Positions 1 to 64,000 of a stretch of 64,000 bases of DNA are shown piece by piece (position 1 is the first letter of the stretch; every line of letters starts with the position of its first letter). The DNA comes from Trichodelitschia bisporula (lineage: Eukaryota; Ascomycota; Dothideomycetes; Phaeotrichales; Phaeotrichaceae): NCBI GenBank assembly GCA_010356995.1, contig ML996688.1, forward strand, positions 1,302,001 through 1,366,000, read 5' to 3'. Position numbers and translations under genes: made by a program. The notes beneath the pieces were generated by a model, which saw nothing but the letters and a program-made list of their open reading frames with translations, was not told where the DNA came from and did not search any database.

Positions 1-1031
1 CTGGCGAGCCCCCCATTGATCCAACCACTGGCCAGGAGTGGGGGTTGGGTGAAACCGTCTACCTCATTGTCACTCTGCACGACTCAGGACGGGGTCTTGC
101 GCCAGAAGAGAAAGAACTGCTCTTCGCACGCCTCTCGGGATCGACGAAGTCCCCGCGATCCCATGTCCAATACGGCGGCAACGGCCTCGGGCTCTTCATC
201 TCACGCCGCTTGACGGAGATGCAGGGCGGAGCCGTGGGCTTCGCCTCCCGCGACGACGCCGGTGGAAACACATTCGCGTTCTATGTGCGCGCGCGCCGCC
301 GGCAGGGGTCGGAGCACTCACTGTCCTCTCCGCCATTGACGCCCCCCACCGTCCCTCTCCGGCACCCAACGTGGTCGCATAAGGCACGAGAGAGCGTCCA
401 CGCGGGCGCATCAGAGATTTCACCGGGCCTGGCGGAGATCGGCGACGTGGCGCAATTGATTCGGCGACCGTCGAATTCTAACATCCATGTACTGCTTGTG
501 GAGGACAACCTGGTGAACCAGCGTGTACTGGCGAAGCAGCTGCGGAAGCTGGGGTGCGAGGTCAACGTTGCGAACCACGGAGTGGAGGCGCTACGACACC
601 TGAGGGCGACAAAATTCTGGACTGCTGCGGAGGAGAGCGGCCCGGGGTCTGACGAGAGAGAACAAGACAGTGCGAGCAAGATAGCGGCGATGTCGATGAA
701 AAGTGCGCCGAACCCGACTGATCTCTCCGTCGTGCTGATGGACTGGGAAATGCCGGTTATGGATGGTATCACGTGCGTCAAAAAGATTCGCGAGATGCAG
801 GGCCTCGGCGAGTTGTCGGGGCATGTGCCCGTTATTGCGGTGACGGCGAATGCAAGGGGAGAGCAGCTAGATATGGCGCTCGAGGCTGGGATGGTGGGTT
901 ACTTCCTTCTCTTTTCGGGAACAGAGGTTTATGGTTTTTTTCGGCAGGACGACGTCATCACCAAGCCCTTCCGGATGCCAGATCTCATGGCGCGGATCAA
1001 AGGCCTGCTGGACAAGATCGCCACGAGATAG
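1..1031 (+). CDS. Hybrid histidine kinase, C-terminal part (ATPase domain end plus receiver); 5' end outside window
   Basis: This is the 3' end of a fungal two-component hybrid sensor kinase. The open frame runs in from the window edge (codons start at base 3). It contains the end of a HATPase_c domain: a G1 box HDSGRGL near 81-101 and a G2 box GGNGLGLFIS near 174-203. After a linker comes a receiver domain from about 480, with the acidic pair in LLVEDN, the phospho-acceptor Asp in LMDWEMPVMDG (about 738-770), the VTAN motif and the conserved Lys in ITKPF. A 54-nt intron (894-947, GTGGGT...CAG) is removed to give AGM-DDVITKPF; it has no stop, so an unspliced reading looks falsely longer. The receiver carries an insertion of about 40 polar residues before the phospho-acceptor strand. 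Such kinases autophosphorylate on His and relay phosphate through the receiver to an HPt protein. The sensor region, and hence the stimulus and kinase subgroup, is not visible. Confidence 0.92.
   Translation, partial: GEPPIDPTTGQEWGLGETVYLIVTLHDSGRGLAPEEKELLFARLSGSTKSPRSHVQYGGNGLGLFISRRLTEMQGGAVGFASRDDAGGNTFAFYVRARRRQGSEHSLSSPPLTPPTVPLRHPTWSHKARESVHAGASEISPGLAEIGDVAQLIRRPSNSNIHVLLVEDNLVNQRVLAKQLRKLGCEVNVANHGVEALRHLRATKFWTAAEESGPGSDEREQDSASKIAAMSMKSAPNPTDLSVVLMDWEMPVMDGITCVKKIREMQGLGELSGHVPVIAVTANARGEQLDMALEAGMVGYFLLFSGTEVYGFFRQDDVITKPFRMPDLMARIKGLLDKIATR
894..947 (+). other. Intron in the hybrid histidine kinase
   Basis: The donor is GTGGGT and the acceptor GGCAG. Removal joins Gly-Met to Asp-Asp-Val-Ile-Thr-Lys-Pro-Phe, restoring the usual receiver spacing. 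The length of 54 nt keeps frame. Confidence 0.85.
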
Positions 1032-1656
1032 GTTGGGGAAAGTTAAGGAGATTTTGACTCATGTATTGGGTCTGGTAAAAGCGATGACCTAGAGGTGAAT
1101 CTTCGGCTTTCGTTGATCGGTACATTCGCTAACTGTCGCAGGGCGATGTGTTTCCCGCGGCGCTGTTGCACGCTCGCTCGTGTAGTGCGACTCTTCTCGG
1201 CTGTGCCGCATGATGTTTGCGTTCCATATGAAGCGAAGACCTTTTCATTATTCGAGAGTATGATATCCAAGAGAAAGGTACGGAAGCTAGTGATGGAGCA
1301 ACCTGGGCGTCATGATTTTGGTATAGGATACGCCTCTGAGAGGCTTCGGACTAAGGAAAGAATTGGAGGGCGCAAAGGGTTTAAAGTACAGCTCTTTTTT
1401 TTAGTGTGATTTGTACGTCATGGACTGCCGAGGCAATGGCTGCGGTGAACTGCACGGGACGGCACGCCTCCGGCTAGGTGGCAGAATGAAGGGAAGCTGG
1501 TTCCGTGAGAGAGGTCGAACCAAAGAATCGTCTCACAATGACCGGCATTCCGCAAAAACAACTGTCCAGTCTTGAATCCCTATTTTTATCCCAAATGATG
1601 CACGCCTGAGGTAACCCAACTAGACTAGACGGAGAACTCACCGCAGCTCGCTCCCA
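1032..1656. other. Intergenic, convergent 3' ends
   Basis: This stretch separates the ends of two convergent genes. I see no coding frame with family features. It should hold both 3' UTRs and polyadenylation signals. Confidence 0.6.
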
Positions 1657-3033
1657 TCACCCAACCCAGAGCTTCTCCTCGTCGGCTTTCGACGGGATAA
1701 CACGGTCACACCAGGCACACCAGCTCCTCACCTCACCTCTATTCTCCCGCTCTAGGCTCTTCATGTTCTCGCCTTCGTCCTGATACCTCATGGCTTCGGC
1801 CCCGACATATATGAGCTTCTTCGTCTTGCGCTTCACCAGTCCCCCAACGCCAACCATCTCTTGTACGTCAAATCCCGTGTGCCCCGAATTTGCAGTAATA
1901 GCGCAATCCATCTCCTTCTCAACAACCCGCGCCGCAAAACACGCATCGCATCGCCCGCACTCAACGCCCTCCATCCCTTCGCCAATACCTGTCCCCAGCC
2001 CGCCCAGGTTCGCGCAATAGCGTGCGCGCCACGCCCAGCCGTCTGCATATACCGTATCCGCCTTGCAAAGCCTCCGTCCACAGGGATTGCAGAGCCACAT
2101 CACGTCGGGGCACGTACAGGGCATCCGGGCAAAGGCCGGAGCTGTAAAGGCCGGGGGACGGGCCGACTCGGGTGGAGTGGGGAAGCGGTGCAGTCTGGCT
2201 GGGGATGTGGAGGGTGAAGAGTGAGGCGAGACGTCGTGCCGGCGCAGCGGGGCCGTGTGTGCGCTAAGCGGGGCTTTCAGGCACGTCCGGCAGAGGCGCC
2301 GGTGGCGGTTGTCAAGGGCGGGGAGGGGTGGGGGTTTGGCGGTGCAGTTCTGGCGCGTCAGACTAGTTCTAGCCGCGTAGTAGCGTGGCCCCGCGAGCAG
2401 CTTACCCTACACACGACAACGCCGCAGCGGCGACACTCGGCGACCATATCGCGAGCGCAAAGGCTGACCTTGCCGGTTGTGATGCGGCCGGTGTAGGACG
2501 CAGTGCCATTCCGCCACACGGCGTGGCTCTCGCGGAAGCGCTGCGCCAGTTGAGTCCCGGAGGGTTCGGCATCGTTACTGCAGCGCAGCGTCTGGGTGAC
2601 GAGCTGGTTGCGGTATTGCAGCAGGTTGGCGCGGAACTGACGACAGGTGCTGGCGAGGCTGTGCAGGTCGTTTAGATCGAGCAGCGACGCCAGCTGCGAG
2701 ACGAAGCTAGCTTTGGAGTTAGCGATTCCGCAGCCGCGAAGGACCGGCCCGGCCCTCGAGTTCAAGGCGGTGCTTGCGCGCCGCAGGCCGGTGGGAATGC
2801 GGCCGTGGTGATGGGGCTCACGGATAGCAGGCTAGGGAGGCTGAGAATCCGCCGACGTTGAGATTCGGTCGATCGGCTTCGGGGCAGGGAGCATTGTCAT
2901 CAGCGCCGGCGCTGCTATCGTTGTAGAGCGCAAGATGGCGCTTGATGAGACGGTCCAAGCCGAAGGGAGAGTGGGGATCGGAGTGGGGGTCGTGGGGTGG
3001 GTGCTCTTCATCGAGGTCAACTACGAGAACCAT
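1657..3033 (-). CDS. F-box-like, Cys-rich protein (401 aa, three exons)
   Basis: Model: exons 3033-2822, 2706-2406 and 2349-1657, with introns of 115 nt (branch GCTAAC, acceptor CTAG) and 56 nt (GTAAGC...CAG). The joined length of 1206 nt is exactly in frame. The N terminus (about 70 aa) is acidic and His/Pro-rich. Across the first splice an F-box-like helix region reads LLDLNDLHSLASTCRQFRANLL-like (about residues 71-100). Then follow zinc-ribbon-like Cys clusters: CxxCxxxxC around the second splice (CRRCGVVVC-RNC), RRLCRTC, and a C-terminal set (CTCPDVMWLCNPCG, CGRCDACF, WCAWCDR). The layout resembles an uncharacterised ascomycete F-box-type family, which would recruit a substrate to an SCF ubiquitin ligase. 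That role is inferred only from the F-box-like segment. The ATG at 3033 is the first in frame. Confidence 0.8.
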
Positions 3034-4831
3034 TGTAAGGAAGACAGTAAGGTAAACGGCCGATAGAACTCCGGAGCATTGAAAGAGTACGATGGAAGAA
3101 GTGGGAACTGAGCGCAGGATGACGATGATGAAATTTGGAAGAGCGAGCAGCGGAACCTGGCACGCCTGGCCGGAGCGACAGGGGAGCTAAATGGAGGGGC
3201 TGAAGGAACGATCACGTGAAAATATCAACACATAAATTCAGCGATTGGATGGCTGCACCATGAGGCTGGGGGGATGCGGTGATGTAGGGATGCGGGGATG
3301 CTACATCATCAGACGAAGTCGCTCTCAACGCTCACTCTGCGAGGCATTTAGACTTTGTTCCGCACAGCCATCTACAAGCGATTTCTTGCCATGCCAGCTA
3401 TACCCCTACGAGGGACTGTCCAATATACGATGCAGCAGGGGTTGTGTGTACAAGCACAGCCCTGGCTTCCGCAATGCGCCTTTTTTCCATCCTCTGTTCT
3501 AGTTGTCGAGTCCGGTGTTGAAGCTGTAATAGACAAGCTCTTCCCTATTCCGGCCATCAGGGCTTTCCCGCGGTGCCCAAGGCGTTCGTTCAATGGTTGG
3601 ATACGGCAGATACAGAGTATGCCCCCAGCTGTAGCAATATCCCTCACTAGGTGTCCCACGATAGAGGAAATTGTGAGAACCTAGGTTGATACAAGGTGCG
3701 AAGTGCGCAGATTCCGGAATATGCGTTAATGCCGCGCGTCCCAAAACGGCAACAGCGTCAGGCAGTGCATGACTAGTTGAAATCGCTCACGCTATTCTGC
3801 TGCTGCTTGAGAACCGGCACCGTTCTGAACTCTTGGCTGAACACAATCTGCCACGGGTTGGGGCTCATTACCTGCTATAGAGGAGCTGTGTTGGCATGTG
3901 GTACGGGAAGACTTACGGTACTAGCCAGATTGTCGTCGGGTAGTCGAGGATGCGGTAGTCCTTAATATGCTCACTGAAGATCTATTCATATTGCGGTCGG
4001 AAGCTACCGCAAGACAAACTTTGCAGAAATCCGGGGAGACCGAGCCTAATCAAGGTGCGATTATGTCACGTGGTGACAGTGAGGGAAGAGCTTGACTTCA
4101 GTTGCGTCGAAACTCCAACAGCAGCCACTGTACGGATGTACTACTCCCAACTTCACCCGTCCGCCAGCATCCGATGCTTCACCAAAGTCTCTAGGATCTT
4201 TATACCCGATGTCCTGAGGATACCTGATAACATGTATTGCACCTCGGAAGTCGTTCTCTCGATGCCTGCCGTTTCTCGCCTGGATGATATTCTCCGCCCA
4301 TTTGTACTTCTTTCTGGCATTCCGTGCTGTCTGAGAAGCACTACTCTCAATCGTCAATAAGATGAAGGGTTGCGACTCTCTTGGACATGAATGGATGACG
4401 CGTTTCGAAGATGAAGCTGGTGTTCGACTTGACGGAGACACATTGATCCTAGCCGAGACCGCGAAAGTCGGCTTTGGTCCGTTGCTAAGAATAGGCCCGG
4501 CTTGCCCTTCGGAGCTTCGATTTCGGGATCACAGGCATCTTGTCGGCCTGGAGATCTGACCTTTCTGAATATTGCCTGTTTCGGTATCGTGAGCATCCTA
4601 TCCCTACATCCCGATAGCTTCCTCTTGATATATTCACCATTGCTTGATCAGAATCACTCGTTGCAAACCCAATCGCTGGTACACCAGTATTAGTGCCAAG
4701 CGCTAGTTCTAGACACGAGAGGCTCCGGAAAGGGGAATTTCCTCTCAGCCTCAGCGTCCTTGCTCTGCCCACAACAAACTGAACGCGTAGCCTTGTCCGG
4801 CTTCCCATCTCACTACCCTTCATCTATAGCT
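3034..4831. other. Intergenic region; contains coding-like debris on the minus strand
   Basis: The interval lies between the divergent starts of the F-box-like gene and the Pro/Gln-rich gene. The ends should hold the two promoters. The middle (about 3499-4441) holds minus-strand stretches that read like protein but do not assemble into one gene; see the separate pseudogene entry. Confidence 0.5.
3499..4441 (-). pseudogene. Possible decayed protein-coding gene, family not recognised
   Basis: Several minus-strand stretches have ordered, protein-like composition and follow one another 5' to 3': one with RGAIHVIRYPQDIGYKDP near 4180-4240; one reading HIKDYRILDYPTTIWLVP near 3905-3966 that ends at a good donor (GTAAGT); one reading NPWQIVFSQEFRTVPVL after the matching acceptor near 3810-3870; and one reading INLGSHNFLYRGTPSEGY then SWGHTLYLPYP down to a stop at 3499. 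The frame changes between the last two pieces within about 20 nt, too short for an intron, and stops interrupt the earlier part. I read this as a relic of a host gene, or a gene with an error. I do not recognise the family. Confidence 0.35.
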
Positions 4832-7039
4832 ATGGTCATGAACTCCTTTGCGAAGAAGTCAGCCAGATTCGGCAAGGCTGTTTACAACGCCGTGAACGAA
4901 GCCGTCTCAAACCCTGACCAGTGGCAGAACAAGCCCGGTCAACACCCACAACAACAGCAGCAGCAGCAGCAGACGCAACCTCAACAGCAACAGCATTCAC
5001 AACCTCAGAACCATTCTTTACCCCCACCTTCAGTGGCTCCTTCCTCGCATCCGAACCACGCACTCGCAGCACCTCCGTCGCCATACCCTACTGTACAATA
5101 TGCCCCACCACCAATAGGCCAACAACTCGGACAGCCGCAGGGCCAGCACAATTCCCAACCTCCCCAGCCCAATCCAACTCCATACCAACCCGCAGTACAG
5201 CAGACACCGACACCATACCAACCACCGGCACAGCATACTCTGGCGTACTCTTGCTCGGGACCTGCCTCACACCCGCCTGTCTCTCCGCTCCAATCGACCC
5301 AATCGCCATGGCAGCCTCCCTCCTCTTCTTCCGCTGTGAGTCCCCCGACAGCGATGACGGCATTTCCTCCGCCGCAACCAACGACCGTCCAGTCCTTTTC
5401 CACATACTCCTTACCTCCCAATCCGCCGTTTTCTCCTCCACCTCCTTCAGCGACCCCTCCGCAACAATCTTTCTTTCCGGCACAGCAGCAGCCTTCCCCA
5501 CCGCAAGCGTTGTACCAATATCAGACCAATCTGGTGCAAGGACAACCGTACAGCAATATGTCTGCTCCACCTTCGAATGCACCTGTTCAGGCCCCTAGCC
5601 AACACTATGGACACCATGGTGGACTACAAAACCGGAACTTTCAAACAGGATACCCGACACCTCCAGCTTCTAATATGGCAAGTCCCTTACAACCAACGGC
5701 CCCCGCACCCGCGCAGAACCAGTCCTTCACTCATACAGTTGGCAACAGTTTTGCGGCCGAATTATCAGCGGAGCCGGTGGTGCCTCCGCAGCCCAGGGTA
5801 TCCGTGCAGCAGGCTAGCAATTTGCAAAACACGGGACATCTACCGTCAACAACGTCTCAGCAGCAGACAATGCTTCCGCAGAACACAGTGAAAACACCAG
5901 CCGCATTACTCGCCGAGCTACCTGCGGATAACAGCTATCCAACTGCGTCGATATCGGACGAGAAAAAGCCTACTGAAGATGCGAAGCCGATAGAGGATCA
6001 GAAGGCACCTGACGGCAAAGTTACACCACCTCCCGCACCGCCTTCGCCGTCGAGCTTTGCTCCAGAGGTCGTCCTTGCCACGCAGGTCGAACCACCAGCA
6101 ACCCCTCCGGCAGGCAGCCCGACCGGGTCAATGCACCGCACGAATTCGTTGTCCGCAGCCATGTATCATCGGCACAATGCGAATAACCAAGCAACTCAGG
6201 CGCCGCACAGCCCGCCAGCTATGCCAATAATTCCACAGGCAGCTGTGACGCCATCACAGCAGGTCGAGCAGCCCAAGCCAGTCCACCCCCCAAGCAGCAT
6301 CCCCACCATGGCCAGTCCTGTGTCTGCGACCGTTGCAACTGCACCATCAACGCAGTGGCAACCTGCTCCACAAAACCCAGCTGCCCAATACCAGGCTCAG
6401 AACTTGCCCGTTCAGTATCAGCCGCAAGCCCAGTTTGGCCAGTATCAACCTCCAAATCCGATCGTACAGTTCCAGCCTCAGCCCGTAGGTGGCCCGTTTC
6501 AACCTCAGCCCATCAATGGCTCGTTCCAACCTCAGCCCATTACTCACTCGTTCCAACCTCAGCAACCCGCTGGCCAGTATCAAGCATACCATCCGATGCC
6601 ACGGCCTAACAATCTTCAGTGGCATACGCCTTCCGGGCCGCAACCGGCTTGCTATCAACCAGCGCCCGGCCCTTATCAACCCGCACATGGCCTTTACCAA
6701 CCAGCTCCTGCCCTGTACCAAACAACACCCAATCATTTCGGCCAAGCCATGCAGCAGCTGTCTCTTGGGCCCCAGCAGCCGGTACCTCAAAGCTTTGTAA
6801 ACGCACCGCCTGCTGTACCTAAGGGCATCAGCAATGCACCAACCCCAACCATGGCGCGCAGGCCCGTGGCTTCATCCGGAAGCTACCAACCATATCACCC
6901 GTCAACATTGAGCCAACCACCGACTCCCTCCGCGACCCGCGCACCTGAAGCCCAGACTTCTTGTGCGCCGCAAGGCTCCAGCAGCCCGGCTCCTGTACCT
7001 TCAAAGGGAGAGAGCCCGCCACCTCCGTACAAGGCGTAG
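4832..7039 (+). CDS. Pro/Gln-rich low-complexity protein (735 aa), unrecognised family
   Basis: This is a single open frame. The first ATG is at 4832 (MVMNSFAKKSARFGKAV...); the frame also extends upstream to a TTG at 4760, which I do not use. Only the first 35 residues or so look like ordered sequence (a basic amphipathic helix ending near NPDQW). The rest is intrinsically disordered: poly-Q runs (residues 40-60), PPP blocks, and from about residue 505 a degenerate tandem repeat with YQP/FQPQP units (QFQPQPVGGPFQPQP and similar). The protein ends in PPPPYKA, which contains a PPPY motif that WW domains can bind. Proteins of this composition are often cytoskeletal, trafficking or RNA-granule factors, but no function can be assigned from sequence. 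A second in-frame ATG lies at 4838. Confidence 0.75.
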   Translation: MVMNSFAKKSARFGKAVYNAVNEAVSNPDQWQNKPGQHPQQQQQQQQTQPQQQQHSQPQNHSLPPPSVAPSSHPNHALAAPPSPYPTVQYAPPPIGQQLGQPQGQHNSQPPQPNPTPYQPAVQQTPTPYQPPAQHTLAYSCSGPASHPPVSPLQSTQSPWQPPSSSSAVSPPTAMTAFPPPQPTTVQSFSTYSLPPNPPFSPPPPSATPPQQSFFPAQQQPSPPQALYQYQTNLVQGQPYSNMSAPPSNAPVQAPSQHYGHHGGLQNRNFQTGYPTPPASNMASPLQPTAPAPAQNQSFTHTVGNSFAAELSAEPVVPPQPRVSVQQASNLQNTGHLPSTTSQQQTMLPQNTVKTPAALLAELPADNSYPTASISDEKKPTEDAKPIEDQKAPDGKVTPPPAPPSPSSFAPEVVLATQVEPPATPPAGSPTGSMHRTNSLSAAMYHRHNANNQATQAPHSPPAMPIIPQAAVTPSQQVEQPKPVHPPSSIPTMASPVSATVATAPSTQWQPAPQNPAAQYQAQNLPVQYQPQAQFGQYQPPNPIVQFQPQPVGGPFQPQPINGSFQPQPITHSFQPQQPAGQYQAYHPMPRPNNLQWHTPSGPQPACYQPAPGPYQPAHGLYQPAPALYQTTPNHFGQAMQQLSLGPQQPVPQSFVNAPPAVPKGISNAPTPTMARRPVASSGSYQPYHPSTLSQPPTPSATRAPEAQTSCAPQGSSSPAPVPSKGESPPPPYKA
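6385..6720 (+). repeat. Degenerate YQP/FQPQP coding repeats
   Basis: Short in-frame repeats (units such as QYQPQ, FQPQP and YQPA) make up this part of the Pro/Gln-rich gene. Spacing varies, so it is a degenerate repeat and not a clean microsatellite. Confidence 0.6.
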
Positions 7040-7373
7040 AGCTGCACAACGTCCTGCATGCTATACGGGCCTTTGTTCCTATTATAGCCCTCGGGCAGTT
7101 CAGCTTGAGCTGCAGATGCATGGTTTATTCTCCCGCTGGAGTCACGTGGGCCCAACTGCTGCCTGGTGCCCCGCCCTCATATCAAGCCATTCACTGGAGA
7201 TCCATTTGCATAGCTCTCACTTACGGTAGTTCTCGACGGGCCCTCAATAAGGTTTCTCTCGGCTCACTTTCTCCGTAAATACAGCTATTTGAGCAACTTT
7301 GAATCCTCGATATCCTTTTCAATCCATCGTCACCCATCTTCTCAATTCCTTTTGGCACCCTCAACTTTTCGCA
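7040..7373. other. Intergenic / leader of the GFA-fold gene
   Basis: No coding frame is recognised. The stretch should hold the 3' UTR of the upstream gene, the promoter of the next and possibly an unrecognised first exon of the GFA-fold gene. Confidence 0.5.
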
Positions 7374-7796
7374 GTGGCTGAATCCGAAGTCCGCACTGGC
7401 GGCTGCCTCTGTGGTGCCATTCGCTACGAAACCCGCGGAAAACCTCTCTACTCTGGCGTCTGCTACTGCGGCGACTGCCGCAAGTCCTCGGGCTCCGTTT
7501 TCGTGCCCGTCTCAGGCTACGCCTTGACCGCCTTTCACCTGACCAAGGGCGAACCCCGCACCTACACTACGCCATCGACCTATGGCAAGCCCGTGGTGCT
7601 CAGCTTCTGCGGCGACTGCGGAAGCAAGATCTTCGGCGGCATTTACGGGGTTGACGAGACGCACACGGTGAACGTAGGGACGCTAGATGATCTGAAGGGG
7701 TATGAGCCGAGAACGGCGCTCTTTGTCAAGGATCGGCCTGAGTGGGCGGTGCTTAAGCACGCTCTGACGGAGTTTCAGACTATGCCGGGTGCCTGA
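7374..7796 (+). CDS. GFA/CENP-V-fold protein (glutathione-dependent formaldehyde-activating family); start unresolved
   Basis: The conserved domain starts at about 7390 with GGCLCGAIRYE. It continues with the zinc ligands CYCGDCRKSSGSVF and, further on, FCGDCGSKIF, and ends near a V-x-x-GTLDD stretch. This Cys pattern (CxC, CxxC, CxxC) is the signature of the GFA family, whose founding member speeds formation of S-hydroxymethylglutathione; most fungal paralogs have no proven substrate. The frame is open up to a TTG at 7299, but no ATG precedes the domain in frame. A good acceptor (TTTTCGCAG, ending 7374) sits just before TGGCTGAATCC, so the start codon probably lies in, or is completed by, an upstream exon I could not identify. 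The given start is therefore approximate. Confidence 0.8.
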   Translation: MAESEVRTGGCLCGAIRYETRGKPLYSGVCYCGDCRKSSGSVFVPVSGYALTAFHLTKGEPRTYTTPSTYGKPVVLSFCGDCGSKIFGGIYGVDETHTVNVGTLDDLKGYEPRTALFVKDRPEWAVLKHALTEFQTMPGA

Positions 7797-8106
7797 TGCG
7801 TTATGTGTAGGGTTGGAATGGTCCTTTTCTTCACCGATATCACGACTTATGATGAGCAGATGTTTGTGACCTAAGCGTCATTTTCCATTTACTATCCATG
7901 TGCCGCACCAGGAGCAGGCAATCGGTCGCATCCTGTCCACAAGCCACGTATAGTAGTGTAGCGGAGAGGGTAAATATAAGGCCAGAGACAAGAAACTAGA
8001 AAAGCTGCCCGACAGCCCATCGTCAACCTCAGCCTACGGACAAACATCGAACTCAGCCCATCCGAAAACCGGTCATAACCCAGCATCCCGAGGTCCACTA
8101 CGCTGT
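7797..8106. other. Intergenic, convergent 3' ends
   Basis: This short gap separates the convergent ends of the GFA-fold and GCN2 genes. Nothing else is seen in it. Confidence 0.6.
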
Positions 8107-11100
8107 CTACAAGCCCAAGTCAAAAAGCACAATATGCCCAGTGCGGAAGTTATGCACGAACGCCATGCGGCTCCGGCCTTCAACCCCCGTCTGTGTGCCC
8201 CCATCATCAAGCCACTCAGCGCGGAACCCCTCAAGCAGCTGCTGCATCTGGCGGACATAGTCGCGATCCGCAACAGGCAAGCTCTGCACGAGGCGCCGCC
8301 AGCCCTCGGAGTCGCTGAGCCGCAGCCCACGAATACCATCCAGCACTTCGTCCCGCGTCTCCACCGCCACAATCGGCGCCTCGCTATACTCGCCCAGCAA
8401 CGCCTGCGCTCGCGTCTGTGCCGACTCAACCACATGCCACTTGTTGCTCTTCTTACTACGGTGCTGCGCTATGAGTACGTGCACATTCTGCTTGCGCTCC
8501 GAGGCCATGGGCGCGGCGGCAGCACCGCCTAGCGGGCGCTGCGCCTGCAGCACGGCGGTCTTGTCGCGGTGGTCGCGCTCGCGCAGCTCAGCACGCAGAT
8601 GCTGGACGAGGTTCTCGCTCTTGACGTCGGTGTCGGTGCGGGTAAGGAGGTTCTTGACCTTGACGTCGGGCTTGGCGCTGGCGGCGGAGGCGGCATGGTC
8701 GTGCTTGATGATGACGAGCCAGGCGTGCGGGGAGTCGCGGTAGTGGTTCATGAGCATTTCGTGCGAGCGCGCGTCGAAGGCGAGTTCAGCGCTTATGTCG
8801 TGGGCCCAGAGCTCGGCGACGGTGCGCACGCCTGTGGTGCGCAGGACGGTCGGGTCGAAGGCGGCGACGAGGACGTCGCAGCGGCGTGGGAACCATGGGC
8901 CAATTGCCGAGGTGACCTCTTTTTCCTTGTCCTGGTTCGAGTTTGCGGAAGCTTTGCTTTTCGACTTGAGAAAGGTTGCCGACTTTCCCTGGCTGCGCTG
9001 ATAGCGCGTCATGCCGGTCACCAGGCGGTCCCAGCTAATGTGCATACCAACAGCGTGGCAGCTTGTTCCCTGGTCCTGGGGTTGCACTTTGAACCGCAGC
9101 TCTTGGATAAGGTGATCGTAGCGCCCTCCGGCGGCAAGGATATCGCGGCGTTTGGTGTCGACAACGCACTGGAACAGGACGCCTCCAGCGTAGAACTTCT
9201 CGTTGTAGCAGCTAAGTGGATAGATAAATGTCTTGCGCTTGACCTCAAAATGGTCGAGATAATTGATGATAGTTTCGAGGTGAGAGAAAATGGCACGAGT
9301 TCGATCAAGATATTCTTTCTTCTCGGAGAAGATGGACCTCAGCTTAGCAAATGCTTTCTGGGGTGTCTCGCGGAAGTCAAACTGGACCATATCATCGAGT
9401 GACGTCGAAGATATTCCGAGGCCAGACGAGCGAAGTTCGGTTCTAGCCTGCTGCCAGTCGAAGCCGTAGACATTTAACTTGCTCAGGACTTCTTTGACGG
9501 CAGGGCGCTGCGGGAGATCAACGCGCGAAAAGTCCATGATCAACTCCAGCAGGTCCGAGTGGTTGAGCCAAAAGCACATGGGCGAGGAAGCGAAGGCAGG
9601 GAATTCCTCAATGACCTCATCCATCACCTTGATAACCTCCGCCTCCTTGAGCGCAAGATCAAGCGTGTCTTTCGAGACGATGTCGAAATCAGCTTGCTTT
9701 GTTGACACCGGAGGGCCCCCTACGGATGCTTCACGGTATACTCGGCCAAAGGTGAAAGTCTTTTCTGCGGCAGGGTATTTCCGAGCAATGGCCCTAGCGT
9801 AGGGAAGTGTGAGGTCAAATGGCAATTGCACCAGTGTGCCAGAGGAGTCCAGAAGCTGAACCACCTTCGTGTGGGTATTGTGCGCGGAACGGGGAAGCAG
9901 GAGCTGCCGCTGAGTCTCAACAGCACCGTGGCGGCGGAAAATCATGCTCAGTCGCTCTTTGACAAGGCCCTGCAGAAGAAGATGATTGGCATCAGAGTCC
10001 GTTGTTGTGGTTGACTTTGCATGATCCCAAGTATACTCCTTTGCCTGTCGATCGGGGTTTTGAGAGAACAGCGCGGACATCATCTTGTGATAGTAAGGCG
10101 AGTTGGGATCCGACAAACCATCAAGTGCAACTCGAATGGTCTCATCCTCAATTTTGACAGGAATTTTGCCGCTGCGCAGCAGCTCCGCGCTGGTGGGACG
10201 CTCGGCCGGACGGTGGCTGACAAGCGACTCGATGATCTCGCTCTGTAACGCCTTTTCTGGGACTTGGAGTTCCGAAGGCAGATTGTGCTCCTTCTGGCGC
10301 AGCGCTTCAATGGTTTTGATACGCTCCATGAGCGTGTTCAGTGGATAGCACATCTCGAAAAAGATAATCCCCAGGGAATACATGTCCACCTTGTCGTTAT
10401 AGGTGCCAGACGCCCCAGTCCTCAGCTCTGGCGCAACGTACAATGCCGTCCCAATGCTCCGAGTCATTTCCCCAGGAGCACCAGATCCAGCAACACCGGT
10501 ATCCGCCACCTGGTACTGACCGGTAGTAGCAAGGCCAAAGTCACCGATCCGGGGATTGTTTGAGTTGTCAATGAAGATGTTGTCCGGCTTCAGATCGCGA
10601 TGGATGATCCCAAGGCTGTGAATGTGGACCAAGCCCTCAAGTATCTGACGAAATAGGCGCCAGGACTCCTCGGGGGACTGTGGGAGCCCCTTTTTGATCA
10701 AATCGCGCAGCGTCTGCTTTTCGCAATACTCCATTTGAATATAGAGCGTGCTCTTGACGGGACGCATAGTTTTGGTACTAGAATGGCGCCGCTGACGAGT
10801 CATTTCCTTGGGTGATTCGCCAGTTTCGACGTCATTGGCGAAGTCATCGCTGTCTTCATCATCTTCTTCGTACGCTTCGTTCTGATTCTCGCCTTGCTCT
10901 TGTTCATCGTCATCATCGTCGGAAGCTTCGGATGACTGGCTAGAGTACCCAAAGACGATATCGTCGCCGAATTCGCCTTTAACGTCCGAGTTGATGAAGT
11001 CCAACCCGCCCGTGCTCTGTCCGTAATTGGTCCAACCTTCCCCGGCGCCGGTCAACTCGGAAGAAGATTCATCGTCCAAAATGGCTTCTTCGCTGCTACT

Positions 11101-13131
11101 GATGGGTGCCGCGAAGTCGGCTTCCGGCCAGGCGGTATAATACCTGACCACATACGGATGATTGAGGCGAGACAGCAGCATAACCTCGGAGAGAACCTTA
11201 GTAAGGGCCGACTCAGAGTTTTGGCGCACCTTCTTGATGGCATATATGCAATGATCCAGCTTGTTGCGTGCTTTGACAACTTCACCGTATCCACCCTTGC
11301 CCAGACGGCCGACTTCAACCCACTCTTTCTCATAGCGTGACACTCCAGCCAAAGGATTGGAGCCACGTCTAGAAAATCGGTCAGCCAACTGGGGTAAAGA
11401 AGCGGATGAGGATGGCCCTTGATACTCAGACGAAATGGGGCCCGCCAACAACTCTACGTCATTGCGAAGAAACTCAGACGGAATCAGATTGAAAGCGTTC
11501 GGGCGATGCTGCGCGGTAGGATGAAAAAACTGGCCTATAAGCTTATCAAGTGGAGCAGTCAACGGAAGCGTGTCTCTCAGCGACGCAGGCCCGTTGTGTT
11601 TGTCCGGAATGTCGGCCCCAAAAAGCATTTGCAGAAACACAACACCGAGGTCCCATATATCGGTCTTGCGGGACTTGATTGAACTGCCCTCCGGAGGAAT
11701 CCAGAAGGAAGAACGGGCGCTAAGACGCTGGGACGGCTTTGACAGGTTCTTGATTTCGTAAAGATAATCCTGGTATTCGCAATCTGCCAGCACTGTGTTC
11801 ATCGGAGATCCCGTTGAAGACTGGCTAAGTAAGATGTTGCCTGGGTGGATGCGCCGGTGTACCACGCCATGCTTGTGGTAGAAGTCAACGGCCTCGAGGA
11901 TTTCAACAGTCCATGGTCGCGCTCGATCGAGTGGTACGGCATGAAAAGTGGAAAGCATGTCCTCCAGGGATCCTTTTGTGGCAAGACCGGCGAGCACTGA
12001 AACTTGCCATCCGTCTATCACAGGCCGGATGACGAAGTCGAGTACACCGAGAACATTGCCGTGGCTCGGGAGATTTCTGAGGTTCTCCAGACACTCTTCG
12101 AGCCGCTCAACTCGGTTCTTGAGTTGACTGTGGCGGTCCTTCGGTTGTCGTATAGTGACCTGCTTGAGGACAAGGAGTGCCGGGCAGACAGAGAGTTCGT
12201 CATCTTGTCCCTTGGAAATGCGGTAGGTCGGCGAGGCGGATTCATCAGCCACCGGGCGAACCGTGTAGGGAGCTGTCAAGGGTCCGGTTGGGAGCTTCGT
12301 GAATCCAGTCACCGACCGGAAAACGACCGTCTCGCCTCCATTTTGGAAGGCGACCGGTCGGTCAAAATTGAAGAAGTCGGCGTTTGGCGTCATATTGGAG
12401 TTAAGTCGTTGCAGTGGTGCCAATTGAGATTTGTTTTTCCGGCGAAGGTCAGTCTGCCGGTTGTGCTCCTTTTCGATGAGCTCCTGCAAGGACCGTTGTT
12501 CTTCCGCCGCTTCGGCCTCCTTCTTCTTTAGCTCAAACTCTTCCTGCTCCTGCGCGAGCCTACTGGTCGCGGCCTGCTGTTCGGCCCGCTCCTCTTCAAG
12601 GCTTGGCATAGCCTTTCGTTCGGCCTTGTGTTCGGCCTCAACGGCGAGTACATCGAGGACTGCCAAGGCGATATCGTGAATCATCACCTGACCGATCAAT
12701 TCCTTCGGTTTCGACTGAAGCAGATGTCTGATGGCCTTTTGAGCTTTTGGTCGGATCCCAACTGGATCTTCCATTGAGATGATAGGGGAAGTTTTAGGAT
12801 AGGTTGCCGTGAGCTGGACGAAAAGAACCAGAGATATCTCCGAGTCTGTCGAGTCCCTTAGGCGCAAACGGAATGCCTTATCTGAGGCTTTGCTCCACGC
12901 ACCCTTGATGGGCACATCCTCGTACTCTTCAGCATATATTGCCTGCAGAGCCTCGACTTCGTCACGCTGCTCTTGGGCGTAGTCGATGGAAACAGAAGCC
13001 GAAGGTGCGGGCGGGGGAGCACTGTTTGGAGTTTTTGGAGTCTTGGGGGTCTTCTTGGTCGCTGGAGATTTGCGGCCACCAGGTGGCGGCGGCGCACGAT
13101 GGGGTGTTTGCCATTGAGTTGGTGGTGCCAT
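8107..13131 (-). CDS. gcn2: eIF2-alpha kinase GCN2 (1674 aa)
   Basis: This is a single-exon gene. The ATG at 13131 has a strong context (ACC ATG GC); the frame continues upstream only to a GTG at 13212. Domain order is that of GCN2. An RWD domain lies at about residues 45-165 (EVEALQAIYAEEYED), followed by a charged coiled region. A pseudokinase spans about 270-560, where the usual HRD is HRRIHPGN (about 428), so it lacks the catalytic Asp. The active kinase spans about 605-1000, with a Gly loop GKGGYGEV (about 613), a long acidic insert, HRDLKPDN (about 843), DFG (about 863) and GTALYVAPE. A HisRS-like domain follows from about 1060 and a basic C-terminal domain closes the protein. GCN2 senses uncharged tRNA and phosphorylates eIF2-alpha, lowering general translation while favouring the Gcn4/CpcA regulator. 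It starts divergently from the Cut12-like gene. Confidence 0.97.
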   Translation of the reverse strand: MAPPTQWQTPHRAPPPPGGRKSPATKKTPKTPKTPNSAPPPAPSASVSIDYAQEQRDEVEALQAIYAEEYEDVPIKGAWSKASDKAFRLRLRDSTDSEISLVLFVQLTATYPKTSPIISMEDPVGIRPKAQKAIRHLLQSKPKELIGQVMIHDIALAVLDVLAVEAEHKAERKAMPSLEEERAEQQAATSRLAQEQEEFELKKKEAEAAEEQRSLQELIEKEHNRQTDLRRKNKSQLAPLQRLNSNMTPNADFFNFDRPVAFQNGGETVVFRSVTGFTKLPTGPLTAPYTVRPVADESASPTYRISKGQDDELSVCPALLVLKQVTIRQPKDRHSQLKNRVERLEECLENLRNLPSHGNVLGVLDFVIRPVIDGWQVSVLAGLATKGSLEDMLSTFHAVPLDRARPWTVEILEAVDFYHKHGVVHRRIHPGNILLSQSSTGSPMNTVLADCEYQDYLYEIKNLSKPSQRLSARSSFWIPPEGSSIKSRKTDIWDLGVVFLQMLFGADIPDKHNGPASLRDTLPLTAPLDKLIGQFFHPTAQHRPNAFNLIPSEFLRNDVELLAGPISSEYQGPSSSASLPQLADRFSRRGSNPLAGVSRYEKEWVEVGRLGKGGYGEVVKARNKLDHCIYAIKKVRQNSESALTKVLSEVMLLSRLNHPYVVRYYTAWPEADFAAPISSSEEAILDDESSSELTGAGEGWTNYGQSTGGLDFINSDVKGEFGDDIVFGYSSQSSEASDDDDDEQEQGENQNEAYEEDDEDSDDFANDVETGESPKEMTRQRRHSSTKTMRPVKSTLYIQMEYCEKQTLRDLIKKGLPQSPEESWRLFRQILEGLVHIHSLGIIHRDLKPDNIFIDNSNNPRIGDFGLATTGQYQVADTGVAGSGAPGEMTRSIGTALYVAPELRTGASGTYNDKVDMYSLGIIFFEMCYPLNTLMERIKTIEALRQKEHNLPSELQVPEKALQSEIIESLVSHRPAERPTSAELLRSGKIPVKIEDETIRVALDGLSDPNSPYYHKMMSALFSQNPDRQAKEYTWDHAKSTTTTDSDANHLLLQGLVKERLSMIFRRHGAVETQRQLLLPRSAHNTHTKVVQLLDSSGTLVQLPFDLTLPYARAIARKYPAAEKTFTFGRVYREASVGGPPVSTKQADFDIVSKDTLDLALKEAEVIKVMDEVIEEFPAFASSPMCFWLNHSDLLELIMDFSRVDLPQRPAVKEVLSKLNVYGFDWQQARTELRSSGLGISSTSLDDMVQFDFRETPQKAFAKLRSIFSEKKEYLDRTRAIFSHLETIINYLDHFEVKRKTFIYPLSCYNEKFYAGGVLFQCVVDTKRRDILAAGGRYDHLIQELRFKVQPQDQGTSCHAVGMHISWDRLVTGMTRYQRSQGKSATFLKSKSKASANSNQDKEKEVTSAIGPWFPRRCDVLVAAFDPTVLRTTGVRTVAELWAHDISAELAFDARSHEMLMNHYRDSPHAWLVIIKHDHAASAASAKPDVKVKNLLTRTDTDVKSENLVQHLRAELRERDHRDKTAVLQAQRPLGGAAAAPMASERKQNVHVLIAQHRSKKSNKWHVVESAQTRAQALLGEYSEAPIVAVETRDEVLDGIRGLRLSDSEGWRRLVQSLPVADRDYVRQMQQLLEGFRAEWLDDGGTQTGVEGRSRMAFVHNFRTGHIVLFDLGL

Positions 13132-13751
13132 GGTTCTGGAGTTATCATTTACGGTGCGTGACGATGAACGGAGCACACGAGAAGTTGGATTGAAGAGAGA
13201 CACAAGCTCCACGGCGGAGCTTGGCCGTATGTTCTACCCAGAAACCATGGTTTTCTCGGCGATTAGGTGATCTTGACTGTCCCCAGGCCCGAGGAGTGTT
13301 GTACTAATGACCTCTATGTGTAGATGTCGAGGAGTCACCCATTCATATTTGACTGTCGTGGTTCTTTCGCCAAGCCGCTAAGCATGCCCCTCCGAAAGCG
13401 CGAAGCGCCACAGTGGCACAGCAACCCACCAAGCTATGTTTGGATGTGGCATCGCAACAAACACTTCTCCAAACAACGCGACTTCACCTCAACACCGTCA
13501 CTTGCACGCACCACCACAGTTATCGAAAGTCTCTGTCAATACTGTCGGCGTGTAAATCTAACTCTTCAACTCGCTTTAGGCGTTAAACCCCAGCAATTGC
13601 CCTCGGTCGCCTGCCGTCAACAAATCCGACACACCTGTCGCATGTATCTTTGATCCATATTCTGCGTCTCTAGTTCGAATAAGGCTCCATCCACACCTTT
13701 ACTACAGTCAACACAAGTGGGAGATATTTTATTCTCAGCTGGAGTGTGACG
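13132..13751. promoter_or_regulatory. Divergent promoter region of gcn2 and the Cut12-like gene
   Basis: The 620 nt between two divergent start codons must hold both promoters and 5' leaders. On the gcn2 side there is a four-codon upstream ORF (13248-13234, MVSG) and an out-of-frame upstream ATG at 13148. No long conserved coding frame is present. Confidence 0.6.
13234..13248 (-). promoter_or_regulatory. Short uORF in the gcn2 leader (MVSG)
   Basis: ATG GTT TCT GGG TAG lies 103 nt upstream of the gcn2 start codon. Whether it is in the transcript depends on the unmapped start site. A second upstream ATG (13148) opens a 96-codon frame that overlaps the gcn2 start out of frame. Confidence 0.45.
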
Positions 13752-15413
13752 ATGCTATCATGGTGGTCGGCCCCTCAGGGCCCAGCGTCTGGTAGTTCAT
13801 GTGAACAGAGCAACGGCCACTGCTTACAATCTCTAGGGTCCGTCGACGACACCGTACTCGACGCCCCCGAAACTCCAGCTCCGGTCTTTGCGGTGCGAGC
13901 CTTCAAACATGCTATCTGGGGCACACCACAACCTCTTCCCACCACAGCGAGAACGTACCTCAGACCACAACCAGAGAAACAGCCTGCGAAGTCTCTCGAT
14001 ATCCCTACCCTGAGCCTCCCAGATTTGAATGAGAGTCAACCTCCGCCTTCACCGACCAAGGGCATTCTTCTCACACCCGGCACTGCGCGAAGCCGCAAGC
14101 AAGTGTCATTTGGCATGCAGGTTGTGGATAATGAGGGCAAGAGACCGAAGGTTGGAAGGGCCCTTTCTGCAGGGAACGGTCCTGCGAGACTCCAGGGCAC
14201 ATTTACTTCGAAAGCGGTAGAAACTGCTCCGAAGCAGGATGGCCCGTTCCCGGCCCTTAAGCCTCGGGCAAAAGACGATGCGGACATCACCCTGGATTTG
14301 TCTGAGCCGCGTTCTGAGTCTGGCCGGTACTGGAAAGAGCAATATATGACATACTCGGCAAAGAGCGAAGACGAGGTTCGCAAGCTGATTCAGAAGCAAA
14401 AGATTGCAAAGGACTATGCGAAGAAGAAGGATGAGGAGGCACGCATATTGCAACGCCAGCTGGAAGAGGAGCGTGCGAGGCGTCGTGAGCGTGAGCAGGC
14501 GCTTGAGGCGCAGGTCAAGGAGCTGCGCGAGCGTCTGCGCAAGGCAATGACGGTCAACGCAAAGTCCAGTGCCGAAATCACCAGTCTCAAGATGCAGGTC
14601 GATGCGGGCGAGAACATCAAACGCTCCGAGAGTGTTCCGGCCATTCGTAACATTGATCTCAGCGTCATGGACTCAGCAATCGCACCAACACCTGCCCCGA
14701 GCGATCTGCAGGCCGACTCCATCCTTCAGGCTACTCACTCCCCTCAGCAGGTGACGGACTTCAGCATGGCGCGCTACCCTTCGAGGCACGACCGCGGTAG
14801 ACGCCCCATCCGCGTTCGCCGCGGGTCCGACTCCATGATGAGCATCAACAGTAATCTCGACTCGCGCCCTCGGCCGAGATATGCCCGTACGACACAAGCC
14901 GAATCCCCACTGAAGCCACGCGACCCGAACATCGAGACGGCATCACCGCAACGCTCAACTACACCGCGCAACCGAGACAAACCACCCGTGTTCAGGTCGG
15001 CGAGTGTGCGGTCCATGAGCCTTGCGTCCACTTCACGTCAATCACTCATAGAGGCGGCCAAGGAGCAGCCGCCTCCTAAGGAGCTCACAGCGTCCAACTC
15101 GGGCCTGTGGGACATCCCGGACCCCAGTGAGATGATGTTCGACTCCAATGCGCCGCTGCAGGCGCTCGGCATGCAGGCGGATCAGCCGGTGACACCGTCG
15201 CGTGGGGCGCGTCGGAAAGCGGCGCGCGTGCCTGCTGCTGGTCCGGTTGTCTCGGCCCCGGCTCCGGCCCTGGCTCCGGTCAGGGCGTCTCCTCCCATTC
15301 CCGTGAGGAAGGCGAGTGTGCCCAAGGACCTGGAGGTGGAAGTGCCGGATCGACTGGCAGCAGCACAGGCGAGGATTTTGGCAAGAAAGGCGCAGAGAAA
15401 GGCGGCAGCCTAG
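13752..15413 (+). CDS. Cut12-like spindle pole body protein (553 aa)
   Basis: This is a single exon. The first ATG is 13752 (MLSWWSAPQGP...). The N-terminal half has the conserved element of the fungal Cut12 family (GILLTPGTARSRKQVSFG, about residues 102-119), followed by a long coiled coil at about residues 200-290 (EEARILQRQLEEERARR and on). The C-terminal third is disordered and basic with many Ser/Pro sites, ending in a short helical segment rich in Ala, Arg and Lys. In fission yeast Cut12 sits at the spindle pole body, binds Kms2 and promotes Polo-kinase activation at mitotic entry; the same site of action is expected here by homology. The gene diverges from gcn2. Confidence is high for the family and moderate for the exact role. 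Confidence 0.85.
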   Translation: MLSWWSAPQGPASGSSCEQSNGHCLQSLGSVDDTVLDAPETPAPVFAVRAFKHAIWGTPQPLPTTARTYLRPQPEKQPAKSLDIPTLSLPDLNESQPPPSPTKGILLTPGTARSRKQVSFGMQVVDNEGKRPKVGRALSAGNGPARLQGTFTSKAVETAPKQDGPFPALKPRAKDDADITLDLSEPRSESGRYWKEQYMTYSAKSEDEVRKLIQKQKIAKDYAKKKDEEARILQRQLEEERARRREREQALEAQVKELRERLRKAMTVNAKSSAEITSLKMQVDAGENIKRSESVPAIRNIDLSVMDSAIAPTPAPSDLQADSILQATHSPQQVTDFSMARYPSRHDRGRRPIRVRRGSDSMMSINSNLDSRPRPRYARTTQAESPLKPRDPNIETASPQRSTTPRNRDKPPVFRSASVRSMSLASTSRQSLIEAAKEQPPPKELTASNSGLWDIPDPSEMMFDSNAPLQALGMQADQPVTPSRGARRKAARVPAAGPVVSAPAPALAPVRASPPIPVRKASVPKDLEVEVPDRLAAAQARILARKAQRKAAA

Positions 15414-17591
15414 AGTGTTCGCAAGTGTAGGGAAGGCGAAAGGCGTTTACAATACCCCATGGCGTGCAATTCTTCTTGTTTTGACGGGTTGGAGTTATTT
15501 GTTTCCATTCATTTCACAACAGGGACAGAGGGATCAGGGTAGTGATAGCGCAAGCACGATCGGGTCCCGTCACCATGGGCCAGCAGCCTGCAAACGGATG
15601 ATATCCACAAAAAAAAGCTTGTACATTGAAGAAGCGTGCGCTACATTGTCTAGAAAGTGAAGAAGCACTGAGGCTGCCCAAAATACGATTGAGGCGCCGG
15701 GAGCGGCGCAAAGTATGGCTGGTTTCGTGGCTGAAGACCGGGGGGTTGGGGGGGGGGGCTAGGTAGGGTGTTTGATTGGAGTGATTTGGCCGGCGGACCT
15801 CATCATTCCAGGAATAAAGAGTGGATGTTGTTTCGGTGAAACGTTGACGTCGTGCCGCATTGCTTGTGCAGACACAACAACGGCTTTCTCTGCTGGGGTG
15901 AGGCGGCGAGGGAACCAAGGGGACGAAGGAAACGAAACGAGCCAGGGAGGAGGGAAATGGGGAGGAATTAGCAGGGAGGGCAGGGCGGGGTAGGGAGTAC
16001 TGTAGACGACGGAGAGGATATGGAAGAGGAAGAGGAAGGAAGAGGGCATCAGGACAAGAGCGGACAGATATGGATACTCCGTAATCGAGGCTGTCGATTA
16101 CGTCGGTAGTTGGGGTTTGTCCTATTGCGCGGACTTGGAGTGCATGCATATTGCATTGAAAGCGGGACAGAGAACAGCTGAGGATGCGGGTATCAAAGTA
16201 TCACCTGCGAGTTCATGCAGGACACGCGGGAGCGAGCTCCTAGCTTGCCACTACTTCATCCAATGTAATTTGAGCATTCGACTTGCTTTTCGGCAGAGGG
16301 GAAAAAAGATTGATGTCGACGTAGGCAGTACATATGTATCCAGGGGAGGAAGAGTATCGTCAGGAGAGGAGAGAGTGAGAGAGTGAGAGTGATACCCGGG
16401 TAGATAGAGGAAGAGGAGCGTAAACATAGTGTCCAGCGATCTGATGAGTCGCGGATGCACTGGCTCATATGCCACGGGTCGTTCCTATCTCCTTTCTACC
16501 TACACAGTACCCTCCGTACACAGCACTCTTTCTGCGCTTCCCCTTCGCTATTTTCCCATCCCTCCCCGTTCTGCTCTCTGTGTCATTTCACCCGTTGTCT
16601 CTCCGCAAGCCTCCCAACAACAACAACAACAACAACAACACACACTGCAACACGAACGACGCGTCTAGACTTGCGCGCATACCGCCCCACTACCCCTCAA
16701 CCTCATCATCTTCAACACCTCAACCCCTCCTCCTGTTAAGCGACAGAAGACACAACGGCTTCTTTAGGGGTGGCGCTCGGTTTGGCTTGAAAGACTTGGC
16801 GTTTTATTTGTGGACTGGACTGGCGTTGTGGACGGTGGTCAACGGGCAATTAGTATCGTCCCCTAACTGGCCAGACCGCACGCCCTAAGGGAAAGCTGGT
16901 GGAGAATAATCGGCCAGCGGCGAAGGCGCGCGAAAGCCTCTCTCCTTCACTACATCCGTACACGGTACTCTCTGCATCCGCCTGCAAAAACACACACAAA
17001 CCCGCCCAACTGCACCCACGGCTGCAAGTCGAACGGCACCAACGCAATTCCCGAGAGAAACCGTTGAACCTTTATTCTCTCCTTACTAACCATTTCCCGT
17101 CTCTCTCCCTTTCTCTCTCCTCTCTCTCTCGCAAGCCCACAACGTACACAAGACACACCAAGGTCAACGTCACCTCTCTCACTCTTGCAAGTCTCTCGCT
17201 CTTTCGCCACCTCCGCCAACTTCGACCCAGAAAGCGACGTCGAAGGCGTAAGGGTCTCTCGCCGGCGCCCTCCCCCTTCTCCATAGTGTCGTCTTTCTCG
17301 CCCAGTCGCTCCTGATCCCACCCCACTCACCAAACAATCCCCGACTCTACCTCTTTGTGTCCGCTTCCGACTTCTTCGTTCGTTTCCAGCAACACAAACA
17401 AACAGTCACAAAACACCCCCAACGGTCTTTTCCACAACCTCTGCTGTCTACCGAAAACACCAACATTCAGAGCGCAGCCTTCTCGCTTGCAAACGTCTCT
17501 GCGTACACGTACTGCTGCTACCTGCGATCCGTAAACCTTCGCTCAAAAAAGGACCGACGAACTGTCTGCAGCCAGCGGTGCCGTGCCTGCA
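15414..17591. other. Long intergenic region and probable 5' leader of the Smi1/Knr4 gene
   Basis: No convincing gene lies here. The 3' half is strongly pyrimidine-rich (TCTCTC blocks, 16480-17340), typical of fungal promoters and leaders. Simple repeats are present: GA-rich at about 16363-16391 and CAA-type at about 16615-16641. A minus-strand frame at 15514-16149 is low complexity and has no family features. Confidence 0.55.
16615..16641 (+). repeat. CAA trinucleotide microsatellite
   Basis: About nine CAA units lie in the pyrimidine-rich region upstream of the Smi1/Knr4 gene. Confidence 0.85.
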
Positions 17592-19287
17592 ATGGCACCT
17601 TCGTAAGTTGCCTACTCTCTCTCCCCTTTATGAATACCCTCCTCCCCTAACAATTACTTCTTGCAGTCTCATTACCGAAGGATGGCGGTCCTTCTGGCAC
17701 ACAATGCTCTCCAACGACCGTCACGCCTCTCACGACTCCCCCTACCGCAGCGGCTCCCACGTCCCCCTGCCGCAGAGCCGCCACGCCCCACTCACGTCTG
17801 TGGCCACCTCAGCCCTCGAGTCGCGCTTCGACCTAAACTCCCCGGCCGGGCCCGACGACAATGCCACTGCTTTTCGCACCAATGGCCGCATGTCGCCTAA
17901 CTCGCCCTACTCGCCGGGTATGCGGTCGGCGCTGCACCGCCAGTCGACGGACCGCAGTTCGGCGCGTGGCTCGGAGGAGAAACAGCCGGCGACGGAGATC
18001 CAGATGCAGAGCTTTGCCGACGGCCTGCCACCGCCGCCGCCCGTCGGCCACTCGTGGCGGCGCATTGACCGCTGGGCCGAGGACCACTACGAGGAATTGT
18101 TTGACAACTTGGGCGAGGGCGCGACACTCAATGACGTCAACGAGTTGGAGCACGAGCTCGACTGCACATTGCCTATTGAGGTGCGGGAGTCGCTCATGAT
18201 TCATGACGGCCAGGAGCGCGGCGGCAACCCTACGGGTATCGTCTTCGGATGCATGCTGTTGGACTGTGAAGAGATTGTCGACGAGTGGAAGAACTGGCGC
18301 CTCGTCAACGACCACTACCTGGCATCTCGTCCGGAGTTTCTGGATTCGCCGCAGACGCCGCAGATTCCCGTGCGCGCCTTCGCCGGTCCTTCCTCGTCCT
18401 CAAAGCCCATCATTCCCAACGCCCAGCAACAGGTCGCCAACCCTCTCTGGCGCGACGAACTTCTCAACCGCCAAGGCTCACAGCCGCCTAACACAGTGCA
18501 AAAGGCGTATGCGCACCCAGCGTGGATTCCTCTCGCGCGTGACTGGGGTGGCAATCTTATTGCTGTGGATCTGGCGCCGGGGCCAATGGGCAAATGGGGA
18601 CAAATCATTCTCTTTGGGCGCGATTATGACACCAAGTTTGTGGTCGCGCGGTCGTGGTCCGCCTTCCTGGCCTCGCTGGCCGACGACCTGACGAGCGGGA
18701 GCAAAGTACGCATTGACGAAGAGACGGGTATGCTCAGCCTCAAGCTGTTCAAGAACGCCGATCCTCCCTACATGGAAATTCTGCGCTGGCGCTGCGATCA
18801 GAAGTACGGTCGGCGGCTGCGGCCGGCGGACGATAAGCGTCGCTCGCGGCCTGCGTCTGGTCTCCGTATCAATTCGGATGTCGGCGGTGCGGCGCCTCCG
18901 TTCGATTCCTTGAGCAATGCATCCCCGTATGCCAGTCCGACGGCTTCGGAGCGCGAGCGTGAGCGTGGTCGCTCCCCGCATAGGCTTAGTGCTGGCAATG
19001 GGAAGGCGCCGATTACCGTGAGTCCGCTGAGGCCGCATGTTTCGAGTCCGTTGGCGCGGGTGACGGAAGAGCAGGGTGGGTCATTGGTTGAGGGGTTGGA
19101 GAAGCTGGTGTCTGTGGATACGCCGCGGGCGAGTGCGGAGTTTGTTATCGTGGGCAATGGGGAGAAGGAGAACAAGAAGGGTCGGGGGTCGGAGGATGGC
19201 GTGGTTATTCCGTCCGTGGGGGCTGTGAAGGGCAAGGGGAAAGAGAAGGATGATGCGGTGGATGAGTTGAAGACGGTGGAGATATGA
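17592..19287 (+). CDS. Smi1/Knr4-type cell wall assembly regulator (543 aa)
   Basis: Exons are 17592-17602 and 17667-19287. The 64-nt intron (GTAAGT...CTAAC...TTGCAG) interrupts codon 4 and gives MAPSLITEGWRSFWHTMLSND, the usual family start. The joined length of 1632 nt is in frame. The SMI1/KNR4 fold spans about residues 145-365: the motifs LEHELDCTLPIEVRESLMIHDGQE-like, GIVFGCMLLDCEEIVDEW, HPAWIPLARDWGGN and IILFGRDYDTKFVVA are all present. The flanks are Ser/Pro-rich and disordered. In yeast Smi1/Knr4 coordinates (1,3)-beta-glucan synthesis with the cell-wall-integrity MAP kinase Slt2, and GS-1 is the Neurospora counterpart. The long pyrimidine-rich leader suggests regulated translation, but this is not shown. 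Confidence 0.93.
17603..17666 (+). other. Intron 1 of the Smi1/Knr4 gene
   Basis: The donor GTAAGT, branch CCTAAC and acceptor TTGCAG are all consensus. The intron leaves an 11-nt first coding exon. Confidence 0.9.
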
Positions 19288-20681
19288 TTTTGGTGTTTAG
19301 GGGGGGCTGATACGAGTAGAGGGGGTTCGAGCGTTCACCGACTGCGACTGTGCGCCGATACTACTTTGCACTGACTGCTGGAATTACACGATGGTCCTTA
19401 CGCTGTCTGCAACGAACTTTTGAGCGCACCGGCGCGCGAATGATGGGATGTGGCGGGGAGATGGATTGGAGGGGGAAGAGCGAGTGGGGGCGCGTGGGCA
19501 GTGCTGGATGGTTGCAAGCTTGGGCTTCGTCTTCGGCTTCGACATCTTCGCGCTGTCTGACCCGCCTCTTGCGCCCTTCGGCAAATAATGGACGACCCCC
19601 TCCATCGGCCTTTTTTTCTTCTATAGGCGTGTCATAGCGGATAGGTTAACCTGCATCGTTTTGAAGCGGTTCTTGGACAACGCGGTTTTATGTGGGGAAG
19701 GAAGGAAGAGGCAGGGGAAGAGCATATCTTTGCCCTCTGTAGCGGGCATTGGGGAAATATTAATTGGTGAATGACGAGCTTTTTTTTTGGTGTGTATACA
19801 TAGGTGTGCCGCGGGTGGTGGGTGTCGTTTGGGCGTTAGGGGACGTGGTGTAGGATAGATGGAAGCGGCTTGGGGGTGCGGCTTTGCCGATGATGTGGTA
19901 GTCTTGTAATCGTTTTTCTTTCTGATGGTGAGCTGAGATTAGGTGAGGGCTATGATGGGGGCGTGGAATGTACACTGAATGGTCGGGCAGTACAGTACAT
20001 AAAAGAAATGCGCCGCCTTTGTTATATCTCTCGTGGTGCGTGAACCATTAGTTCTAGTGATTCCACAATGCCCTTGGAAAGTGTGGATGGGCGCTACATT
20101 TGACATTACAATAAGATCGTCGCTTCGACCGTCCATTCTACCCTCATGCCGCGAGGCTCATTTACCATATACTGCTCGTTCGCCGTGCCAGGAACTTACC
20201 TTTTGCATTCCTCCACCACTTTTGCCCAGGGAATATCGACTCGAACGGGGACAGGGATGAGGAAACCGGATCTACAGCTTCTGCAGCACGAGGGGCTAGA
20301 GAAAACACTGTTAGCATCTGGCATTCGGTCGTCGATAAAGTGACAACACGCCCAAAACTCCACACGCGAACCCGAACCCGAACATGCGAACCGAAAAACG
20401 TCACAATTTTTTGCATTCAGACAGAAAACGAACACCGCTAAATCAACCAGAGTCCTTCCCTCATCACCTATCTTACCCATCATCCGCTAAGGCTTTACCT
20501 TTCTCTCCAAACGGCCCGGCAGCGAAGAACCCCAAGCATCGTTCGCGACCGGGGAGCGCGGTTTTCATACAACCTTCCTTTTTCGTACAAGGGAGCAGCA
20601 AGCAGCAGCAAGCAGCAACAACGACGCAGCAGCAGCAAGTAAACCCCAAAAACAAAGACAAGCCACTATTTTGCAACGAAT
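19288..20681. other. Intergenic, convergent 3' ends
   Basis: No coding frame is supported. There are short T-rich and G-rich runs but no repeat structure worth naming. It holds the 3' UTRs of the Smi1/Knr4 and malate synthase genes. Confidence 0.55.
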
Positions 20682-22524
20682 TTACAACTTCGCCGCCGGC
20701 TGGTTAGTGCTCACATTTGTAATCTCGTTGTAGAGGAGCCTGGTCACATGGTCAGCCTTGTCGTCCCCAAAATCCAGACAAGAAGCATCGGGAAAAAACT
20801 CACGAGGTCAAAAACTCCGCATAATCCTCGCCCGTAACCTGGCCCTCAAAGTACTTAGCCGCAAGATGGAACTTATTCCCCTTGGGCGCCTTCTTAGCCA
20901 GCGCGCTCGCCTCTTCATTGAGCAGCTTAAGCGCATACTCCTTCGTGACCTTCTTGCCATTGCTAGCCGTAACGCCATGCCGCACCCACTGCCACAGCTG
21001 CGAGCGCGACACCTCGGCCGTCGCTGCATCCTCCATGAGGTAGTTAATCGGCACGCAACCCACGCCACGCAGCCACGCCTCCATGTACGCTACGCCAATG
21101 CCCAGGTTCTTGCGGATGCCCTCCTCAGTGACCTGGCCCGGCACATTCATGTTGAGCAGGTCATTGGCCGTGATGTGCACTTCCTCGCGGCGCACGTGCA
21201 TCTGGTTCGGCATCGGCATGTGCGTGTTGAAGACGTCGCTGGCGATAGCAGCGAGCGCGGGGTGAGCGACCCAGGTGCCGTCGTGGCCGGCGCGCACCTC
21301 GCGCAGCTTGTCGGCGCGGACCGAGGACATGGCGGCGTCGTTGGCGGCTGGGTCGTCCTTGATGGGGATCTGGGCGGCCATGCCGCCCATGGCGTGCACG
21401 CCGCGGCGGTGGCAGGTCTTGATCAGGAGCTTGACGTAGGAGTCCATGAAGGGCACGGTCATGGTCACGCTGCTGCGGTCCGGCAGCACGAAGTTCGGGT
21501 TCTGGCGGAAGCGCTTGATCGTGCTGAAGATGTAGTCCCAGCGGCCGCAGTTGAGGCCGGAGCTGTGGTCGCGGAGCTCGTAGATGATCTGTGGATGTTA
21601 GCTTTCTGGACTCTCTCGTAGAATAGGCTGGGGGACGAACCTCGTCCATCTCAAAAGCAGCCAGGATGGTCTCAATCAGCACAGTGCCGCGGATGGTGCC
21701 GCGGGGAATGCCAATGTAGTCCTGGGCCAGGTTGAAGACGTCGTTCCACAGGCGCGCCTCGAGGTGAGACTCCATCTTGGCCAGGTAGAAGTAAGGTCCT
21801 GAGCCGCGCTTGATGAGCTCCTTGGCGTTATTGAAGAAGTACAGACCGAAGTCGAACAGACCACCCGAGATGGGCTCGCCGTCGACGACGAAGTGCTTCT
21901 CATCCAGGTGCCAGCCACGTGCACGGCAGATGAGGGTGGGTAGCCGACGGTCGGTCCGCAGCTTGTACCACTTCTCGCCCTGCTTGAAGTCGACCTGCCG
22001 CCGGATGGCGTCGTGCAGGTTCAGTTGGCCGTTGATCATATTGTCCCAGGTAGGGGCGGTGGAGTCTGTACCGGGACGAGTTAGCATATTGAGAAACCGT
22101 TTGATATATAATCCTCTTAAGTCACTTGCAACCCACCCTCAAAGTCGGCCATGTACGTCCACACATCAGAGTTGAGCGCATTCACAACCATCTTGCGGTC
22201 CGTCGGGCCCGTGATCTCGACGCGGCGGTCGACGAGGCCAGGAGCAGGCCGCGCTCCCCGCCACCCATCATTCTCACGGATGTGCTTAGTCTCCGGCAGG
22301 AAGTCGGGCAGAACGCCCTTGTCGAGCTCGGCCTGGCGAATGACGCGGCGCTGCAGCAGGGCCTTGCGGGTGTTGTTGAAGGTACGATGCAGCAGGGTGA
22401 GGAAGACGGCAGCGTCCTGGCTCAGGATGGGCCGCGTCTTCTCGGAGAGCTGGCCGAGGATCTGCACATCCTTGAGGTAGGACTGAGCGTTGATGGCGGC
22501 GGGGACGGCGGGGTAGGAGGTCAT
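20682..22524 (-). CDS. acuE: Malate synthase, glyoxylate cycle, with C-terminal PTS1 (551 aa)
   Basis: Exons are 22524-22137, 22065-21641, 21588-20804 and 20739-20682, joined to 1656 nt in frame. The protein makes malate from glyoxylate and acetyl-CoA, letting the fungus grow on acetate and fatty acids. Visible motifs are [46 protein letters not shown], and the family signature [16 protein letters not shown], which spans intron 2. The C-terminal region ends in AAKL, so the last three residues AKL form a type-1 peroxisomal signal. That signal lies on a 58-nt last exon. If intron 3 (20803-20740) is retained, a stop follows at once (TCG TGA) and the protein ends ...AEFLTS without PTS1. The terminal exon also contains GTGAGCACTAACCAG, a 15-nt string made of donor-, branch- and acceptor-like pieces, here read as coding (VSTNQ). 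Confidence 0.96.
20740..20803 (-). other. Intron 3 of malate synthase (retention removes PTS1)
   Basis: The donor GTGAGT and acceptor CCAG are good. Splicing joins ...AEFLT-S to LLYNEITN... and the AKL terminus; retention gives an immediate TGA. Confidence 0.88.
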
Positions 22525-23060
22525 GATTGCGGTGGTAGCGGAGGTGATGGAGCTATGCGATTGGCGTTGATGTAGCTAGCTGTGACAATGGGGTTTTTTG
22601 GGGTTTTTTTTAGATGAACAAGTGTCAGGAGGATAAGAGGAGGTGCGGGGGAGGGGAGGGGAGTTGAGGATCAGAAGCAGCACGGGAAGCGCGGAGCTCA
22701 GACGGGTATATAACGGGTTGAACGTCATGACCCATGGCTAGGAGGGGGCAAGTTGGGGGGGAGGGGGGGAGGAGTGGAAAGGGCTACTGCGGCGCATCCG
22801 CATTGCCGAGGGATCTACGCATATTCACGCCGGTGCTAGATAAAGAACCCCGGCCACGATGATGGATGGCTCTGGGCTTCTGGGGTGCGGCTTTGCGGGT
22901 GTGTGGAGGGGGACTGGGGAGGGCATGGAGGCGGGGGAGAGGTGACGAGGGCGGGGGAGTAGCAGTGAGGGGTGAGTGGGTGTACACGATCGAGCAACAC
23001 CATCAACATCATAGCCTTTGGTCCGGCTGGGCCACATGCATTCAATTCGATTGACTCTTA

Positions 23061-23147
23061 TTCCTCTCTTTTCTCTTCTCTCTTCTCTCTTCTCTCTTCT
23101 CTCTTCTCTCTTGTCTCTCCTCTCTTCTCTCTTGTCTCTTCTCTCTG
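23061..23147. repeat. TTCTCTC-type pyrimidine microsatellite
   Basis: This is an imperfect array of 5-7 bp units (TTCTCTC, TTGTCTC), all pyrimidine-rich on the plus strand. Confidence 0.85.
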
Positions 23148-23822
23148 ACTCCCCACCAAGCATGGAGTCATCAATTGGACCGTGAAGCTCAAAACATGAC
23201 AACAAAAATGGCTCGTGAAATGGTTGCCGAGCATTGATCTGGGCCGAGTCGGCTGTCGCATGTCTTTTCTTTGGCTTGGGTTCTTATCGATTGCCGAGCT
23301 CCCGCCGCCGTACGCCTCAATGGTCATCCTCTTCCCCGGCACCATCCGAGGTACCTCTTCCGATACTCTCCGCAGGGCCGGGAGGTAGCCGGAAAGGACA
23401 TGCAGTAGTAGCAGCATATGTCAGAGTGAGCATTCAGTCAAGATAACAGCCAGCTGCAGTCTGGCTCTTGAGAACATGCAGCCCGAACAGCCGGCACCGG
23501 TTAGCGTCGGCCCCATCCATCTCTTATTCCCCAGACTTCGAGAAGGCGGGGATTCTTCTCAGCAAGAGTTGCTACCGTAACAGACCTGCGCACCGGTTAA
23601 AAGCGTGTTGATCTCCCGCAGAACGGATGCTCGTGGCGATCGGAGTTTGACATAAGGGATACGGGTATCGAACTCCTACAGACGCATCCACGCGCCCGCT
23701 CTCCAACTCTTCCCGCTGCCGCTCGCCGTGTCTCGGGAAGTGCGAAAGTGCAAAGGTGATAGGAGAGTATAATAATGGGTGGCTTGCATGTCCACGGAGC
23801 CGCGTCACCCAGGTCGTCTCTA

Positions 23823-23900
23823 GTGGCTTGCCTACGTGGCTTGACTCTCGTGGCTTGACTCTCGTGGCTTGACTCTCGTGGCTTGACTCTCGTGGCTTGA
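23823..23900. repeat. 14-bp tandem repeat, GTGGCTTGACTCTC
   Basis: Four perfect copies (23836-23891) are flanked by a variant copy (GTGGCTTGCCTAC) on the left and a partial copy on the right. Each unit contains TGACTC, a half-site for bZIP factors. Confidence 0.9.
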
Positions 23901-24206
23901 AGTGGGATGCCGGATATTGGTGCCTGGTGCCTTAAAACTGCTGAGTAAGCACTTGGCAGCTTCCCCGTGACCCGAAATACGAGCAGTTTCTTGGCTGAGG
24001 CCTTGGCTGAGGTTGCTCGTCCCGCAGACCGGGAGCCAGAGTGAGAGAAGAGAGACCAGTTGGAGACGCTCGCACGACCCACCCACCAAACTCCTCCATC
24101 TTCTCCTCCACAGACTCGCACACCCACGAGAACTGGCCTGCAACAGGCACACCACCCCGTCTGAATTGCTTCAACCCGCATCGGCCTCCCATTCTTCTCA
24201 TCTCTA

Positions 24207-24207
<1 letters not shown>

Positions 24208-24274
<67 letters not shown>
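24208..24274 (+). repeat. 67-nt poly-C homopolymer
   Basis: This is an uninterrupted C run of 67 nt, ending 153 nt before the WASP start codon. The flanks are unique sequence. It could form an i-motif, or a G-quadruplex on the other strand. The true length may be misread in the assembly. Confidence 0.9.
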
Positions 24275-24275
<1 letters not shown>

Positions 24276-24427
24276 CTTCTTCACCAGGCCCACCCGAGGG
24301 AGGCCATTCACCGCCACACTACTTCGACCTCATACCACTCTCCCAGTGACACGAGCCCAGCTTATGGCCACTTCTATCGTCACATAACGTCACTTTACCC
24401 GCATTTCTACCGCCTCTCTCACCAGTC

Positions 24428-26821
24428 ATGCCTTCCATTCTCTCCGAAGAGGACAAGCAGACGGTCAAGCGCTGCGTCCCCAAGCCCTCCAACAAGATCC
24501 ATGCCGTAGCCGTTGCGAGGCTATACGTTGCCTATCCAAACCGCTCGCGATGGACCTATACCGGCCTGCAAGGGGCCGTCGTGCTCGCAAACGACCTCGT
24601 CGGACATACGTTCTGGATCAAGCTAGTTGATATCTCGGTAAGTGCTTGCTGCTGTCATGTACCGCTCTCGCGCTGACGCCTGCCAGAATGCGAATCGTGG
24701 CGTGGTGTGGGACCAGGAGCTCTATGAAGGCTTTGCCTACAACCACGACCGCACCTTCTTCCACACCTTTGAGCTCGAGGACTGCCTTGCCGGCCTGTCC
24801 TTTTCCGACGAGAAGGAAGCCAAGACGTTCAAGAAGAAGATGGACGATCGGGAGAAGAACGCGCATCGTCAGACCAAGGCAACTGCCTTCGCCATCACCC
24901 CAGGCACCAACGGTCACGCTGGAGCGCAAGAAAAGGGGCACCACGGCTTCTTCAGCAAGGTCTTTGGCAGCCACAAGCATGATGGTCCTGTACCGCAAGG
25001 TCGCTCTCCAACGTCGGTGGCAACACCCACACCGGCGTCGAGTCGCGACTCGGTTATAGAGGGCTTGGACCCGAAGCTTCGCAAGGAACTTGCCGGTATG
25101 GGCATCTCCGAGGGCCAGCTGTCCGAAAACAAAGACTTCATCAAGGCCTGGCTTGCAGCGCAGGAGAAGGCTAAGGCGGACACCGAACCGGAGCCGCAGC
25201 GAAAACAGGTCCGCGCGCCACCGCCTCCCCCTCCGCCTGCCAACGGACCGTCGTCAAATCGCTCCAGCGAGATCAGTCCCCAGCATACTGGCAGTACGAC
25301 GGCATCGTCGAGGAGGGGCGCACCGCCGGCTCCACCTCCTCCCCGGAGAGGTGGTGCTTCAGCACGTCAGTCTTCGCCTTCTCCTCCCAGGAAGCCATCG
25401 CCTACGACCACACGCTTCCGCGCTCCACCGCCGATTGCGGATGCCGGCAAATTCGTGAACCAAAATGTTGCGCCCGGTCTTCCAAACCGAGCGCGTTCGT
25501 CATCAACGACTTTGGCCAATCCTGGCCCGCCGCCGCCTCCGCGGCCTCCCAAGACACCCCTGGAGGAGGAGACTCCAGTCAGGAGAAACCCGGTTCCGCC
25601 GCCTTACCATTCTTCGGCCTCCCTCCCACCCCCACCGCCGTCGCGAGGTGCGGTGCCGCCTCCGCCTCCAGCACGCGAGGCATCCCCCTTGATGCCGGCA
25701 GTTCCCGCGAAGGTGCCGTCCCCCGTGTACACTGCGCCGCCTCCGCCCCCCATCCCATCGGCATCCCGCCCGCAACCCACTCACGCGTCGTCTGCACCAC
25801 CTCATCCCCCTCCGGCAGTCAGCGCTCCGCCTCCACCTCCTTTCCCGGCCGCTCGGGCTCCTCCGGCTCCGCCATTCCCCACGAACCTCGTCCCGAGCCT
25901 TCCCCCACAGGCACCACCTCTGCCCTCGGTCCGCGCGCCTCCTGCTCCTCCGCTACCCTCAACCAACGCGCCTCCCGCGCCGCCTCTGCCTTCCAGTCGT
26001 GCTCCGCCTGCACCCCCTCTACCCTCAACCAATGCCCCGCCCGCCCCTCCATTCCCGTCCAACCGCGTGCCACCCGCTCCCCCGCTTCCGACGAGCAACG
26101 CTCCCCCACCACCTCCTCTGCCGTCAAGCAACGCGCCCCCCCCTCCGCCATTGCCGACAAGTCACGCCCCCCCTCCACCACCTTTCCCGACCAGCAATGC
26201 ACCTCCACCGCCCCCACTCCCGGCCAGCAATGCGCCTCCCCCCCCGCCCCTCCCGAACAACAGGATTCCCCCTCCCCCTCCCTTCCCGACGAGCAACGCG
26301 CCTCCCCCACCGCCACTCCCGACAAACAGAGCGCCCCCGGCTCCCCCGCTCCCGACCGGCAACGCCCCGCCCCCGCCCCCTCTGCCGAACACCGGCGCGC
26401 CTCCCCCGCCACCGTTTCCCACCGGCGGTGCCCCTCCCCCACCTCCGTTCCCCATCAGCGGTGCCCCTCCCCCGCCGCCCATGCCCGGCGCCGCTGCCTC
26501 ACTGCCCAAGGTCCCCGCCGAGCGCGGCGGTCTGCTCGCCGATATCCGCGGCGGCGCGCGCCTGCGCAGGGTCAGCTCGCAGGAGAAGCGCGATCGGAGC
26601 GCTGCGCAGGTCCCCGGTGGTGAGGCGGCGACGGCGAGTCCTGCGGCGGCGGCGGCGGCGGCTGGGCCGGCGGATGGCGGGTTGGCTGGGGCGTTGGCTA
26701 GTGCGCTTGCTGCGCGGAAGTCGAAGGTTTCGCATAGTGGTGAGTTGTTCTTGGGTTTGCTGTTTGTGTTGGAGGGGGCTAATTTTGAGTAGATGATGAG
26801 GATGAGAAGGATGATTGGTGA
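24428..26821 (+). CDS. las17: WASP/Las17, Arp2/3 activator (763 aa)
   Basis: Exons are 24428-24637, 24687-26739 and 26793-26821, joined to 2292 nt in frame. The N terminus is a WH1/EVH1 domain (about residues 10-135; AVARLYVAYPNRSRWTYTGLQG, then GVVWDQELYEGFAYNHDRTFFHTFE after intron 1). A basic stretch follows, then about 320 residues of Pro-rich repeats (units such as NAPPPPPLPS and RAPPAPPLP) that would bind SH3 domains and profilin. Near the end a WH2-type actin-binding segment reads LLADIRGGARLRRVS, then a second helix LAGALASALAARKSKV. The last 29-nt exon supplies the acidic tail DDEDEKDDW with the terminal Trp needed for Arp2/3 activation. The protein nucleates branched actin at endocytic patches and hyphal tips. 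Retention of intron 2 would replace the acidic tail with an unrelated end. Confidence 0.95.
26740..26792 (+). other. Last intron of WASP, before the acidic-tail exon
   Basis: GTGAGT...GAGTAG, 53 nt. Removal joins KVSHS to DDEDEKDDW. Reading through gives GELFLGLLFVLEGANFE and a stop. Confidence 0.88.
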
Positions 26822-27201
26822 AGGGGTTGGTTCGCGGTAAGAGGCAGATATGTGCTGTAAGTGTTAGGACGCTGGTTGTGCATATGGAGGTGTCGGCTTA
26901 GCGGGTAAGGTTTAAATGCTCTCCTCGCTGCATTAGGGTTGGTGTCTAGTCTTGCCAGTGGGCAGGCATGGCGCTTTGCTCGCTTCAGGTGCTGGTACTT
27001 GGTTGGGGTAAGAAGAGCTGCTGGGGTACATGCCTTGTGTTTGCATGTCGAACGTTAAGTTGAGCATGCAGTGGATGATGGATCGGTGATATATTTAGTA
27101 GTAAAGCCTAGATTGTAGTCGTTGAAATGCTTTGTGGCACTGCATGCCTTTCCGACCAATGTCCCGAAACAAAAAAGCCATACTTGCTGGAGATGCATGG
27201 A
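26822..27201. other. Intergenic, convergent 3' ends
   Basis: This gap lies between the convergent WASP and Wbp11-like genes. Nothing else is seen in it. Confidence 0.6.
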
Positions 27202-28077
27202 CTACACTCCCTCATCCTCCACCTCCTCAATCTGCACCGCCCTCAGCTCGCGCTCAAACCGCTCCTCCTCAGCCCTAAGATCAACCTCCTTCCCGGCCAC
27301 CAGTGGTGTCTCCGTCTCCCCCTTCCCCCCCGCGCTCTTTCCCTCCCCACCCCCACCACCACCTCCGACCTTATACCCCTCCCTCTCCAACCTCTCCGCC
27401 TCCTCCGGCTCCACCAACCCCCCCTCCCCCCTAACCTTCCTCAACTTCCCCGCCACCGCCTGCGGCACAAACCGCCGCACCGCCTCCTTGCGCAAATCGC
27501 GCACCTGCGGCGCGGCCTCGTACACCGTCACCGGCGCAGCGCGCGGCGTCTCGCTTTGCCGCTCCCCGCCGCGTGCCTGGCCTTCCCGCTCGGTGCGGAA
27601 CTGTTGCTGTTGCGAGGGGAGCCCGCCGCGCCGCCGTGGCACGGGCGGCATGTGCTCCACGTCGAGCGGCATCGGGATATCGCGCACATCGGGGTCCGAG
27701 TCACTACTCTCCGGCTCCCGGAACGCATCGTCCCGGCTCCTCTTCCCCAGCACCCCCCCAGCCCCCCCCTCCCTATCCCCCCTCCAACCCCCACCCCCAT
27801 CCCCCTTCACCCCAAGTGTCTCCCTCGCCCTCTTCACCGCCCCCAACTCCTTCTCCAACCTCTCCAGCACCTCCTTATCCCTCGGACGCAACACGCCACC
27901 ACTAGCATCGCGCACCGCAACCAGCTCATCAATTTGTTTCTGCAGGCGTGCCGGGTTCCGCTTGCTCAGTTTTTCGGCGCGCTGCGCGGCGAGCGCGGCT
28001 TTGGATTTTTTGATGGACTTGTTTTTGGCGGCTTTGAGGGCGGCGGTGGCGGGGTTGACGGCGCGGTCTTTGGCCAT
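27202..28077 (-). CDS. Wbp11-like splicing-associated protein (291 aa)
   Basis: This is a single exon starting at the ATG at 28077. The N-terminal 85 residues match the Wbp11/ELF5/SaW1 domain: MAKDRAVNPATAALKAAKN, a Lys/Ala-rich helix, then RNPARLQKQIDEL and a second helix ending near GAVKRARETLG. The rest is low complexity and charged: a Gly-rich stretch, an acidic SSDSDPDV block, a short PPVPRRRGG, and a C-terminal acidic helix (EEERFERELRAVQIEEVEDEG). In animals WBP11 binds PQBP1 and the spliceosome; the fungal members are presumed nuclear pre-mRNA splicing factors. Family assignment rests on the N terminus and the exact role is inferred. Confidence 0.85.
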   Translation of the reverse strand: MAKDRAVNPATAALKAAKNKSIKKSKAALAAQRAEKLSKRNPARLQKQIDELVAVRDASGGVLRPRDKEVLERLEKELGAVKRARETLGVKGDGGGGWRGDREGGAGGVLGKRSRDDAFREPESSDSDPDVRDIPMPLDVEHMPPVPRRRGGLPSQQQQFRTEREGQARGGERQSETPRAAPVTVYEAAPQVRDLRKEAVRRFVPQAVAGKLRKVRGEGGLVEPEEAERLEREGYKVGGGGGGGEGKSAGGKGETETPLVAGKEVDLRAEEERFERELRAVQIEEVEDEGV

Positions 28078-28650
28078 GGTTGCGGTTGTGGTATCTCGTT
28101 TCGGGGGGGGTTGTGAGAGTTTTTGAGGCGTGGAGGGGTGGAGGATGCGGTGTTGCGGTTGTGCTTGCGGGTGCGACGAGGCGTGATGTCAAGACGATGA
28201 GCCGCAACGCAACGCGCCAAGATGTCAAACTTGGCACTAGGCACGCTTGGCTCCTGCGTCAGGCATCCACAGACGTCATCGCTTCAGCCTTGTTTGAGCA
28301 ACTTCCTTCATGCAAGCTTTGCTTCGCGGCAACAGAGTCCTGTAAACATTTGCAATGTGACTACCAGTCGATGAAGCTTAAATATGGCTCCAATTTGCAT
28401 GTTAGAGGTCTTGAACACCTTCACTTCAACAAAAGAGGGATCAACGAGTAGTCACAGCAGAGCACATCGATGACATCAGCATAAGAGGTAAAGAAAAACG
28501 GTCAAGTCGTCAATTCATTGCCTTCAGGGTATATGGATACACAGCGCGCATTCTATCCCCCTTCGTCGCAGACAAGACTACCACAGCCAACCAGAGACCA
28601 GTCAAAGCCGCAGCACATCAAAGTCCACCTGAGCCACGCACACTGGTGCT
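28078..28650. other. Intergenic
   Basis: This gap lies between the start of the Wbp11-like gene and the 3' end of Hsp9/12. I see no supported coding frame. The proximal 150 nt should be the Wbp11-like promoter. Confidence 0.55.
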
Positions 28651-29001
28651 CTACTTCTTGCCAGACAGAGTGTCGGTCACCGACTGAGCGGTGCTGGAGA
28701 TGGTCTCCTGAGCAGACTGGAGGACACCCTTGGACTGCAAAGCGTCGTTAGCCTGTGTGACATTATGTGGAATTGAGACGCGGCATCGTACCTGGCTCTC
28801 GGCATCGTCGCTACCGCCACGGACGGAGTCACCCAGCTTCTGAGAGGTCGACTTCTCGCTCTCGGGCTGCAGAGCACCGGCAGCGCGGTCGTAGGCGCCA
28901 GTGGCAGTCTCAGCGGTCTGGTCGAGGACCGACTTCTGGGAGTCGGGGGTGGCCTTCTCCTTGGCCTGGGTGGTGAAATCCTTGCGACCGGCTTCAGACA
29001 T
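28651..29001 (-). CDS. Hsp9/Hsp12 family stress protein (103 aa)
   Basis: Exons are 29001-28792 and 28752-28651, joined to 312 nt in frame. The 39-nt intron (GTACGA...CACAG) is short and has no stop, so read-through would add 13 residues; its removal gives the uninterrupted pattern DDAESQ-ANDALQ. The N terminus MSEAGRKDFTTQAKEK and the SEKSTSQKLGDSVRGG segment are diagnostic of the Hsp9/Hsp12 family. These are small, hydrophilic, largely unfolded proteins that fold on membranes and are induced by heat, osmotic and oxidative stress and stationary phase. Upstream (29154-29198) are two AGGGG stress elements around a perfect TGACGTCA, fitting stress control through a C2H2 factor and an Atf1/AtfA-type bZIP. 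Confidence 0.92.
   Translation of the reverse strand: MSEAGRKDFTTQAKEKATPDSQKSVLDQTAETATGAYDRAAGALQPESEKSTSQKLGDSVRGGSDDAESQVRCRVSIPHNVTQANDALQSKGVLQSAQETISSTAQSVTDTLSGKK
28753..28791 (-). other. 39-nt intron in the Hsp9/12 gene
   Basis: The donor is GTACGA and the acceptor CACAG. It is very short but its removal restores the family sequence. It keeps frame and has no stop. Confidence 0.7.
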
Positions 29002-29153
29002 GGTGAATGTGTTGATTGAAGTGAGTTTGGAGGTACGTGTGTGTGAAGTTGTGTGTGATTGAAAGGCTTTTTAGAGGAATCAGAGTGTGTTGTTGATGGG
29101 AGGAAAGAAGACGAGTGGTGGAGTGGGGCTGCCTTTAAGTATGCGAGGCGCTG

Positions 29154-29198
29154 AGGGGCCAGCTTGCCTACGCGGGGTTGTGACGTCACGGAGAGGGG
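29154..29198. promoter_or_regulatory. CRE flanked by two STRE-like elements upstream of Hsp9/12
   Basis: AGGGG lies at 29154-29158, the palindrome TGACGTCA at 29181-29188 and AGGGG at 29194-29198, 153-197 nt upstream of the Hsp9/12 ATG. TGACGTCA is the CREB/ATF site used by Atf1/AtfA bZIP factors, and AGGGG is the stress response element core. Confidence 0.6.
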
Positions 29199-32100
29199 TC
29201 GCGCCTTCGCCAATTCAAGGTGTCGTCTTTGACAGCAGGCAGGTGCGCAGCAAGCAGACGGGCAGCTGGCAGTCGCGCACCCTTGACTGTTGCCACCCCG
29301 TGAACAAGATGCGGGACAGGGTAAACGAACAAACGTCATCGCCCCCACCCGAGCGGCCGCCTGCCATTCGTCCATTGTCAAATCGCCGTGACCTCTTTGA
29401 GAGCTACGCAACGTACAAGCCACGACCAAGCAGAACTGGTCTGGGCTATGACGATAGACGCGCATGCAGGCCCCCATTATGGATGAGACTGACGTCGTTG
29501 GACGAGGCTGCGCTGCCCATATCTTGGAACAACCTCAGGGTTGTCAGAGGAGTAGGTGTGGCGAGTGATGTCTGTTTGAGATAGACTTGAGACAGTGCCC
29601 TGCACGTTGGCTCATGACCTCCAAGGCGTGATGGCAATTTGGAGATGCCGATCGCCGTCAACATGGCATATTTGACGCGTTTCCCATTGCTATCGGACAA
29701 TCTTCGGTTGGACACCTCCTCCGATATCGCTGTGCCGTTGTCGGGGCAGGCACTTGAGAGGCAACGACGGGTAGTTTAGGGCCGGGCATTGTTGAACGGA
29801 AAGCTTTCACCTATTGCCACAATGTGTTCGGGAAGTCCAAGCTACAGTCATAGTTCTAAAGGATCTGGGCATTCCATGGCTGCGGCCTGGGAAAGCGACC
29901 AAATATCGACCGGATCCAAGGAGAATTGTCAGTAAAACAAAGCAGATGGGGGAGTCAAATCCCTCAAGGGCATGCCGAGATATCAAGCTGGCAGGATTCA
30001 AAGCCAAAGGCAGCGCGGTTCCGAGACGCCTTCGCATCGGCGATATCGTCCAGCCTTGAGGCCAAAATAGGTTGAAACTAGCCCACCATGATAGGCCGGA
30101 TCAAGGTCCGCCAATGCACAAGGCTGCAGAAAACCTCCTGAGTGGCTGCATCTCCTGTAAACACTCCGGCTTCATGATTCGAACCCCATCAGCTAGCAGT
30201 GCGGACCACGAATTCCAGTTGTCAACAACAGCGCGGCCCCTGAGATAATCCATGCCGCGTCGATATCTGCCCCTGGATGCGGCCGCAGAAAACGTGGGGA
30301 GCGCGGGAGTGCGGGAGGTCAAAATAGAGACGAAATTAAAGGATGCAAGCACGAGCATTGTGCGCTTCACAGCCTTGCAGGCGCCATGAGACTAGCACAT
30401 TTGTGTGCAGTCGTGGCGGCTGGCTTGCGCTCTAACAGGCCATAGACAGTTGTGGGCTTCGGGCGCCAGCGCCATCCGTGGCGGCAGTCCACACAGTAAA
30501 CTTCGATCAGTAGATCTTGACGCATCGTTTTGCGGCTGACTTTTATTTTATCCGTGTGGAAGACGGCAATGGCGCTTGATTAGAGGTGGAGACGATGACT
30601 GTGTCGCCAATTCTCGTGACATTTCACCGAGATACGATGCAAGTGGTCCCCGCACTTTCAGTTCCAGCCACCTGCCCCAATGGTTCAGAAAGAGCCTAGG
30701 ACAGACTTTCCTGCAGCCATCTGTATCGGCGGTTGTTGCTTTGGGAATGGGCGCGGTAAGCTCTGGGGGCTTTTTCGTTCGTATCAGATGCGCTTGACGG
30801 ACCCGACACACTGGAATCGACTACTGGAAGCTCCCTCTCACCCCAGTCATGCGCGGAGCTTCCCTTAAGCTTGGAGGAGGGAGTGGGTGAAAGGTTACAC
30901 TCGCACAGTCAGCCACATAGACCAAGGAGGCATGCTAACATGCGACAACACGTGGTCCGCGGCTATTCTCCGCGACCACGCATCACTGGGAGATCCTTTA
31001 GCGATCGTAATCGTATCGGGGATGTACGTAATACGCCAACTTTAGATGCGGAGTTCCTCGGCTAGCTGACCTAATCGCATCACGCAAAGCATCGTCCATA
31101 TTCAAACCATTTCAGCCGACCAGCTAGTGGCCCATGGGATGATGAGATCCGCTGATTCTCACGCCGTCAAAAGTCTATGCGGCCAGCAAAAGGCGCCAGC
31201 TACTCGCGGAGCACTTGGTGCTGCAGTGCATGCCAAGCTATCCCAAACAGCGGAACTTCTGGTGGACACGGCGGGGCCGCAACGAACGGAGAATCTTATC
31301 GACCACCTTTATAGCTGGAAAAGTATGCTTTCGCCTACTGTCTCGCTTACAGGTTACAAGTCTCTTCTGGCGGGTACCAAAGACGATGCTTGTCAGACAT
31401 CGGAGATAGGAGAAGTGGGCTAGGGTGGGGCGTATCATTGCATGCTCCGCACTTCTCTTCAAGCAGGGTCTCTCCCCCGGCATATTTGTCCCATTCGGAC
31501 AAATTTCTACAAATCCCATGGAGTGCAAGGGTGCCTTGGAAGACATCGCCTCGGGGCCTGGCTGCCTACAAAGCCGCATTAGAATCAGCCTAGCGAGGCC
31601 CCTCACCGAGGGCATCTGCAGCGGCCTCTTACCCGGAACAAAGCATACTCTGCGGTAGGTTTGTCCGCCCGGTACCGCCACGACCCAGTAATTTAGTGCG
31701 CTACGCAGGAAGCACGGAGAGTCGACACATCACGCCGCTGATTAGTGGTCGTGATGCTATAGTCGCTAAACTTGGCCTTTACTGGAACGGAGCTTTACCG
31801 CGGCCAGGATTCTGGATTTGATCTGCAAGGCACGAGGAAGTGGACTGTGTCAAATCACCCAGAGAATCGGCTTTCCGGCCGAGAAGCAGGTAAGCGGCAA
31901 AGTGATCTGTAGCTTGGAGTGGTGAGAGGCCAAAGTCCGAGGAGATTCCACCTCTGCTGAACAGGAAATATCCTCCTACTTCATACCGAGCTCCCAAAAG
32001 GACCTCGGGGTTCGCATGGCATGAGGTTGATTCAGACGCACAGCAGAGACATCTCATATCAGACGGATACCAGAGTGCTTTCGTCAGCGGCTGGCCTTTC

Positions 32101-34663
32101 TGGACCAGTAACTGGCCACTTTAGGCAAGCGTAACAGCGCGCCACAGGGTGACAAGGACCGCTTGTTGCTCCAGCCTTCTTATTCGTAGCGCACCATGCT
32201 TGCAGACGCCTGGCAGATTATTCCGGCGTTGAGTGCCGACTCATCAAGGAAATGAAAACGTGTGGGGAGTTAGGAGACGAGTTGTGGAGGCGACAGGCGT
32301 ATAACTTTTACGTTGAATGATGATGAGCGCCGGTGTGTCGCCGCAAATCGTTTGGCGCGGGGGCGGGGGCGGTTGCTACTGCGTGTGATGGACGATGTTC
32401 TGACACTCATCAGCTGTCGCAAATCACATCTGAGCATCTCTCGGACATTTCGCCCTTGACGGTTGATCGAATATTGGCTTCCAGGCAAGGATGGTTGGCG
32501 GCTGCGGAGTCTGATTGCAAGCATTCGAAGGGCCTTCGTTGGAGTGTTAAGTGGTTGGCTTCTCCCCCAGCACAGTTCTAGCTGTATGAGGCGGCTGTCA
32601 CCCATCCTATCCGACGCCAGCGCCCTTCAAAAGTCGTTCAGCATCACACCAACCCACGGGCGAATCCCACACTAGGTTGCTTAGGAGATTCTTTGTGTCC
32701 CCATCCAACACAACTCCACGTCTTCCACAATTCCACCCGCGCCACGAACCTCAAGCGGCTTTTTTATGGGTCTCAGCTTTGATTTGTGGAAAAGCAAGCA
32801 TCGACGCCATCCCACGGCCGTCCATCCAATCGCTGTGCGACCGAGTGAAGCCTCCGGTTGACCCTTACGCCTGCACGTCACCGTTTCTGTCCATCCGCAC
32901 TTGAAGGGTGTGCGCGAGTCTGACGACCTCACACACACACCCATCCTCATCCCCGGAATCCGCTTTCCCTACATTTTATACTAAGTCAAGAGCCGCTGGT
33001 GGATGCGCTGGATGACCTGGCAGGGTGAGCATCTGGCCAATTGACTCTATCTTTGCATATTCGCCTCTACCGTTATCGAGCTCGAGCATTCAGTAAAAAG
33101 ACGGTCGCCCAGCGACTGAGAAAAAAGCGTGCCTGGAGCAAGGTCTCCATGGGATAGTCCAAGGAGGAGAAGCCTTTATGCCGAAGCGAACATCCAGCTG
33201 TCGCCACCGGCTACCTCCGTATCAACTTGGGGAATTGATCACGCAATTGAAGGCACGATAAGAAACGTTCCGCCGCCTCTTTCGTTTGTCTCCTTCCTCC
33301 TCCTGTCCATCCTTCTTCCCTAGCCCGCTGAGGCGAGGGCCGTGAGACGAAGGATGAAATTGCAGGTTGGTGGTTCACTGGTGGACGGGCTCTAAGTGTA
33401 GCAGAAGTGTGGGACTGGATGGCGTTAATTATAACAACATTCAGGGACAACAAGCGCCTCTTGGGTCGTTTATGCTTGTTAGGGAGCAGCACCACCATCC
33501 CTTGATCCGAGCGCAGACCACTTTCAGACGTTGTGACATGCGCGATGGAACGAACCTCAAGTCTTCGCCGGGAGCTTCCTTGAGACTTCGCTCACCAACC
33601 TGCCAAATTCCCGCCTCCCCATGTAGTGGGAGATCTGCGCGCCCCCCCGCCATGGTGCTCTTCCGCATCTCCCACGCATTTGCGTTAGATGCCTCCCTGC
33701 TTTCAAACTCTCTGCTCTCTTGCTGGCTCGGACTTGGGACCAGGGGATCAAGGCAGCATGATTACCAACTAGCCAATGCTCGACAAGCAATACTCAATTA
33801 TACTGGAAATGCCGTTGCATTAACTTTATTCTGCGTTTTCGCCACACTTTCTTCATGCTCCTCTAACCCAAGCGACCTTTTTCCCATGCAGATCGGGGGA
33901 ATCCTTGGGCTCTTCTTTTAACACAAGTGGTTGTTGCCATTGCCCCTACTGTACTCTTCTAGCCTTTCTCCTTCTTCCCCCTCCCCCCATCCTCAACTCG
34001 GCACGAATTTCGGTAGTACCTGGTGGTGGCTATGTCCAGTTATTGCTGCATTTGGATGACGCAGCGGTAAGGGCAAGAATAAAGTTTGCGGCGTTGGCTC
34101 CGGGTTTGGATCTTTTATGGGCATACTCGTCTGAATGTGAGTAGGCCGGGACTATTTCCTTAAGAGCATATGTTACTGGGGGGCCTCGTATCGCCTCCTT
34201 CCCCTCTCTTTTTCTCTGCCCATGCGTTGAATTTGCCTCCCCCGATGAGTGTTGAGCTTCTGGACCTAAACTCTGCAAGCTACACCTGTTAAGACGAGGC
34301 AGGTGCTGGGTGCCTTGCTGGAAGCTCTTTGCATATCGCCATCGGTTATTGCCGGCGGGCCATTTACATGTCGGCGGACCCTCCTCCTCGTGTATGCCTA
34401 TTTTTTTTATTCCCTACGCTATATCGTCGCCTCCCAGACCGTGTTGGCCAAGTCGTCTAACAGGTTGCTGAGCTGCTCCAGAGATCGGGAAAACTTCGCG
34501 CATATTCCATGCAATTGCCGGCGACGACGCCTTTAATATCCCCGAAAAGCAGGCAACTGGACGTTTCATGGCTGTGGCGGAAACACGACGCGCCGGAGCA
34601 GATAGAGCGGTAAAGCATTGGGTTCCGGAGTCGCTAAGCAGCAACACGTTCGTGGTTGAAAGC
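29199..34663. other. Gene-poor region of about 5.5 kb
   Basis: I find no open frame with a recognisable family, no credible intron-joined gene, no tRNA fold and no transposon ends. Base composition looks ordinary, not AT-rich, so it does not look like a RIP-degraded repeat. The last 1.5 kb before the transcription factor is pyrimidine-rich in places (33280-33320, 33960-33990) and is probably its promoter and leader. Undetected non-coding RNAs cannot be excluded. Confidence 0.5.
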
Positions 34664-36039
34664 ATGGTTGCCTTTGACCAGTCCTCTCAACCACCTGGAA
34701 CGATCAACGCGCATTTCGCCTCTTCACCCGAAAACCAAGAAAACCTCAACGCCTCCGAGATCGCAGGGCGGGACTCTACGATCAAAAAGCGTCGCCCTTC
34801 CAAAGTCCAAATAACCAGTGAGGTGCGGCGATCCGCATCCACGCCCCAAATCCGCGGCCTGGCTGAAAAGGACTCCGGCATGGGCTCGCCCACGGCCGCC
34901 GACAAACGACGCAACAAACTGGGATACCACCGGACCAGCGTCGCATGTGGTGAGTGTTAGCGGGTTGCGGTCGCAAGAGCGTGTTGCGCGGTGCGTGTCG
35001 CTAACCAGCATCACGTTTTCTAGGACATTGTCGCCGGAGGAAAATCCGATGCCTCCTTCCAAATCCCGAAGACATGCACGGCAGGTGCCTTAACTGTATC
35101 CGTCTGAAGAAAGAGTGTAACTTCCATCCCGTAAACAGCGAACAGCCGATGTCGACCGACGGACGAGGGCCAGGATCGCGAAAAGATACAGGTTCAGTCG
35201 CTCCATCATCATCAACCCAATCTTCTCCACGAGCGTCGATTCCCTCTCATCAGTCCACTGAAGAGCTAGCTGGGCTACCATACGCACAAGGCGGCCCTCA
35301 GTTCCAAGCCTACCCGGAAACAGACGCCTACGGTGTGCCGAACGCAAACGGTGGTAAGGTTTTTTTTTTTTGCGAGTGCTTTGCTTCTGTGCTCACCTAT
35401 CGTCTAGTTCCGTTGAGCGGTGTACCATACGGATTCCCACCAACAGCCTCGAACGGCACCTCGTGGAGTTCGCCACAAGGCTACCCCGGTTCCGGTGCGC
35501 CATCAGAAACCCCAGCAGACGCGTCGCCTTCACCGTATTGGACTTCACCTCAAGCCACCGCAGCTCCGGGTTACCCAGGGCAAACGCTTGCGCAAGTTCC
35601 GTCGACGTCTTTCGCTAACGGGTATGCGCTTCAGCAAGGCGGTCAGTGGGTACCGGCGCGATCAATGTCATTCGGCACGGCAGTGGACAGCCTTCCAGAG
35701 CACTACGCCTATCAGAGCTTCCGACCGCCCGGTGCAGCAGCACCTCAACCCGGCATGGAGTATGCAACGCCGCCGGTGGTTGGAAGCAACGGCTTAACTT
35801 CTGGAGTTGAAGCTGGTCACGGCATTGGCGCCTCGTCTGCTCCAGGCGGGCAGTTACCGTACGGCTACCCAGGGTGGGAACAGTTCGAATCTCCAACTGC
35901 GCTTCAGCCCAGCGCCATGAACGAAGATCCGTACTGGTATGCGACACAAGGCACATCCAGCAAACCTGAGCAGGCCTTCGCAGCCGCGCATTACGCCGAA
36001 TCGAGACCATTTTACCCACCTGGATCGGGCGCCGGTTGA
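34664..36039 (+). CDS. Zn2Cys6 fungal transcription factor (415 aa)
   Basis: Exons are 34664-34949, 35024-35353 and 35408-36039, joined to 1248 nt in frame. Intron 1 (74 nt, branch GCTAAC) falls inside the zinc cluster, joining SVACG to HCRRRK. Intron 2 (54 nt, T-rich) keeps frame and has no stop. The cluster is C-x2-C-x6-C-x11-C-x2-C-x6-C, at about residues 94-123, preceded by KLGYHRT and followed by FHPV. The rest is Pro/Ser/Tyr/Gly-rich and disordered, with no fungal_trans middle homology region seen. The cluster should bind DNA as in Gal4-type proteins; targets are unknown. MVAFDQ is taken as the start because related proteins begin so, but an in-frame ATG at 34568 could add 32 residues. 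The gene is isolated, with large flanks. Confidence 0.88.
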
Positions 36040-36536
36040 GCTTGCGACGCCGCGACTTTGAAACTCAAAACACTCGGCCTCCTGAATTCGGATGCATATT
36101 ACTCAACACTGCACCAGTCCGTACGCCTCACACCTTGGCGCTTTGCATCAAAGTCGCCTCGCACTTCGCCATCACGGCTCTTCTTTAGGCTCTACGTTTT
36201 CTATAGATTTGAGAGGGACTGGCGTTTGAGACGTCCGCCACCGATTAACTTTTGACCTAGTGCGCTCCAGAAAGGATACGACACTTAGGTGGCCATTTAT
36301 GTTCTTTGCTTTCCTCTCGTTGCATGAGGCTCTTCTTATTCATCGTGCGTTTTGGCGTTTTCCTAAGACAGGTCTCAACGGTTGGGCTGTCACTTGTCAA
36401 CGTACGAGATACATGCATGATGGTACGGGGCTGGGCATTAAAAACGTTTCAGATTTTGTATTATCACGGATTTACGGGTAAATGGAACTCGGGGCGACTG
36501 TAACAAGATGGACCACCATGGAATGGGGGAATGGAT

Positions 36537-36603
<67 letters not shown>

Positions 36604-39600
36604 GGGGGGGGGGGGGGGGGTGCGGGTTCTCGTTTTCACTCATTACACTGGATTTTCCTGACTTGCGCAAGATACCAACCTATTTCCATTGCCAAAAGCG
36701 AGAGAGCTATCGGTCCGATGCCGCGATGGAGAGGGATGGGCAGGCGCGTGTGGTGTGTCCACGCTGTGCTACAGTACCCTTACTGTCTCATTCTTGTTCC
36801 TACCCTTTAAAAGGGGAGGCCGTGTGGATGAACTTGGGAGGGAATCCCTTTCTTGTGCATAACCCCACCCTGCCGCTCAGATGCTCTGGACCGAGCATTC
36901 GGCAGTGGAATCACGTTTGAATGCTGAAATTCAAGCCAGATGGCAACCCCGTGCACATGGGGGCGCGCTACCTCTTGCCCCCGCGTTACAGTAAGCGTCC
37001 GGGAAAAGTAATGACGCACACACGAGGCGCATCGGGTGGCGTGCCGCGGCTTTTGAAGCGGCATACTGCCAGTGAAAAGCAACTTTTCACCCCGTGAGGA
37101 TTTGACCGAGGAGGACGCTGGCTGGCTGCGGTACCCGCCGTCGGCGCGCAAAAAGGCGAATCGGGAACCGGCACACTTGGACGACTTGGCTGGCGGACGC
37201 CGCGTTTGGGGCGCCTGTGGGTTGTACGCTTGACTTTCCAACGCTTTGGTTACGCACTTTATGACGGCGAGAATTGAGATGTTGGTAGTGGGGAGGTTGA
37301 CAAGGCGCGGATGGAATGTCACAGGAAGGCAGGTCCTTCCGTCGGTAACATGTACGTGTTACGTCATAAGTCTGTGGGGGGGGGTGGAAAGAACGAAGGA
37401 CAAAGGTCAATTGACATGTCAGGCTTCAAGGCGCCACGAAACTGTTGTCTGTTCATCAATCAATGGGTGTCGAAGAACGGTGAAGATTTTGCACCTTTTC
37501 CTTCCTTTTACGAGAACTGCACCTGGACCGTTGCGTTGCAATGCAGACACGACTGCCGACCTGACCAATCACGACGCCTCATCATTCTCGAAATGCAACC
37601 TCAACGCGAAGCTGAGGATTCGCCAACTCCATTCCCTCTCCCCACAACGCTCTACGCTTGATGCTCCCGAAGGATGATGACCAGCGAACAGGAACACCAT
37701 GTGACGCACAACATCCGCAGCAATCCTCTCAAACACCGAAGCTGCACGCAGTTGGCTCTCTTCCAGCCTACATCCATAGTCTACTGCGTAGACCTCCAAC
37801 ACGCTTAGAACTAAATCTCGCCGTACGCATCTCACACCGCGCCCTGGATGCATCGCCCATTACCCAAACGAGTATTTCTATCTGCAAGATGCGAGATGGG
37901 GAGCTGATCGTGGCGCTTCCCGTTTACGGCCGTTTTGCGACTGGTCTTTTTTTCTTCGCTCCTCCGTTACTTCTTCCACGTCGCGCACCATGACCACATC
38001 TATTCCCCTGAGCTCATTTTGTCCATGGTGGCGTGGTGAATGATCCGTCGCGGTAGCTGGCGAATTGCGCGCGACTGATGCAGGATACCGGTGACGAGTT
38101 TGGCACCGAAGGCACTCAATCACAACGCCTCACGGCCCGTGCGGAGTGACAAGAGGGTACCGACCATCCACGTCGCAGAGGAAGAAGTCCTTGCTCCGAG
38201 CTCACGGGCTTCCATTACCGGCTCGCTCGGGAAGCCGGCGACGAGCTCGGCCTGCGCTTCCCTAGCTGCAAGAAGAACGGGTCGCGCCGAGGAAGAGAGA
38301 TTGACGGCAGTTGCCGTTGGCTTTGTTGTGGTGCTGCGCTCAGCCTTATCGACCTCGACAGCGAAGAACCCATCACGGAATAGGTAAAGCTTGGTTCCAC
38401 AACCATCATCCTTCGCATCGCCCAACCCACTTCCATGCTCCGATATCCTCAGTAGTTACCCTTTGTCACCACCACGAAATCCTGCCTTCGGTTCTTCATC
38501 TCCGTGTGGTTGGGATGTCATGCTCCCACGATCCAAATCATTGGAAGTCGCCGGACAGGCGCACTTGATCCTACGCGCTTAAGCACTCCTCGGCTAGCCG
38601 AACGGTCGACGCCAGGGTGCCGATACAGGCTGGAGGATCGTGTGCCGGCGACCTGAGACGGAATGTAGAACTAGAAAGTCACCCCTGGGTCCGGTCTAGC
38701 TGTCACTGGCTGTTCAGCCTCGCAGTACTCGCTACCTGTCCGCTGTCCGCTCCTAAAGGATTTAACCCGCATTCTATCCTTCTTAGGCCAATTTACTCCG
38801 TCCAGGTCTCGCTAAATCTATCCTTCAGGATGCGAACCCCTCCACTAACGCCGGCTTCAATCTCTTCCGCCTGCTAAATCCGCCTGGCGAGCAAAATGCA
38901 CTAGATCAGAAGGTCAATATGCATCCCGAAGCAGCAATACCTCTCTGTTCCACGACATCGCAGTGCCGCTACGGGGAGGGAGTGCAAGGCATGAGTTCCG
39001 CACAAAGAGTATTCCAGTATCCCAGTCTGCTTAGAATAGCCTGACTCGACACGCCTGCATCGGTGGCAGCGATATCCACAACTCAACGCGCATAGCCCTC
39101 GATCTCCTTGCGCACAGAATTCCAGATACCAGGTCCCAATTCCAGATTCCATTTCCGATTTCCAACGCTGCGCCCTCACGTGGCCAAGGCCACCACCCGG
39201 CCCGGTCGCCGTCATGATTTGTCGCCGCCCGGAGACCCGAGATGCAACGACGGAGTACCAAGCCGGACGCAGCGAGGTTTCGGTGCAATCTCCGATGCGC
39301 TGCATTAGGCCTTGCAGCCATGCTGATGCTGGGGGGCGGCGTGGGTCTATGGAATCGATGGGAGCGGGCCGAGGGCGTTGGCCTCCCCCACCCCCGGCCC
39401 CCACGGTTCGCGGCTTACGGTGGGGCATCAGCGCCGTTGCACTGCGGCATGCCCGCTAGAGATGGGGCCCGCGCGGCTGGGCTGGGATAGGCACCAGGCA
39501 GGGGCGGTGGGGTGCTGATTATGGAGTAGTGAAAGAGGAAGTTGCTCGTTTGAGATGGGCGATTACTGATCGTCCCCTTCTGCGTTCTTCTAATCAGCAT

Positions 39601-39799
39601 CACGCACTCACGTGCGGCTTGGGTTCAAAGAGTGAAGTATCTCGCATTTCGTTCCGACCTCTTGACAAGGACCATATTCCCAAAGGAGCGTACTCGAACA
39701 AACACCGGTAACGCCCTTGCACAGCCAGCAACCTGTTAACCACCCATCCAGCTCAAAGCCTGGCAACCCATATTTCAAATCTCAAACACCGATGTCCAC
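36040..39799. other. Gene-poor region of about 3.8 kb with a long poly-G tract
   Basis: No frame here has a family signature. The longest minus- and plus-strand frames overlap each other and are low complexity. Apart from the G tract and short GC-rich runs I see no repeats or element ends. Confidence 0.5.
36537..36620 (+). repeat. Poly-G tract (66 nt, then T, then 17 nt)
   Basis: The G run covers 36537-36602, is broken by one T at 36603 and resumes at 36604-36620. It lies about 500 nt downstream of the transcription factor stop. Frames through it give only poly-Gly or poly-Pro. It could form G-quadruplexes. The length could be a sequencing artefact, but unique sequence flanks it. Confidence 0.9.
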
Positions 39800-42034
39800 T
39801 TACAGATCCAACTTCCATTCCTGATTCTCCTCCTCTACCTCCTCCTCTACCTCCTCCTCTACTTCCACCTCTACCTTCTTCTCCTTCTCCTCAAGTTCTT
39901 CCGCCAACGGCCCCATCCGCTCCAGAAACTCACCGAGCTCCATCTCGCTCTTCCCATCCCAAAACCCGAGGCTCGACGCGCCAAGGACGCCCGGGACCTT
40001 ACGCGGCGGCAGTATGACGCTGTTAACTACCTGAATGACTCCATCACGAGCGAGGCCGTCTTGCACCGCGACACGCACAAAGGCATTTATCTTGATACTG
40101 GTCCACGGCCCATGGCGCACAATATCAATCGCCAGACTCCGCCCGTCAAGCGCCGTCGGCAGGTCCAGGTGCCAGTATGGTAGGCGGCGTGTGTCAACGT
40201 CTGCCTTGCCCGGCGGTGCGTAGTAGACAGTCGAGTAAAGAGTGTGGTTCGCGACGAGGTGGTACTCGAGCAGCGCGGTGAGGTACTTGTGACCCGGGGG
40301 ACTGAAAAGGAAGGCGTTGATTTTGGGGCCGAGTTTCTTGAATGCCAGGTTTGAGGGCGCAAAGAGCGTGCCGCCTGTACGATTGTGGGTGGCTACGGCG
40401 TGCGCGAGGCCGGTCTTGTAGAGCCCGAGTTGGAGGGTGCTGAATTCTGTGGGGAAGAGGTTGAGGACGCGAAGGGCGGTGGGTGGTGGGAAGAGGATCT
40501 TCTCGACGCCGTGGATGAGACCATTTGTTGCGGGCTGGGTGGGGGGTTAGCGCTGCTTGCCAGGTGGGGAAGAAGGGTCAGCAGGACTTACGATGTTGGC
40601 AGCGACGACCCTGCTATAGTGGTTGATTATGACGCCACGCAGGCGCAGGGTAGCCCCGAGCCGCTGCGGCTTGCCGCCGAGCGACGTTTCATTGAGCAGT
40701 GTGGGAGCAGTGTGGCTAAAGAGCAGTCTGCCGGCGGGCCACCAGCCAGGTGCAATATGATAGAGAAGAATAGCCTTGAGATACTTATCGGGAAACTTGT
40801 CGGGAATAGCCTTGTCAATCGGGGCAAAGAGAGTGAAGTTAGCCGAGGTGCTGTTGAGCAGAGCCACCAGTTCCTTGTCCTCGGCCACGATCTTTGCGAG
40901 CTTGGTTGTGTACTTGGACGTCGAGATCAGTTCGTAGATGGTCTTGTTCGGCTTGTGGTGGTGGGGTGGGTGGTGGGGTGGGCGGTGGTGCGGGAACTTG
41001 GGCGGGAACTTAGGCGGGAACTTGGGCGGGAAGCGGCCCTTTCCGGGAGGGTGGTGAGGGCGTTTCGGTCCCTTTGGGCCCTTAGGGGGAGGAGGAGGAT
41101 GGCCAGGCGGGCCATCGCACGGTGGTTCTCCATGAGGCGGGCCCTCAGCTGGAGGACCTGCAAACGGAGGTACGTGTTGCCCAGGCCCCTCCGATAGAGG
41201 CTTGTCATGTACTGGCCCAGCCCATGGAGAAGGAGGTTGCGGGCGCCCCGCACTATGTTGAATATCATGCGGAGGTCCGGCGGCCGGATGGCCCAGGGGC
41301 ATTCGAGAATCAGATCGAAAAGCCTGCTTGGGAGGGCCGTCAGACAGTTGACCCGGATGCGGATCTCCATCAGATCGGAGTCCACGATGCCGTAGTCCTC
41401 CCGACCCATAATCAGATCGGAAATCCAGCTTGGGATGGCCGTCAGACGATTGAGCAAGGCGTTGATCTCCGTCAGACCGGAGTCCATGATATCGTAGTTT
41501 CCCCGACGGGACTCCATGGTGTGGGCGTTCGTCAGAGGGGGGAGTATGGCACGAAGGTTCATCAGATGGCGGTCCGTGGTGCGGGGCTTTATTTATGGGA
41601 GGTCCATGGTGCGGAGGTTCGGGGCGGGGGAGATGCCACGGCGCACCATTACGCGTACCCGGCGGTGGTTTGGGTAGGTCCCAGAACCTGGTGCGAGGCT
41701 CGTGGCCATGTTCTAGCCAGGCCTTGACAGCGTTCGCGTGGTCGGGTCCCTCGTGGGAGCGACCTTCGTGGTCGAATGCGGGGTTGCGGTGGTGCTTCTT
41801 TTGCGACTCAATCGCTGCGTCAATGGGATGCTTGTGCGAGTATGATGCACCATGGTGCTGGCAGTCGTGCGGTTGCTTGCCCAAGTTCTTGAGCCGGCCG
41901 ACGAAGGACGTCTTGTGCTTCAGCTGGGCCGGTTGCGGCTGCGCCTGGGCGGCAAGCTCATTGAGGACATGCTGCTCGGGCACGATAAAGGCGGCGCCCA
42001 AAGTGGCGATGGACAGAAGGTGAAGGGCCTTCAT
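39800..42034 (-). CDS. Secreted fasciclin (FAS1) protein, two FAS1 domains and a repetitive N-terminal region (725 aa)
   Basis: Exons are 42034-40592 and 40534-39800, with a 57-nt intron (GTAAGT...CTAAC...CCAG) that keeps frame; joined length 2178 nt. The start is the ATG at 42034 and gives a signal peptide (MKALHLLSIATLGAAFIVPE). Residues about 25-350 are His/Pro/Gly/Ser/Asp-rich with degenerate repeats (HHGPPSDE, then a 30-40 residue unit with HGLRSDGD and FRSD), then a Pro/Lys stretch. FAS1 domain 1 starts at about residue 370 (TIYELISTSKYTTKLAKIV, ANFTLFAPIDKAIPD). Domain 2 lies in exon 2 (GGTLFAPSNLAFKKLGP, YLTALLEYHLVANHTLY, GVIQVVNSVILPP). The C terminus is acidic (EEEVEEE repeats) with no GPI signal seen. 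FAS1 proteins mediate adhesion or cell-wall organisation; the substrate here is unknown. Confidence 0.9.
39826..39866 (-). repeat. Short coding repeat for EEEVEEEVEEE
   Basis: A 12-bp unit (CTCCTCCTCTAC on the plus strand) is repeated about three times and encodes the acidic tail of the FAS1 protein. Confidence 0.7.
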
Positions 42035-42913
42035 CTTCACAGATTGAAGGGGCGAAAGCGAACTGGAAGAAGTTCAAACTTCCTGGGAAAACGTGTAGGC
42101 ACCAGGCTGCTGGGGAGGTCGTTAGCTAAAGAGGGGAAGATGGATGGAGTGAGTGGTAAGGCGGGGAACCAAGGACGCGTACGCAGATGCTGCTTGGGCG
42201 AATGAGAGCGAGGAATTCAACGCCCTAGGGTCGAGCTATGCCGGCCTTGCTGGAGCTCGTCACTTTTGAAGCTTGAAAGGCCGCAGTGATACTGACACTC
42301 CACTTCACTCGAGGGAGGGAGAATCGCGATATTTTAAACTAGTTTACCCCTTATCTGCTCTCGCACCGCCATCCTATGGATTCGAAGGAGACAGTTGTAG
42401 TTCTGGAGCATATCACGTTACAGTACATCGAGGAGCAAGTCTCGCAGATATGATGGAAACCCCACGTTCGGACGATCAGGCGGACTGTGCGCCGGTCGTC
42501 TCTCTTAAGCTCAAGGGCTACGGGCTGGGCAAGGCACTACGTCCACCACACCACACGAGGCTGAGATCGAAACATGTTCAAACACGAGCATTTCTTCCGA
42601 TTGGAACCTCCAAGTTTCCTATTAGGTGATGTGATGAGCAGCAAAGAAGAAGCTTTCTTGACACATCGCCCCATCTGCCAAGAAACCGGTTTGCTCTCCC
42701 GTCAACGTCTCACCACCTCTGCACACCCATAACGACGTCATTTATGCGTAGTGATATACTTACCCCACAGAACGTATTTGCCATGGAAGTGGAACACTGC
42801 GGCAAACGGTTAAAAGCTCTTCGGCTTCAAAATCACTTCATTGTAGTTTCATTGAGCCTAGAAGGAACCTCACAGCTCTCCATCCGCAATCGCACATCCA
42901 GCCTGACGCTACC
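42035..42913. promoter_or_regulatory. Divergent promoter region of the FAS1 and GAD genes
   Basis: The 0.9 kb between divergent starts shows no supported coding frame. CGACGTCATT near 42732 resembles a bZIP site on the GAD side. Confidence 0.5.
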
Positions 42914-44852
42914 ATGTCTCTCTCCCGCCACGTGCGTTGCTCGGCCTCACTCCATATATTCTACCTTACCATGCTAAACGAAGCTCCAGATTGACCCAGA
43001 GGAGCTCGTCGAGCACCTCAAGGACACCGCCTTCTCGGCGCGCGGCAAGACCGCTGGCATAGGGTCCACCCACATCTCGCACAGCTCCTCCGCAAACCCC
43101 GCCGAAGGGCTACAGTTGACGAAACATGTCATCCCAAAAGAAACCTCACCACCGGAGGCCGTGTATGACGCAATCCACTACGAGCTCGAGCTCGACAGCA
43201 CGCCCAACCTCAACCTGGCCAGCTTCGTTGCCACGGAAATGGAACCCTGGGCCCGTAAATTGGTGGTGGAGAATCTGGGGAAGAATATGGCGGATGCGGA
43301 TGCTTATCAGAGTATGTGTCCCCCGGCCTTGTCAGGTATGTATCGTTTTGCTGAGTGCGGAAAGCGATGCAGGATATGCACGCGCGCTGTGTGTCTATCC
43401 TTGCCAATCTGTGGAACGTCCAAAAGGGAGAAAAGGCCATCGGTACCGCGACCACAGGCTCGTCGGAAGCTATCCACCTCGGTGGTCTGGCCATGAAGCG
43501 CCGATGGCAGGAGAAACGCAAGGCGGAAGGCAAAGACACTCTGCACCCTAACATCATCATGGGAGCAAACGCACAAGTCGCCCTCGAAAAGTTCGCCCGA
43601 TACTTCGAGGTTGAGCCTCGCATCCTACCCGTCAGCGCGAAGAGCCAGTACCGCCTTGACCCCGATCTGGTCAAGGAAAACCTGGACGAGAACACCATCG
43701 GCATCTTCGTGATCCTGGGGTCGACGTATACGGGACACTATGAGCCCGTGGAGGAAATCCATGGTATCCTTGACGTAATGGGCGTCTAGTCGTTCCTCGT
43801 GATCGTTTCTGACGTACCTCAGGAATTCGAGAAGAAAACCGGCATCTACATCCCAATCCATGTCGACGCCGCCAGCGGTGGCTTCATCGCTCCTTTCACC
43901 CACGCAAAGGCTGGCTTCAAGTGGTACGCTGATCCCGGTCCCTCGCCTTCCCAAAGAACCCCCACTGACCCCCGCAGGGACTTCTCCCTCCCCCGTGTGC
44001 ACTCCATCAACGTCTCCGGCCACAAATACGGCCTCGTCTACCCCGGCCTCGGCTGGATCGTGTGGCGCGACGAGCAATACCTCCCCAAGCACCTGATCTT
44101 CGAGCTCAGCTACCTGGGCGGCACGGAGGAGTCGTACACGCTCAACTTCTCCCGCCCCGGTGCGCAGGTCATCGCGCAGTACTACAACCTGATGCGCTTC
44201 GGCTTCAAGGGATACCGCGACATTGCCGAGACAACGCTCTCGAATGCGCGCCTCCTCAGTGACGCCCTCGAGGCGACGGGCTGGTTCAGATGCCTCAGCA
44301 GCATTCATCGCAAGAAGGGCGACTTGGAGTATCGTCCCGGGAAGAAGCCGTTCCAGGGCCGCAGCAGCGCCGATTTTAACCCTGGCTTGCCCGTCGTGGC
44401 GTTCACGCTGACGGATGAGTTCAAGAAGGAGAATCCGCATGTCAAGCAGGTGACGATTAGCAAGTTGCTGCATGCGAAGCGGTATTGTGTTCCGAGTACG
44501 TTCGTCCCCGGGTGCGTCCCTGTCATTGTCAGCTGACCTGTTGGTAGACTATGCGCTTCCCCCCAAAGAGCAAGATACCGAAATCATGCGCATCGTTATC
44601 CGCGAGACCATGCAGCTGGAGCTGCTGGATCGCCTTATTGCCGACATTTGCTCTGTCACCGAGACCGTCATGTCGACCGACACCTTCGACCTGTCGGCCT
44701 GGCAGCCCTACTCGACCAGTGTTGAGAAGGAGGTTCAGAACATGGGCAACACTGCGAAGGCAAAAATAAAGAATCTAGAAGGGAAGGTCGGGGCAGAGAA
44801 GAAAAAGGAGAAGGAGCTGAAGAACCACGGTATTCATCGCAGCGTGTGCTAG
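42914..44852 (+). CDS. gad: Glutamate decarboxylase, PLP-dependent (557 aa, six exons)
   Basis: Exons are 42914-42931, 42990-43311, 43365-43774, 43823-43923, 43978-44495 and 44548-44852, joined to 1674 nt in frame. Introns are 48-58 nt. The enzyme removes CO2 from glutamate to make GABA, feeding the GABA shunt. Visible features: a short start MSLSRH-IDPEELVEHLKD; the GTATTGSSEAIHLGGLAMKRRW segment that holds the PLP phosphate; HVDAASGGFIAPF with the PLP-ring Asp; and the Schiff-base Lys in INVSGHKYGLVYPG. The C terminus has the fungal coiled Lys/Glu-rich extension ending GIHRSVC. Intron 4 (43924-43977, 54 nt) has no stop and would add 18 residues between FKW and DFSLPRV if kept. Intron 3 contains a stop. 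The gene is convergent with an AIF-type oxidoreductase 162 nt downstream. Confidence 0.96.
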
Positions 44853-45014
44853 AGGGAAAACATGGTGGACGACGTACCCACATGCTAGCAATTGACACGT
44901 TTGGACCTAAACTCCATGTCTAGCAGAACTATTAAATGAGGGGTATAAAAAAGCACAAGAGAATCGCACCCTCTAACAGCACCAAACGCTAGCTGATGCA
45001 GTAGCTAATCGTCC

Positions 45015-46337
45015 CTAAACAACCGCTTCATCCTTCCACTTGCTCTCCTTGGCCACCATTGACCCATCAATGTAGCCCGCAAGCATGCCCACCATAAAGT
45101 CACGCCCCTTGATCAACCAGACAAAGATGCTGGGCACCCGCCAGCCAAAGATGGCGCCAACGCCCTTACTCCGGCCCACCGGCACAATCTGCATCTCGGA
45201 ACTATTCTTCGAGAACGTGCGATCCTTGCCCTTCATCGCCGTCCCCTCAGGCGCGCCCGCCGCATCCCACAGCAGATCGCGCTTCAGGTTTGTCATAACG
45301 ACGGGCAGCGCCGCCGCGATCTCCATGATGCCGCCGCGCGTGTAGTTGCCCACATCGCCGAGCACATAGACACGCGGACCCGCCTTCTCGACGCGTAGTG
45401 TTTCGGGGTTGCTGTCGACGTAGCCGCGTGCGTCCAGCACGTTGGCGGGCAGAAACTCGGTGTTGGGCGCGACACCCGTGGCGGGGATATAGATGTCGGC
45501 GTCGTGGGTCTCGCCCGTCGAGAGCGTGACCGTAGCGGCGGCGAAGAGACTATCCAGGTTTCCGGTCGCGGGGTCGACCTTGCCAGCGGCGGCAGGGGTG
45601 ACGGCTTCGACGCGCGCATTGTACACGACGTCGACGCCGACGCGATTGAGATATCCCTCAGCGGCCTTCCCAATGGCAGGCCGCAGAATGGGCAGTAACT
45701 TGCTGTCCGCCGTGATGACCGTGATCTTCACTTTGGGCGCCTTGTGCTTGCCGGCCAGGAAGCCAGCGGCGCCGTTGAGTTCCTCACCCAGCTCGGCGGC
45801 GGTCTCGACGGCAGCAGGCCCGCCGCCACCCACGATTATGGATTTCACATTCGGGAGGGCCTTTTGGAAGGCGACCTGCGCAGCTTCGAGCGCCGTGTGC
45901 GTGGTCTGCAGGCCAAGGATGGGGGATGGGGTGCGCACGCCTGTCGCGATGACAAGGGCGTGGTACGCGTAAGTGGTAGAGGTGCCGTCGGCGAGGGCGA
46001 TGGTTGCGATGCGTGCGGTTGGGTCGGCGCTCGTGGCCGTGCCTTGCACGAAGGTGAACTTGTCCGCGTCGTACTTCTTAAACTGGTCGATGACGGGAAT
46101 GGCCGTCTTTGCGGCGGGCATGAGGGAGTGGTTGACGGCACCGCGGGGCGCGGTTGGCCGGTGGTAGATGTGGCTCGAGGTTGAGACGAGAGTGACGTGA
46201 TAGGTGCCCTTGCTAGAGAGGGCGGGTACGATGTGGTTTAGGATGTACTGCGCAGCTCCCACGCCGGCGTAGGAGCCGCCGAGGACGAGGATCTCCTTCG
46301 TGGGACCGGGCTTGGAGGTGAGTGTTGAGTCTGCCAT
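45015..46337 (-). CDS. AIF/AMID-type FAD/NAD-dependent oxidoreductase (440 aa)
   Basis: This is a single exon from the ATG at 46337. It has two dinucleotide-binding folds: FAD near the N terminus (EILVLGGSYAGVGAAQYIL, about residues 15-33) and NAD in the middle (SIIVGGGPAAVETAAELGEEL, about 164-184). The second FAD contact is at VYVLGDVGNYT (about 324). DIYIPATGVAPNTEF matches the ATG-type link of the pyridine nucleotide-disulphide oxidoreductase family. This is the AMID/FSP1/Aif1 branch: flavoproteins that oxidise NAD(P)H and reduce quinones or other acceptors, some linked to cell death. No mitochondrial presequence or membrane anchor is obvious, apart from a hydrophobic stretch near the C terminus (IFVWLIKGRDFMVGMLAGYI). 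Confidence 0.93.
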   Translation of the reverse strand: MADSTLTSKPGPTKEILVLGGSYAGVGAAQYILNHIVPALSSKGTYHVTLVSTSSHIYHRPTAPRGAVNHSLMPAAKTAIPVIDQFKKYDADKFTFVQGTATSADPTARIATIALADGTSTTYAYHALVIATGVRTPSPILGLQTTHTALEAAQVAFQKALPNVKSIIVGGGGPAAVETAAELGEELNGAAGFLAGKHKAPKVKITVITADSKLLPILRPAIGKAAEGYLNRVGVDVVYNARVEAVTPAAAGKVDPATGNLDSLFAAATVTLSTGETHDADIYIPATGVAPNTEFLPANVLDARGYVDSNPETLRVEKAGPRVYVLGDVGNYTRGGIMEIAAALPVVMTNLKRDLLWDAAGAPEGTAMKGKDRTFSKNSSEMQIVPVGRSKGVGAIFGWRVPSIFVWLIKGRDFMVGMLAGYIDGSMVAKESKWKDEAVV

Positions 46338-47740
46338 TGGGGGCGGTAGGGTGAGGGGCTATCGACAGAAAGGGATGCTAGATGTGTAAGAGTAGACGAA
46401 GATGAGGAAGGAAGAGTGGGTAAGTAGGCAAAAAGAGAGAGTTGGAGGGAGTGAAGAAGCTTTTGTAGGTGATGGGGGAGCACAGAAGGGGCACATGGGA
46501 GAAAGAGCTAGGAACAAATACCCGATTATAAAGAAGCACGGTTCACCTGAACCCGATCAATCAGCCATCCGGAGTCGGACAGCATCATGTACCCATCCAG
46601 TCAGGGAGATGCCACGCAAAGAGCCACAGCGCTAGTGGAGTCGCGGTCAGAGAATTGAGTTGGCCTAGCCCTTGGGCATATTGGTCCTTGAGAATGACGA
46701 GGCTCGCTGTCGCCGACTCGATACGCACCCACAACAGGTGGAATTTCGTGAACCTTTTAATGTATCAAAAGACGACATTGCTTGATACTCTATTTCTTCC
46801 TCCATCTCCCATCCCATCTCTCTCTCCCTCTCCCCTTCTCTCTATCTTGACCCCCAACTATGTTTTCCTCTGCATTCAAACCGAGGCGCGTCCATGTTCT
46901 CGACTTCCATGTCTTGGCTCTTCAACAACCCACCCCGGTCAGGTACCGACAAGGTCCAATCACTAGCCGAAGCCTGCGGATCATCCCATTGAGGACTAGC
47001 TAATCGTCGGCATACCCTCCATCCGTCTTCCCGGCGAGCTTACCAACACTTCAAACCAGCTGCTGAGTTTAACAATCATACAGCCCTACACCATGTAACC
47101 ATACTGCGCACTCATCACCAATGTTTGGACGAGTCAGATAGCACGCTTGGGCATTACCTACTCTCGTCGGCGTGCTTATCGCCCGTTGTTCCATCGAAAG
47201 CTCATTCCCGTGTTAATTTATCATCCCCTTTGCTGATTGCTTTGTCTGGCTGATCAAGCGGGTCTGCTCCAGCGTGTGGTGGCACGACGGTAGACCCGCT
47301 CCCCCATCCCTTCCCTACTTTGGGGCTGAGAAGGCAAGACATTCGATACTCACATCCTGTGGATCTCAAGGGCCTTCCTTGGTTGGCGGAACAGCCTTCG
47401 ATCACCAGTCACTGAAGCAATACCACCACGTTCACATGTCAGCCTGGTCTTAGGTAAGCTTCGTGTTGGAGACGGCATTGATTCTGAAAAAGCTGCATTC
47501 CCGCTGGAGGCCATTGGGTATCCCTCATAACGATACAGCGCTACGTAGTGCTAGGTATATCGGACGAGTGCGAGAGAGATTGTGGAATATGAAAGCCCAC
47601 CGCTCCCGCCGACGCTGCAAGCCGATAACACCTGCTTAGGCCTTCGTTGAGCCCAGTATAAAGTGCGAACGACGCCCGTGGACACCCTGCTAATCCCACT
47701 CCGACCGAGAGGACCAAAGGCCCCATCAGTCATGCAACCT
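46338..47740. other. Intergenic
   Basis: 1.4 kb lies between the start of the AIF-type gene and the 3' end of EGD1. No supported gene, repeat or RNA is seen. The first few hundred bases after 46338 should hold the AIF-type promoter. Confidence 0.5.
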
Positions 47741-48516
47741 TTACTCCACATCGCCCTTGCCCTCGAAATTCTCGCCGGCAACGAGGTCGGGGATGTCATC
47801 ATCATCATCCTCGTCATCTTTCTTCTCACCCTCCCCACCCTCCTTCTTCTGCATGTTCTGGTACGACTCGGCCAGCTTGCGCAGCGACGCGAGCGAGTCG
47901 GGGCCGAGCTGGTTCAGGATGCCAGGGACGAGCTCAGTGAGTTCCTTGTCCTCACCGTTGCCGTAGATGGCGAAGGTGTTGGCGGGAACCGAGGCGTGGA
48001 CTACGTCGCTTGTCAGAACCGCAAACCCCAGCAACCGTGGCCGATGCTCCAGCATCCGCACAGTCCAATCATGTATGAAGCTCACCCTTGGGGGCCGCGA
48101 AGTGAATCACGTTGCCATCGCTCTTGAACATGTTGACCTCCTCAATCGCCTGGATGGGCTGAACGTTCAGCTTCTTGAGCGCACCCTGCAGCTTCTTGTC
48201 GTCGGTGCCAGCGCTCTTGTGGACCTTCTTGACCTTCCGCCGAGGAGTGCCCTTGCCGCTACCGTTGTATTAGCTCGAGCACAGAGTCCCGCTGTCCGGG
48301 ATGCGGGGAAGAGTTTGGAAAGAGGCATCGAGGGTGGTGCGGTGTCGAACAGGAGAAGCGACTTACCCTACATGCCGAAGCAACGTTAGCAGCTACGCGA
48401 CATAAAAGCTTTTTGCATCACAACATATGACAACATATGATTTGTAGACGAGGGTAGAACGTGGACTCACCAATGCGGACATTGGCCTGCATGCGAGCCA
48501 ACTTTGCTTGATCCAT
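47741..48516 (-). CDS. egd1: Nascent polypeptide-associated complex beta subunit, EGD1 (159 aa), with a 1-nt exon
   Basis: Exons are 48516-48471 (46 nt), 48367 (1 nt), 48258-48086 (173 nt) and 48000-47741 (260 nt), in all 480 nt. The protein starts [19 protein letters not shown], continues with the ribosome-binding [10 protein letters not shown] motif (about residues 21-30), then the NAC domain ([33 protein letters not shown]), and ends in an acidic [14 protein letters not shown] tail. NAC beta pairs with NAC alpha and shields nascent chains at the ribosome exit. Without the single G at 48367 the frame is lost between RI and GKG. Both introns around that base have consensus donors (GTGAGT, GTAAGT), branch points (GCTAAC, GCTAAT) and TAG acceptors, so two splicing events are the simplest reading. 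Confidence 0.93.
48367..48367 (-). other. Single-nucleotide exon of EGD1
   Basis: On the minus strand the order is acceptor CATGTAG, then G, then donor GTAAGT. The G completes a Gly codon: ATT G + G + C gives Ile-Gly. The flanking introns are 48470-48368 (103 nt) and 48366-48259 (108 nt). Confidence 0.75.
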
Positions 48517-49390
48517 GATTGAGGTTGGTGGGGGGTTGCTAGGACGGGGCGGATCCTATTCCGAGAGACATCGTCAGCGACTCGAAATAAAACTGGTCAA
48601 ACAGGGTGAGGGAGCCTACCTAGCGGGGTTTTGTGATGGCAAAATGGAGTGGTTGCAGAGGTGGAGTGAAGGTTGGAGGTAGGTGAAGTCGGCAAGGCCA
48701 CAAGAAACTCCGAATGTGCGCCTCCATGCGGCTCGCTTAACGCCAAAATTCAGCAATTGTGGCGGTGCACTCTGCGGGGTACTGCCCTCGAACCTGACGT
48801 CAAACATTTGATATGGCTCACATTCGTTAGGACAATAGCCTATAAAGTTCTCTCGCTGTTTTCTATCGGCGTATAATTTGGAAAGAAGAGTGGTGGCGTA
48901 AATGGGTAGAGAAGCATAGTGCCACTCTTTCTTAGGCGACATACCTCGTCATTGTAGGCAATAGGTGACGGGAGAACCAACCGCACAATGTGGTTCGGAG
49001 AATAGTCTATATAGTTACTGCTCTACCTTTTCGCATTTATGTAGGTACTCTCTCTTCTAAATCAAGCGTTCGACACGACATCTACAGTCTCAAAATATGC
49101 AAGATGCAGCAGCCAAAAGCTCCACGTTATTGACGTTGATGAGCACATCAGGACATACTCTCTATGACGCACACTATTGTGCAACCAACCCACCGTGAAA
49201 CGAATGCAGCTCATAGGCACCACACCGCTTCCGGAATCATCCAAAGCCGAACCAAACCGGAACGCCAGCGCTATGCATAACTACAAGTTATAAACGACAA
49301 AATTCAAGCGTCAAACCGCGCCCCGCGCCAGCAGCAAACACCACACCACGGACGCCTCCGGTTGAATATGTACAAAAGGAGAGTAGGGTA
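48517..49390. other. Intergenic, EGD1 promoter and neighbour 3' end
   Basis: No supported coding frame. The part next to 48517 should hold the EGD1 promoter; the rest includes the 3' UTR of the fibroin-3-like gene. Confidence 0.55.
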
Positions 49391-50463
49391 TCAGATGTCG
49401 CGCCACGACCCCTGCGTCGCCCCTTGGCTATCGTACGGCCGTACCTGGCCGTTATATGGCCGCGCCTGGTTGCCATATGATTGCGGTGGCTGGTCATACG
49501 CAGGCTGAGAAATGCCGTTGTACGGCCGCGGCTGGTTCGGGTACGGCCTGGGTGATTGGGACGGTTGGTACGCGTTATAGGGTTCAGCGGGCGGTTCGTA
49601 GGCCGTTGACCCAGAGGGCGCATATCCAGGCGAACGTGGGGGGATGTACGGATCCTTGCGACCGTACTGTTGGTTCCCGTATCCTTGCTGCACCGGATTC
49701 GGGGTCGCTCCGCGATATCCAGAGTGGCTATCGGCATGGGGACCCGCTGGTGGGCCGCCATATGGACTGTAACTACGCGGGGCACCGTTTCTGAGGAATG
49801 AGTCTTGTTCCTGAAAAGGCGAGCGCGGACCCGGAGACCTTGAGGGAGTCGGTGAGACGAGGTTAGGTGATGAGGCGGCACCTTGCTCTTGGGGCTTCAG
49901 CTTGTCTAATTCGTGGCTCTCTCCTTCCTCGAACACGGCGACCTTTTTGCTCGTCGCGTCTTGCCAGCTCGGCATTGCGGGCAGGGAATCTTCGTGCACC
50001 TTTCTTCCCGATTCAAACGTTGCGAATTGTGGGGGAGCTGAGTAGACGGGCGCGGGCGCGGAGTGGTATTGTTGATTGTACATGGGCGGTGGATGACCGT
50101 ATGGGGTTGATGGCACGGAGTTGAGATGCTGGTGTCCTTTGTCCTTCTTTCCAGATCCACAGCAGCCGGCGCAGCAGCGAAAGCAGCAGCATGCGCACTC
50201 GGCCCCGCAGCAGAGGCACCGAGCGAGACACCAGAGCAGCGAGAGGGCGATGAGGGAGACAACGATGATTGCGACAATCACTGGCCATCTGAGGGAGGTT
50301 AGCACTGCAACCTCGAACGCAAGCACAAGTGCGCATCGCAGAGCGGGGACGAAGCTCACTTGCAATAGGTCTTCTCCATGCACTTGTCCCAAGACGAAAA
50401 AGTGTTTTTCACCCCCGTTGCAGCGCCGATGACGCCGTCCTGACGAATGTGTAGGATGGCCAT
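49391..50463 (-). CDS. Fibroin-3-related Cys-rich single-pass membrane protein (333 aa)
   Basis: Exons are 50463-50360 and 50288-49391, with a 71-nt intron (GTGAGC...CTCAG); joined length 1002 nt in frame. The start MAILHIRQDGVIGAATGVKN is at the ATG 50463; the frame is open upstream but that ATG has a good context. After a 35-residue N-terminal segment (SWDKCMEKTYCK) there is one transmembrane helix (WPVIVAIIVVSLIALSLLWC), then a Cys cluster of ten or so residues (CLCCGAECACCCFRCCAGCC) likely to be palmitoylated. The tail of about 240 residues is disordered, Pro/Tyr/Gln/Ser-rich, with PYNG and PPQSYG type repeats. The family is common in Pezizomycotina, sometimes labelled fibroin-3 related, with unknown function; plasma membrane or septal location is plausible but inferred. 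Confidence 0.82.
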
Positions 50464-51442
50464 GCTGGCGAAGGTGGACTCTACTGACGACCAGCGACGA
50501 GTTTGGTGCAAGTAAAGTGGACTCTGGGAGAGTAGGAATGCTGTGAAATGAGCGAGGTGATGAGGGAACGTTGCACGCCGTGACCCTCTACGCAACGTAC
50601 CGTACAGTTGATAGGATGCGCGCTCAGTTGGAATCTGGGGACGAGGCTGCTCGGTCCGCCACTCAAGCGGCGGGAAGCAAGGACAAGTGTGGCCAACCCC
50701 TCCCCTCCCCTTCCCAATGGCTGACATAAGAAGTACAGTATCCTTGCTCACTCGAAACACTCACCCTGCAACTCTTTCCCCTACAATTAATATGGTGACG
50801 CTTCATCCCATTTGCCAAACCATTGGTCTAAAGCAGAGCTAACTACTTAGCTCATCGACTTGGCCCTTTGACGTTCGACCGTCAAAAGCCAAAAAGGAGA
50901 AACCCCCTTTCCGGAGATGCGATCCGTACAAGTGCATATTTCACTTCATACGAGTCCAGATGGGTAGCCCGGGACATATGGAAGAAGGCTGTGATGCACC
51001 GCAGCCATTGTTACATCCATCTATAAATGCATCATTTTTGGCCCGTTACCACCTGCAAGGCCGGCGCGGGAAGCCCCAGGCTGACGACAGATCGGAAGCG
51101 GGCCACCCGTGTCAGCACTTAGCGCACGTTTCTCCATCTTGAACGGCTTTTGTTCAAACTGAATGCGGACTACCGAGTGCGGGCAGCATACGTAGTAATA
51201 TCTTAGCATCATGCAATTATGCTACGTAAACTTGGAACCGCAATTAGCTCAAGCAGCTTGCTTCTGGAAAAGCACCCCAGACAGGCTGTGCTTGATAAAT
51301 CTACGCAATGGTCTTTCGTTGAACGTACATCATGACTGCTATGCATCCCCCCGCCAAATAAAGCCATGGCAGACAAGACCCTCGCGCCTACGTACGCCAG
51401 AGTCCCATGCAAAAGGCAAAAGACAAACTGAGCCACAACTAA
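50464..51442. other. Intergenic
   Basis: This gap lies between the start of the fibroin-3-like gene and the 3' end of Sti1. No supported coding frame. It holds the promoter of the former. Confidence 0.55.
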
Positions 51443-53330
51443 CTACCGCCCAAGCCTGATGACACCCGCAGCAACGAGCTTCTGCACCTTGATCCTCACT
51501 TGCGGGTTCCGCATGTGGTCTTGCAGCGCGGCGGGGTCCGCCTTGGCCTGCTGTAAGATGCTCTGCATAACGGGGTCCTGGAGGATTTGCGCAATCTACA
51601 TGGAATGTCAGTCACCGTGCTCGTAAAATGTGGCTGTGTAATGTGGCTGTGCAAACATACCTCTGGGTCACGTTGGATGCGCTCCATCGTCTGCTCTTCC
51701 GTCTCACCTTCCCGAGCAGAAAACTGCCCCTGGAGCGCCTTCTGCTGCTGCTGGTCAATCTCCCGAGCGTTCTTGCCGCCCTCATCATGCTCGCGCGCCT
51801 CCTCGCAAACGTCGAGACACTTGTTGTATTCACGCATCGCGAAAAGGGCCTGAGCCTTACGAAGGTAGGCACGGATGAACTTTGGATCCCGCTTGATGGC
51901 CTCGTCACAGTCCTGGACAGCAGAGGGGAAAGACAGGAGCTTGATGAAGCAGGCCGCCCGGTTTGAGTATCCACGAGGATCGTCAGGGCCGCGCTTGATC
52001 ATCTCCGTGTATGCCGCAACCGCCGCAGGCCAATCTGCCTCCTTGAATTTCTCGTTACCGAGCTCGCGGGCCTTTTCGGCCTCCTCCGGGTTGACGTACG
52101 CATCGCGCTCGGCGACAATTTTGGCCTTCTCGGCAGCGCGGAGCTTGGACAGAACGTCGGGTGTCCGGTGCTCCGTCAGGGACTTGTTGAAGTAGAAGAT
52201 CGCTTGAGAGTAATCCCCGAGCTTCTCATAGGCAGACCCAATACGCCCAAACGCCTTTGCGATGAGCTTGAAGTCTGCCATAACCTCGCGCCCCTCATCA
52301 ACAGCCTGCTTGCAAGTCTCGATGCACTTCTCGTAGTCGCCCTTCTCGTAGTATGCAGCACTGAGGTTAGTGAGGTAGGTAACATCCTTGAAAAGCGACC
52401 AGGCCTTAGTGTAGTGCTCAATGGCGGCGTCAAACTGGCGTTTCTTGTAGTTTTCCGTGCCAAGTTTCTTTTCCTCATCGGCCTTCGCCTTTGCCTCGCG
52501 TTTAGTAGCAGCTTCTTCATCCTCGGACTCAGGAGTGGGTTCTCTCTTAGGCTCAGGCTTAGACGAGGGTGCATCGGGCATGGGAACATCTTCTTGGACT
52601 TCCTGAGCCGACCCGCCGGGACCACCAGGCCCTGCATTAGGATCGCGGAACTGCATATCGATACCCAGCAAGACGCTGATGACTTGCAAGAAGCGCGGGT
52701 CGCTCAGCTCCGCGCCAGCCGCGTTCGGGTTCTGCCTGATGCGCTGTAATTTGGCCATGAACTCGTTGTCCGCAAGCAGATAGCTCGTCTTCGGGTTTTT
52801 AGCCAGCTTCTGGATCAACTGCGGGTCGTTGAAGATATTGCCGAGACCACCGCTGGGGTCGGCGCCCCCCGCCTCAGACTCCATGGCGCGCTTGACGGAC
52901 TCGAGGCCAGACTTCGCTTGGGCGTTGGCGGGGTCGAGGCCGAGGGCCTTCTCGTAGGCATCGTTCGCAGACACTATCATGTATGAGTGACTTCACAAGT
53001 GCGATAGTGGCATTATGACTCACAAAGATCTCCTTGGCCATGGTGCGCGGCAGCCTTGCGAGTCCAACCCTTCGGCCAGTCGGGCTTCAGTTCGACAACC
53101 TTATCGGCATCGTGCAGCGCGTGCTCAAAATCTTTGATGGAGGCGTAAGAGCCCGAACGGTTCGAATACAGGACGTGATTCGTGGGGTCGAGCTCGATGG
53201 CCTCAGAGAACTTCTCGCTACGCAAAAGTTAGAAACCAAACAAACAACGAGGCTGGGGCGCCTACATAGACTCTTTGAACTTCTTCTCCTGGAAGAGCTT
53301 ATTGCCCTCCGCTTTCAGTGCTTCAGCCAT
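51443..53330 (-). CDS. sti1: Sti1/Hop Hsp70-Hsp90 co-chaperone (574 aa)
   Basis: Exons are 53330-53266, 53217-53024, 52973-51661 and 51595-51443, joined to 1725 nt in frame. Introns are 48, 50 and 65 nt. Domain order is that of Sti1: TPR1 (about residues 1-110, [18 protein letters not shown]...), the DP1 motif ([20 protein letters not shown]), a charged linker, then TPR2A and TPR2B (about 255-500: [46 protein letters not shown]) and the C-terminal DP2 ([18 protein letters not shown]...). TPR1 binds Hsp70 and TPR2A binds the MEEVD end of Hsp90, so the protein hands clients between them. An HSE-like and an STRE-like element lie about 130-150 nt upstream of the ATG. Confidence 0.97.
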
Positions 53331-53708
53331 GGTGGATAGTGAGGATATGGCTCAAAGACTGTTTTGCGATGGGTGACGACTGTAGAATGTTTGTTTTGGG
53401 TGGAGACTTGTGATGTAGTACGGGTGGTGCACGTCGTTCGTATAAATTCAACCATGCACTTCTAGAGCTTTCTGAGGGGCACGGGCCGTGCTCGAGAAGG
53501 TGCTTGTGAGTTTTGCCGCCACTGACCGCCCACATGCGTCTTGGCTTAGAGCGGGGCTGACAGGGAGTGAGGGGCAGGGCAAGGCGTAAGGCGGCCCACT
53601 TCATTTCAATCCACTTGTTTGCAGTCAAAGGATTAGGCTGAGCGACTTCATCACAAGGCTGGCTCATGTTACATGTGTACAGTAGTGTCCTACTCTATCA
53701 AACCACAG
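53331..53708. promoter_or_regulatory. Sti1 promoter region
   Basis: The 378 nt between the Sti1 start and the stop of the FAD monooxygenase hold the Sti1 promoter and the neighbour's 3' UTR. It includes the stress elements listed separately. Confidence 0.55.
53460..53479. promoter_or_regulatory. HSE-like and STRE-like elements upstream of Sti1
   Basis: TTCtaGAGctTTC (53460-53472) matches the alternating TTC/GAA/TTC heat shock element with one mismatch, and AGGGG (53475-53479) follows at once. Confidence 0.5.
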
Positions 53709-55164
53709 CTATCTGGCTTCATCACGCTGCTTCAAAACCTTATCAATCTCTTCTGCAGCATCCCAGTGATACAACTCCTGGTTCACGTCTCCGAATATCT
53801 TCTTCCCTGGGCAATTCCGTTAGCATTTCCTCAACGTGAAAAATGCGAAGGTACATACCAATAGACGGGAACTTGATGATCATCCAGAAGAAGAAATAGC
53901 CTATCATCTCTTCGATAAGCCCCTGGTCTCCCTTCCTCGCTGACAGCTGCTTCGTTCTATCGGCAATATTCCTGACTCTTGGGCCTCTTACTTCGTAGTA
54001 GGTCTTGCTGGCCAAGTTGATTGCTTCCCGCACCGAAAGCTCCCCTTCTCCCCCGGTTTCACCACTCTGACCAAGGTAGAGTTTGAGTAGTAGTACCAGA
54101 GTCGTTGCGTCTTCCAGAGCCTGGCTACTCCCTTGTCCAGATGTTGGATTAAGCGCATGCGCCGCATCGCCCACAAGCAGCAGGCCATCCTGGCCCCAGT
54201 GTGGTAGTGGCGGGGTCGTCCATACTGGGTATATGGATTCGACGTCGCACTTGTTGATGATCTCTTGAATGATAGGGTCCTTCCACTTGCTATGTCGCTG
54301 CTTAAGCTGCGCTCGCATATCCTCCACTGAGATGCGTGTCTCCTCGGGTACTTGGGCAGCCTCGCACGTTGACCACCACATGAGGCTTGTCGGTGATGTA
54401 GGGCTATAGCCAAAGAAACCGTTCGCCCCAAAGGTAAATACCATGGACTTCTCTTCAAGAAGCGCAGCTGGGGGAGTGTAGTCGACGAAACCTCCCACGC
54501 CGATCTGGTTCCTGCACACATATTAACTGAAGTCCAAAACGAGAGCGAAAACATACTCATAGACAATGGGATATTGCGCCTGATCCACCTCTCCAAATAC
54601 CCCCTTTTTAACTACACTCCTCACCCCGTCCGCTCCAATCACTAAATCCGCCTCTTCCTCTTCCCCATCGACAAACCTCACCACCGGCTTCCCCGCTTCT
54701 CCTATCTTAACTTCAAGCACAGCGCGATACTGGATGACATCCTTCCCCGCCGCATCCCGCAAGCATTCCCATAACCCATGACGGCTACTCGCAACGCACC
54801 ACTCCTGCGGATTGCGCTTATCGCCAGTAGGCGACAATCCAAGGCGCCATCCACGTGCTGCGCGGAAGCAAAAGTTTTCGCACACATATCCTTGCGCGAC
54901 AACGGCGTCGTACAGTTGTTGATCAAGGGTTCGCAGCGCACGCATGCCATTAGCGGAGATACCTAAACCACCACCCACAATGGCTGTCGACGATGAGAGC
55001 TCGCCGAAGCTTGAAGCCGTGGCCTCGCTGGTGTCGGTGGTGGCGTGCGGGTGGTGACGTTCATAGATTGTGATTCGGGACGAGAGGGAGGCGGGGAGGT
55101 GCTTTTGGAGAAGAAGATAGGTCGAGAGGCCGGAGACGCCGCCACCGACGATGATGATGTTCAT
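53709..55164 (-). CDS. FAD-dependent monooxygenase, salicylate-hydroxylase type (452 aa)
   Basis: Exons are 55164-54557, 54511-53859 and 53806-53709, joined to 1359 nt in frame. Introns are 45 and 52 nt. The start MNIIIVGGGVSGLSTYLLLQ has the GxGxxG FAD-binding loop; the DG motif reads VIGADGVRSVVKK (about residues 175-187); the GD motif reads LLLVGDAAHALNPTSGQGSSQALED (about 300-324). This is the class A flavoprotein monooxygenase layout, used for aromatic ring hydroxylation and many secondary-metabolite steps, with NAD(P)H as donor. The substrate cannot be told. No biosynthetic partner genes lie next to it (Sti1 and HMG-CoA reductase are its neighbours), so it is not part of a visible cluster. 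No signal peptide is seen. Confidence 0.93.
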
Positions 55165-55831
55165 GGTTTGATGGGCTTCGAAAAACTGAGACGATGAGAC
55201 CGACGTAAGGCAGACTGAAGTGCGTAGGAGATGGCATCAGCCATTGTATGCTATCCAAAAGTGCTGCCTAATCAGCCACAGCATCTTCCTTCGTATTCGG
55301 TACTTTTACGCACGCTGCATATTGGTCCTTCAGCTGGCCGAGACTAATAGAGAGCACTCCCTTGACAAGCTGTCATTTCAAGGGGGATAGGGCGGTGGTG
55401 CAGGGCTGCAGCATAATATTCTTCCTCATTGGCCGTTCCAGAATCTTTGCTGCATTCCTAGTAGCAAATCGTCAGGAATTTGCCGGTCTGATGCCACGAG
55501 AAGCCGAAGGAATCGATCAAGCATGGCAGTTACGAGTAGGTGAGGTTGCGAAGTAAAACGCTAATACACATAGATTTTGCGAGAACAAAGCCCAAATGTT
55601 ATGCATATGCGTCATGTACCAAGCACTTCTGTGCCGCAGCAAGATGTTCTGATGTACATGGCCTCCAGCCATTCGTTAGGCAGGAGAAAAACGAGCGCCG
55701 CGAATGGTAACCTCCTATGATCAGAGGATACCTCTGTAATGCAGTAACTTTCCCCTTTGTTATACACTTTACCAGCCAACGCCCCCGAAACACCCTGGTA
55801 TGGAGCTAATTCGAATTTCCGACTCCCATAA
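55165..55831. other. Intergenic
   Basis: This gap lies between the start of the FAD monooxygenase and the stop of HMG-CoA reductase. No supported gene. Confidence 0.55.
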
Positions 55832-58800
55832 TCAATTCTTCAGCTCCGTGTTCATCATCGCCAGACCGCTGGGGGGTGCAGGAGTGGCAGTCCGACTTGG
55901 AGCCGCGCTGCGATTGTGGCTCATGTGGGCCTTAACGAGATGGCCCGCAGCAAGTGCCGCGCACAAACTAAGCTCTCCGGCAAGAGTGGCAGCGGCAATG
56001 ACGCGTGCAAGCTGTCGAGCGTTTTCACCTGGGCTTGTTTGGTGCGCACCACGAACACCAAGGAGGTCAAGCATGGCGGCCTGCGGCTCAAGGATTGTAC
56101 CGCCACCGATAGTGCCAACTTCGATGCTAGGCATAGACACTGATGCGTGGAGATTGCCGTTCATGCTAGATGATGGTCAGAGACAACTCAAAGGCTGGGC
56201 GGGATGACCTACTTCTTCATGACTGTGATGCAGTTTGCGCTCTCGACAACTTGTGCAGGATCTTGTCCAGTTGCCAGGAACATGGCCGCCACAATATTTG
56301 CAGCATGGGCATTGAAGCCACCAATACTGCCGGCCATGGCAGAGCCGATCAGATTCTTGCTGATGTTCAACTCAACCAGAGCATCCACGCTGCTCTTGAG
56401 CACATCGCGAACCACATCGGCAGGAATCACGGCTTCAGCCACCACACTCTTGCCCCGGCCATCGACCCAGTTGATTGCGGCAGCTTTCTTATCGGTGCAA
56501 AAGTTTCCAGAGATCGTGATGATTGACATATCGCTGAAACCAGCTTCCGTCGCCATGACGTGGAGTGCGCGTTCAACGCCCTTAGAAATCATGTTCATTC
56601 CCATGGCGTCGCCGGTGGTAGTTTTGAACCGAATGTAGAGATTGGTGCCGGCAAGCGCAGTCTTCATGTTCTGCAACCGAGCGAAACGGCTGGTGGAGTT
56701 AAAAGCAGCCTTCATCACCTTCTGGCCCTCTTCGGAGTCGAGCCAGACCTTTGCATGGGCAGCGCGAGCAAGCGATTCAAATTGAACGCAGGGTCCACGG
56801 GTCATCCCATCTGCAGTGAGAACAGTGGTGGCACCACCTCCGAGATTGATAGCCTTGCAGCCTCTGCTGGTGCTGGCAACCAGGACGCCTTCGGTGGTTG
56901 CCATTGGGATGAAGAAGTTGCGACCATCCATATTCAACGGACCAGCCACACCCAGGGGGAGCGGCAGGTATCCAACAACGTTCTCGCAGCAAGCGCCTGC
57001 GACACGTTCGTAATCATAGTTCCGATATGGAAGCTTGGAGTACTCGAGGAGTGTCGAGGTTTCACGGGTAGCATGGGTCCTGGAGACGACAGCCCGACGG
57101 ATCTTGACGGCGCGGGTCATATCACCAAGAGTCTTTTCCAAGGCATAACCTGGAATCTTGCCTCGGGTGGCCATGGCGATGAGCTCCTCATCGTTTAACT
57201 CCTTGGCACGCTTTTGCTTCAGTAAAGCCTCACACTCTTCCATAGTGCGATTTGACTGCGCATCAGCAGTCCACGCCGGCTCGAGTTCATCTTCGGACTC
57301 AGGCAGTGGTACATGCTGTACAATGCGGGTCCTTGCTCCGGCTTCATGGGGGATCAAATTTCCGTTGGGGGGCGCCATGACTTCATTCTCCCTCGGTGGC
57401 CTCTCCGGGTAAGGCTCCTTGGTTGTCAATCGAGCAGCATTGAAAAGATACCCATTGAGAACCAAGCTCATCACAAGTGCGATAAAAATCCACTTGCTCA
57501 AAACTGGATCCTCAAAACTCTTCAGGAAGCTGCCAACCATGCTGGCACCCATAGCATCAAACGCATCCTCGCTGCTAGACTCCGCATAGTGGACGGACGG
57601 ATATGCTAACTCGTACTTGATCGGCGGGACGACTGTCACCAGCGTCGAACGCTTCGCTTCTTGAGCAGCGACAAGGATGGCATTCAAACCACTCCCGGCA
57701 ACCTTAAAGGGATCCATTGGCGGATCTGCAAACCCCGCCAGACTAGATAAAGAAAGAGGAGTATTTTTCCGGAAAGGGATTGTGCAGAGGTTCAAAACAT
57801 TGATGATGATGAAACCGGAGACCATCAACGCTTTGAACTTCGGGATACTGCTGTCGCGGAAGGCAGCACCAAAGACGGGATGCTCGGTGTTGGGATCCTT
57901 ATCGGTCGTAGAGCCGGAGCCGACGCGAGGCCACTCATTTGTAGAAGCAACATTTTCCGCGACCTTGCGGCTGATACCATCATCTTCCAGTGCTTTGCGT
58001 AACGCTACGTGACGCTTGATGCGGTTGATCTCCAACTTGATAGTTAAGATTGCGGTGTAGAACGTGAATAGGAGCAGGCCGTCAAAGAAGAGGATCCAAG
58101 CGGCAAGGAAACAGAAAGGCCGAAGACCACCCTGGACTCCGGAAGCCGCCCCAGCGATCAGAACAGCGATTTCAATCAGATAGTCGCGCACAATCCGGCC
58201 CCCAAGCTCCTTGACGGCGGTTTGAACGGCATACTGGATAGTCGGCGGGCCGCTAGCTTCGTTGTTTGGGTTACCCTCGCGCTTTCGGTCAAGAGAATGT
58301 GCAAGCACAACCTTGGTAAGCGTGATGGGTTTCTCGAAGCCCACGACCGTGACCAAGAACGGGAGCCCCTCGGAAAGGAGAACCATGTTGATAGGCACAC
58401 CTAGGCGATCAGTGACCAGCATTCCGAAGAGGAAAGCGAAGCTGGACGAAAAAAGGACAGTAGCGCCCAACCAGAAATTGGAGCCCAGTTTCCTCATCGA
58501 GATGAAGAGTGAGATGAACGTCAGGTGCATGGACAGGTAGCCCAAAACCATCATGATGATGTCGAGCGTCTGAGCATTCTGCTAGGATTAACAACATGCA
58601 TGCGCTCAAGCCGTCCTTCTCACCTTCAAAAGATCCAAAAATTTTGAGACAGCGTCGGAAGCCCATGTCCGGACGCTCCTGGAGCCACTCCGCACCTTGG
58701 CCGCTTTCATTATCCACATCTTTTTCTCAGAAGTGTCATCCGAAGGAACAGAGGCCTCGTCAAAGACGGGCATCTCCTGCGAGGCGGCCAAAAACCGAGG

Positions 58801-59355
58801 AAGTTCCGCATATTCCATGGACAGCGGAAGCGTGCTATCTTTAGAAACCGGTGACAGTGGGTTTGTGGACCGCGGGAGTATGTAGGCTGAGGAATTGGAT
58901 GGAAACGTGACTGACTGCGGCTGAGGCGCTATTTGAGGAGAGCTTGAGATGGAGTCCGGGAACACAAGCGTGACGAGGGCGATATGCTGGATTATAAAGT
59001 TAGTTTCTGCCGCGTAGCATCTCAGGAGACTCACACTGTCCGCTTGAACTCCGTCCATCTCATGAGCCGTCCATTTCCAGCCATTGTCAGGACCAGCGTA
59101 TAACTGCTTACTACCAACGAGCAGGGCTGAAGTGTCCACTTGCCCGGTTGCATGCGTGGAGGAAGGAGAGTCGAAAAGGGTAGTGTCAAGGAGCCCGAGG
59201 TATGTTGTGCTTGCGGCAATAGCTACCGTGAAGATGGTCCATAGAGGATGTACGCAAGCGCGGCGTGAGAGGGACAGCAGGACAGGATTGAGCTGCCGTT
59301 CGGGCATCGACAGAGCGTCGCGGATGCGAATAGGTAGAATTGAAGCCCCAACCAT
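55832..59355 (-). CDS. hmg1: HMG-CoA reductase, class I (1127 aa)
   Basis: Exons are 59355-59035, 58986-58624, 58578-56213 and 56165-55832, joined to 3384 nt in frame. Introns are 48, 45 and 47 nt. The enzyme makes mevalonate from HMG-CoA with NADPH, the committed step to sterols and isoprenoids, in the ER membrane. The N-terminal third has a first hydrophobic segment ([19 protein letters not shown]), a lumenal loop with N-glycosylation sites, and a sterol-sensing-type membrane region from about residue 230 ([38 protein letters not shown]). The catalytic domain has [17 protein letters not shown], the catalytic Glu in [27 protein letters not shown], the Lys in [26 protein letters not shown], and the catalytic His in [14 protein letters not shown]. 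Retention of the last intron would stop right after ITVMKK and remove the final motifs. Confidence 0.97.
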
Positions 59356-61385
59356 GATGTCGTCTAGATGAGTGAGCTCTTGTTACCGCTGGGATAGTGG
59401 CGAGCACAGCCACTCTGGAGTATCCTCTTTTCGCTCTGCGCGTCGTTGTCCGTTCGAGTGTTGAGACTCGTGGGGATAGGCCAACTGGACAAAGAATTGA
59501 CGGTTAAAGGGAATGACAGCAGTCCAGCATAAGGCAATGGCTAGTAGCGAAACTTTTTGCAAAGGGTATCAAGTCGGATCGTGGGCTCCGAAGGGACCAG
59601 TCGTTTTTTCGTGTAGCCGACGCAGGGTTGGGAAGGGGCCAAATCTAGGCGACGCCAGAACGGGAAGAAGGCGATCGGGTTGCAAGTCCAGAGGTTCAAG
59701 GCATGCGGGTGCAAACGGTCATGGTGTGTTCGGCTTCGGCTTCGGGGCTGGGGAGGTTTGAAGGGGTGAGGAAATTATTTTGCATTAATGCTGGGGCGGG
59801 AAGCTTGCGATAGGTACGGAGATAGCCAGGGAGGACGAGCGCGAAAGAACTATGGGCCTATGAGGGAGAGGAGGAAACTAGCGGATAGGTGAAGGCCCCC
59901 GGTCAATGGATCTTCGATGTCGTAGTTGACTCCTGCACACCGCCCCACTGCTCGATAGGAGAAGAGAAGGTCACAATCAGAGCCAGACAGCAACTGATAT
60001 TGCATCAGATGGAAAGAAGCCGGAGATTTTTATTCATGTTATTTTGGCACTGCCCGCATTTTTCATTGTCCATCATTGTTTGGCTGCAATCAACTTTCTT
60101 GGGGTTGACATATAGATGACCGTGCACCCTTGCCAGTCGGGAGCCTGCAGGCCACAAGGCACAAGGTCTCAGCGAAAAAGTCATGTCCACCCCGGTTACA
60201 TGACCTCTGCAAGAATTTGGTGATGGGAGGGAACATGACTTTTTTCGGATAGCCCTTGGCTGGTGGCATGGCTCAACGCTCAGCCACGTTCAGCCACAGT
60301 CCAAATGGTTGAGACTGGGGAGGAGGCAATTGGGGGCAAAGCCCTGATCGGCTTCTTCGCCGAGCAGTATCACCACCACGGTTCAGTACCTGCTACGGTA
60401 CTCCGTAAATTCTAACTTGTGCGCCTTGACCATTCGGACGGTCCAAGTTCATGTCGAACCGATTTCTACTACGGATGTACTACGGTACGTATTTACCGTA
60501 TGTTCCGCCACCGTCACTTCGTCATCCGTCTATGATCCGTTCGGGAAGTGAAAAACTCTTCTTCCTGAGGAGATGGAGTCTTCGAACAAGAATACACCCT
60601 GATGGACCACTAACCCGTAGGACCACTAACGCGTACCCATACCCCAACCCGGATTTCTCGAGCTGAAGCGGGTTCATGCTGTAAGCGGGCAGAGTGTACG
60701 TCGTAAATTCCAAAGATTCACCCAAAAAAGTCGTGGCTGTCCTGTTTGGGCGTTTTTGCGGACGGGACGGCCACATAGTTTTCAGGTGGTCTTGGTCTGC
60801 CGCAGTCCATTAGGGATACCTTGGCAAACCGAACGGCTGGACAAGCCGCCCGTCGACGTCCTGTCCCACATCGAAGTACCTGGTGTACATATGTAGGACG
60901 CCCTGTGTAATTATCATTCTTCTATCAATTACAGGTTACGTCAGAAGCATAGTCCTATGTAACACGGAACTCAGTACTGAGTTATTCCTGGGACTCCGCC
61001 AGCTTCGAATAGTTATCCATTGGTCATGTTGGCCGGCGTTTGGTGGAGAACGGTTTCCCAGCCTCGGCAACGCCAACCCCGCGCTCTCCTCACCCTCCAT
61101 CAGTCTCCATCGGTGCACAGGTCCAAGAGTACGGCTAGGAACTATTGAGCTGCTGATATGCAGCCATTAGAACCCCAGTATCTCCTATTCTTTCGCCGTG
61201 TTCGTCACGTATCTCTTTCATCAACTGCGTCTCCTTCCACCGGCCTCCTCACCTACAGCTCGCTGGTTCCGACATCGCATTCTCCCACATCCTTGTCCTT
61301 GCATCTGGGGAAGTCACGGCTTCCTTGCACCACAGCCCATACAAGAAGAAAGCGTGCGGTTCAAGGACCCGCATTCAAACGAGCA
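59356..61385. promoter_or_regulatory. Divergent promoter region of HMG-CoA reductase and the Nudix gene
   Basis: 2.0 kb lies between divergent starts. No supported gene. An in-frame ATG at about 61158 could be an alternative start of the Nudix protein (see that entry). Confidence 0.55.
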
Positions 61386-62475
61386 ATGAGCCAACAAGCG
61401 CCCAAGAAGAAAGAGGTTCCGGTTCCCCGGCCCAGCTCGAGGTACAGAGTCTCCATATTCAAGGCATCTTCATGTCTCACCAATGTAGCGTGCTTGTAGT
61501 ATCTCCGACGAACCAAGTTCTACTGCTTCACCGCGTCAAGACGTCAACAGCATTCCCATCAGCCCATGTTTTTCCTGGCGGCAATGTTTCTGCATACCAT
61601 GATGGCGTCGTGCCTCCGCCTGAGCATCCCGGCAGGCATGTGGATGGTCCTGCCTATCGGTTAGCCGCGATCAGAGAAACCTTCGAGGAGAGCGGCATTC
61701 TGCTTGCCCGGGATATCTCTGGTCGTTTGCTGGAACTCAGCGACGCCGAACGCGAAAGTGGCAGGAAAGATATTCACCAGAGTAAAATATCTTTCCCGCA
61801 ATGGCTCAGCCAAAGAAGGGGTACACCGGACACAGGTAAGTCGATCCAGGCAAAGCAAGCTCTTCTCTTACGGCAGCAGCGAGCCTGATCCCTTACACGC
61901 GCTGGGTGACTCCGACGAATGTGCCTAAGCGCTTTACGACGCAGATGTACATATATTTTCTGCCGGTCGCTGGCTCTAGCCAGCAGCAAAACGTCGGGCC
62001 ACTCCCCAGCTCCTCCGAAGCCGTAATCCCTACCCCGACGTCTGACGGTGGAATCGAACATACTGCCGCGCGCTTTCTCCCGCCTTCCACTTGGCTCGAG
62101 CTTGCGCGCTCGGGGGAAGTTATCATGTTCCCCCCGCAATTTTTCCTGCTTCATTTTATGGCACAGTTCCTAAATCTGACTGCCCCTAGCAAGTCATCCT
62201 CAGGACACTTAGAAGAGCAGCGACAGAAGCTGCGAGACTTCGTGAAGCAGCAAGAGTTTGGCGATGCTTGCATCAGCCCGGTGGCAATTGGAGGTCTGTA
62301 CGGGAACGGAAGATCAGTCTTACGCTTGGATAGCCCGGGACCAGAACTGAAGGGAAGGGACCGGAAAGGGGTCAAAGATTGGGTAGTGGGTGTTGAGTTT
62401 AGAAAGGAAGGGCCGAGGAAGCTGGAAATCCAGTTAACTAAGGATGTATTCGCAGAGAAGAGTGGCAAGTTATAG
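61386..62475 (+). CDS. Nudix hydrolase, NUDT19/CoA-diphosphatase-like (333 aa)
   Basis: Exons are 61386-61441, 61489-61835 and 61877-62475, joined to 1002 nt in frame. Introns are 47 nt (GTACAG...GTAG) and 41 nt (GTAAGT...GGCAG). After a Lys/Pro-rich start, the Nudix fold begins SVLVVSPTNQVLLLHRVKTS, then FPSAHVFPGGN. The Nudix box core RETFEESGILLA (REUXEEXGU) is intact. The C-terminal half matches NUDT19-type proteins (RWVTPTNVPKRFTTQMYIYFLPV, IMFPPQFFLLHFMAQF). NUDT19 and the yeast Pcd1 class cleave CoA or acyl-CoA to 3',5'-ADP and phosphopantetheine and are often peroxisomal. The C-terminal GKL is only a weak PTS1-like end. An upstream in-frame ATG (about 61158) would add 76 Arg/Ser-rich residues, a possible mitochondrial presequence, so the start is not certain. 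Confidence 0.88.
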
Positions 62476-62770
62476 TTCCAATCAATCAATATAGCTCTGG
62501 AACAATCAGTGAGCCTATTGCACCGGTGTAGTTCCTTGAAGACCTCAGCATATGTACATGCGCACTCAGGACTTGAATACTAATCCTCCAATTATTGCCC
62601 CAGGCATCAATAAAATGCCAAGCTATGGCGGGCCCCTTCACAAGCCACACTTCGGCAAGGAACAACAATCCCGGCGCACCCACCTGAATTTCAACTTCAA
62701 CAACCACGCCTGGAATTCTTCACGTACTCATCGCCCAACCCCCACAGACTTCCCCCATCCGACCGTCACA
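62476..62770. promoter_or_regulatory. RpS21 promoter region
   Basis: 295 nt lies between the Nudix stop and the RpS21 ATG. No coding frame is supported. Confidence 0.5.
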
Positions 62771-63078
62771 ATGGAGAACGAACGCGGTGAACTCGTCGAC
62801 CTGTGAGATTCCTATGGTTTTTGCGCAAAATATGTACTAACGACAATAGCTACGTCCCCCGCAAGTGCTCGGCTACGAACCGCATCATCAAGGCCAAGGA
62901 CCACGCTTCGGTTCAGATCTCAGTCGGCAAGGTCGATGAGAACGGCCGCTACACGGGGGAGAACCAGACCTACGCGTTGTGCGGCTTCGTGCGCGCCATG
63001 GGTGAGAGCGACGACGCGCTGAACCGCCTCGTACAAAAGGATGGCTTCCTCAAGAACGTGTGGTCTGCGAGCCGCTAA
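62771..63078 (+). CDS. rps21: 40S ribosomal protein S21 (eS21, 86 aa)
   Basis: Exons are 62771-62802 and 62850-63078, with a 47-nt intron (GTGAGA...ACTAAC...ATAG); joined length 261 nt in frame. [22 protein letters not shown], then [20 protein letters not shown] and [20 protein letters not shown], cover the whole of the S21e family, ending NVWSASR. It is a small-subunit protein near the platform, needed for 20S pre-rRNA maturation. An early intron after the first ten or so codons is typical of fungal ribosomal protein genes. Confidence 0.97.
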
Positions 63079-64000
63079 GGCCATACATTTGGCGTGGGCG
63101 CGCAATACGGGGCGTTAGGGAAGGGTATGCTTACCGCGCTGATAGATCGAACTTTCCGCTGATGTATCTCGCAGTTTATGTTCCTCTGGACGGCCTCTTA
63201 CGAGTACCGTGGGAATGGTTGCATGAGCTATGCTGGGTGCAGTTGTATCTAGCAACGTCGGCCTGGTAGAACATGAATTGGTTCAAACACCTCACATTGC
63301 CCGGCCCTACATGTGCTTCCCATTGTCTATATCAGCGGAGAGGGCGTTGCTTGGTTCCTCGCGGAACCAGCATCCCACCAAAACTTCCTTTACTCACCTC
63401 GGTGGCCTTTCTATGGTTGAGGAAGCTAAATGACTCGCCGCGAGATGAAAGCAGGTTCCCTTTGAAAGGCCGAGGGGTCGAAGTCTCGCGTCTCGGTACA
63501 GATACGGGCGAACACATACCGCATTGACTCCACGTCATCCGCTTGTTTATCAAAACACTGTGCGTGCTGGGCGCATACTGTAGATGTCCACTTTGGACGA
63601 AGGTGTAAGCTCAAGTCTTCCAGAAGGCACTGCATGTGTATTATTGGCTTTTTTCTCAGAATGTTTTCTCGAGCTAATGCAGCAGCGAACGTGCAGAAGC
63701 ATAACCCGATTTTAATTCGGCCCTCCCACCTTGGGAGAGAAGGACCCCAGCGGCCTCGACGTGTCACTTCTTCCCAGTCTTTTTGGGCGCAAAAACGTTC
63801 AAAGCTGGGCCTATCTGACACCGTCATGCCGGACTCTGGATGGAACGAGCGCACCGATTCGCCCCGTTTGGCTCGCAGGACCGATGTCAAATTAAACCAA
63901 TTGGATTTTTCTGAGCTCTTGGGTGTTACGATCTGGATATTCGCCCCCGGCCTCTTGTTGTATGAGGTGTTCGCAGAGGGCCCCGCTACCTGACCACCCC
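63079..64000. other. Intergenic to window end
   Basis: RpS21 3' UTR and beyond. The longest frame (minus strand, 63426-63890) begins at a TTG and has no family features. No gene is called. Confidence 0.5.

What the first reader, a model, noticed from the sequence alone, without database searches (positions are those of the whole stretch)
48259..48470. Single-nucleotide exon in the EGD1 (NAC beta) gene
Directly splicing exon 1 (ends ATT G) to the GGC AAG GGC exon breaks frame. The 212 nt between them contain CATGTAG-G-GTAAGT. Taking the single G as an exon gives Arg-Ile-Gly-Gly-Lys-Gly, the conserved NAC beta reading, and makes the CDS exactly 480 nt. Both introns (103 and 108 nt) have consensus donors, branch points and TAG acceptors. 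One-nucleotide exons are very rare; this could be spliced stepwise, similar to the nested fungal stwintrons. It also explains why automatic annotation may mispredict this gene.
Basis: partly seen in the sequence, partly recalled or inferred. Interest (0 to 1): 0.8.

Follow-up and report, generated by a model that had tools for sequence, protein, structure and literature searches.

The report
One-base exon in fungal chaperone gene
A gene for a universal ribosome-bound chaperone in this fungus appears to contain an exon of a single DNA letter, and database gene models suggest that many filamentous ascomycetes share it and that annotation software usually gets the gene wrong there.

Summary
Confirmed. 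On the minus strand the NAC-beta (EGD1) gene reads exon 1 (...ATTG), a 103-nt intron, a single G (48367), a 108-nt intron, then C GGC AAG GGC. The G gives a 480-nt CDS and RIGGKG; without it the frame breaks. With exons 1 and 3 fixed, two GT-AG solutions with an internal exon of 1-30 nt keep the frame and only this one gives RIGGKG; its acceptor-G-donor string arises in 21 of 20,000 shuffles.

New: genome-derived EGD1 models of relatives fail at exactly this junction: 92 of 120 from Pezizomycotina, against 3 of 120 at the next splice junction, 0 of 57 listed from other fungi and 0 of 82 proteins without an NCBI source. The errors in 67 of the 92 fit the split structure.

I conclude that the one-nucleotide exon is real and probably ancestral in Pezizomycotina. 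No RNA reads or relatives' DNA could be examined. One-nucleotide exons are known (plant APC11 and VPS55, Fusarium CYP621A, Candida snoRNA hosts); this is a new, unusually widespread member, not a strict stwintron.

The parts
48471..48516 (-). EGD1 exon 1, ATG to ...CGC ATT G (46 nt, ends in phase 1)
48368..48470 (-). intron 1, 103 nt, GTGAGT...CATGTAG
48385..48389 (-). branch-site-like CTAAC of intron 1 (in TGCTAAC)
   Evidence: position 82 of the 212-nt interval; function inferred
48367..48367 (-). single-nucleotide exon G, second base of the codon GGC of the first Gly of RIGGKG (residue 16)
   Evidence: indirect support from relatives' gene models
48259..48366 (-). intron 2, 108 nt, GTAAGT...GGTAG
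48269..48273 (-). branch-site-like CTAAT of intron 2
   Evidence: position 198 of the interval; function inferred
48086..48258 (-). EGD1 exon 3, C GGC AAG GGC ... CCC AAG G; carries the first part of the NAC domain
   Evidence: (PF01849, 56.5 bits)
48001..48085 (-). intron 3, 85 nt, GTGAGC...ACGTAG (ordinary; its junction used as control)
47741..48000 (-). EGD1 exon 4 with the stop codon

Best explanation
EGD1 of this filamentous ascomycete has two ordinary GT-AG introns whose exonic gap is a single G. The spliceosome removes them one after the other, each by intron definition, in either order: removing intron 1 first leaves ATTGG|GTAAGT, removing intron 2 first leaves CATGTAG|GCGGC, and both end in ATT GGC GGC (Arg-Ile-Gly-Gly-Lys-Gly). 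Shown: the sequence, the frame, the splice signals, and that every incompletely spliced form examined has an early stop. Inferred: that splicing really happens this way in this organism, and that the arrangement was present in the last common ancestor of Pezizomycotina and is kept in most descendants.
For: Local. RIGGKG is the reading in BTF3 chains of solved structures (that they are mammalian NAC beta on ribosomes is recalled), in 58 of 58 listed proteins of the first search without an NCBI source, and, with RTGGKG, RSGGKG, QTGGKG and RIGGRG accepted, in 82 of 82 of the first two searches. Relatives: 92 of 120 Pezizomycotina models with an NCBI source deviate at this junction, 3 of 120 at the intron-3 junction. 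In the third search 2 of 60 new NCBI models deviate; both are Pezizomycotina, and 0 of the 57 from other fungi do. The errors fit the structure: of 41 RxG-X-GKG models, 36 have X in the set that a donor shifted by 4 nt (GTRN|GT) joined to exon 3's C would encode (T16, I10, D8, N1, A1; misses H2, E2, K1); 10 models read GYV, which is exon 1 + G + GTAYGT of intron 2 read through; 9 read S-GKG, which is AG|C at the 3' end of intron 2; 8 read x-GGKG, with 7 of 8 x as an AG|G|C join predicts. One further model (P0058) reads NYACRVS, which can be coded as TGCAG|G|GTRAGT among other ways (read by hand). Close pair: Trichoderma evansii model P0196 RTGTGKG against P0175 (no NCBI source), 99.2% identical downstream, which reads RTGGKG.
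Against: No RNA from this organism and no genomic DNA from any relative was seen; the comparative case rests on peptides. 25 of the 92 deviating models are not explained by the rules (5 class-A misses, 5 RIGKG models that lose a Gly, 15 unlabelled, P0058 among them). The classes were drawn up after seeing the data and the codon null is crude; the sequences are not independent. 28 of 120 Pezizomycotina models read RIGGKG or RTGGKG; they may be correct annotations of the exon or species that lost an intron. The outgroup control is weak: all queries carried RIGGKG, only the best 120 of 4,251 were listed, and that list spans 219 to 205 bits, so an outgroup model with an insertion here could have fallen below it (two Pezizomycotina models with RIGIGKG did not). 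That the proteins without an NCBI source are spliced transcripts is inferred from full-length ORFs on mostly short contigs (of the 82, two are on contigs of 5.2 and 15.5 kb, and seven have no contig length).
Confidence: 0.93

Rival explanations
1. One 208-nt intron (48466-48259) with a donor 4 nt downstream (TGA|GTCCAC): in frame, giving RIG-D-GKG with one extra Asp and no micro-exon.
For: Among single GT-AG introns that keep exons 1 and 3 whole it changes the protein least (+1 residue; three others add 3, 15 or 16). 41 of the 92 deviating database models have just this kind of one-residue insertion.
Against: The donor matches the U1 consensus at 2 of 9 positions against 6 and 7 for the two proposed donors. 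It inserts a residue into a motif that is intact in BTF3 and in 82 of 82 listed proteins without an NCBI source. It does not explain TAG-G-GTAAGT in the middle of the interval.
Confidence: 0.03
2. A single 211-nt intron cut one base off the canonical donor (ATTGG|TGAGT...TAG|CGGC), a non-GT donor, giving the right protein without a micro-exon.
For: It yields the correct product; a read of the mature mRNA alone would not tell it from the micro-exon.
Against: Non-canonical TG donors are very unusual (recalled). The internal CTAAC...TAG-G-GTAAGT would be a coincidence, and so would the GYV and x-GGKG classes in relatives.
Confidence: 0.02
3. A sequencing or assembly error near the junction hides an ordinary frame-keeping intron.
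For: A one-base error could produce the same frame problem; no reads were available.
Against: Trouble at the same junction appears in 92 of 120 models from other genomes, and both inner splice sites have their own branch-like elements.
Confidence: 0.01
4. In addition to being real, the arrangement is a regulated checkpoint: incomplete two-step splicing is used to tune NAC-beta output through nonsense-mediated decay. (An extension of the best explanation, not exclusive with it.)
For: Skipping the G, keeping intron 1 or keeping intron 2 gives stops 81, 224 and 277 nt upstream of the exon 3/4 junction, positions that would normally trigger decay (recalled). Wide retention hints at constraint.
Against: No expression data. 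Any frame-breaking intron does the same; retention may only reflect how hard it is to lose one intron cleanly.
Confidence: 0.12

Closest known systems
Single-nucleotide exons of plant APC11 and VPS55 (PMC4674806, part 1 of 3 read; PMC8831610, passages)
   Same: One-base exon between two introns, needed for frame, conserved over a wide clade, missing from genome annotations; VPS55 donors read GTRAGT.
   Different: Plants; APC11's base is A in Arabidopsis; backed by reporter constructs, RT-PCR and RNA-seq. Here: fungi, NAC beta, base G, no RNA evidence in hand.
Single-nucleotide exon of Fusarium CYP621A (PMC12940212, parts 1 and 2 of 3 read)
   Same: Filamentous ascomycete, AG-G-GT, the G is the middle base of a Gly codon in a conserved motif, nearly all gene models wrong there.
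   Different: One P450 subfamily in Fusarium (20 orthologues), seen in RNA reads. EGD1 is a near-universal gene and its exon appears to span classes of Pezizomycotina.
Single-base exons in Candida snoRNA host transcripts (PMC5033589, passages)
   Same: Fungal introns separated by one base; in one cluster two orders of removal lead to the same product.
   Different: Non-coding hosts; no reading frame at stake.
Stwintrons (PMC7138796, section 6 part 1 of 2 and passages; PMC9024468 and PMC5639578, passages; PMC6616335, start of abstract and one reference-list passage)
   Same: Complex fungal intervening sequences removed by two consecutive reactions and missed by annotation.
   Different: In a stwintron one intron is nested in the other and, in the strict sense, interrupts one of its splice elements; here both introns are complete and lie side by side across one exonic base.

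Membership tests
Single-nucleotide exon | One base flanked by AG and GT, each neighbouring intron with donor, branch-like element and acceptor | tested here: met
Single-nucleotide exon | The base is needed for the reading frame and gives a conserved residue | tested here: met
Single-nucleotide exon | Present in spliced RNA of the organism | not testable with these tools
   no RNA reads available
Single-nucleotide exon | Conserved in related genomes (supporting feature) | tested here: inconclusive
   strong indirect support from protein models; no relative's DNA found
Stwintron (strict sense) | Internal intron interrupts the donor, branch element or acceptor of the external intron | tested here: not met
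   GTAAGT of intron 2 and CATGTAG of intron 1 are uninterrupted; both intermediates carry complete sites
Stwintron (wide sense, Lipomyces type) | One intron nested inside the other close to its donor | tested here: not met
   the introns are consecutive, with one exonic base between them; definition
Recursive splicing with zero-length exon | AG|GT with no exonic base retained | tested here: not met
   one G is retained in the frame-keeping product
NAC beta (EGD1/BTF3) | NAC domain and the RIGGKGTxRRKxK N-terminus (its ribosome-binding role is recalled) | tested here: met
   PF01849 over cut-off; BTF3 E 2.4e-49

The most novel reading that the evidence does not exclude
The one-base exon of EGD1 arose before the living classes of Pezizomycotina split, has been kept in most of them, and is misannotated in about three quarters of their listed genome models. 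That would make it the most widespread single-nucleotide exon known in fungi and a natural test bed for how the spliceosome handles abutting introns.
Probability: 0.8. Interest if true: 0.8.

Novelty: new member of a known kind. Interest (0 to 1): 0.72.

Why it matters
If true, a core translation-linked chaperone in a whole subphylum of fungi depends on correct use of a one-base exon, and most of the deposited protein models examined are wrong by one or more residues beside the motif recalled as ribosome-binding. It gives a constitutive case with replicates across many species for asking which intron goes first, how such exons persist, and whether adjacent introns are intermediates in one-nucleotide intron shifts. 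It can be checked in public RNA-seq of model fungi.

Tried and rejected
DNA of relatives: scans of genome contigs (89 pattern stretches, none a relative) and viral contigs (39 stretches, none) found nothing. The own genome has no relatives or file on hand.

Stwintron membership was considered and rejected (see membership test). A genome-wide excess of such exons: CTAACN{5,30}AGGGTAAGT occurs twice in 25.65 Mb, once here and once at C13:561969 with GAG before the G, against 5 for the reversed pattern. So nothing suggests that the arrangement is common in this genome; other donor and branch variants were not counted, and the second site was not analysed beyond reading 600 bases of its locus.

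A splice-site profile from this genome's own introns was not built; donors were compared only with the U1 consensus.

Paper searches for this gene structure listed no report of a one-base exon in EGD1. They cover open-licence papers only; searches matched 191, 55 and 197 papers, of which 25, 15 and 20 were listed. The paper on a one-nucleotide intron shift (PMC5587772) is not held and was seen only in reference lists.

My notebook gives 42 of 62 and 48 of 55 for the first two searches; the report uses 41 and 49, because P0089 (RTGGKG) counts as correct under the pattern, and the count of the second set was wrong by one. The 42 of 62 used the stricter RIGGK.

Full report
Locus. The gene lies on the minus strand at 48516-47741 of the window (contig C2 of a 25.65-Mb genome in 30 contigs). 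The encoded protein is NAC beta: PF01849 at 56.5 bits against a cut-off of 21.3, BTF3 chains at E 2.4e-49. The closest named model is Saccharata proteae, a dothideomycete, at 89%. The species is therefore a filamentous ascomycete, perhaps a dothideomycete; it was not identified further.

The observation. Exon 1 ends ATTG before GTGAGT. The next open stretch begins C GGC AAG GGC after GGTAG. Joined directly they break the frame after RI and stop after 45 residues. Within the 212 nt between them stands CATGTAG-G-GTAAGT. Using the G gives 46+1+173+260 = 480 nt and RIGGKG. With the ends of exons 1 and 3 fixed I listed every GT-AG pair of introns with an internal exon of 1 to 30 nt that keeps the frame: there are two, and only the single G gives IGGKG. 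YAG-G-GTRNGT appears in 21 of 20,000 dinucleotide shuffles, and preceded by CTRAY in 4 of 20,000; AGGGT alone appears in 1,026 of 20,000. Four single GT-AG introns keep exons 1 and 3 whole and in frame, adding 1, 3, 15 or 16 residues. The mildest uses a donor 4 nt downstream, TGA|GTCCAC, and gives RIG-D-GKG. That donor matches the U1 consensus at 2 of 9 positions, against 6 of 9 for donor 1 and 7 of 9 for donor 2.

Relatives. No relative's DNA could be obtained, so I read the protein databases as a record of how gene finders coped. Three searches listed 120 proteins each: with this protein, with a composite Sordariomycete-like query and with a composite basidiomycete-like query. Together these are 296 distinct proteins, 177 with an NCBI source and 119 without. 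All the listed proteins were used; 4,710, 2,848 and 4,251 matched in all, so these are the best-scoring fractions only. All three queries carried RIGGKG, which works against listing deviating models.

Result. Models that lack the motif (patterns): 41 of 62 in the first set and 49 of 55 new ones in the second (together 90 of 117), 2 of 60 new ones in the third. The two in the third set are Aspergillus terreus and Peziza echinospora, both Pezizomycotina. Grouping by name, 92 of 120 Pezizomycotina models and 0 of 57 models of other fungi deviate. Names were assigned to Pezizomycotina from general knowledge; ten were checked in the taxonomy and all ten belong there. At the next splice junction of the same gene, 3 of 120 models deviate (for one of them the pattern simply found nothing). 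Proteins without an NCBI source: 0 of 82 deviate in the first two sets (Fisher p 2e-32 against 90 of 117), 0 of 119 in all. Those are full-length ORFs on mostly short environmental or read-archive contigs, which I take to be spliced RNA or intronless copies; that is an inference. Sequences are not independent, so the p value is only descriptive. The outgroup figure is the weakest control: the list spans only 219 to 205 bits, so outgroup models with an insertion here could have been cut off, although two Pezizomycotina models with RIGIGKG were listed at 206 and 208 bits.

The errors have the shape that the structure predicts. If exon 1 ends G|GTRNGT and exon 3 starts with C, a finder that cannot place a one-base exon can restore the frame with the GT at +5: this gives RIG-X-GKG with X from RNC codons (I, T, N, S, D, A, V, G). 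Of 41 such models 36 fit (T 16, I 10, D 8, N 1, A 1; misses H 2, E 2, K 1; binomial 8e-8 against the codon share of 0.475). If intron 1 is removed but the start of intron 2 is kept, exon 1 + G + GTAYGT reads GYV: 10 models. If the end of intron 2 is kept, AG|C GGC reads S-G: 9 models. If the end of intron 1 is kept but G is joined to exon 3, the text reads x-GGKG with x from NCA or NTA: 8 models, 7 as predicted. Seven models keep the start of intron 1. Three of these 34 labels fall on models that already have one, so they cover 31 models. A GYV start would also arise from a single phase-2 intron, so that class supports rather than proves. One unlabelled model, P0058 of Plenodomus lindquistii, reads ANNYACRVS, which can be coded, among many ways, as GCTAACAAYTAYGCNTGCAG|G|GTRAGT: branch site, acceptor, G and donor in one peptide. 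In all, 36 + 31 of 92 follow the rules and 25 do not. The rules were made after looking, so this is a consistency check, not a blind test. In one genus, Colletotrichum, three models show three different faults: GMF (intron 1 start), GYV (exon 1 + G + intron 2) and A-GGKG (intron 1 end + G + exon 3).

Depth. Deviating models come from at least eight classes: Dothideomycetes, Eurotiomycetes, Leotiomycetes, Sordariomycetes, Lecanoromycetes, Coniocybomycetes, Orbiliomycetes and Pezizomycetes. The last two lie outside leotiomyceta in the taxonomy, so the simplest reading is one origin before the living Pezizomycotina split. This is the weakest part. For Pezizomycetes it rests on one deviating model against four correct ones (P0030, P0050, P0060, P0270; class recalled). 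For Orbiliomycetes it rests on three odd models (P0035, P0080, P0109), of which only P0109 carries a predicted label; the one Coniocybomycetes model (P0102) carries none. Saccharomycotina and Taphrinomycotina were not sampled.

How it works. The acceptor AG and the donor GT are one base apart, so two spliceosomes can hardly use them at once; removal must be stepwise. Both intermediates carry complete sites: ATTGG|GTAAGT after intron 1, CATGTAG|GCGGC after intron 2. Either order gives the same mRNA. In a strict stwintron one intron's element is created only when the nested intron has gone, although some of those too can be read in two ways. Every incompletely spliced product examined stops early: 45 aa if G is skipped, 32 aa if intron 1 stays, 16 aa if intron 2 stays. 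Whether that serves regulation is open.

Origin. Two introns one base apart, in phases 1 and 2, are also what a one-nucleotide intron shift could pass through: loss of either leaves an ordinary intron at one or the other position. This is a prediction for the 28 species with the intact motif, not a result. Nelson and Syed propose instead base loss rescued by a cryptic AGGGT.

Known or new. One-base exons are established in plants, conserved in most land plants for APC11 and VPS55, in Fusarium CYP621A with read support, in Candida snoRNA hosts and, between group II introns, in a fungal mitochondrial rRNA gene. The library searches named under Tried and rejected listed no report of one in EGD1. 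The kind is known; the gene, the breadth in fungi and the scale of misannotation appear to be new.

Noticed in passing
window 48556-48619, minus strand: A possible 64-nt intron in the 5' untranslated region of EGD1 (CTAG|GTAGGC ... GCTGACG ... AATAG|GATCC), read by eye.
   Followed up: no
P0136: A UniRef entry named as BTF3 of the firefly Photinus pyralis is 86% identical to the Sordariomycete-like query and has the fungal ADVQERLKKLGQAG start, so it looks like a fungal transcript in an insect data set; it reads RIGGKG.
   Followed up: partly
G000:C2:1751114-1751309 (L002, L003): A second NAC-domain gene about 400 kb away, matched in two pieces, presumably NAC alpha (EGD2).
   Followed up: no
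window 49391-50587, minus strand: Open frame of 398 aa (stop to stop) with a cysteine-rich hydrophobic stretch followed by a long Pro/Tyr/Gln-rich tail with RPYNG-like repeats, next to EGD1.
   Followed up: no
database proteins P0035, P0071, P0092, P0098, P0157: Five Pezizomycotina EGD1 models lose one Gly (RIGKG), which the one-base-exon rules do not explain.
   Followed up: no
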